Source: Chloroflexota bacterium (GTDB lineage: Bacteria > Chloroflexota > UBA11872 > VXOZ01). Taken from it: a stretch of DNA of 36,059 nucleotides. Positions 1 through 36,059 of this stretch are shown here, in pieces. The stretch is from assembly GCA_028874195.1 (NCBI GenBank), contig JAPPLM010000038.1, positions 1-36,059 of the forward strand, given 5' to 3'. Under the pieces are notes generated by a model that was not told the origin of the DNA, ran no database searches, and saw only the letters and a list, made by a program, of their open reading frames with translations. Made by a program: the position numbers and the translations under genes. Numbering within the stretch: the stretch's first letter is position 1; each line of letters starts with the position of its first letter.

Positions 1-36
1 AAACCGGTCACCAGCCCTTGACAGCCAAGACAGTTT

Positions 37-65
37 CTGAGCTTGTCGAAGGGCCGTTCATGATT
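37..65. repeat. Dispersed TCGAAG-type intergenic repeat
   Basis: The stretch contains CTGAGCTTGTCGAAGGGC followed by CCGTTCATG. It is one copy of an imperfect palindromic repeat (core TTCGACAAGCTCAG or its complement) that recurs at many intergenic sites in this window, usually flanked by CGTTCG/CGAACG arms. The rest of positions 1-128 shows no gene. Confidence 0.75.
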
Positions 66-128
66 CTTTAAGGGCTTCGCGAAACAATCGTGGCATAGCT
101 CGAGTGCAAGAATTCATGGCTTGAATGT

Positions 129-911
129 TCAAGCCAAACAGCCGTCGAGGAGACGCTGCAGGCTCCCGCCCGCGATTCCCGCACGCTCAGCCGGCGCCAA
201 GCCGCCGTAGGACAACGTGGTGATAGGCAAGGCTGGTTCAAAAATCGGCAGACCGGTGCCAAAGATAAAGCGCTCGGCGCCCCAGCGCCCTACCAGCTCT
301 ATGAGGGCGCTGTGCCCACCGAGATAGGAGGTCTCAACGTAGAGGTTTGGCGAGCGGTCGAGCAGCGGAAAGAGCACGCGAAAGTCGGCGTGCGACTGCC
401 GCAGGAGGATAACCGGCAACTCCGGAAATGCCTCTAAGAGCCACGCGATGAAGTCCCAGTGCCGGGGTTCGCTGTAGTGGGCGTTGTCGAAGTCGAGCAG
501 CATCGGCACTCTCTTCTCGGCAAGCGCTTCCGCCAGCGGTTCCATCACCCACGGTTCCAGCACGATGAGGTGGGCTTTCGGGCACAGCCGCGCGGCGCGG
601 GCGCCTGCCGCCAGCAGTTGCGCGACCTGCTCCCGTTCCGGCGGCACTTCCCGCGTCGCCGCGGGCATCACGACCCAGCACGGAGCAAGGCGCGGCTCGC
701 CCGCGATCGCTTCCAAAAGACGCCGATTGCCCTCGGCAGGGTCATGCCATTTGGCTACGGTATGCGTTACCAGCGCGCGGGAAATGTCGTACGCATCCAG
801 CAAATCCAGCAGGCTCGCGGCGTCCGTAGGTGCCCCTGGGGGCGTATTCAGCAACGGGCCCAGCGAGACGTTGACATCGAAGAGTTCGGGTCGCCCATTG
901 CCCTCCGCCAT
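129..911 (-). CDS. Amidohydrolase-fold (Amidohydro-rel) protein, metal site degenerate
   Basis: A 260-residue protein resembling the amidohydrolase-related TIM-barrel family (uronate isomerase or decarboxylase-like). I chose the ATG at 911 because AGGAG lies 9 bases upstream; a longer frame to 971 lacks such a site. The barrel pattern is recognisable: N-terminal strand LFDVNVSLG, central LLRQSHADF, YVETSY, and C-terminal RFIFGTGLP. The N-terminal HxH metal motif of the family is replaced by NxS (N14/S16), and the usual Asp in the final FGxD motif is not evident. The enzyme may therefore be metal-free, have another activity, or be catalytically inert. The reading frame is intact. It is alone on the minus strand with no operon partner in the window. 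Substrate is unknown. Confidence 0.75.
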   Translation of the reverse strand: MAEGNGRPELFDVNVSLGPLLNTPPGAPTDAASLLDLLDAYDISRALVTHTVAKWHDPAEGNRRLLEAIAGEPRLAPCWVVMPAATREVPPEREQVAQLLAAGARAARLCPKAHLIVLEPWVMEPLAEALAEKRVPMLLDFDNAHYSEPRHWDFIAWLLEAFPELPVILLRQSHADFRVLFPLLDRSPNLYVETSYLGGHSALIELVGRWGAERFIFGTGLPIFEPALPITTLSYGGLAPAERAGIAGGSLQRLLDGCLA

Positions 912-1191
912 AGTTCGGGTCTCCTGTTTCCTTGGAGTCAAGCTCGTCGCACTTCCTGCATCCGGTAACATCTTACCGCTGCGCGCGCCGCTTGCCTAGC
1001 AGCCACCACATCGGACAGAAAACCCACCTAAGCGCGGGAGTTCCCGACTATATGGGATACGAGTGCCTCTACGCCAACCGGAAAGCGCCAAACATCCCAG
1101 CACGAGCAACCACGTTGAGCCGCAGCATCGAGATAGCTTATAGTAAGGATGGAAAGTATGCAGAAGAGAAACGAGTTAAGGACCCATCGCG

Positions 1192-1467
1192 ATGGGAGTG
1201 AAAGTCTACATTCCGACACCGTATCGCCGTTTCACCGGCAATCAGTCCCGGGTTGAGGTGGAAGCTGCGACCGTAGGGCAACTCCTGCACGAACTCGAGC
1301 AGCAATTTCCCGGCATCGGCGCACAGATCGCGGACGAGAACGGCGATATTCCCGGCTACCTGAACGTCTACGTCAACTCTGAAGAAGTGCGCACCCTGCA
1401 GGGGAAAGACACCGCGCTTGCGGATGGGGACGAGATCTCTGTGATTCCCGCCATGGCTGGGGGCTGA
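1192..1467 (+). CDS. MoaD/ThiS-family ubiquitin-like sulfur carrier protein
   Basis: A 91-residue beta-grasp protein. It opens with a VKVYIPTPYR strand, has the hydrophobic pattern YLNVYVNSEEVR, and then GDEISVIPAMAGG. It ends in Gly-Gly, the C-terminal diglycine that is adenylated and thiocarboxylated in MoaD, ThiS and CysO-type carriers. Length is typical for the family. The N-terminal PTPYRRFTG segment resembles the MoaD-like proteins called molybdopterin synthase small subunits or CysO-like carriers. There is no moaE, moeB, thiG or cysM beside it, so its pathway (molybdopterin, thiamine, cysteine or tRNA thiolation) cannot be fixed from context. The ATG at 1192 gives the conventional start; the upstream site is weak. 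Confidence 0.85.
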   Translation: MGVKVYIPTPYRRFTGNQSRVEVEAATVGQLLHELEQQFPGIGAQIADENGDIPGYLNVYVNSEEVRTLQGKDTALADGDEISVIPAMAGG

Positions 1468-1791
1468 TAGCGCCTTGCACCACATCCGTTCACACTTCGA
1501 CAAGCTCAGTGCGAACGGATAGGTCATGTTCTCGTTTTAGAAACCTATTCTCCCGCGCTGGTGTTGCGATATCAGCAACTGACCATGCTTTCCCGGTTTC
1601 TTCCTCGCTAAGTCTTATTGTCTCCGCAACTCTCACGGAGCAAAGTCTTTGAAGTCGGGGATGGATGCCTCAGTCTTGCCCCTCTGCATGGGCGGTGTTG
1701 GACAGTCCTCCGCCCTTCTCCTAGAATGGCAAGTGGACTCGCAATTTTCCTTTTGATTGAGTGACTGCTCCATGATTCGAGAGTTCCACTG
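1468..1791. other. Intergenic region with one dispersed repeat
   Basis: About 320 bases between the MoaD-like gene and purB. It holds a full copy of the TCGAAG-type repeat at 1486-1518 (arms CCGTTC and GAACGG around CTTCGACAAGCTCAG). Apart from that I see no gene, and no convincing promoter for purB. Confidence 0.6.
1486..1518. repeat. Dispersed TCGAAG-type palindromic repeat
   Basis: CCGTTC arm, CTTCGACAAGCTCAG core and GCGAACGG arm can fold into a hairpin. It lies just after the MoaD-like gene stop, where it could act as a weak transcript end, though no T-tract follows. Confidence 0.8.
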
Positions 1792-3093
1792 ATGCTTCCA
1801 CGCTACACGCGTCCCAAAATGGGCATGATATGGGCTGAGGAACGCAAGTTCGCCACCTGGCTGCAGGTGGAACTTGCCGTGTGCGAGGCGTGGACGGAGC
1901 ACGGCAAAGTGCCGGCGGCAGAACTGGCCAAGCTGCGCCACGCGCGGACCCCGTCTCTCGAGCGCATTGCCGAAATCGAGCGCGAAATCGACCACGACCT
2001 CAATGCCTTTCTCATGGCGGTGGCGGAGCAACTGGGCGACGAGAGCCGCTTTCTCCACCTCGGGTTGACCTCATACGACGTGGAAGACACGGCAACCGGC
2101 ATTCGGTTGCGGGATGCCGCCGATCTGCTGCTGGAAGGCATCGCCGAACTCAGTGACGTGCTCGAGCAGGCTGCGGTGAAATACAAGGACGTGCCGCAAA
2201 TCGGCCGCACCCACGGCGTGCAGGCCGAGCCGATCACGTTCGGCTACAAGCTGCTGGTCTGGGTGGATGAGATGCGCCGCAACCGCCAGCGGCTGGAAGC
2301 GGCACGCGCCCAGGTGGCAGTAGGCAAGATATCCGGCGCGGTGGGCACCCACGCCAACGTGCCGCCGGACGTCGAGGACTGGGTGTGCACCCGGCTGGGA
2401 CTTGGAATCGCCCCCACCTCGACGCAGATCATCCAGCGCGACCGCCACGCCGATTTCGTCACGACGTTGGCGGTGATCGCCTCGTCTCTTGATAAATTCG
2501 CTACCGAGATCCGCAATCTCCAGCGCACCGAGGTCCTGGAGGTGGAAGAGCCCTTCGAGCGCGGGCGCGTGGGGTCGTCCGCCATGCCGCATAAGCGCAA
2601 TCCCGCCCGCTGCGAGCGCATCTCCGGCTTGGCCCGCTTGCTGCGGTCCTACGCCCAGACGGCCCTGGAGAACGTGGCGCTCTGGCACGAGCGCGACATC
2701 ACCAACTCCGCGCCCGAACGCGTTATTTTTCCCGACTCCTGCATCACCCTCGATTATATGCTCAATCTCTTCACGCGCGTCATGGCCGATCTGCGCGTGT
2801 ACCCCGAGAATATGGAGCGCAACCTCAACCAAACACGCGGCCTTGTCTTTAGCGAGGCGGTGCTCCTCGCGCTCATCGACCAAGGGCTGACGCGGCAGGA
2901 TGCCTATGCCATCGTGCAGGAGCACGCCACCACCGCGTGGGAAGCAGGCAAGGACTTTAGCACACTGCTTAAGGGCGACCCAAGAGTCACCACGCATCTC
3001 GACGAGGAAGAGATTGACGCGCTCTTCGACGTGCGCCATCACGTGCGCCACATCAAGGCATCTTACAAGCGCATGGGGCTGTCCACAAAATAG
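1792..3093 (+). CDS. purB: Adenylosuccinate lyase
   Basis: A 433-residue member of the fumarase/aspartase superfamily. It performs two steps in purine biosynthesis: SAICAR to AICAR plus fumarate, and adenylosuccinate to AMP plus fumarate, in the cytoplasm. The superfamily signature GSSAMPHKRNP is present, with S262 and S263 at the start of the flexible catalytic loop. The catalytic His lies in GRTHGVQAEP (H141), and HLGLTSYDVEDTA carries the first conserved region (H89). Length matches the short Bacillus-like class. The N-terminus MLPRYTRPKMGMIWAEERKF is typical and supports the ATG at 1792, although the upstream GAGAG is a poor ribosome site. purC follows about 1.4 kb downstream on the same strand, but a minus-strand VOC gene separates them, so they are not one operon. 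Confidence 0.97.
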   Translation: MLPRYTRPKMGMIWAEERKFATWLQVELAVCEAWTEHGKVPAAELAKLRHARTPSLERIAEIEREIDHDLNAFLMAVAEQLGDESRFLHLGLTSYDVEDTATGIRLRDAADLLLEGIAELSDVLEQAAVKYKDVPQIGRTHGVQAEPITFGYKLLVWVDEMRRNRQRLEAARAQVAVGKISGAVGTHANVPPDVEDWVCTRLGLGIAPTSTQIIQRDRHADFVTTLAVIASSLDKFATEIRNLQRTEVLEVEEPFERGRVGSSAMPHKRNPARCERISGLARLLRSYAQTALENVALWHERDITNSAPERVIFPDSCITLDYMLNLFTRVMADLRVYPENMERNLNQTRGLVFSEAVLLALIDQGLTRQDAYAIVQEHATTAWEAGKDFSTLLKGDPRVTTHLDEEEIDALFDVRHHVRHIKASYKRMGLSTK

Positions 3094-3616
3094 CCGCCCC
3101 GTTGGGTGGCGTGAATCAACGCCAACTCGGCGGGGGGACAAGCCCCGCGCTACGGCCTCAGATTCGTCATTCCCGCGCAAGCGGGAACCTATCTGCTCTT
3201 CGCACCCCCTGCCACCCAACCTTGCCTGCCGTTTGCACAAATCGCCTCAAGAGCGGGGGACAAGCCCCCGCGCTACGGCAGAGCCTTGAGTTGGCGCAAT
3301 GCTCTCCCGGAATCAATGCACTTCCGTTCGTGCTGAGCTTGTCGAAGTACGAGCGGGAGGCACCATTTACCCGAGCGTTGGGTGCAGTCTTTTGAGTGAG
3401 ATTTCCCGCCACTTACGCGGTCGCAGTTCCGCGTGCTCTGGCGGGGGACAAGCCCCCGCGCTACGGCAGATCCGGAAGAAGCAGCTTACCTTTTCCGTTC
3501 GTACTGAGCTTGTCGAAGTACGAACTGTGCCGTGAACCCGCCGCGAACCGCAAGAGATGACATTCCGCAGTCACTGAAACAGATGACTGCATTATTCCGA
3601 GATGCGCTTCCCGCTT
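3094..3616. repeat. Repeat-rich intergenic region after purB
   Basis: This 520-base gap is almost filled by dispersed repeats. Three copies of a GGGGGACAAGCCCCCGCGCT-type element lie at 3129-3156, 3253-3280 and 3441-3468. Two TCGAAG-type palindromes lie at 3324-3356 and 3495-3525. One 'TTCCCGCGCAAGCGGGAA' palindrome lies at 3165-3189. No credible gene is seen. Convergent purB and VOC genes both end here, so the hairpins could also help terminate transcription. Confidence 0.8.
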
Positions 3617-4411
3617 CTACTCGTCGTGGGGCGCGGGCTCGATGATGGTGGAATACGCGCCCTGGGAATCGCAGATGAACGCAAATCGTCCCACGCCATC
3701 CACCGCCATAGCCGGCGAAATCTGCTGCCCGCCGAGGTTCTGCAACTGCGCTAGCGACGCGTCCAAGTCGGCCACGGCAAGGTATATGGACCAATTGGGA
3801 GGCATCTGCCCCCATTCCTCCCGAATTGCCATCATGCCGGCCGCCGGTTTGCCGCCGAGGCTAAACAGGTTGTATTCACCGCCGTCGCCGCTCTGCGTCT
3901 GCTCCACCGACCAGCCGAAGAGGCTCGTGTAAAACTGTCCGGCTGCTGCCGTATCGCGGGTATAGAGCTCGCACCACGCCAGCGCGCCGGGCTCGCCAAA
4001 CACCTCGGCGCCGATATGTGCGCCGGGCTGCCAGACGGAAAACGCCGCGCCTGTGGGGTCTTGCGCAACGAGCAGCCGTCCCGCGTCCATGACATCCACC
4101 GGCTCCTGTGCCACGGTGCCGCCCAGTTCTTTGATGGCGGCCGATGTGTCTTCAGCGTTCACCACGGTAAAGTAGCTTTGCCATACCGGCTGGCCGCCGG
4201 TCATCTGCTTCATTTCATCCGGCATGCTGTAGATGGAAAATACGTTTCTGCCCCGTTTGCGCAGCATGCAAAAATTCACGTCGCCCGGGATCGGCATATC
4301 GTGGGCTTCCAGGCCCAGAAACTCCGTATAAAACTGCCGGGAGCCTGCAAAGTCCGCCGTCCCCAGGTCAGCCCAATTGAACATGCCCGGTTCGTGTTTC
4401 GATACGTCCAT
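3617..4411 (-). CDS. Double-VOC (glyoxalase/bleomycin-resistance-like) domain protein
   Basis: A 264-residue protein with two vicinal-oxygen-chelate modules, about residues 8-122 and 128-260. Each begins with a W-x-[DE]-L-x-T pattern (FNWADLGTADFAGSRQFY and LAWCELYTRDTAAAGQFY) and ends in a D-P-x-G or D-S-Q-G strand. The arrangement matches the two-domain VOC proteins annotated as glyoxalase/bleomycin resistance or hydroxylase-like. The substrate cannot be deduced. I chose the ATG at 4411 because GAGGTGAC sits immediately upstream; the open frame to 4591 gives an atypical N-terminus. It runs divergently from purC with about 110 bases between starts. Confidence 0.88.
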   Translation of the reverse strand: MDVSKHEPGMFNWADLGTADFAGSRQFYTEFLGLEAHDMPIPGDVNFCMLRKRGRNVFSIYSMPDEMKQMTGGQPVWQSYFTVVNAEDTSAAIKELGGTVAQEPVDVMDAGRLLVAQDPTGAAFSVWQPGAHIGAEVFGEPGALAWCELYTRDTAAAGQFYTSLFGWSVEQTQSGDGGEYNLFSLGGKPAAGMMAIREEWGQMPPNWSIYLAVADLDASLAQLQNLGGQQISPAMAVDGVGRFAFICDSQGAYSTIIEPAPHDE

Positions 4412-4523
4412 TGTCACCTCTGTTTGGCTGCGTTTGACACCGTGTAAGCCGCGAAAGCCTACACAGTATATAGTAGAGCTTGGAGTTGAGGCGAGGCAAT
4501 GAGACTGGAGAAAGCGGCTGAGA

Positions 4524-5405
4524 ATGGGTGATGTAATTCTGGAGACGGCGCTTCCCGTGCCCCGATATGCGCGCGGCAAAGTGCGCGACATCTACGACCT
4601 TGGCGAGCACCTGCTCATCGTCACCACGGACCGCATTTCGGCCTTCGATGTCGTCTTTCCCATGGGCATCCCGGAGAAAGGCCGGGTGCTCAATCAACTC
4701 TCCGCGTTCTGGTTCCGGCGCATGGGGCACCTAATCCCCAACCACCTCATCACCACCGATGTAAGGGAATATCCGGCAGAGTTGCAGGCCGACAGTGAGA
4801 TGCTGGCGGGGCGCAGCATGCTCGCGCACAAGGCGGAGCGCATCGATGCCGAGTGCGTCGTGCGGGGCTATTTGGCCGGTTCCGGCTGGCGCGACTACGT
4901 AAGCACCGGCGAGGTCTGCGGACACGCGCTGCCGCCGGGCTTGCAGGAGAGCGTGGAACTGCCGGAGCCGATCTTCACGCCCGCGACCAAGGCCGACACC
5001 GGCCACGATATAAACATCTCCCGCGAAGAATTGGCGTCACAGATCGGTACGGAATTAGCCGCAAAGTTAGAGGCGACATCTATCGCCATCTACAATTTCG
5101 GGCGCGCCGAGGCCCTGAAGACCGGCCTGATCGTGGCGGATGCAAAGTTCGAGTTTGGCTTCTACGAAGGCGAACTCATGCTCATCGACGAAGCGTTCAC
5201 ACCGGATTCGTCGCGCTACTGGGATACCGGCATTTTTGAACCCGGTCACCCCCAGCCCAGCTACGACAAGGAATTCGTGCGCGAGTGGCTGCGCCAAAGC
5301 GGCTGGAACATGGAACCCCCGGCCCCCATGCTCCCAGACGACGTCATCCTAAAGACCAGCGCGAAGTACCAAGAAGCCCTGCAGCGCGTCACGGCGATTT
5401 CGTAA
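4524..5405 (+). CDS. purC: SAICAR synthase (phosphoribosylaminoimidazole-succinocarboxamide synthase)
   Basis: A 293-residue enzyme that joins CAIR and aspartate using ATP to make SAICAR, the step before purB in purine synthesis. Recognisable blocks in order are GKVRDIYDLGEHLLIVTTDRI (ATP-binding N-lobe), FPMGIPEKGRVLNQLS, the conserved VVRGYLAGSGWRDY, FTPATKADTGHDINIS and LIDEAFTPDSSRYW. The longer, SAICAR-synthase-only form matches the family length. The ATG at 4524 gives the expected start ahead of the YARGKVRDIYD strand. No other pur genes flank it on this side. Confidence 0.97.
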   Translation: MGDVILETALPVPRYARGKVRDIYDLGEHLLIVTTDRISAFDVVFPMGIPEKGRVLNQLSAFWFRRMGHLIPNHLITTDVREYPAELQADSEMLAGRSMLAHKAERIDAECVVRGYLAGSGWRDYVSTGEVCGHALPPGLQESVELPEPIFTPATKADTGHDINISREELASQIGTELAAKLEATSIAIYNFGRAEALKTGLIVADAKFEFGFYEGELMLIDEAFTPDSSRYWDTGIFEPGHPQPSYDKEFVREWLRQSGWNMEPPAPMLPDDVILKTSAKYQEALQRVTAIS

Positions 5406-5705
5406 TCCTCCCGGACGTCTTTTGCGGCGTTACGCGGGAATTCTGGGCAGATCGGCTGAACCTTCTGATACGGTACATCCCCGAGCGCAGAGTGCAGTTA
5501 CTTGCTCCTCTTGGATTTATAAACCCAAGCCGAGACGCGGTCTACTCATACGCTGTGGGATGGCTTAGAGTTAGAAAAGTGAAGCGGGGGTCAACACCCC
5601 CACCTCTTGCTTTCGAAGAGATTGCTTAAAACTAACTGGATTAGGATTCGCGAATTCGTTACTCCGCACAAGAATAGAACGAACGACAACCGGGCGGATA
5701 GTCGC
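5406..5705. other. Intergenic region without recognised features
   Basis: About 300 bases between purC and the small membrane-protein gene. Short open frames here show no family resemblance. I see no repeat of the kinds found elsewhere and no clear terminator. Confidence 0.5.
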
Positions 5706-5870
5706 TTAAGGTATGAGTTTCATGGCACCGACGAGCACACTGCCCCATACTGCCAGTGCAATGATCATCCATTTAATGAGGTCAGCTTTCAGGTTCGCAA
5801 TGTCAGCCTTGGTAGCAAGGTGCTCGTAGACGCCTTCCAGTCTACTTAGCCGCTCTTCAGAACTTGCCAT
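5706..5870 (-). CDS. Small coiled-coil protein with C-terminal membrane anchor
   Basis: A 54-residue protein. Residues about 4-32 are charged and heptad-like (ERLSRLEGVYEHLATKADIANLKADL). They are followed by one hydrophobic segment at the C-terminus (WMIIALAVWGSVLVGAMKL). This layout, with the recognisable 'ATKADIANLKADLIKWM' phrase, resembles short DUF1640-like/CCDC90-like bacterial proteins of unknown role. I chose the ATG at 5870 because AAGGA lies about 6 bases upstream. It is short but the composition and ribosome site support a real gene. Confidence 0.65.
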   Translation of the reverse strand: MASSEERLSRLEGVYEHLATKADIANLKADLIKWMIIALAVWGSVLVGAMKLIP

Positions 5871-6035
5871 AGCTAATCCTTCGATCATTTGTATAATCGT
5901 CTTATAGCGTAGTAGATTTTCCTATGGTCGTCGAGACCTGCGAAGTGGTTTGGATCGCGTACTGCTAGATTTGGGCAACTACCTCTCTTCACTTGCATGT
6001 AGGTCGGCCTTAACACCTTGAGAATTCGTAATGGA

Positions 6036-7220
6036 CTACTTCCTTCGACTGGCTTCGTTGTACACCGCCAAGGTGTGTTCGGCGATGCGAGACCATGAGA
6101 AGCGGCGGGTAAATTGCCGGGCGGCGGTGCTGAGGGTTTCGCACAGGGTACGATCCTCGTTAAGGCGGCGGAGCGCGTCGCTTAGGGCCTGAGGATCGTC
6201 AGGAGGCACGAGCAAGAGTGCGCCGCTCTCCTGTAATTCCGGGATCGGCTGCTTGGGGACGGTCGTCACCACCGGCAGGCCGTGATCCAGCGCCGTAAGC
6301 AGGCTTGTGCGACGCAGAGACGCGCCATCCGTAAAAGGCAGTGCGACCACGTCGCAGGTAGCCAGGGCACGCGAGGCTTCTGCCGCCTCCACGTAGCCCG
6401 TGCTAAGCAGGATGTCTCCCATGTCCAAGTCCAGCCTGCGAATGAGGCGCTCCAGGCGCTCCTTGTAAACGGCGTTTGACGGGTCGCTGTCCCCCACGCT
6501 GCCGCCAACGATGAGGACTTGCACGAGCATGTCTTGATCCCGCAGCAGTCGCACCGCCGCGAAGAGCGTGTCCAGCCCCTTGGTGGCGTTGACGAAGCCA
6601 AAGAATCCGATCAGAAAAGCGTCTGGCGCCACGCCGCACTCAGACCGCAGCGCGCCCCGCTCTTCAGCCGAAATTGGGATGACAGGAACCGCCGACCCAA
6701 GTCCAATGTGGTGCGTCGGATTCCCCTGCTTGGAAGTCCCGGTCGCCTTCACGGCCGTGTCCCACTGCTCGCGGTCTTCTTGCGTGGTGAAAATGAGCGC
6801 GTCGCTGTGCCGGCCCAGCATGTGCGTTGCCCAGCGGCGGACGGGGCCCGCCTTGGGAAAGACATAGGGCTCGCTCAGGTCGTGGAACGTGGTGACAATG
6901 GCCGGTCGCGGCGAGCGCCGTTGGAGATACCAGGGCAGCAGGTTAATGGCCGGCTTGAGGTCGTAAGCGGCGGTCTGGTACTGAATGTGCACCACGTCGA
7001 TCCGGCGCTCGCTGATGATCTGCCGCGCGACACCCCAGAAGGGAAAGCCCCACGTGCCCACTACGGGATGCACGGTCGGTTCCGTGCTGGCGCACGCGGC
7101 ATCGGTCAGCACCTCGCTCGTCACGTCGAGCGCGCGCAGTTCAGACCGCAACAACGCCGTATAGTCGGCAATGCCGCCCTGAAGGGGAGGGTATTCACCT
7201 GTGATGAAGAGTACGCGCAT
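6036..7220 (-). CDS. Glycosyltransferase family 4 (GT-B fold)
   Basis: A 394-residue GT-B glycosyltransferase. The N-terminal Rossmann half starts MRVLFITGEYPPLQGGIADY, with the glycine-rich loop typical of GT4 enzymes. The C-terminal half carries LIGFFGFVNATKGLDTLFAA and the donor-binding region VVALPFTDGASLRRTSLLTAL followed by GLPVVTT. It would transfer a sugar from an NDP donor at the inner face of the membrane. I start at the ATG at 7220, where the family N-terminus begins; the frame is open to 7244. It is the third gene of a minus-strand run with two GT2 genes. Together they suggest assembly of a surface polysaccharide or glycolipid; the actual product is not deducible. Confidence 0.9.
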   Translation of the reverse strand: MRVLFITGEYPPLQGGIADYTALLRSELRALDVTSEVLTDAACASTEPTVHPVVGTWGFPFWGVARQIISERRIDVVHIQYQTAAYDLKPAINLLPWYLQRRSPRPAIVTTFHDLSEPYVFPKAGPVRRWATHMLGRHSDALIFTTQEDREQWDTAVKATGTSKQGNPTHHIGLGSAVPVIPISAEERGALRSECGVAPDAFLIGFFGFVNATKGLDTLFAAVRLLRDQDMLVQVLIVGGSVGDSDPSNAVYKERLERLIRRLDLDMGDILLSTGYVEAAEASRALATCDVVALPFTDGASLRRTSLLTALDHGLPVVTTVPKQPIPELQESGALLLVPPDDPQALSDALRRLNEDRTLCETLSTAARQFTRRFSWSRIAEHTLAVYNEASRRK

Positions 7221-7323
7221 AAGACCAATGAGCGAGCCGATCAAGATGGCGGCCGGTAGGACGTGGCGCCACAGGGCACAAGCCGTCTCGGCGATGCTTC
7301 GTGGACAGCATCCTTCGCGTGCA

Positions 7324-9249
7324 TTATACGGGATGCCGTCTCCGACCTGAGAAGCCGGTGAGATACCACAGCGTCACATGGCCAAGCTCGGCCACGTTCC
7401 GCCGGAGCTCTTGGTTCTGCCGCTTTACGAGGGTTTTCGCTGCCTGCTGCATGGTGTACACGGCGAACAAGAGACCGATAATTGCCCGCAGCAGCAGCGC
7501 AACCAAGCGGCCGCGCTCCTTGACCAGGAAAGCGTGACGGCTGCGGTGGAAATTCAGGGCGCGGGCGATGAGGTCTTGATCGGCGCTCCGGCTCCGGTGA
7601 TGCAGCACCTGCGCTCCAGGGAAGTAGGCGACGTCCCAGCCCGCTTCCTTGATCCGCCCGCACCAGTCCGTCTCCTCGAAGTACATGAAGAAGCGTGGAT
7701 CGAAGCCGCCCACTGCTTGCATTACTTCCCGCCGCGCGATGAGGCATGCGCCTTCCACCCAATCAACCTTGGCAGCTTGCGCTGCGTCCAGGTCGCGGCA
7801 GTAGAAGCGGCGAAGATCCGGCGTCTCGCCAAACCACCACTGCAGCGGCGTACTCTCCAGGAACGCTGTAGCGAGCGTATATGACCGGCGGCATGACAGC
7901 TGGGTAGTTCCATCCGCTTGGACCAGGTGAGGCCCGACCAGCCCTACGTGCGGCTCATGTGCCAAGTAGTCCTGAATCGCGACAAAGAAGCCGGGCTGAA
8001 CGCTCGCGTCGGGATTGAGGACGACCGCCAATTCTCCCTGGGCGGCGAGCATGCCCTGATTGGCCGCGCGCCCAAAGCCCACATTCGTGGCATTCGTGAT
8101 GAGGCGCACACTAGGAAAGCTCTCCCGCACCGCTGCCGCACTGCCGTCCGCCGAGGCGTTATCCACCACGATCACTTCGCCATCGATGCCGTCGCGCTCC
8201 AGGTCCTCCAAGACCGACCCAGTGGCAGCGGCGAGCAGGTCAGCCACGTTATACGACACGATTACCACGGAGACAGCGCAGGTCGCCGCCGGCAGCGCGC
8301 GAAACTCCTGCCACACGCGGGTGGTGGGGTCTTTCTCTAAAGCGGCGAGGTGCCGGTAGGCGCGCCACTCGTAATAGGCCATGGCCGCGCTGAGCGCGAA
8401 ACCCAGCCAGCCCTCGGCATAGCCCCGCCACGTAAAGAAACGGCGCTTGAAGGCGCGCAGCGGTTGCAGCACGTAGTTGCGCCAGTGCACACGTTGCCCG
8501 ACGAGCCAGAGATGCCGCGCCTCCAGTTGCGCATAGCGCCGCTGCTTGGCGAGGAACTGGCGCACCGAGGAGTAATTGTAATGGGTGAGCCGCTCCGTCA
8601 GGTGTGCGTCAGGCCCATCCAGCAGCACGGTCTCATGGGCAAAGCGGGAAGGATCGTAGCGGCCTTTGGCAACGCGAAACAGCCTGAGTTGGTAGTCGGG
8701 GCTCCACCCGGCATGTTTGACCCAACGTCCTCCAAAGAGATTCTTGCGTGGAATCCAGTACCCGGCAACCGCATCGTCACGCACTGCCGCACATATCTCT
8801 TCCGCCAGGGCCGGTGAAACGCGCTCGTCTGAGTCGATGAAGAGCACCCAGGGAGTCTGCACGTGCGTCAGGGCGAAATTGCGCTGCGCGGCAAAGCTCT
8901 CGAGCCTGCGTTCAACCACGCGCGCGCCGTTCCGCTCGCAGATTGCGCGCGTATCGTCGCTGCTGAAGTCATCCACCACCACGATGCTATCGGCCCAGGC
9001 CAGGGCGGCAAGGCACGGCGCTATTTCGGCTGCTACGTTGCGCGTAAGGACAACGGCGGTTATGCCGGTCAACACATCAGTCGAAGATGGATTCCCGCTT
9101 TCGCGGGAATGACGGATTGAAGTATGCTTCTCTCCCGTGCCGGGATCGCCTGCCGAGGAGGCCTTCTCCCCGGGTAGCGAGTTCGCATCAGGCTCTGCAG
9201 CGGAAGCAAAGGGATGCGTACTCATTGCAGTCTCGAGAGAGCGTGGCAT
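7324..9249 (-). CDS. Fused tandem family 2 glycosyltransferase (two GT2 domains)
   Basis: A 641-residue protein with two complete GT-A domains. The first spans about residues 62-300, starts GITAVVLTRN and has the metal-binding DSD at 139-141. It resembles WaaE/KdtX-type enzymes. The second spans about 325-570, starts SVVIVSYNVADLL, has NPDAS at 412-416 and MYFEETDWCGRI. It resembles rhamnosyltransferases and the neighbouring gene. A hydrophobic stretch near 583-600 may hold it to the membrane. Residues 45-56 are an in-frame translation of the dispersed ATTCCCGC palindrome (HSRESGNP). The start at 9249 leaves only 3 bases after the upstream gene's stop and has GGTGAG upstream, implying translational coupling. 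An alternative start lies at 9225. Confidence 0.88.
   Translation of the reverse strand: MPRSLETAMSTHPFASAAEPDANSLPGEKASSAGDPGTGEKHTSIRHSRESGNPSSTDVLTGITAVVLTRNVAAEIAPCLAALAWADSIVVVDDFSSDDTRAICERNGARVVERRLESFAAQRNFALTHVQTPWVLFIDSDERVSPALAEEICAAVRDDAVAGYWIPRKNLFGGRWVKHAGWSPDYQLRLFRVAKGRYDPSRFAHETVLLDGPDAHLTERLTHYNYSSVRQFLAKQRRYAQLEARHLWLVGQRVHWRNYVLQPLRAFKRRFFTWRGYAEGWLGFALSAAMAYYEWRAYRHLAALEKDPTTRVWQEFRALPAATCAVSVVIVSYNVADLLAAATGSVLEDLERDGIDGEVIVVDNASADGSAAAVRESFPSVRLITNATNVGFGRAANQGMLAAQGELAVVLNPDASVQPGFFVAIQDYLAHEPHVGLVGPHLVQADGTTQLSCRRSYTLATAFLESTPLQWWFGETPDLRRFYCRDLDAAQAAKVDWVEGACLIARREVMQAVGGFDPRFFMYFEETDWCGRIKEAGWDVAYFPGAQVLHHRSRSADQDLIARALNFHRSRHAFLVKERGRLVALLLRAIIGLLFAVYTMQQAAKTLVKRQNQELRRNVAELGHVTLWYLTGFSGRRRHPV
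9086..9116. repeat. ATTCCCGC palindrome inside a glycosyltransferase gene
   Basis: The bases ATTCCCGCTTTCGCGGGAAT form a near-perfect hairpin followed by GACGGA. The same element occurs outside genes at 3165, 17124 and 30719. Here it is read in frame as part of the N-terminal leader of the fused GT2-GT2 protein. Confidence 0.85.
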
Positions 9250-9252
9250 TGG

Positions 9253-10188
9253 CTAGTTCTCACCCTTGAGAGCGAGCGCCAGCACACACAGGCGGCTTTG
9301 CCAACGGTCTTGGTGAATCTGGTCGCGGAAGTGACGCAACCGCTGCGGCAGTTGCGCGGCAAGCTGCCAGAGTATGCCTACCGCCACGATGCATCTGGCG
9401 GCCCATTGATAACGTCTGCTGTAGTGCTTGGCGAAGAGGCGAAAGCGGCTGCGGTGCAACTCCACGAACATGCGTCCGGCCCTTTGTTGCGTGCTCTGGC
9501 CGCCGTGATGGACGACGCGAGCGCCGGGCACGTGCATGATTGCCCAGCCCGCTTGCTTGATACGGCGGCACCAGTCAATCTCCTCGCAGTACATGAAGAA
9601 CTGCTCGTCGAGCAACCCCACGTCGGTAAACGCTTCGCGCCGCACCAACATACACGCCCCCAGGGGATGGTCCATGGCAAAGGGGTGCTCGTAGAGCGTA
9701 AATGGGTAACGCCCGTTCAGACGCGAGTTGAGCAGGCGATGGTTCAGGGGAAAGAAGTCGAGCAACGCCATCGGCAACGTGGGAAAGCGAAAGGCCGCGT
9801 GTTGATACGTGCCGTCGGTGTGAAGCAGAGTCGGCCCCACCACGCCAACCTTTTGATTTGATTCGAGAAAGGACGCTAGTGCATCCAAGGCGCCGGGGAA
9901 AAGCTGGGTGTCCGGGTTGAGCAAGCAGAGAAAGTTGCCGCTCGCAGCTTGCAACCCCTGATTGCACGCCGCGGCAAAACCCCGGTTCTCCGTATTCGCA
10001 ATCACCTGCACGTAGGGAAACTGCGCGCGTACCAGCGCCGCGCTTTCGTCGGCGGAGGCATTGTCCACCACGATGACCTCATCCGGCGGGCGCGGTTCTG
10101 CTGCCACGGACGCCAAACAGTCCGCCAAGAGCGAGCGGGTATTGTACGAGACGATGATTACTGAGAGACGAATCCGACCCACCTCCAT
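9253..10188 (-). CDS. Glycosyltransferase family 2, rhamnosyltransferase-like
   Basis: A 311-residue GT-A enzyme. It starts LSVIIVSYNTRSLL, then PDEVIVVDNASADES (nucleotide-binding region), NRGFAAACNQGL, LCLLNPDTQ as the DxD-equivalent, and FFMYCEEIDWCRRIKQAGW near residue 210. This is the WbbL/rhamnosyltransferase-like pattern, probably using an NDP-sugar to extend a polysaccharide. It is clearly related to the second half of the downstream fused protein, so the two probably arose by duplication. The C-terminal ~60 residues are basic and amphipathic. It is the first gene of the minus-strand glycosyltransferase run. Confidence 0.9.
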   Translation of the reverse strand: MEVGRIRLSVIIVSYNTRSLLADCLASVAAEPRPPDEVIVVDNASADESAALVRAQFPYVQVIANTENRGFAAACNQGLQAASGNFLCLLNPDTQLFPGALDALASFLESNQKVGVVGPTLLHTDGTYQHAAFRFPTLPMALLDFFPLNHRLLNSRLNGRYPFTLYEHPFAMDHPLGACMLVRREAFTDVGLLDEQFFMYCEEIDWCRRIKQAGWAIMHVPGARVVHHGGQSTQQRAGRMFVELHRSRFRLFAKHYSRRYQWAARCIVAVGILWQLAAQLPQRLRHFRDQIHQDRWQSRLCVLALALKGEN

Positions 10189-10342
10189 GCCGCCGCGTGT
10201 TGCCTCTTCCTAAACTGCAAACGAGTTTGAAGCCCCGCTCGTAGTGAACCGAGTTGCCTTCCGGCCCGCTGCTATGCTTTGCGGCAGGGCCTTAGAGCCT
10301 GTTTACGTTCTTCCCAGATGAAGTTTGCATAGCAGATGGAAG

Positions 10343-10375
10343 CCGTTCGTACTTCGACAAGCTCAGCACGAACGG
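10343..10375. repeat. Dispersed TCGAAG-type palindromic repeat
   Basis: CCGTTCG arm, ACTTCGACAAGCTCAGC core and CGAACGG arm form a hairpin. It is the cleanest palindromic copy of this family in the window. Confidence 0.85.
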
Positions 10376-10405
10376 CGATTCGCCAACTTTTCACGGTCCT
10401 ATCTA

Positions 10406-10430
10406 CCCTTCGACAGGCTCAGGGCGAACG
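10406..10430. repeat. Dispersed TCGACAGG-type repeat variant
   Basis: CCCTTCGACAGGCTCAGGGC followed by GAACG. This is the 'CCCTTCGACAGGCTCAGGG' variant, also seen at 26177-26203 (reverse orientation) and 32616-32643. Confidence 0.8.
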
Positions 10431-10465
10431 TTACGCGCCCAGACAAGAAGATTGCAAACAGGCTC

Positions 10466-11797
10466 TTAGCGCACGAGACGCCGGAACGGTTCGCGCTTCG
10501 TCTCGGCTTCCAGCAACGTATCAAGCTCTCCGGCCAAGCCGCGTTTCACGACTTCCAATGACTCCGCGACAGCCGCAGCCGTAAGCGCAATGTCCTCATC
10601 ACTGTGCGCCAGCGTAGCCGTGAACGTCATGTGACAGAAGATTCCGCGCTTAATCATTTCCTGGATAAACAGCGTTTCAATGGGTTTCTTCAGGACGGGG
10701 TCCGACAGGTCGAATGCCAACGTCGGCAGGGTATGGACGCCGTTAACCGAAGCCTTTACGCCCACCGCATCTATCGCTCCCTGCAGCGCGGCTTTCACCT
10801 TCCCACCGATTTCCTTGAAACGCGCCGGGCCGTCGCGCCGCTTCAGTTCGCCAATGGTCGCGATTGACGCAGCCAAGCCGACGGTCTCGCTCCAGTACGA
10901 ACTGGACACAAACATGCGGCCGGCGGGCTCCATGGCCTCCCGGGAACCCACCACACAGCCCATGGCGTAGCCGTTCGACATGGACTTGGCAAACGTGGAC
11001 ATGTCGGGCGTAACGCCGAGCCACTCCTGCGCGCTGCCGAGGGAAAGCCGCCACCCTGACGACACTTCGTCGAGGATGAAGAGCGCGTCATTGGCGTGAC
11101 ACATGGCCTTAACCGCTTCCAGGTAGCCCGGTGCAGGCGGCTCAGACCGCATCGGCTCCATCATCACCGCCGCGACCTCACCCTTGTGCTCCGCGAATGC
11201 CTTCTCTAGGCTATCAAGATCGCCATAGGTGAAGGGGACTGCGGTGCCTGCCAGCGCCCGTGGCACGCCGATGGGCTCAATACCCGCGAAGGGGAATTCA
11301 TCGGTTTCCGGGTCGGCGAGGTAGTTGGCCGATTGGTACCAGTCGTGCCAGCCGTGGTAGCCGGAGAACAGAATCTTGTCTTTGCCGGTGGTGCCGCGCG
11401 CGATGCGCACGGCCACTGCGCACGCCTCCCCGCCGCCCTTGGTGTAGCGCACCATCTCCGCGCTGGGGATGGTGTCCACCAAGATCTCGGCGAGCTCGAT
11501 CTCCAGCGGACTATTCAAGCTGTACAGGCTGCCCTTGTCGATCTGCTCTTTGACGGCGGCGTCCACCACGTCGTCGGCGTGACCGAGGATGATGGCCGTC
11601 ACGGCGTTCACCCAGTCGATGTACTCGTTGCCGTCAACGTCGGTGAAGCGGGCGCCCTTGGCGTGCGCGGCGTAGATGGGGCTTACGGGATGCGCGAAAC
11701 TACTCGCCCGCCGGCTGATGAGTTGCGTCCTGCCGGGAATGAGCCGGTCGGCCTTTGCGTAGAGGTCAAGAGACCGCTGAACTTTGCTCTGCGTCAT
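10466..11797 (-). CDS. Class III PLP-dependent aminotransferase, glutamate-1-semialdehyde aminomutase-like
   Basis: A 443-residue fold-type I PLP enzyme. It has the substrate-loop equivalent YTKGGGEACAVAVRIAR (120-134), GYHGWHDWYQ (146-155), the PLP-ring Asp in ILDEVSSGWR (D243) and the Schiff-base lysine in TFAKSMSNGYAMG (K271). These blocks match aminotransferase class III, closest in style to glutamate-1-semialdehyde 2,1-aminomutases. The usual hemL motifs are altered (GGG in place of NSGTEA), and no heme genes are near, so I do not call it hemL. It may be an omega-amino-acid or other aminotransferase or aminomutase. Its last codons abut the MITE-like element. It runs divergently from sodC. 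Confidence 0.88.
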   Translation of the reverse strand: MTQSKVQRSLDLYAKADRLIPGRTQLISRRASSFAHPVSPIYAAHAKGARFTDVDGNEYIDWVNAVTAIILGHADDVVDAAVKEQIDKGSLYSLNSPLEIELAEILVDTIPSAEMVRYTKGGGEACAVAVRIARGTTGKDKILFSGYHGWHDWYQSANYLADPETDEFPFAGIEPIGVPRALAGTAVPFTYGDLDSLEKAFAEHKGEVAAVMMEPMRSEPPAPGYLEAVKAMCHANDALFILDEVSSGWRLSLGSAQEWLGVTPDMSTFAKSMSNGYAMGCVVGSREAMEPAGRMFVSSSYWSETVGLAASIATIGELKRRDGPARFKEIGGKVKAALQGAIDAVGVKASVNGVHTLPTLAFDLSDPVLKKPIETLFIQEMIKRGIFCHMTFTATLAHSDEDIALTAAAVAESLEVVKRGLAGELDTLLEAETKREPFRRLVR

Positions 11798-12218
11798 GAC
11801 TTGCGCTACCCCCTCGCCGGTAATTGGGTGGGCTTGGTTCTTGTCGTCTTGACCGCCAATGGCGAACCCTCACTGCTGCGCCGCAGCCGTCATTTCCTCG
11901 TTGAGGCGCTGGGAGGACGTACCGTGAATACTCACCGTCATCCACTTAGAGGCCGTTGGAGTTACTCACGTAAACGCGCGGCTCCCTTTGAGCACTGCTG
12001 CAAGTCTAACCAACAGGCTCAGTCTACCACTTAGGGTGTCCTGTACGCGTTGTCGGCCATGCGGCTGATGGAAGTCTTCCGAGGTGGACGTCTTGCCCGC
12101 CTGCGTTAGCAATAGCAACCTGAGAGCAACGTCTGCAGGGCCACTGGTGCTTTTCCAAAGAGTCAGTGTTCTGTAGAATAGTTGTGTGGCAGTCGAAAAC
12201 TTGTGAAAGGAAAGTAGG
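11798..12218. other. Divergent intergenic region between aminotransferase and sodC
   Basis: About 420 bases that should hold the promoters of both flanking genes. A possible -10 element TAGAAT at 12174-12179 lies ahead of sodC, with no good -35. No gene or dispersed repeat is seen. Confidence 0.4.
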
Positions 12219-12776
12219 ATGCAGACTTTGCGCAATGTCGCGCCTCTTATGCTTCTAGCGGGGGCAATGTTGCTTCTGACAGGATGTTCGGTCCAAGTCC
12301 AAGAGGCGCCAAGCGTACCGTTGGCGGTAGGCGAGACTGCAACGGCTACCATGGCCGGGCCGGACGGTGCCGCGGTAGGCACGGTCACCTTGACTCAAGG
12401 GCACCATGGCGTCATCATCGCGGCAGAATTGACCGGACTGACCCCGGGCGGGCACGGCTTCCACATTCATGAGGTGGGAAGCTGCACGCCGGACTTCACG
12501 GCGGCCGGTGGGCACTTTGCGCCGCGAGGGCACGGGCATGGATACGATCATGAAGGCGGTGTTCACGCCGGCGATCTACCGAACATCTTTGCGGCAGCCG
12601 ACGGCACCGTCCGCGCTGATGTCTTCACCAGCGCTGTCACACTAACGGCAGGCGCTGTTCATTCGCTCTTCGACGAGGACGGCTCCGCGATCATCATCCA
12701 CGAGAAGCCCGACACCTACGGTGATGACCCCGCCGCCGGCGCCCGTATCGCTTGCGGGGTAATCAAGCGAAACTGA
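12219..12776 (+). CDS. sodC: Cu/Zn superoxide dismutase lipoprotein
   Basis: A 185-residue exported enzyme that converts superoxide to oxygen and hydrogen peroxide outside the cytoplasm. A signal peptide with lipobox LLTGC ends at C23, so it is probably membrane-anchored. Metal ligands follow the family order: H82 and H84 in GFHIHEVGSC, H99 in GGHFAP, H116 and D119 in GGVHAGDLPN, and H161. C89 and C179 can form the structural disulfide, and R176 is the active-site guide arginine. The segment between H99 and H116 is unusual: it reads GHGHGYDHEGG instead of the normal HGGP. AAAGGAAAGTAGG just upstream supports the ATG at 12219. Confidence 0.95.
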   Translation: MQTLRNVAPLMLLAGAMLLLTGCSVQVQEAPSVPLAVGETATATMAGPDGAAVGTVTLTQGHHGVIIAAELTGLTPGGHGFHIHEVGSCTPDFTAAGGHFAPRGHGHGYDHEGGVHAGDLPNIFAAADGTVRADVFTSAVTLTAGAVHSLFDEDGSAIIIHEKPDTYGDDPAAGARIACGVIKRN

Positions 12777-12848
12777 GCGCGCGCTGCTTAAGCGGCTGCC
12801 CGCTCACCCCGGAGGCCTCCGCACAACCCGGGCCGACAGGCGAAAAGA

Positions 12849-12884
12849 CCCCCTCTCCCTGGGGGAGATCTCCGGGGTGAGGGG
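12849..12884. repeat. Hairpin-forming CCCTCTCCC/GGGGTGAGGGG repeat
   Basis: CCCCCTCTCCCTGGGGGAGA followed by TCTCCGGGGTGAGGGG has several self-complementary blocks. It lies between the convergent ends of sodC and the next minus-strand gene. It may be a dispersed repeat and may also help end transcripts. Confidence 0.45.
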
Positions 12885-12961
12885 AAAATCTGTGCCTTCT
12901 CCTGGTAGCGATACCACTGAACAGGGAGCACAAATAGTGTTGCCCATGCTTGGGTGGACGC

Positions 12962-13684
12962 TCACGGGCTTTTCGGGGCCGTAAAAACGGCGCGGGCAGA
13001 AATGAGTTGCGCGGCGTAAAACTGCGCATCCTCGCTGTCGCTCGCCTCTAGAGCGGCAACGGCGGACTGAAACGCGATCTCACCACACTCCCTTTGACCG
13101 GCAAGCTGCTTGGTCAGTCCGACATATCCTTCCAGCATCAGACGGCCCTCCGGGTCTGTACCGTGCTCGCGATTGTAGGCAAGCGCCGCTGCGAATACGC
13201 TCAGCGCTTCCGCATATTGCCTGTCCGCCATGAGATGAGCGCCCAGATACCAATACGTGAAGGCGAGTTGCGCGGCGGTCGGGTCGAGTTCATGGAGCTG
13301 GCGCACGCTATAGCGAGCGAACATGAGGCCTTGCCGCCGCTGCTCCGGCGTAATGGCTATCCCCGGCTCGTCCCAGCCGGGCCATGTGAATGAGGCGACA
13401 TTCGTCGCCATGCGCTTGGCCGCAAATCGGACCTCTCTCGCCGCGGCATCGTCCTTCGCATCGAGCGCCAGCGCAGCGGCCAAGCAGTAGTGAATGCCGC
13501 CATGGCCAAAGTGAAGCACCTGCGCGATAGACTTCGCCTTGTGGTAGCAATCGGGGATGAGGTTCTCGAAAGTCAGGGATAATGCCTGCGCATCTCCCAA
13601 TCCAAGCACGTATGCGCTGGCCGCTAGCAGGTCCTCCTCTGTGGCGAGGGTCTGGACCGCTGCATAAACCTCTTCGCGTGTCAT
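12962..13684 (-). CDS. Hypothetical helical (TPR-like) protein
   Basis: A 240-residue protein I do not recognise. It is largely alpha-helical, with Ala-rich helix pairs such as QLAFTYWYLGAHLMADRQYAEALSVFAAALAY around 145-175 that look like tetratricopeptide-type repeats. No signal peptide, catalytic motif or membrane segment is visible. Composition matches its neighbours. The ribosome site is weak, so the exact start is uncertain. It is isolated, and its function is unknown. Confidence 0.65.
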   Translation of the reverse strand: MTREEVYAAVQTLATEEDLLAASAYVLGLGDAQALSLTFENLIPDCYHKAKSIAQVLHFGHGGIHYCLAAALALDAKDDAAAREVRFAAKRMATNVASFTWPGWDEPGIAITPEQRRQGLMFARYSVRQLHELDPTAAQLAFTYWYLGAHLMADRQYAEALSVFAAALAYNREHGTDPEGRLMLEGYVGLTKQLAGQRECGEIAFQSAVAALEASDSEDAQFYAAQLISARAVFTAPKSP

Positions 13685-13991
13685 AAGGTGCAGTAGCCTT
13701 ATGGTTCTTTCGATTAAGAGTTACTCAATTGTCCCAGCACACAGGCAGTCTCTTATTGGTCGACGTCTTGAATGAGGACACTAGTAGTGTAGCGCGGCGG
13801 CTTTTCACCCGCTCGCGAGTGCGCAGACCGGTACAGAAGTCGCAATTGGCTTCGTTCACTCCTGTATTGCCTGTTTGAATCGAGACAAGCCGAGGATGCA
13901 AGCCTTAGCTTGCAAATAGTCGTTTCCCAGGCTACGGCGCGCATACTACAGTGACAGCAACGAATTCTATCGTATTGAGATAGAACAAACC
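13685..13991. other. Intergenic region without recognised features
   Basis: About 300 bases between divergent genes. I see no gene, no repeat of the dispersed families and no clear promoter. Confidence 0.4.
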
Positions 13992-14711
13992 GTGCAGCCC
14001 CTTGAAAAGACCCACAACCTCCGCCACACGTATGCCGACGGCATGCAGGTTCACCTGGCCGGGTGCGACCTTGCCATCTGGCCTAAGGACCGCGTAGCAG
14101 TGGTCGGTGCAAATGGCGCGGGCAAGAGCACCCTCTTCCTGCTGCTCGGCATGCTGCGTCCCAGCGACGGGGCAGTTCAGGTGCTGGGGCACGATCCTGC
14201 CGCGGACTTCCCCAAGATTCGCCAAAGCATCGGCGTCGTCCTGCAGAACGTGGAGTACCAGATTCTCGCCCCGACCGTCTGGTAAGACATTTCTTTCTCA
14301 CCTCGAAACTACGGCCTGCCGGCGGAGGAAGTCGCGCGTCTCACGGACGCCGTGATGGAGACGCTCCGCATTGCCCATCTGGCGGACAAGGTCCCGCATT
14401 ACCTGTCTGCCGGTTAAAAGCGCCGCGTGGCGCTGGCAGGCGCGTTGGTAATGCAACCGGAGTTACTGGTGCTGGACGGACAGCGCGGCATCGTGTGCCG
14501 CTACTGCGTGGAAGACCGCTTCGAGCAGGACGAGATGCTGCGCGAGGCCAATGTCGCACCGCCGATCCTCAGCGAGCTCTTTGGCGAGTTGCGCCAGCGC
14601 GGCGTTAACGCCAAGACGCCGGTCACGGTCTCCCAAGCTGCCAAAAACCTCTTGGCGTTGATTCGCGACGGCAACGGGCGCTCAGAGGACACATCCACCC
14701 CTAGGTCGTAG
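13992..14711 (+). pseudogene. Broken CbiO/EcfA-like ABC transporter ATPase
   Basis: Translation in a single frame gives most of a cobalt/energy-coupling-factor ABC ATPase. It has Walker A GANGAGKST, Q-loop VVLQNVEYQILAPTVW, and a signature region reading YLSAG-stop-KRRVALAGAL. Two in-frame TAA codons interrupt it: one at 14283-14285 where VW[E]D is expected, and one at 14416-14418 where SGG[Q]KRR is expected. After LLVLD the Walker B glutamate, D-loop and H-loop region is missing. The frame instead continues into a CbiO-like C-terminal tail (DEMLREANVAPPILSELFGEL), so an internal deletion is likely. Three independent lesions indicate a dead gene. The frame begins with GTG at 13992 and has no clear ribosome site. 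No permease partner remains beside it. Confidence 0.85.
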
Positions 14712-14807
14712 CGCTTCGGGCACTAGCCTTGACCTACGCCTCCTGCAAGGGCGCTGCACCATGAGAATAATGCGCCAAATGGTGTGAACTATTGCTCCTT
14801 CGAACTC

Positions 14808-14835
14808 TTGACACTGTGAATATTAGGTATATACT
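14808..14835 (+). promoter_or_regulatory. Sigma70-type promoter of the first solute-binding protein gene
   Basis: TTGACA at 14808-14813 and TATACT at 14830-14835 are separated by 16 bases. This is close to consensus and is the best promoter in the window. It would direct a leader of about 40 bases to the gene at 14881. Confidence 0.7.
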
Positions 14836-14849
14836 CACAGTGTACTGTG
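14812..14849. promoter_or_regulatory. Dyad operator overlapping the promoter
   Basis: A perfect inverted repeat CACTGTGA-N15-TCACAGTG (14812-14819 and 14835-14842) begins in the -35 box and ends just past the -10 box. A second palindrome, CACAGTGTACTGTG (14836-14849), shares the right arm. Repressor binding here would block RNA polymerase. The regulator is not in the window. Confidence 0.6.
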
Positions 14850-14880
14850 TTGGCATACCTCAATTGACTGGAGGTAATAG

Positions 14881-16263
14881 GTGATGAGACGTGCAATCAC
14901 GACGGTTCCCGTTACAAGACGCGGCTTTCTTGCCGGAACTGCGACTATGGCCGGCGCATTTCTGGCAGCCTGCGGCGCGGTGCCGGTTGCTGCGCCGGAA
15001 GAAGCGCCCAAGGCCGCGGAGCCGGAAGCTAAGGAGGCGGCACCGAAAGCGGCTGAGGTCACGGAAGTCGTTTGGGCCTGCTATAACCTAGGCGAAGAGC
15101 GCAACAAGACCCTGGGCGACATGGAGGCGGCCGCAAACGACGTGCTGCAAGGCGAGCGCGTCACGCTGACCATTACGCCACCGGGCACCAACCTGTGGGA
15201 GAAGCTACAGACCGAGTTCGCCGGCGGCCAGACAACTTACGACATTGTCGTGAACCAGATCAACTGGGTGCAGGTGGGCGCGGCGCGCGGCTTGTTTGCG
15301 TCCATGAACGAGCAGATGGCCAGGGACAACATCGCGCGGGAGGAGTTTCTGGATACGGCGTCGTGGCTCTTCAAGAACAAGCTCTACGCCCTTCCGTTCC
15401 AGGTGAGCGGCGAACTGCTCTTTTACAACAAGGCGATCTTCGACAAAGAGGGCATGGAGCATCCTACGCCAGAGTGGACCTGGGACGACGTAATCACAAA
15501 TGCGACAAAGCTCACCGAACGCACCGGTGACAAGACGGAGCAATGGGGTTACAACTTTGGCTACACGGGCATCAACGTGGGGCTAGGCACCTTCATGCTC
15601 AACAACGGCGGCCAGGTGCTGAATGAGGCGCGGGACCGCGTGGTGTACGGTGAGGACCAGTTTGCCATCGGCGGCGCGCAGGTATTCGTGGATTTCATCC
15701 TCAAGCACAAGATCGTGCCCTGGGGCGAGGAGCGGGGCGAACTGCGTACCCAAGGCGGCGGTTCGGTGATGGGCAGCGGCGTTGCCGCCATGGACTCATT
15801 CCATATGTATCCCCTCGTGAACGTGGTGGGGAAGATTGGCGACGATCTCGGCATGACCGCCATTCCCAGCGGACCCGCGGCGCGGACGGTGGAAGTGCAC
15901 AGTAATTCCTGGTCTATTCTGGGACTGAGCAAAGTGCTCGACGCTGCCTGGAACGTGATGAAAGTCATTGCCAGTGAAGAGGGTCAAACGCTCTGGACAA
16001 CCCAGAACTATCCCGGGCTGGCGAGCGTAACGGGAGAATTCCAGAAGAACTTCCCCGGGCTGGACTTCTCTCCCATCATCGAGCAATGGCAGCAGCACGG
16101 ACGCGACTTCTTTATTACGCCGGACGTGGACGCGTGGCGAAAGGCCGCCAATGCCGAGCTTACGCCGATGTACACCGGCGAAAAGACGGTACCGGAGGCA
16201 GTGAAAGCCTCGGCGGATGCCGCCAACGCGGTCCTAGCCGAGCGCCCGGATGAACTCAAGTAG
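14881..16263 (+). CDS. ABC transporter solute-binding lipoprotein (family 1)
   Basis: A 460-residue extracellular solute-binding protein of the sugar-type family 1. The N-terminus has a twin-arginine-like signal (TRRGFLAG) and lipobox LAAC with C31 as the lipid-modified residue. An Ala/Glu/Pro-rich tether runs to about residue 62. The mature part has the family pattern NLWEKLQTEFAGGQTTYDIVVNQINW, LYALPFQVSGELLFYNKAIFDKEG and PTPEWTWDDVITNATKL. It would capture a sugar or similar solute at the cell surface. GGAGG lies 6 bases before GTG 14881 and 9 before ATG 14884, so either start is possible. It is controlled by the dyad-overlapped promoter at 14808-14849 and followed by a strong hairpin at 16295-16332. 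It is therefore probably transcribed alone, and no permease is adjacent. Confidence 0.92.
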   Translation: MMRRAITTVPVTRRGFLAGTATMAGAFLAACGAVPVAAPEEAPKAAEPEAKEAAPKAAEVTEVVWACYNLGEERNKTLGDMEAAANDVLQGERVTLTITPPGTNLWEKLQTEFAGGQTTYDIVVNQINWVQVGAARGLFASMNEQMARDNIAREEFLDTASWLFKNKLYALPFQVSGELLFYNKAIFDKEGMEHPTPEWTWDDVITNATKLTERTGDKTEQWGYNFGYTGINVGLGTFMLNNGGQVLNEARDRVVYGEDQFAIGGAQVFVDFILKHKIVPWGEERGELRTQGGGSVMGSGVAAMDSFHMYPLVNVVGKIGDDLGMTAIPSGPAARTVEVHSNSWSILGLSKVLDAAWNVMKVIASEEGQTLWTTQNYPGLASVTGEFQKNFPGLDFSPIIEQWQQHGRDFFITPDVDAWRKAANAELTPMYTGEKTVPEAVKASADAANAVLAERPDELK

Positions 16264-16294
16264 TCCTCATCCGACACACAGTTTGTAGGTGAAC

Positions 16295-16332
16295 CACTCT
16301 CCTCCGCGCCACTGACTGCGCGGAGGAGAGTG
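16295..16332 (+). terminator. Strong hairpin after the solute-binding protein gene
   Basis: A perfect 14-bp stem, CACTCTCCTCCGCG with CGCGGAGGAGAGTG, has a 10-base loop. It lies about 30 bases after the stop codon. No T-run follows, so it may be a terminator of weak type or a transcript-stabilising hairpin. Confidence 0.6.
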
Positions 16333-16390
16333 TACTGTTGACACCCGGATTGAAAACTCGGCAAGGGAAGAGCGTGCCCCATTAACAAGC

Positions 16391-16416
16391 CGTAGCGCGG
16401 GGGCTTGTCCCCCGCC
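16391..16416. repeat. Dispersed GGGGGACAAGCCCCCGC repeat, reverse orientation
   Basis: CGTAGCGCGGGGGCTTGTCC followed by CCCGCC is the reverse complement of the three copies after purB (3129, 3253, 3441). Confidence 0.8.
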
Positions 16417-16561
16417 TCTGGCGCCAAGAGTAAGAGCCGGCTACATCAAGGTGCTTCGTATAGGCCCAGTCATGGACTTCGTAGATGCGGCGCATGCCGT
16501 GGAAGCTGACCGGTCACTTAGGACCATCTCGCGGCGGCAAGTGGCCGCAATCCCTCTCACC

Positions 16562-16972
16562 TTACCGCAAGAACCGGAGAAACCGCGCGGCGCGCGCTAC
16601 CTTACGCCCAAGCTGGATGGAGCGGTCGAAGTCTTCCTTGATGGTGGGGTCGTTCTCGTACTGTTCCTTCACGTCTTTTACGAAGGTGGAACTGCCTGCC
16701 TTTAGGGCGCGAAAGAGCTTGGACCCGGCAACCGGCTTGGGTACGGGAAAGGGCTCCTTCTTCGCGCGTTTCACGTCGTACGCCGCGCGGTAAGCCGGAT
16801 TGGAGAGGACTTGATAGGCCTCCACCAGCAGCCGCATTTGGTCGGCCACGTCTGCGGCATCACCCTCATCCGCTTCTTCCTGCGCGGAAGCGAGAGCGTC
16901 GCGAAACGCCGCTTCAATCTCTTCAGTTTCGGCATCCTCGGCAACGCCGAGAACGTCATAGTAGCTCTGCAT
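16562..16972 (-). CDS. J-domain-like protein lacking HPD
   Basis: A 136-residue protein. Residues 3-66 have the J-domain outline: YYDVLGVAEDAETEEIEAAFRDAL as helices I and II, and LLVEAYQVLSNPAYRAAYDVKR as helices III and IV. The loop that should hold the HPD tripeptide, needed to stimulate Hsp70 ATPase, reads SAQEEADEGDAAD. It is therefore a J-like protein that probably does not activate DnaK. The remaining ~70 residues are basic and helical with no known domain. The frame is intact. Its role is unknown; recruitment or scaffolding is a guess. Confidence 0.82.
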   Translation of the reverse strand: MQSYYDVLGVAEDAETEEIEAAFRDALASAQEEADEGDAADVADQMRLLVEAYQVLSNPAYRAAYDVKRAKKEPFPVPKPVAGSKLFRALKAGSSTFVKDVKEQYENDPTIKEDFDRSIQLGRKVARAARFLRFLR

Positions 16973-17345
16973 ACGAGAGTGCTCGCTGCCTAGCGCTCGC
17001 GACTCTTGTGGCGAGCGTCCGTATCCGACACTTCCGTGAGCGTTTGCCTTCGTCAGTTACGTAAACGATCTGATTCGTCAGTTGCGCAGGCGCTTTGGAT
17101 CCCCAGTTGCCGGCCATTCCGATCCGTCATTCCCGCGAAAGCTCGCCCCGGCACGGGGCGCGGAATCCATCTTAATCTGCGTGACCCTGGACTCCGGCCT
17201 CCGCCGGAGTGACGGATACAAACCTCAACGCCTTCTCATTGCGCGTACGGTTTCATCATACGCCATGCGGCCCATAGCGCAACCACATTGCAGCCTATCT
17301 GCCGGCACACGCTTGCTGAAACGCAACCCCCGACAACTTATGGCC
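16973..17345. repeat. Intergenic region with dispersed palindromes
   Basis: Contains an ATTCCCGCGAAAGC-type element with a longer insert from 17124 to about 17170. A related palindrome, CTCCGGCCTCCGCCGGAG followed by TGACGG, lies at 17192-17215. No gene is seen. Confidence 0.6.
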
Positions 17346-17960
17346 TCACGCCGCCGTCCCATCCGACTCCGCGCTCTTTCCCGTTCGCGTCAGGAGCCTG
17401 ATCACGAAGAATCCACCGACGAGCAAGACCATGAAGACGATAAACAAGATGTCGAGATACTGATCGATGAAGTCCTTGATCGGTTCGCCAAAGAGAGCAA
17501 TCAGTAGGCCGACGGCAAAAAACCGCGCGCCGCGTCCGAGCAGCGACGCCAGCATGAAGCGGCCGAAATGCAGCCGAAACATGCCCGCCGTGACAGTGAA
17601 CACCTTATAGGGAATGGGCGTGAGGGCGGCAATGAGGATTGCCCATACGTCGTAGCGCTGGTACTTCCGCTCAACGAATTCTATCTTTTCCTGCGAAAAG
17701 AGGCGGTCCACGACGGGGCGTCCGCCCCACATGCCGATCAGGTAGCCGATACTCGCCCCAACGAGCGAACCGGCGAGGCAGATGGCGGCAAAGACCAGGG
17801 CAAAGCTCGGCTTGCCGACGCCCAACGCGATCAGCAAGGGGTCCGGCGGCACTGGGAAGATGATCGACTCCGCCGCCGACAGCACAAACAGCGCCAACCC
17901 GCCATACGGTGATTCCGACCAGGCAAGTACCCAATCAACGAGGTCGTGCAGAAGATCCAC
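17346..17960 (-). CDS. YqaA/DedA-like (VTT domain) membrane protein
   Basis: A 204-residue integral membrane protein of the SNARE-associated/VTT family. It has a re-entrant-type segment ESIIFPVPPDPLLIALGVG (about 30-48) and a glycine-rich helix AICLAGSLVGASIGYLIGMWGG. It then has the conserved RYDVWAILIAALTPIPYKVFTVTAGMFRL and a C-terminal helix. The P-x-P and 'TPIPYKVFT' features are typical of the YqaA branch. Related DedA proteins act in lipid carrier or phospholipid flipping; the function of this branch is less clear. The start codon follows family length. Confidence 0.9.
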   Translation of the reverse strand: MDLLHDLVDWVLAWSESPYGGLALFVLSAAESIIFPVPPDPLLIALGVGKPSFALVFAAICLAGSLVGASIGYLIGMWGGRPVVDRLFSQEKIEFVERKYQRYDVWAILIAALTPIPYKVFTVTAGMFRLHFGRFMLASLLGRGARFFAVGLLIALFGEPIKDFIDQYLDILFIVFMVLLVGGFFVIRLLTRTGKSAESDGTAA

Positions 17961-18148
17961 TGAGAGCGCTAATCCCTTACTAGGGGAACTGCAGAGTACC
18001 GTCTTCGCCTATCCGACACCACTTCGGAAAATCTTCCTGCACGCCCTTTGGGCAAATGATTGGCGTGCCATCCGATATAGAAAAGTAAGAGTCCGACTTT
18101 GTCGGTTTGCAGTAAAACGGTTACCTAAAGCAACTAGGGTGAAGTCAG

Positions 18149-19138
18149 CTAGCTACTACTCAACTTCTCTAAGGTAGCAGGTATCTCAATTAGAACGGAT
18201 TTGTCTGATTCAACTTCATCGGCGCGCTGGTTGTAGGTCTCTAGGAGCGCGCGAAACCCCTTATGCAACTTACCGTGCGAATACATCGACAGTTCATCGA
18301 TATTCTGAGCCACAAAGGCTTCTAAAGCGGACACTGTAATCTGAGAATATTGAATTGGAAGCTGGTCTTCAGCATATCCCCTTGCTGCTTCAACTCTCTC
18401 TTCAGGAACTACGACATACACGCGTAGGCCTTGTCGAATATTCTCCTTCACTCTCTCGAATAGATTGTCTCTCGACGGTGCCACAGTTACGTGGAATGCA
18501 GTGTCCTTGATCTGAAAGTCACCAGCCCGCCCGGTCTGTTCGTCAGCGGCGCTAGAGGGATTGTTTTCCACCTCGAAGTCAGGAAAGCGCAATTGCAGTT
18601 TCGCTCCAACAAGATGCTGCGCCACCGCCCCTGACTTTCCTGCCTCCTTTGCTTTTGCCAGAATCTCGTGAATGGCATGCCATGTGCTGCTCGCTAGATC
18701 ATAGGAAGGGGCCAACCGTTGACGGTTAAAGTATTCAACAACACGCTCTACGAGATATCCTTGTAAAGCCTCTAGGACACAGCCCCTCTCCGATTTGGAA
18801 ATCTTCTCTAGAGCTAATGGGCTCAGTCTCTTCAAGAGACTTGCCACTGCTCCACGCGCGCCTCTATTGGTTCTTCCTCCTTCGCGTAAGAAGTGTCTTT
18901 CCTCACCGAATCGCGTTAGGATTTCTGCAACTCTTCCTGGCGTTAGTCCCCGAACCTGAGCTCCCCTTCTTGCAGTGTGGGCGTCAATGTCCAGGTCATA
19001 ATCGCCTCTTAGGTGTTCGAGCACAACCAGTGCGGCGGCGATGCTCCCACGTGCTTTACTTCCCTTGAAATCAGGCAGCGCATCAAACCATGATTGGATA
19101 GTGATGAGGGCTGCTTCTTTGGTGCTCTTAGGAGTCAT
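18149..19138 (-). CDS. DUF4928-like protein, probable restriction component
   Basis: A 329-residue protein that resembles DUF4928, a family I associate with C5-methyltransferase restriction loci. The N-terminal ~120 residues are helical, with RGAQVRGLTPGRVAEILTRFGEE suggesting a DNA-binding helix-turn-helix. The C-terminal half contains FPDFEVENNPSSAADEQTGRAGDFQIKDTAFHVTVAPS, a strand-rich area with acidic residues and a lysine that could be a PD-(D/E)xK-like nuclease core, followed by a Rossmann-like GLRVYVVVPEERVEAA. The start overlaps the end of the methyltransferase gene by 11 bases, so the two are co-translated. By context it is likely the restriction endonuclease; this is inference and the family is formally uncharacterised. 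Confidence 0.72.
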   Translation of the reverse strand: MTPKSTKEAALITIQSWFDALPDFKGSKARGSIAAALVVLEHLRGDYDLDIDAHTARRGAQVRGLTPGRVAEILTRFGEERHFLREGGRTNRGARGAVASLLKRLSPLALEKISKSERGCVLEALQGYLVERVVEYFNRQRLAPSYDLASSTWHAIHEILAKAKEAGKSGAVAQHLVGAKLQLRFPDFEVENNPSSAADEQTGRAGDFQIKDTAFHVTVAPSRDNLFERVKENIRQGLRVYVVVPEERVEAARGYAEDQLPIQYSQITVSALEAFVAQNIDELSMYSHGKLHKGFRALLETYNQRADEVESDKSVLIEIPATLEKLSSS

Positions 19139-20720
19139 GGCTCGAGGAAAGCCGCAAGGGAAGGCCGCGAATTCGTTCGTTCACCACCGGATTGAGGTAG
19201 TGTTCTGCAATCCAATCAATTACTGAAACACACACCGCATCACCAAAGGCATGAAGCGCCTGGTTGAGTGGCACCGTTATGTTAAAGTTATCCGCTCCCA
19301 TGAGACGAGCACACTCCCTTGGTGTCAAGAGTCGCACGAAGTATTGTCCAAAACCAGCCTTGAAGAGGATTTGCCGGCCGCTCCCACCGAGTGTTGTCCG
19401 CAAACAGCCAGCGATTCCATCAGTGCGCAATTCAGCCATAGATCGGCCATTACGCACGCGGCGAAATGCCGTTCCATAAGACCAAGAGTCGCAAGAAATC
19501 ATCCCCTCTGCTTTGAGGCGATGGCGGTCACTCATTTGGTTGAGAAAGTAAACTGCCCTCTCTTCGCTCCACCACTCTGGCGCGTCGTGTGGTAAGTCCT
19601 CCAAGACCGCCTCAAGATATTGCATGCGTTGGGGCAGCGGCGGCAGTGGACGAAGACACCAAAAGATTTCAGGATGCTCTGCAATAAATGAGAGTAGCCG
19701 TTTTGGCCTCGCAGTAGCGAGTGCTCCCTCTTCGAAGACATTGTATGCTTGCCTCTGGTCATTCTCCAACAATTGACAAACCACAAAAAGCCGTGCGCGA
19801 CTCTGGGGCACAAAGTTGGCAGCGTCTACTATAAACGGGTCAACAGCGTAGCCTAGCCCATTGAGGGCCGAAAGCGCATGTCTAAAATCCTCGCCTTGCC
19901 GTGAAGTCAGGAAGCCAGGCACATTCTCGATGAGAACCAAAGGAGGTCTGCGCTCCCCCATTTCTCGTAGGACACGAATAAATCCCCAAAATGCTGAGGA
20001 TTTTTTGCCGCTAAGCCCTTTCCGCGCACCTGCAAGAGACAAGTCATTGCATGGAAATGACGCAGTAGCGAGTGTTACCGTCGGTAGATTCCTAACAACA
20101 ACCTCGTGAATGTCGCCCACCTGCAAACTCTCGGCGTTTGTCCCAAAGTGGGCTTCATACATTTCCGCCTTCTGGGGGTCTATGTCATTGGCGTACTTAA
20201 CCGACCAACCTTGACGCTCGAGACCCATACGTATAAGCCCTATGCCCGCAAAAAACTCAGCGACGGTTCGTTGTGGCAGTAGCGCCAAATTCGATGGGAC
20301 AACCCCGTTCTTGAACACGTCAACGGTTGTCTGAATAGAGTGATCTAAGTCATCCTTGACCTCACTCTCCCATAGCCGCAGAACGGTCCAGCCTTCCTTC
20401 AACAATGAGGCTGTGGCTCTTGCGTCTCGATCCATGTTGCGCCGAATCTTGCTCATCCAATAGCCTCTAGTGGGGGTATTGCGAAACTGCTCATGTAATC
20501 CCGTTAGATTGCGTTTGCGCCACTGTCCGCCATGCCAAAAGTCACCGTCAATGAAGATTGCAATTCGCTTCTTTAGCAACGCCATGTCTGGTTTGCCAGG
20601 CAAGTCCTGAACATGGATGCGATACCTTATTCCTTTTTTCCAGATTGCTCTTCTAATGACCAATTCAGGCGTCGTGTCTTGCGATTTCACACGCCGCATG
20701 ATCGCAGACGTGTCACGCAT
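19128..20720 (-). CDS. Vsr-like nuclease fused to DNA C5-cytosine methyltransferase
   Basis: A 530-residue fusion. Residues 1-135 are a Vsr-type (T:G mismatch nicking) endonuclease: MRRVKSQDTTPELVIRRAI, PGKPD with the catalytic Asp (D45) and FIDGDFWHGG (H63). The usual second-shell His and the zinc Cys of Vsr (HGCFWH) are replaced by Asp at 58 and 60. Residues about 150-520 are a C5 methyltransferase with motif I EFFAGIG, motif IV SFPCND (catalytic C224), motif VI ENVPG, motif VIII QSRAR and motif X GDAVCVSVIDW. It would methylate a cytosine and repair deaminated 5-methylcytosine or assist restriction. I chose the ATG at 20720, with GGAAG upstream; the frame is open from a GTG at 20750. It is first in a two-gene unit with the DUF4928-like gene. 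Confidence 0.92.
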   Translation of the reverse strand: MRDTSAIMRRVKSQDTTPELVIRRAIWKKGIRYRIHVQDLPGKPDMALLKKRIAIFIDGDFWHGGQWRKRNLTGLHEQFRNTPTRGYWMSKIRRNMDRDARATASLLKEGWTVLRLWESEVKDDLDHSIQTTVDVFKNGVVPSNLALLPQRTVAEFFAGIGLIRMGLERQGWSVKYANDIDPQKAEMYEAHFGTNAESLQVGDIHEVVVRNLPTVTLATASFPCNDLSLAGARKGLSGKKSSAFWGFIRVLREMGERRPPLVLIENVPGFLTSRQGEDFRHALSALNGLGYAVDPFIVDAANFVPQSRARLFVVCQLLENDQRQAYNVFEEGALATARPKRLLSFIAEHPEIFWCLRPLPPLPQRMQYLEAVLEDLPHDAPEWWSEERAVYFLNQMSDRHRLKAEGMISCDSWSYGTAFRRVRNGRSMAELRTDGIAGCLRTTLGGSGRQILFKAGFGQYFVRLLTPRECARLMGADNFNITVPLNQALHAFGDAVCVSVIDWIAEHYLNPVVNERIRGLPLRLSSSHDS

Positions 20721-20926
20721 TTGGCTTCCATTCGTTGAACCACAATTCACGGTAGTCGCATATGTACGAAAATCCGTTCGTTGCTACTCCATAATAGACC
20801 AAAAGCTAGTCGTACCGCGCGTGCAACGGTAAGGCAACCAATGCGCTGGACGGTGGCGGTCGATACCATAGGCCTGCACCGGCATGTGAAAGACCGGTTA
20901 GGGCGTTCCGCACACAGCAGTCGCAC

Positions 20927-21751
20927 CGCTGTCTAGGCTGTGTGGACATTTCACCGTAACCGGATAAGAGCGCTGACGAGATGAAGGAAAGCAAGGTGTC
21001 TGCTCGCCAGCTTGTCGAAGCGGGAGAAGACCCAACGGTACTGCTCGATCTTGCCGATGAAGCACTCCACCAGGCGCCGTTCTGGGTAAAGATGCGCATC
21101 ATACGCGTGTGGCTGTCTGCGCCGCGCGCGGCGGTATCACGGGAAGCGCCCCACTCTGGACTACCGCCCCGAGCAAGTGACCAGAGCCGTACGCGCGGCC
21201 TGCGATCATATACGCACTCGTGAAACCGGCGATGAGCCCCTGCGCTTGGGTCACATCGTGTGCCTCTCCTCCTGTCAATGTAAAGCGCAAAAGGTTGCCG
21301 AGCGCGTCGACACTGCTATGGACCTTGGCGCTGAACCCGCCACGGCTCCGTCCCAGCGCCTGGCACGCGGGCCCACCGTTTCTTTGGGTGCGCCCGCAGC
21401 GGAAAAATGGGCGCGGACGATGGCGCTGTCCAGGATGAAGCGCTCCAGGTCGGGGCCTCTGCTAATGTGCTGATGCCTCCGTTCCCAGATACCCCCGTTC
21501 CATCCAACGGGCAAAGCGCCGATACACGCTGTTCCACTTGCCATATGCGGCAGGCAGCAGCCGCCATTGCGCACCCGACTGCGTCACCCAGAGCACCGCC
21601 GTAATGAACCGCCGGCACTGCGCTTCGTCGTCTACGTACACATCCGGCCGGCTGCAAAGAAACGCATAGATGCGCGACCACTGTCTGGAAGATAGCGTGA
21701 CTGTTGACATATATATAATATACTGCAAATGTCCACAGAACCTAGACAGCG
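20927..21751 (-). mobile_element. Decayed IS5-family (IS427-like) insertion sequence
   Basis: A 25-bp inverted repeat with two mismatches bounds the element: CGCTGTCTAGGCTGTGTGGA at 20927 onward and its complement ending at 21751. Outer edges could be 2 bases further in. The length, about 825 bases, fits the IS427 group of IS5. The transposase reads from the minus strand and is broken. It sits between the restriction-modification unit and the enolase-superfamily gene. I could not define a target duplication. Confidence 0.85.
20977..21728 (-). pseudogene. Frameshifted IS5-family transposase
   Basis: Part A (21728 down to about 21500) encodes the N-terminal DUF4096-like region SSRQWSRIYAFLCSRPDVY and TAVLWVTQSGAQWRLLPAAYGKWNSVYRRF. 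Part B follows in another frame after a run of five G (21492-21496). That switch could be the programmed orfA-orfB slip of this group. Further frame breaks near 21365 and 21130 are not expected. Across them I can read DLERFILDSAIVRAHFSAAG, then ALGRSRGGFSAKVHSSVDAL and RFTLTGGEAHDVTQAQ. The last part is AYDAHLYPERRLVECFIGKI, with the DDE-domain YREW-like end. The enzyme is probably inactive. Confidence 0.8.
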
Positions 21752-21760
21752 TCGACAGTT

Positions 21761-21793
21761 CATGTCATTCATCGCTCCGTTCGGAATGACATG
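21761..21793. terminator. Hairpin downstream of the enolase-superfamily gene
   Basis: CATGTCATTC (21761-21770) and GAATGACATG (21784-21793) form a perfect 10-bp stem with a 13-base loop. It lies about 120 bases past the stop of the minus-strand gene. There is no U-tract on that strand, so its role as terminator is uncertain. Confidence 0.4.
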
Positions 21794-21915
21794 TGTTATG
21801 GTCGCACTCTATGTTAGATCCACCGTATGCTTTTACCAAAGCAGTCAACGAAATACCTGACACCTACAGGGGAATGACGAGGTTCTTCAATGGACTCCGT
21901 TGGGAGGCGGTCCAT

Positions 21916-23073
21916 CTATTCGTAGACCGTTTCGCCGGTCTTATTGGCGTTGATGAAGTCCCAATCGAGTTCCACGCCGAGGCCCGGGCCTTCCGGCACA
22001 GCTACGCAACCTTCTGAATCCACGGAATAGAGTTCGTCGCGCCATTTCGGATCGGCGTAGATGGGCGCTTTCGTGTGCTTCACGTTGGGATGGACTAGTC
22101 CGAGTTCGTAGTAGTTGGTATTGCGGATGGATGCCATGCAGTGGCGATGCGCCAGGCCGCCGCCGTGCAACTCCACGTCCAGACCGTAGGCCTCCGCCAA
22201 CACCGCCAGCTTCATCACGCCCGTGATGCCGCCGTCCCGCCCGCTGCCGGCGCGCAGATAATCGACGGCCCCGGCGTGAATGGCGTCGGCCTTAGTCTCC
22301 AGGCTGCGGATGTGCTCACCCATGAGCAGCGGCGTCTTGATGAATTGGCGCAGTTTGGCGTGGACAAACTGGGAGACGCCGCCGCCGCGAAAGGCATCTT
22401 CATACCAGAAATAGCTTGCTTCGTCGCAGGCGCGGCCGACCTTCAGCACGTCGTCGAACGTGCCGAAGGCGCCGGCGGGATCAAGCATGATATCCATGTC
22501 GTCGCCCACGGCATCACGGATGGCGAGCACCGCCGCGACCTCACGCGTGATTGGTGCGCCGATCCAGCCGTGAATCTTAAACGCCGGGTAGCCGTACTCC
22601 TCCTTGCAGTGCAGGGCGAATTCGCCATAGTCCTCCGGCGTGCTCAAGCCGCCGTTCTCGTCGCCGTGGTATGTGCTGGCGTAGCAGGGCAGGCGCGTGC
22701 GCCAGCCGCCGAGGAGGGCCGATATCGGCACCCCCGCCAGCTTGCCGGCGATGTCCCACAGGGCTACGTCATGGTCGCCGGGCGGCGTGGACGTGTTGCC
22801 GCGATTGAGGCGCTTGAGGTCCTGCCAGATAATCTCGCGCTCCAGCGGATTGCGCCCCAGTAGGTAGCTGGCCGTACGGGCATCGATGCTGCCAGGCACC
22901 TCGGCGCGCACGCCCGCGTCGGTCTCGACGGTCAAGATGCTGCCGCCGCCGCCCAAGCGCGCCCCCTCCTTGTAGACCATGTCGAAGCCGTACGCGTCCT
23001 CCAGCGTCAAGTTTTCGATCTCGTGCGCGTAATGTATCACCACAATGCGCGTGATCTTTGGCGCTGCGCCCAT
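21916..23073 (-). CDS. Enolase-superfamily protein (mandelate racemase/muconate lactonizing-like)
   Basis: A 385-residue enzyme of the enolase superfamily: N-terminal capping domain about 1-125, then a TIM barrel. Metal ligands are D198 (IMLDPAG), E225 (FWYEDAF) and E253 (LMGEHIRS). On one side of the barrel a K166-x-H168 pair (AFKIHGW) replaces the K-x-K of mandelate racemase. On the other, H303 (VELHGGG), with D280 as possible partner, forms the opposite acid/base site. The set suggests a sugar-acid dehydratase or racemase, with the exact substrate unknown. AAGGAG 9 bases upstream supports the ATG at 23073. It is monocistronic here, divergent from leuS. Confidence 0.9.
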   Translation of the reverse strand: MGAAPKITRIVVIHYAHEIENLTLEDAYGFDMVYKEGARLGGGGSILTVETDAGVRAEVPGSIDARTASYLLGRNPLEREIIWQDLKRLNRGNTSTPPGDHDVALWDIAGKLAGVPISALLGGWRTRLPCYASTYHGDENGGLSTPEDYGEFALHCKEEYGYPAFKIHGWIGAPITREVAAVLAIRDAVGDDMDIMLDPAGAFGTFDDVLKVGRACDEASYFWYEDAFRGGGVSQFVHAKLRQFIKTPLLMGEHIRSLETKADAIHAGAVDYLRAGSGRDGGITGVMKLAVLAEAYGLDVELHGGGLAHRHCMASIRNTNYYELGLVHPNVKHTKAPIYADPKWRDELYSVDSEGCVAVPEGPGLGVELDWDFINANKTGETVYE

Positions 23074-23203
23074 GTTGCTCTGCTCCTTGCTACCTCATTA
23101 GATCGTCGCCGTGTTGGATAGAAGGGTACCATCTTAGCCGTCTGCATTACACTGCGCCTTGACGCTTATCTCTCTCATCTGCGGAGGAGGCTCACTTCTG
23201 TGC

Positions 23204-23209
23204 TACAAT
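23204..23209 (+). promoter_or_regulatory. Possible extended -10 promoter of leuS
   Basis: TGCTACAAT contains an extended TG-N followed by TACAAT at 23204-23209. No good -35 hexamer lies 16-18 bases upstream, which is normal for extended -10 promoters. I do not see a T-box leader. Confidence 0.35.
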
Positions 23210-23285
23210 GGGCGTATTCAGGCCGTAAAACCACACCATTTGACGTATATTCGTGCGTGAAACGTATGCGGAGGCGTTGGAGAAC

Positions 23286-25958
23286 ATGAACCAAGCGGAG
23301 GAGCAGGCATCTGTAACGAAGTCGGATGCTGCGACGAAGTCGACGGCTGAGGCAGAATCGGCAAATACTAGCGAGGTAGAGACCCCTGCGGACGCGCCAG
23401 CGGAAGCCGCCTCGCCGGAGGCTGCGGTAGTCGCGGCCGCTGCAGCAGACGTTGCGGAGGAAGAGGCCCCCGCGGCTGTCGCTCCGGTGGAAGAGAAGAA
23501 GGTCTCAGAGGACTACCAGCCACAGGAGTTCGAGCAGGACTGGCAGCAGCGGTGGCGCGAGACCAAGCTTTACAAGACCGAAGACTCCGAGGACAGCCGC
23601 AAGACCTTCTATTGTCTGGACTTCTTCCCCTATCCTTCCGGCGACGGTCTCTCCGTCGGTCACTGCCATAACTATATCCCCACGGACGTCATCTCCCGCC
23701 AGATGCGCATGCGCGGCCATAACGTGCTGCACCCCATGGGCTGGGACGCCTTTGGTCTACCCGCCGAGAACCGTGCCCGGGACACCGGCATCGCGCCCCG
23801 CCTGACCGTGGACCAAAATACCGCCAATTACAGACGCCAGCTCGACCTCATTGGTTGCTCATTCGACTGGGACCGCGAGATCGACTCCAGTTCACCGGAA
23901 TACTACAAATTCACGCAGTGGTTGTTCCTGCTGATTCACCGCCGCGGTTTGGCGTATAAAGCCAAGGGCCAACAGTGGTGGTGTCCGTCGTGCCAGACGA
24001 TTCTGGCCAACGAGCAAGTGCACGACGGCGGTTGCTGGCGCTGCGACTCATTGGTGGAGAAGAAGAGCCTGGAGCAATGGTACTTCGCCATTACCAAGTT
24101 CGCCGACCGCTTGCTCAATGACTTGGACAAAATCGACTGGCCGGAATCCACCAAGGAGATGCAGCGCAACTGGATTGGCCGCAGCGAGGGCACCGAAGCC
24201 GTCTTTCTCACGGAATTCGGCGATGAACTGCGTGTCTTTACCACCCGCGCGGACACGTTGTTCGGCGCTACCTTCATGGTGCTGGCGCCGGAGCATGAAC
24301 TGGTGGACAAGCTCACAAAGCCGGAGCAGAAAGAGGCCGTGGACCGCTACGTGGCCGCCGCCGCGCGCACGGAAGAGACCGAGCGTCAGTCCGCAGAGCG
24401 CGAGAAAACCGGCGTTTTCACCGGTTCCTACGCCATCAATCCGGTCAACGACGAGCACATTCCCATCTGGATTGCCGACTACGTGCTCGTGACCTACGGT
24501 ACCGGCGCAATTATGGCCGTGCCCGCCCACGACCAGCGCGACTTCGAATTTGCGCAGAAGTTCGGCTTGGACGTGCGCGTGGTCGTGCAGCCGCCGGACG
24601 ACGTGGATTGGGACGTATCCGACGCCCACGAGGGCGAGGGCACGTTGGTCAACTCCGGCGACTTCGACGGCGAAACATCCGTTATAGGCGGAGAAAAGAT
24701 AACGCAGTGGCTGCATGAACGCGACCTGGGCGGACCCAAGGTGCAATTTCGCATGCGCGATTGGCTGATTTCGCGACAGCGCTATTGGGGCGCCCCCATT
24801 CCCATGATCAAGTGTCCGAAGTGCGGTTGGGTGGAGATGCCCACGCCCCAGTTGCCGGTGCTGCTGCCCGAGATTGACGACTTTCAACCGACCGGCGACG
24901 GCCGTTCGCCGCTGGCCAAAGCTGGTTCGTTTGTCGCCACCACGTGCCCCGACTGCGGCGGCCCCGCCGAGCGCGAGACGGATACGATGGATACCTTTGC
25001 GTGTTCGTCGTGGTACTTCCTGCGCTTTGCCGATCCTCACAACGACGAGCTGCCGTTCGGGCTCGACAAGGCGCGCCACTGGCTGCCGGTAGACCTGTAC
25101 GTCGGCGGCGCCGAACACGCCACCATGCACCTGATCTACGCGCGCTTCTGGACGAAGGTCATCAAGGACGCCATGCTCATCGACTTCAACGAGCCGTTTA
25201 CGAAACTGCGGCATCAGGGCGTCGTCTTGGCCCCGGATGGGAGCAGAATGTCCAAGAGTCGCGGCAACGTCATTACGCCGGATGAAATGGTAGAAATGTA
25301 CGGCGTTGACGCGCTGCGTGTGTATGAACTCTTCATGGGTCCGTTCGACCAGAACATCAGTTGGAGCACCGAGGGTATCTCCGGTTCACGCCGCTGGCTG
25401 GTGCGTGTATGGAACATGTTGCTGGGCCGGGTGGAACTGGGCAGCGAGCCGATGGCCGTTGCAGGGGCCGAGGCTGAACTCTCCCGCTGGATCAACCGCG
25501 TGATAAAGCGCGCCGGTGAAGACATCGACGCCATGAAGTTTAACACCATGGTTGCTTATTTCATGGAGTTCACGAACTGGCTCTACAAGGTCTACACACC
25601 GGAACTGGCGGCTACGGAGACCTGGAAGCGGTCCATGGAGCAGTTCCTGCTGGTGCTGGCGCCGGTCGCGCCCCACATGGCTGAGGAAATCTGGGAACGC
25701 TGGGGACATGAGTTCTCAGTCCACCAGCAAGAATGGCCGGAATTCGACGAGGAGCTGATCCAGGAAGAGACCTTCACGCTGGTCGTCCAAGTGAACGGCA
25801 AAGTGCGCGACACCGTCGAGGCCAGCGTCTCCCTGGATGAGGAGGGCGCCCGCGCGCTGGCGCTGGAGAGCGAGCGTGCCCAGCAATTCCTGGACGGTAA
25901 AGAAATCAAGCTGGTGAAGTATGTGCCGGGGCGGCTGATAAACGTGGTGGTGGGGTAG
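23286..25958 (+). CDS. leuS: Leucyl-tRNA synthetase with N-terminal Ala/Glu-rich extension
   Basis: A class Ia aminoacyl-tRNA synthetase of 890 residues that charges tRNA-Leu in the cytoplasm. The HIGH-type motif is PSGDGLSVGHCHNY and the KMSKS-type motif is RMSKS (654-658). The CP1 editing domain shows AIMAVPAHDQRDFEFA. Cys-rich zinc modules appear in CPSCQTILANEQVHDGGCWRC and in CPKCGW with CPDCGG. The first ~75 residues, before DYQPQEFEQDWQQRW, are a disordered-looking Ala/Glu/Pro tail that ordinary LeuS lacks. I take the ATG at 23286, with GGAGG about 11 bases upstream; a GTG at 23253 in the same frame would add 11 residues. The gene appears monocistronic. Confidence 0.96.
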   Translation: MNQAEEQASVTKSDAATKSTAEAESANTSEVETPADAPAEAASPEAAVVAAAAADVAEEEAPAAVAPVEEKKVSEDYQPQEFEQDWQQRWRETKLYKTEDSEDSRKTFYCLDFFPYPSGDGLSVGHCHNYIPTDVISRQMRMRGHNVLHPMGWDAFGLPAENRARDTGIAPRLTVDQNTANYRRQLDLIGCSFDWDREIDSSSPEYYKFTQWLFLLIHRRGLAYKAKGQQWWCPSCQTILANEQVHDGGCWRCDSLVEKKSLEQWYFAITKFADRLLNDLDKIDWPESTKEMQRNWIGRSEGTEAVFLTEFGDELRVFTTRADTLFGATFMVLAPEHELVDKLTKPEQKEAVDRYVAAAARTEETERQSAEREKTGVFTGSYAINPVNDEHIPIWIADYVLVTYGTGAIMAVPAHDQRDFEFAQKFGLDVRVVVQPPDDVDWDVSDAHEGEGTLVNSGDFDGETSVIGGEKITQWLHERDLGGPKVQFRMRDWLISRQRYWGAPIPMIKCPKCGWVEMPTPQLPVLLPEIDDFQPTGDGRSPLAKAGSFVATTCPDCGGPAERETDTMDTFACSSWYFLRFADPHNDELPFGLDKARHWLPVDLYVGGAEHATMHLIYARFWTKVIKDAMLIDFNEPFTKLRHQGVVLAPDGSRMSKSRGNVITPDEMVEMYGVDALRVYELFMGPFDQNISWSTEGISGSRRWLVRVWNMLLGRVELGSEPMAVAGAEAELSRWINRVIKRAGEDIDAMKFNTMVAYFMEFTNWLYKVYTPELAATETWKRSMEQFLLVLAPVAPHMAEEIWERWGHEFSVHQQEWPEFDEELIQEETFTLVVQVNGKVRDTVEASVSLDEEGARALALESERAQQFLDGKEIKLVKYVPGRLINVVVG

Positions 25959-26176
25959 GCTCGCGCCGTGCGGCATAAGGCGAGCCGAAGCGAGAGTTTC
26001 CCAGCCCGGTCTAGGGTGCTAATTGGATACTTGTCGTCTTGCGTACTTTTCCTTCGTTCTGCCTCCCTGTATTCTGAAGAAAAGTTGAGAGGAGTCTTGC
26101 CCGCATGGCCTTTTACATTTCCGGCCTTGCGCTCATGGGAAGACCAAATGCGTAGAAGGGGAAGTGAACGCTCGAT

Positions 26177-26203
26177 CCGTTCGCCCTGAGCCTGTCGAAG
26201 GGC
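26177..26203. repeat. Dispersed TCGACAGG-type repeat
   Basis: CCGTTCGCCCTGAGCCTGTC followed by GAAGGGC. It is the reverse-oriented partner of the copies at 10406 and 32616. Confidence 0.8.
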
Positions 26204-26267
26204 AGGTTTCTTGGAGCTAAGCATTTGTAGGATGGAGTGTCACGCATTGTTCAGGAGGAACGAAACG

Positions 26268-26840
26268 ATGAGAAGACGAAACGTGTTGTCCGGGCTGGCC
26301 TGTGGTGCCGCGGCCATCGGACTGAGCGCGTGCGGCCAGTCGTTGGTCGGGCAGCAGAGCACCGGCGTCGCGTCTGTTGACGTCAGTGAACTACCCGTGC
26401 TTGGCAAAGCGCCGGAGCTCATTGACACGACGTGGATCAACTCGGAGCCGCTAACGCTCGCGGGTTTCAAGGGAAAGTCGGCCGTTGGACTCGCCTTCTG
26501 GACCTACGGCTGAATTAATTGCCTGAACGACATCCCCGGTCTGGTGGATATACATAATTCGTACGCCGACGATCGCTTCACGCTAATCAGCATTCATACG
26601 CCGGAGTTCAGCCACGAAAAGGTCGTCGACAACGTGCGCAAGGCGGTGGAACGGCTCGGCTTGCCCTATCCCGTTGCCATCGACAACGACTTCAAGATTT
26701 GGCGGTCGTTCGGCAACCGCGCCTGGCCGACCCTCTATCTTATCGACCGCCAAGGTGACGTGCGCTTAGCCAAGGTCGGCGAAGGCCGCTTCGGCGTGGT
26801 GCGCGGCGCGATCGAGTACCTCAAGGAGAATGAGGCCTAG
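26268..26840 (+). CDS. TlpA/DipZ-like thioredoxin lipoprotein, candidate selenoprotein (UGA at codon 82)
   Basis: A 190-residue thiol-redox lipoprotein if the UGA at 26511-26513 is read as selenocysteine. The ATG at 26268 has AGGAGG 9 bases upstream. A Tat-like signal (MRRRNVLSG) ends in lipobox LSAC, lipidated C22. The thioredoxin-like domain runs from ELPVLGKAPELIDTTWINSE to the end: LAFWTYG-U82-INC85-LNDIPG, HTPEFSHEKVVDNV, YPVAIDNDFKIWRSFGNRAWPTLYLIDRQGDV and GEGRFGVVRGAIEYL. This is the WTYxCINC pattern of DipZ-like proteins. The UGA replaces exactly the first, attacking Cys, and the resolving Cys is kept. No other lesion exists. The protein may reduce disulfides or peroxides outside the cytoplasm. 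The alternative is a single nonsense mutation or base error. Downstream of leuS but separated by ~300 bases. Confidence 0.7.
26511..26560 (+). promoter_or_regulatory. Candidate bacterial SECIS hairpin
   Basis: After the UGA the RNA can fold with a lower stem GAAUUA (26512-26517, sharing the GA of UGA) with UAAUUC (26555-26560). An upper stem forms AUCC-CC (26532-26537) with GG-U-GGAU (26543-26549), with one bulged U. The apical loop is GGUCU (26538-26542). In E. coli fdhF the SECIS loop also contains GGUCU and the stem has a bulged U, there on the 5' side. The loop begins 24 bases after the UGA, a workable distance for SelB. This is by-eye folding. Confidence 0.55.
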
Positions 26841-27355
26841 AAGCTATCTCATAAATCGACTCGACAAGCCGAATCGTGCTTCGACAAGGGCTTCGCGAGG
26901 CCCACTCAGCACGAACGGATTTTTATCCTTCCCGTTCCCCCTGAGCCTGCCTGTCCTGAGCACTTCGACAGGCTCAGTACAGACTTGCCGAAGGGTCGAA
27001 GGGCAAGTCTACATAGAGCAATGCATTTATGAGATGAGTGCTAAGCATTGCTGATCCAGGGAAAAGAAGCCGCACGGGTTCTAAAAGAAGCCGCAGCCTC
27101 TTCTCAACTGCCCGTGGCTTACCGACGTCTTTCCTCGTGGCCGCGCATAAGGCTCCCGCCGTGCTCGCGGGTTGCGGCGGAACGGACGCCTTGTGCTTCT
27201 GCGCTCAGCTCCGCTGCCGCTCGCCGGATGGCCCATTTTTCTTTCTATCGGCGGCTTAATCCCCAAAGTTTAGACACACATTCCAGATCATTGTATTCCT
27301 TTGTGGTATATGGTATATGGTACGTGTTATATGCCTCTAGACAAGGAGGAGCATC
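26841..27355. repeat. Intergenic region with compound TCGAAG repeats
   Basis: About 515 bases. From 26878 to 27006 several TCGAAG-type units are nested and partly overlapping (CTTCGACAAGGGC..., CTGAGCCTG, CACTTCGACAGGCTCAG). AAAAGAAGCCGCA occurs twice, at 27062 and 27083, 21 bases apart. Just before the next gene lies an AT-rich stretch with GGTATAT direct repeats (27304-27322), possibly its promoter or operator. No gene is supported. Confidence 0.6.
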
Positions 27356-28735
27356 ATGGCGACGCTAGTTTCGCGCAGAAGATTGTTCGCGACTGCCGGT
27401 GTGATGAGTGGGGGGATCGTGCTCGCCGCGTGCGGCGCGGTGCCCGCGGCCGCGCCACCGGCAGAGGACGAGGCACCCGCCGCTGAGGAAGCGGCGCCCG
27501 CACCCGCAGAACCCGTAACTATCAGCTTTTGGGCCGCCAGCGTCTTCGCCACCGCGGACCACCCGGCCTCCAGCATCGTAGAGCGGTTCAACGAACAAAA
27601 CCCGGACATAACCGTAGAAGTCCAGCCCATCCCCGTTGGCTTGCGCGCCAAGGAGAAGTTCATCACCGCGGCGGCAGCCGGGTCGCCGCCCGAGGTCTTC
27701 TACTTGGACCGCTACCTGGCCGGTCAATTCTCCGCAGCGGGCTTTCTGGCCGACCTCACCCCGCGGGTAAATGCAACCAGCGTCTTCGAGTGGGAGGACT
27801 TCTGGCCCAAGCTCCGCGAGGACGTGACGTGGAAGGGCAAGGTCTACGCGGTGCCCTTGCATTGCGACGGCCGCGCGTTACATTGGAATAAAGAGCACTT
27901 CATCGAGATCGGCCTGGATCCCGAGGAGCCGGTGGGCACCTGGGACGAACTGGAGTCCGCGGCTTCGCGGCTCTACAAGACCAGCGGGGAAGCGGTGGAG
28001 CGCATTGGGTTCACCCCCACGTGGGGCAATCCGCCGCACTTCCTGCAGTGGTACATCTGGTTCTGGCAACTCGGCGGCGAGTATCTGACGCCCGACAACC
28101 GCAAGCCGAACTTCAACAACGATGCCGGCCTCGGCGCATTCAAGTTCATGCTGGGCCTGCTTGATCTCCAGGGCGGCCTGGAGGGCATCACCGCGGCGCT
28201 GGGCAACACGAATCCCTCGCAGAACGATCACTTCACCGTGGGCCGCGTCTCCATGATGGTGCATAACGGCGCCAGCACCACGCGGCGCTACCAAAACTGG
28301 GGCGCGTCCGTGACCTGGGGCGTGGGCGGTCTGCCGATACCTGAAGGCGGGCTGCGGACGAACTACCTGGGCGGCTGGTCGATTGCTATGCCGCAAGTCG
28401 GTGGGCACCCAGACCAAGCGTTCCGCTTCGTCGAGCATCTCATGACCAAGGAAAGCCAGCTTACGTGGGCAGATGGGCTTGGTCTCGTTCCGGCGCTGGA
28501 ATCCATCGCGCGATCCGACGAGTATCGCAGCTCCGCGCCCCATGCCATACCTGTCATGGATGAGATCAAGGTTGCCAAGTGGGTGCCGGTGATTCCCGGT
28601 AACGATGAGATCCTCACCGCCGATCGCACCGCGTGGGTGAACGCCTCCACGGGCAAGGTGACGCCGGAAGAGGCGCTGGCGCAGAAGGAAGTGGAAGTGC
28701 AGGCCATCCTGGATAAGTGGGCCGATTCCCTGTAG
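27356..28735 (+). CDS. ABC transporter solute-binding lipoprotein (family 1)
   Basis: A 459-residue binding protein. Tat-like signal SRRRLFATAG and lipobox LAAC with lipidated C26, then an Ala/Glu/Pro tether to about residue 55. Family 1 blocks include VERFNEQNPDITVEVQPIP, KEKFITAAAAGSPPEVFYLDRYLAGQFSAAGFLADL and TWDELESAASRLYK. The C-terminal KVAKWVPVIPGNDEI recurs in the third copy at 34490, so these two are close paralogues. AAGGAGG 5 bases before the ATG at 27356 supports the start. It is the first gene of the solute-binding protein/sulfatase array. No permease is adjacent. The ligand is unknown; a sulfated or carbohydrate compound is a context guess. Confidence 0.92.
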   Translation: MATLVSRRRLFATAGVMSGGIVLAACGAVPAAAPPAEDEAPAAEEAAPAPAEPVTISFWAASVFATADHPASSIVERFNEQNPDITVEVQPIPVGLRAKEKFITAAAAGSPPEVFYLDRYLAGQFSAAGFLADLTPRVNATSVFEWEDFWPKLREDVTWKGKVYAVPLHCDGRALHWNKEHFIEIGLDPEEPVGTWDELESAASRLYKTSGEAVERIGFTPTWGNPPHFLQWYIWFWQLGGEYLTPDNRKPNFNNDAGLGAFKFMLGLLDLQGGLEGITAALGNTNPSQNDHFTVGRVSMMVHNGASTTRRYQNWGASVTWGVGGLPIPEGGLRTNYLGGWSIAMPQVGGHPDQAFRFVEHLMTKESQLTWADGLGLVPALESIARSDEYRSSAPHAIPVMDEIKVAKWVPVIPGNDEILTADRTAWVNASTGKVTPEEALAQKEVEVQAILDKWADSL

Positions 28736-29090
28736 TGGTTGCAGCACGTTAGTGTCGATGGGTAGCGGAGGTTTGCTGCCTTGGGGTAGCGCAGGTTTGT
28801 AACCTGCGCCAGCGTAGGTCTGTATCCCTGGGTAGCGTAGGTTTGTAACCTGCGCGGTTTCCCGCATAGCATACACGCGGGCCCGCCAATGCAGTGTTAT
28901 TGGTGATAAGCACAGTCTTCCCGTCGAAGACGAGAAGACCCACTCATTTGACCTCATGGCGTAAACCCATGACGTAGGGGCACGATATATTGTGCCCCTA
29001 CTCTAGAATTTAGGGGCAGACGCAAGCGTAGCGAAGGAAGCTGTGGGTCGTAGCACGGTAGGTGAATTGCAAAAAGGATAATGCTCTGCC
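28736..29090. repeat. Intergenic region with short tandem repeats and a palindrome
   Basis: Four related units with GGTAGCG-AGGTTTG lie at 28761-28856; two carry the full GTTTGTAACCTGCGC ending. A palindrome follows at 28974-29001. No gene is supported. Confidence 0.65.
28974..29001. repeat. Perfect palindrome GTAGGGGCAC-N8-GTGCCCCTAC
   Basis: Two perfect 10-bp arms flank GATATATT. A partial second copy, TAGGGGCAG, follows near 29011. It could serve as a transcript end for the upstream gene or be another dispersed element. Confidence 0.7.
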
Positions 29091-30518
29091 ATGAATATCA
29101 TCGTCATCTGCACCGATAGTCTCCGCGCCGACCACACGAGTCTGGACCCGCTTTGTTACCGCTACCACGGCAGCAAAGTGGCAACGCCCAACTTGGAGCG
29201 CCTCGCCGCCGACGGCACGGCCTTCCTGCACGCCTATGCCGACAGCATGCCCACGGTGCCGGCGCGCACAGTATTCTGGACGGGCCGCACGCACTTTCCG
29301 TTTCGGCCCTGGCAGCCCTTCAAGCTGGACGACTACCTGCTGGCCGAAGTTCTCTGGGACAAAGGCTACACCTCCGCGCTCATCACCGACACCTATCATC
29401 TCCATAAACCGGTCTTCAACTGCGGGCGGGGGTTCAGCACGGTGGAATTCGTGCGCGGCAACTCAATCGACCCGTGGGTGACGGAGGACGTGCCGGTTGA
29501 TCTCGACCTCTGGCACCGGCTGCGGGGCGACGAAACTGACGCGCTCTGGGAAGAGTACTACGTCCAGTACCTGCGCAACCGCGCGCGCTTCCGGGATGAA
29601 GAGGACTTTTTCTCGCCGCAGGTGACAAAAGCCGCCATGCAGTGGCTGGACCGCGCGGTGAATGAGAAGGGCGTGCGCGACAAGATATTCCTGTGGGTGG
29701 ACTACTTCGACCCCCACGAGCCGTGGGACCCGCCGGAACCTTTCTGGTCCATGTACAAGACCCCCGGCTACAACGGCCAAGAGCTCATCGATCCGGTGCC
29801 GGGTCCCGTGGAGGGCTACATTACGCCGGAGGAACTCCAACGCACCCTCGAACTCTACGCGGGCAAGGTGACCTACGTGGACAAGTGGGTCGGTATCTTG
29901 CTCGACCACATCCGGGATCTGGGCATCTACGACGATACGTTGATCATGTGGACAAGCGACCACGGCGAACCCTTCGGCGAGCACGGCATCGTGCGCAAGG
30001 CGCGCCCGTGGAACTACGAAGAACTCGTGCGCGTGCCGTGGGTGCTCAAGCTCCCGGCGGAAATGCGCGCATCCATACCGGAGCCGCCACCGCGCGTGGA
30101 GGCGCTGGTGCAGCACACCGACCTCATGCCGACGGTGCTGGACGCGCTGGACATTGCCACGCCGCTGCCGCTCGCATACATTGCGCCCCTCACCGCCGGC
30201 ACCTTCCCGCAAGACTTGGCCGTGGGACGCAAGGACGTGGCCATGCACGGCGTCAGCGTGCTGCCGTTGCTGCGCGGCGAGGCGCCGAGCATCCGCGACT
30301 ATGCCTATTCGGGCCACTACCAAGGCTGCTGGTCGATTCAGGACCACGAGTGGCGCTATCTCTACTTTCTCAACGGGCAAGAGCGCACCGAGCCGGAACT
30401 CTACCACCGGCCGGACGATCCCTACGACCAGCGGAACGTGCTGGCTGAGCACCCCGACGTGGGCGACGCTTTGGAGTTGGAGCTGCGCCGCTACGTCCAG
30501 CGGATTACGGAGGATTAG
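29091..30518 (+). CDS. Sulfatase-like alkaline phosphatase superfamily protein with Thr at the nucleophile position
   Basis: A 475-residue protein of the sulfatase/alkaline phosphatase superfamily. The N-terminus NIIVICTDSLRADH and PNLERLAADGTAF match the family. The second metal pair is in TSDHGEPFGEHG (D290, H291). The catalytic motif that should read C-x-P-x-R is T55-V-P-A-R59. A Thr cannot be converted to formylglycine. The enzyme therefore cannot be a classical sulfatase, though Thr is the nucleophile in nucleotide pyrophosphatase/phosphodiesterase relatives. It could be a phosphodiesterase, phosphatase or inactive homologue. No signal peptide is visible, so it probably acts in the cytoplasm. 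It lies between two solute-binding protein genes. Confidence 0.88.
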   Translation: MNIIVICTDSLRADHTSLDPLCYRYHGSKVATPNLERLAADGTAFLHAYADSMPTVPARTVFWTGRTHFPFRPWQPFKLDDYLLAEVLWDKGYTSALITDTYHLHKPVFNCGRGFSTVEFVRGNSIDPWVTEDVPVDLDLWHRLRGDETDALWEEYYVQYLRNRARFRDEEDFFSPQVTKAAMQWLDRAVNEKGVRDKIFLWVDYFDPHEPWDPPEPFWSMYKTPGYNGQELIDPVPGPVEGYITPEELQRTLELYAGKVTYVDKWVGILLDHIRDLGIYDDTLIMWTSDHGEPFGEHGIVRKARPWNYEELVRVPWVLKLPAEMRASIPEPPPRVEALVQHTDLMPTVLDALDIATPLPLAYIAPLTAGTFPQDLAVGRKDVAMHGVSVLPLLRGEAPSIRDYAYSGHYQGCWSIQDHEWRYLYFLNGQERTEPELYHRPDDPYDQRNVLAEHPDVGDALELELRRYVQRITED

Positions 30519-31025
30519 AACGTAAGTGCGGTCATTCTCGTAGTTGTCAGGTAATTCGTTGATAGAAATGCACCGAGAAGACTGGTGAAGGACTCTAAAG
30601 CCGCTGTCAATGCGTGATCTTGACGCAGTAGCTTTGCATGAGGCTTTGTCCCGCTCTTGGGCCGTCACTCCGGCGGAAGCGCGGTTGAGAAACCGAGGAG
30701 TCCAGGGCAGGCGGAGAAGATGGATTCCCGCGTGCGCGGGAATGACGGGCAAAAGGCATATTCTGAACTCTTGTCACATCGGATCGACAACATATTCTGT
30801 CAACGAATTAGTCAACGCTGACAATTCTGACGCAGCGAACGGCTTGTGACGCCTCAATGATACAAGCCCCTCCCAGGGGAGAGAAAGGAGGGAACCAACC
30901 AGCTACCGGCCGTTCGCGTCAACGCTAAGTGGCGGAGAAATAGTGCGGAATTCGCTGTGGCGCACAATTGTACCTCTGTCTGGCGTCGCAGTGGATGCGG
31001 CAAAGAGCCAAACAAGGAGCCGACC
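30519..31025. repeat. Intergenic region with ATTCCCGC palindrome
   Basis: About 507 bases. A full palindrome ATTCCCGCGTGCGCGGGAAT with GATGG and GACGGG flanks lies at 30719-30749, and part of the related CACTCCGGCGGA unit at 30665. No gene is supported. Confidence 0.6.
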
Positions 31026-32390
31026 ATGAGCATCAAAGCCAGTCGAAGAGCAGTTTTGCGCGGCGCCGCGCTGACCGGAGCGGCGGGACTGCTGGCGGCA
31101 TGCGGTACCGCCGTGATGCCGGCGGAGAAGATGGAAGAGAAACCCGCGGCAGAACCGGCGCCTACGGAAGCGCCCGCGCCTGAGCCGTACACGATCACAA
31201 TCTTCACTGTCCCGTTCTGGACGCTCAGCGAAGGGCTGGGGGCGGAGGTGGTGGCGGAGTTCGAGGAGCAGAACCCCGGGCTTACAGTTGACCCGACCAT
31301 TCCCGAGGGCAATCGCGTCACCCAACTACAGGCCGCCATGGCTGCCGGCAGTGGCCCGGACATCGGCCAGTCCGGCTCGTGGCAGGCGCAGACTCTGGCC
31401 GCCTTGGAGATCGGGCAGCCGCTGAGCCCCTTCATGGCGTTGTCGGACATCGTGAGTGGCGAAGACATCTGGCCGTCGCTCCAGCGCGACCTCACCTGGC
31501 AGGGCCAAATCCAGGGTATGCCGTTCGGCCCGGACGTGCGGCCGGTCTACATGAACGACACGATCTACCTGGAAAACGGCCTGGACGTGGAGAACCCGCC
31601 GGCAAGCTGGGAAGAACTGGAGGAGGCGATTCCCAAGCTCACCCGCATCAGCGGCGACGTCACCGAGCAGGTGGCGTTTGCGCCCCTCTGGCAGATCAAC
31701 AGCATCTGGATGGTGCCCATGTGGCAGTTGGGCGGCGAGACGCTCAGCGAAGACGGGAGCAAAGTCACCATCAATACACCAGAGGGCATCGAAGGCCTGC
31801 GCTGGCTCATGAAGATCTACGAGATGCAGGGCGGCTGGCAGGCGCTGGAAGACTTCCGCAAGGATACCCGACCGCATCTGCTCTTCTACGACGGCCACGT
31901 GGCCAATCTCTACTGGCCGAGCACGCTCCACAGCATCATGCAGCGGGATGTGCCGGACGTGCAATATCACGTGGCCCATTGGCCCACGCCGCCGGACGGC
32001 CGCCACATGACCTACGGCGGGTGCCACACCTGGATTCTGACCACCCAGAGCAAGCAGCCGGAGAACGCCTGGAAGTTCCTGGAGTACTTCGGCAGCGGAG
32101 ATGTGAACGTGCGCTGGTCGCACAATTTCAATACGCTGCCGATTCGACCGGACGTGTCCCGCCAGGAGGAGTATCACCAGAACGATCCTTTCCTGCTGAT
32201 CACCGCGGAAATGATGGAAAACCGCCGCTTTGTCATCCCCGCGCCCGGCGCGCCTCAGATGCTTGGGGCGACGCTGAGGGTGGTGCCGACCGCACTCGGT
32301 GGCGAAAAGACCATCGAGGAGACGCTGCGTGATACCGAGGTGGAACTCCAGACCATCATGGATACGTTCCTGAGCAGTCTGGGCGGCTAG
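31026..32390 (+). CDS. ABC transporter solute-binding lipoprotein (family 1)
   Basis: A 454-residue binding protein. I start at the ATG at 31026, which has AAGGAG 6 bases upstream and gives a normal signal; the frame is open to 30957. A Tat-like signal SRRAVLRGA and lipobox LAAC give lipidated C26, followed by a Pro/Ala/Glu tether. The mature part has VAEFEEQNPGLTVDPTIPEG, TQLQAAMAAGSGPDIGQSG, LEELEEAIPKLTRIS and PMWQLGGETLSEDGSKVTINTPEGIEGLRWL. It is more distant from the other two array members than they are from each other. Flanked by a sulfatase-like gene on each side; ligand unknown. Confidence 0.92.
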   Translation: MSIKASRRAVLRGAALTGAAGLLAACGTAVMPAEKMEEKPAAEPAPTEAPAPEPYTITIFTVPFWTLSEGLGAEVVAEFEEQNPGLTVDPTIPEGNRVTQLQAAMAAGSGPDIGQSGSWQAQTLAALEIGQPLSPFMALSDIVSGEDIWPSLQRDLTWQGQIQGMPFGPDVRPVYMNDTIYLENGLDVENPPASWEELEEAIPKLTRISGDVTEQVAFAPLWQINSIWMVPMWQLGGETLSEDGSKVTINTPEGIEGLRWLMKIYEMQGGWQALEDFRKDTRPHLLFYDGHVANLYWPSTLHSIMQRDVPDVQYHVAHWPTPPDGRHMTYGGCHTWILTTQSKQPENAWKFLEYFGSGDVNVRWSHNFNTLPIRPDVSRQEEYHQNDPFLLITAEMMENRRFVIPAPGAPQMLGATLRVVPTALGGEKTIEETLRDTEVELQTIMDTFLSSLGG

Positions 32391-32815
32391 TAGTGGAGTA
32401 GTGTGTCCGCGTGCCCCGGAGGCCGGGAACATGGACATGCCCCTCGCGGCCTTGCGTGCGGACGGAGACGGGCTTGGCGGTTATTTGCAAAGCCTTGGAA
32501 GTGAATTGGAGAGGCGAATCGAAGAGTGCAAGAGCCGTTCGTGGTGAGGGCTGCGCGGAGCCCCTGTCGAACCATGAACGGCAGAGTGATGTTCGGGGCG
32601 TGCAGTGGGGTTGTTCACCCTTCGACATGCTCAGGGCGAACGGAGATGGTTGTGGTCTTTAGGTGAACGCCTTGCCTTGGCACGTTCACCTGCAAATCAA
32701 GAACGCTGTGCTACTATCATCTGCAGGAAGCGTGCCTGTCGATGCCATGGTTTCGGTGGCGGGGCATGTTGGCAGGCGCGCCGCGCAATTGTAGTGAGTT
32801 TCCAAGGAGTGGCGC
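32391..32815. repeat. Intergenic region with two dispersed repeats
   Basis: A long TCGAA-type element with a loop insert lies at 32535-32581 (CCGTTCGTGGTGAGGGC and CCTGTCGAACCATGAACG). A CCCTTCGACATGCTCAGGGC copy lies at 32616-32643. No gene is supported. Confidence 0.65.
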
Positions 32816-34327
32816 ATGTCTGCAACGGCGGCGGATCGTCCCAATCTGCTCTTTATCATCTCCGACCAACACAATCCCATGGTCACCGGTTGCTACGGCG
32901 ATCCGGTGGTACAGACGCCGCACTTGGACCGGCTCGCAGAAGGCGGCGTGGTCTTGGACAACCTCTACTGCACGGCGCCGCTCTGCGTCCCCGCGCGCAT
33001 GTCGTACATGACGGGGCAGTACCCCACCGACATCGAGACCTGGGACAACCGCCACATTCTCGATCACGGTATTCCCACCTTTGCCCACGCGCTCGGCGCC
33101 GCGGGCTATCGTCCGACTCTCATCGGACGCATGCACTTTGTGGGCGCGGACCACATGCACGGCTTTGCCGAGCGGCTGGGCGGCGACGCGACGCCTAACT
33201 ATCCCGGTGGCACGGGGATTGACTTGGGCATGCTGGGCAGCGGCACGGCGGGACCCTATCACGTGGCTTTAGAGCGGTCCGGGTCCGGGCAGAGCGGGTA
33301 TGAGGTGATCGATGAAGACACCACCGCCGCGACAGTGGATGTGCTCAACCGTTTTGGCTGGCAGCGGCGCGCCGGCGTGCTTAAAGAGCCGTTCTGCCTG
33401 ACGGTGGGTTACCTGCTGCCGCACCAGCCGTACGTGGCACGCAAGCCGGACTACGACCGCTACTGGGGCAAGGTGCCGCCGCCGACCCACCCCGAGCCGC
33501 CTACCAATCCGCATCCCTATATCGGCTGGTGGCGCGAGCGCTGCGGGCTGGATAAGGCCACGGATGAAGAAATCATGCGCTCGCGCACGGCATACTGGGC
33601 GCTGGTGGACCGCATGGACGCAATGATCGGGCAAATCCTCGACGCCCTGGAGGCCAACGGCCTCGCGGAAAACACGCTGGTAATCTACACCTCGGACCAC
33701 GGCGACCAGGTGGGCGAGCACGGCCTCTGGTTCAAGCAGACCTTCTACGAAGGTTCTTTAAGAGTGCCGGCCATTCTTTCCTGGCCGGGCGTTCTGCCGG
33801 CGGGAACACGCTTCGCCCAGGCCGCAAGCACCGTGGACGTGGTTGCCACCATGGTGGACGCGCTCGGCGCGCCGCCGCTGCCGCAAGGGCGGGGCGACTC
33901 GCTGCTGCCGGCCCTGCGGGGCGAGGACACTGCCTGGAAGGACTTTGCCTTGGCGGAATATGCGCCCCACGGTCGCTTCCAGCGCATGGTGCGGCGCGGA
34001 CCGTGGAAGCTGAATTACTATCAAGGCGAGCCCACGCAACTGTTCAACCTGGTCAATGACCCCCACGAGACCACCGACTTGGCCGGCGATCCGCAGTACC
34101 GGCACATTCAGGAGCAACTGCTGCCGGAGGTGCACGTGGACTGGAATCCCGACCGCATCGCCCGTCGTTTGAAGCAGAAAGCCGCCGACCTGGAACTTAT
34201 GACGCAGTGGACCCGGCACGTGCGGCCGCCAGAGCCCTACCATTGGCCGCTGACCGGCGAGATGAACTGGCTTGACGACTACGACGGCCCGGACAAAGAC
34301 ACGCGCACCTTCGCCGACCCGCTTTAG
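32816..34327 (+). CDS. Formylglycine-type sulfatase
   Basis: A 503-residue sulfatase. Catalytic motif C57-V-P-A-R61 in PLCVPARMSYMTG fits C-x-P-x-R, in which Cys is oxidised to formylglycine. The N-terminal metal site is in LLFIISDQHN (D17), and the second metal pair is D294 and H295 in TSDHGDQVGEHGLWFK. It would hydrolyse a sulfate ester, or possibly a phosphonate monoester, of an unknown substrate. Length is normal. AAGGAG 6 bases upstream supports the ATG at 32816. No signal peptide is visible, so the substrate is probably imported first, which would fit with the neighbouring binding proteins. The required maturase (FGE or anSME) is not in the window. Confidence 0.94.
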   Translation: MSATAADRPNLLFIISDQHNPMVTGCYGDPVVQTPHLDRLAEGGVVLDNLYCTAPLCVPARMSYMTGQYPTDIETWDNRHILDHGIPTFAHALGAAGYRPTLIGRMHFVGADHMHGFAERLGGDATPNYPGGTGIDLGMLGSGTAGPYHVALERSGSGQSGYEVIDEDTTAATVDVLNRFGWQRRAGVLKEPFCLTVGYLLPHQPYVARKPDYDRYWGKVPPPTHPEPPTNPHPYIGWWRERCGLDKATDEEIMRSRTAYWALVDRMDAMIGQILDALEANGLAENTLVIYTSDHGDQVGEHGLWFKQTFYEGSLRVPAILSWPGVLPAGTRFAQAASTVDVVATMVDALGAPPLPQGRGDSLLPALRGEDTAWKDFALAEYAPHGRFQRMVRRGPWKLNYYQGEPTQLFNLVNDPHETTDLAGDPQYRHIQEQLLPEVHVDWNPDRIARRLKQKAADLELMTQWTRHVRPPEPYHWPLTGEMNWLDDYDGPDKDTRTFADPL

Positions 34328-34352
34328 AGGGACTGGTGCACTGCAGAATGTC

Positions 34353-34382
34353 TTGGCAATTGGCTTAGGCCCGTGCTATACT
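34353..34382 (+). promoter_or_regulatory. Promoter of the last solute-binding protein gene
   Basis: TTGGCA at 34353-34358 and TATACT at 34377-34382 are 18 bases apart. A TG-C before TATACT also makes an extended -10. CTTGGC at 34352 and GCCAAG near 34390 are inverted around it and might form an operator. Confidence 0.6.
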
Positions 34383-34489
34383 GCCTGCGCCAAGCAGGGT
34401 ATGACATGAGAAGGTGTGTGTGTGTGATACACTGTTTGGCAGATCAATGCGTGGATTCGTAGTGCGGTTTCACACAGAGGAGGAGACCG

Positions 34490-35881
34490 ATGGAGACCAA
34501 GTTTACACGCAGAATGCTTATGGGCACGGCGGGCGCGTTTGGTGGCGCAGCCCTGTTTGCCGCTTGCGCCACGGGCGGCGCAATGGCCCCTGCAGACGAT
34601 GCTCCGGCCATGGAGGACAAGGGCGAAGCCGACGATATGAAGGAAATGGGGCCCTCCGAAGTCAAGTTCTGGACGTACCAGGACTTCTTGCTGGAAGGCC
34701 ACATTGGCAACAACCTCCTGCTTGAGTTCCAGGAGGCGAACCCCAACGTCGACCTGGCGCTCACGCCGACTCACATCGGCAGCGGCAGCAAAGAGAAGCT
34801 CATTACCGCGGCCGCGGCCGGCGCTCCACCGGACGTCTTCTACATGGACCGCTATCTGGCAGGCCAGCTCTCCGCTCCGGGGTTCCTGCTGAACCTGAAC
34901 GACCACATCAAGGCAACGAGCGCGTTTAGCTGGGACAACATCTGGCCCAAGCTGCGGGACGACTGCACGTGGAAGGGCAACATCTACGGTGTGGGACTGC
35001 ACACCGATGCCCGCACGTACATGTTCAACGTGGATCACTTCATCGAAGTGGGCCTCGATCCGGAAGCTCCGCCCAGCACCTGGGACGAGCTTGAATCGGC
35101 GACGCTCAAGCTCCACAAAGCGGGGCAAGACGGCGTAATCGAGCGACTTGGCTATTCCACCGGCCCTCCAGGCAATCCGCCGGTCGGCTTGCAGTGGTAC
35201 ATCCACTTCTGGCAGCAGGGCGGCGAGTATCTCTCGCCCGACAACAAGATGGTCAACTTTGACAATGACTTGGGCGTGACCGCGCTCAAGTTCATGATCA
35301 ACATGGTCGACCTTTGCGGCGGCAACGTGCGGATCGACGAGTTCTTGGGCCAGCAGCGGCCCGACCGTAACGATGCTTTCACCACCGGTGGTGTCTCGCA
35401 GATGATCGGCGGCCACTGGTATGCCGCCACGTATCGCAAGGCGTGGGAATCGGCGGTCAACTTCAAGTCCGCGCCGATGCCGCTGCCGCCGGATGGCATA
35501 GCAACCAACTACCAGGGTGGCTGGGCGCTGGCGCAGCCGCAGGGCGCTGCCAACGCCGATGGCGGCTTCTCCCTTATCGAATTCTTCCTGGGTGAAGACG
35601 TCAACCTGCGCTGGTCTGTTGGCGCCGGTGACTACATCCCCGCGCTGCAGTCAGCTTCTTTCGGCGGCTACCTGGAGCAGGTGCCGGAGGCTGAGGCGTA
35701 TCTGGCAGAATTGGAGCTCGCCAAGTGGGTGCCGGTTATCCCCGGTAACGATGAGATCATCGGCATCAATATCGACATTTGGTTCAGGGCCTACGCCAAG
35801 GAGATCACGCCCGAAGAGGCCAATAAGGAGCACGCCGAGCGTGTGCAGGAGGTCCTCAACAAGTGGGCTGACCAGCTCTAG
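34490..35881 (+). CDS. ABC transporter solute-binding lipoprotein (family 1)
   Basis: A 463-residue binding protein closely related to the one at 27356. Shared blocks include KEKLITAAAAGAPPDVFYMDRYLAGQ, NIWPKLRDDCTWKGNIYGV, HFIEVGLDPEAPPSTWDELE and KWVPVIPGNDEI. A Tat-like signal FTRRMLMGT and lipobox FAAC give lipidated C26, followed by an Asp/Met/Glu-rich tether instead of the Ala/Pro type. AGGAGGAG just upstream supports the ATG at 34490. It has its own promoter at 34353-34382 and probably starts an operon that leaves the window, where permease genes might be found. Ligand unknown. Confidence 0.92.
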   Translation: METKFTRRMLMGTAGAFGGAALFAACATGGAMAPADDAPAMEDKGEADDMKEMGPSEVKFWTYQDFLLEGHIGNNLLLEFQEANPNVDLALTPTHIGSGSKEKLITAAAAGAPPDVFYMDRYLAGQLSAPGFLLNLNDHIKATSAFSWDNIWPKLRDDCTWKGNIYGVGLHTDARTYMFNVDHFIEVGLDPEAPPSTWDELESATLKLHKAGQDGVIERLGYSTGPPGNPPVGLQWYIHFWQQGGEYLSPDNKMVNFDNDLGVTALKFMINMVDLCGGNVRIDEFLGQQRPDRNDAFTTGGVSQMIGGHWYAATYRKAWESAVNFKSAPMPLPPDGIATNYQGGWALAQPQGAANADGGFSLIEFFLGEDVNLRWSVGAGDYIPALQSASFGGYLEQVPEAEAYLAELELAKWVPVIPGNDEIIGINIDIWFRAYAKEITPEEANKEHAERVQEVLNKWADQL

Positions 35882-35969
35882 GCAGATTGAGAGCCTGGTG
35901 CAGCAGTAGCTTGCGAACAGTAGGCTAGGCTGCCGCCAACATTGCAAAGAGCTTAGTACCGTGCCGGTA

Positions 35970-36059
35970 ACCCCGGAGTTTTTTTCGGGGGGAAGGGCCG
36001 GGGGTTGCAAAAGGGGGGGGGTTTTGTGGGGGGGGGGGATAATGGGGGGGGGGGGGGGC
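35970..36059. other. Low-quality poly-G contig end
   Basis: Long G runs broken by a few other bases, unlike any other part of the window. This looks like a sequencing or assembly artefact, and should not be interpreted as biology. Confidence 0.8.

Follow-up and report, generated by a model that had tools for sequence, protein, structure and literature searches.

We found that a gene in the 36,059-nt stretch of Chloroflexota DNA analysed here (contig JAPPLM010000038.1, hereafter the window) encodes a predicted selenoprotein, an outward-facing, lipid-anchored thioredoxin of the TlpA/DipZ type with the putative active site Sec82-Ile-Asn-Cys85. We put the probability of this reading at roughly 0.93. 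It is supported in silico by a conserved frame with a conserved UGA, the selenocysteine (Sec) machinery of the genome, a constrained hairpin downstream of the UGA, the fold, and a ccdA gene beside the paralogues.

The frame comprises 190 aa and is interrupted once, by a TGA at codon 82 (Table 1); its translation reads MRRRNVLSGLACGAAAIGLSAC...LAFWTYG*INCLNDIPGLVD...YLKENEA*. In the active-site context FWTYG*INC, the TGA falls exactly on the attacking cysteine of WTYxCxxC. An earlier sequence-only reading had located the UGA at 26511-26513 on the first Cys of the redox motif, and its coordinates, frame and motif were exact; it had also recognized that the attacking and not the resolving Cys is replaced, and Cys85 is indeed invariant. 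The intact, conserved frame that it described, with a ribosome site (AGGAGG), a signal and a lipobox (LSA/C), was borne out as well, and purifying selection after the TGA is strong. The lipobox occupies residues 19-22 and is common to the orthologues, and the paralogues have LAA/C. A lipobox of this type predicts that the protein is anchored on the outer face of the membrane.

Table 1. Features of the putative selenoprotein gene, in window coordinates
Feature	Position	Strand	Basis or remark
Shine-Dalgarno AGGAGG	26253..26258	+	9 nt 5' of ATG, read from sequence
Sec-TlpA/DipZ-type lipoprotein gene (predicted), 190 aa with UGA as Sec	26268..26840	+	TAG stop at 26838-26840
Signal peptide, arginine-rich start MRRRN, lipobox LSA/C	26268..26330	+	sequence; lipobox kept in orthologues
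Cys22, predicted lipidation site	26331..26333	+	from lipobox
TlpA/DipZ-like thioredoxin domain	26388..26837	+	AlphaFold model; best PDB match DipZ C-terminal domain
UGA codon 82, predicted selenocysteine at attacking position of UxxC	26511..26513	+	alignment with homologues
Cys85, resolving cysteine of UxxC	26520..26522	+	invariant in alignment
Predicted bSECIS hairpin AUCCCC-GGUCU-GG-U-GGAU	26532..26549	+	loop 26538-26542, 24 nt after UGA
Pro154, conserved cis-Pro position facing active site in thioredoxin folds	26727..26729	+	invariant in alignment; cis geometry from family

Two other regions of the window should be mentioned. At 13992-14711, the coding sequence of an ABC-transporter ATPase seems to lie in pieces across frames and is possibly a frameshifted or decayed gene. 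At 18149-20750, a minus-strand ORF (19128-20750) resembles, by eye, a Vsr-type endonuclease fused to a cytosine methyltransferase, and the ORF 18149-19138 that overlaps it may be its restriction partner, likewise by eye.

The orthologue keeps TGA at codon 82 in all six genomes of the genus, namely the window genome and five other species, and is located after leuS in every species of the genus examined. Each of the five more complete genus genomes, the window's own included, has two paralogues with TGA at the same codon, in the motif FWTYT-U-PVC. More distant relatives from many phyla have a Cys codon (TGC or TGT) at this site in 76 of 76 cases. The in-frame UGA is therefore aligned with the conserved redox Cys of the homologues, in agreement with the Cys/UGA alternation foreseen for residue 82, and no random stops occur elsewhere in the homologues. 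Judged by sequence comparison, the TGA pattern at codon 82 is far beyond chance. Identity to the window protein is 91-99% after the UGA and 69-95% before it, and between species the part after the UGA is 90-99% identical. Among the genus orthologues, dN/dS is 0.01-0.10 after the UGA and well below 1 on both sides. These low values, together with the higher identity after the UGA, indicate that the downstream half is a translated protein sequence and is under stronger constraint than the upstream half.

Standard gene calling splits the gene into two separate ORFs, one of them started by GTG (26544-26840), and two other readings could start from this split. First, the TGA might have replaced a Cys codon by nonsense mutation or through faulty assembly. 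However, six species whose genomes were assembled separately all show this TGA, so that a sequencing error is excluded, and it recurs in two sets of paralogues; the frame has no other stops and is under purifying selection on both sides. A pseudogene or error is thus extremely improbable, the conservation having already refuted it. Second, two functional proteins might be made, a short N-terminal lipopeptide ending at the UGA and a C-terminal protein starting independently at GTG 26544. The latter would lack the conserved INCLNDIPGLV helix, although this helix is intact and under constraint; moreover, the two halves together make up a single thioredoxin domain, with invariant residues before and after the UGA. 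We give next to no weight to this reading. A single protein read through the UGA is preferred.

In the window genome (3.5 Mb in 81 contigs, completeness 98.3%) we found the complete gene set that marks a bacterial selenoprotein producer, selA, selB, selC and selD. SelA was found at 571 bits, SelB at 377 bits with C-terminal SelB winged-helix domains, and SelD at 381 bits with its own in-frame TGA; tRNA-Sec was found by the covariance model at 67.1 bits, over the cut-off, and also by ARAGORN, with anticodon TCA. The search for sel genes proposed in the sequence-only reading has thus ruled out their absence, and its other proposals that lend themselves to in-silico analysis also gave positive results. 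In the class, selA is present in 39 of 41 genomes. One of the two genomes without it (G033) has only the Cys form, and the other (G039), which is 77% complete, has a TGA-containing NHL-type relative; we attribute the missing selA in the latter to genome incompleteness. The selD gene is itself a selenoprotein gene in the genus (L112, G000:C63:53216-54145; L110, L111, L113 and L114), with the motif CAG-U-AGKLGP and a hairpin 33 nt after its UGA.

Elsewhere UGA is an ordinary stop, terminating 5 of the 24 main window genes and also the ccdA gene, and this use rules out a genome-wide reassignment of the stop. It is very unlikely that codon 82 is decoded by non-Sec means, whether by reassignment across the genome (to Trp or Gly), by unspecific readthrough or by insertion of Cys, since UGA terminates these genes, the position concerned is in every case that of the redox Cys, and the genome has a full Sec system including tRNA-Sec. 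In other selenoproteins, Cys is known to be mis-inserted at Sec codons under selenium scarcity, and this might occur at codon 82 as well. Insertion of Sec is the reading that we retain.

A candidate bSECIS hairpin lies at nucleotides 22-39 counted from the U of the UGA, AUCC-CC-GGUCU-GG-U-GGAU, with one bulged U. The published bSECIS model has a loop of 3-9 nt, a stem of 4-16 bp, a G in the first two loop positions, a spacing of 16-37 nt and an energy of at most -7.5 kcal/mol. The hairpin agrees with the geometry, having a 5-nt loop GGUCU with its G, a 6-bp stem and a spacing of 24 nt, but its energy is weaker than the cut-off, -4.9 kcal/mol alone and -5.7 kcal/mol in context. Part of the known bSECIS elements fail the model according to its source, so we do not take the energy as excluding membership. 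The hairpins of some relatives reach -7.7 to -9.2 kcal/mol.

Comparison across species showed constraint on the hairpin. Among 186 six-codon windows in the six orthologues, the hairpin is the only one without a nucleotide change, and synonymous changes were found in 84 of the 135 amino-acid-invariant degenerate codons of the gene. All hairpin pairs are kept in 15 sequences (90/90 cells paired, versus 33-54% when slid). The paralogues retain every pair with the loop AGUU(U/G), and one paralogue has a compensatory change from A-U to G-C; this is the only pair with covariation, confined to one sequence, and 24 of 500 shuffles performed equally well. When the 66 nt around the UGA were folded singly, the result was no better than shuffles, and the signal came from the cross-species comparison. 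Hairpins with an early loop G, at spacings of 21-33 nt, also follow the UGA in selD, in a WASWUxC protein (L016), in NHL-type proteins and in L180; among the other UGA genes of the window genome and the class, the loop has G followed by G or U. The GGUCU loop is identical to that of the E. coli fdhF element.

Against Pfam, the read-through protein matched AhpC-TSA, Thioredoxin_8 and Redoxin above their cut-offs, passing that of PF13905, and against NCBIfam it matched ResA below the cut-off. DipZ of Mycobacterium tuberculosis, SOQ1 and NHLRC2 were the closest solved structures in a profile search (PDB 2hyx, 5cyy, 7djj and 6gc1). The AlphaFold model has pLDDT above 90 over most of residues 41-180, and its best structural match was DipZ (39% identity, rmsd 2.1), followed by NHLRC2, SOQ1, ResA and pneumococcal Etrx2. 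Residue 82 immediately precedes the helix 83-99, so that UxxC is located at the helix start of a thioredoxin fold with Pro154 opposite. Within the TlpA-like thioredoxins, the domain, closest to these proteins by sequence and fold, is a member of the DipZ/SOQ1/NHLRC2 branch. The thioredoxin-like domains of DipZ, SOQ1 and NHLRC2 are parts of larger proteins and have Cys at the active site; in DipZ, an N-terminal CcdA-like membrane domain and a C-terminal carbohydrate-binding-like domain are fused. In contrast, the window protein is a stand-alone lipoprotein of 190 aa with predicted Sec and is not a full-length DipZ.

Relatives with an in-frame TGA were also found outside the genus. NHL-repeat TlpA-like proteins with TGA at the attacking-Cys site occur in the same class (L150-L152 and L154-L158) and in other Chloroflexota (L181-L184), and were not seen in the window's genome. 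Their open frame spans about 490-640 aa, the motif is mostly WTFC-U-INC, and a conserved hairpin (loop AGUU) follows roughly 25 nt after the TGA. Another Chloroflexota family outside the class encodes a TlpA lipoprotein (L180:927, G116) in which MWTFG-U-INC is accompanied by a perfect 8-bp hairpin; its gene directly precedes one that resembles MsrP/YedY by eye.

In a tree of 121 domains, the 16 Sec lipoproteins group together with support 100/99, apart from a second clade that holds eight Sec NHL-repeat proteins. A single change of state was found in 0% of the bootstrap trees, and therefore Sec and Cys have been exchanged at least twice. The tree places the triplication in the genus after one gain. 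A long branch is common to the Sec lipoprotein clade and the two nearest Cys rows, and this join is possibly false, although the Sec lipoprotein and NHL clades stay separate regardless of it.

Thiol-disulfide isomerase-like selenoproteins with UxxC were first found in the Sargasso Sea in 2005 (PMC1088965), and the family appears as PF13905 in PMC9312934 and as cd02966 in PMC13188914. As predicted for the window protein, they have a UxxC whose attacking residue is Sec and a bacterial SECIS, and their thioredoxin domain is likewise TlpA-like. The definition of this older family is wide enough to take in the window protein, which we therefore place within this known kind. The comparison with the Sargasso Sea family was by descriptions, so that members of the DipZ/WTYxUINC type may be among it; Chloroflexota are not mentioned for the family in the papers examined. 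Therefore, the proposal of a new selenoprotein holds for the subfamily and the lineage and not for the kind, which is already in the literature. The ResA-like WAxxUGC selenoprotein (NF041054) is a curated TlpA/ResA-like selenoprotein, but its motif is UGC (UxC) whereas that of the window protein is UxxC. The window protein did not match this model at an E-value of 0.001, its paralogues scored 25-34 bits against a cut-off of 300, and none of the NCBIfam selenoprotein models covers it. A TlpA/ResA-like protein with TPR, an in-frame TGA in MWASW-U-RC and a hairpin after the TGA (L016:1642, G000:C25) scored 151 bits against the same cut-off and is probably a divergent WAxxUGC-type selenoprotein with Arg replacing Gly. 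In the titles, abstracts and term counts of the literature on NHL-repeat, Chloroflexota/sponge and CcdA-linked selenoproteins, no description of the present proteins was found, which is not proof of absence, and a 2026 selenoprotein inventory gave no entry under NHL, DipZ or Chloroflexota. Thus, the subfamily, its lineage and its gene neighbourhood were not found described in the literature examined.

The following mechanism is plausible. SelA and SelD would make Sec-tRNA-Sec, and SelB would bind the hairpin and deliver the charged tRNA at the UGA, with the ribosome continuing to the TAG. The protein would be exported and then lipidated at Cys22. The Sec82 selenolate would attack substrate disulfides, or sulfenic/sulfoxide intermediates, and Cys85 would resolve the selenenylsulfide. 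Re-reduction of the oxidised protein would probably fall to a membrane thiol carrier of the CcdA type that cytosolic thioredoxin supplies, so that electrons would flow from cytosolic thioredoxin through CcdA and Sec-TlpA to oxidised extracytoplasmic proteins.

In the window genome, the two Sec paralogues adjoin a DsbD_TM/CcdA gene about 8 kb from selB (contig C5), and selB is 8-11 kb from the paralogue pair in three other species. This arrangement suggests a CcdA-fed extracytoplasmic relay. One further CcdA-type gene is present in the genome. Because no ccdA lies beside the window copy, we infer its electron donor from the paralogues; the direction of the reaction, its substrate and its partners are proposed in the same conditional sense. 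The Etrx proteins of pneumococcus are Cys-based. Etrx1 and Etrx2 are lipid-anchored extracytoplasmic thioredoxin-fold proteins paired with CcdA (PMC3914529), resembling the window protein in fold and predicted anchoring and, beside the paralogues, in the CcdA pairing. By analogy with this CcdA-Etrx pathway, the role of a CcdA-fed reductase is somewhat favoured. The selenoprotein may instead act as an oxidase/isomerase or a peroxidase-like enzyme. Sec can serve peroxidatic chemistry, and the window copy has no adjoining ccdA; however, its UxxC still contains the resolving Cys, which together with the DipZ/ResA/Etrx fold is in line with reductases, and the paralogues adjoin ccdA. We therefore consider such an activity unlikely, though worth keeping in mind beside the CcdA-fed reductase.

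In conclusion, the window protein and its paralogues may constitute an unlisted subfamily of DipZ-type Sec lipoproteins that serves as a dedicated selenium-based electron relay outside the membrane, its genes being present in triplicate in a single Chloroflexota genus and associated with selB and ccdA. Sec would have entered the DipZ/NHLRC2 branch on at least two occasions, of which the second concerned NHL-repeat proteins (CUxxC) throughout the class; we hold this wider picture to be an even bet. Standard annotation would cut the gene at residue 81 throughout the genus, hiding three proteins per genome. With the predicted protein, the selenoproteome of this poorly known lineage would gain a branch that is extracytoplasmic and lipid-anchored. 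The Cys relatives of the protein allow Cys and Sec to be compared in naturally occurring proteins, within a fold for which structures have been solved (DipZ, NHLRC2 and SOQ1). With Sec having entered the same fold branch at least twice, the benefit of selenium in extracytoplasmic thiol relays would become testable.
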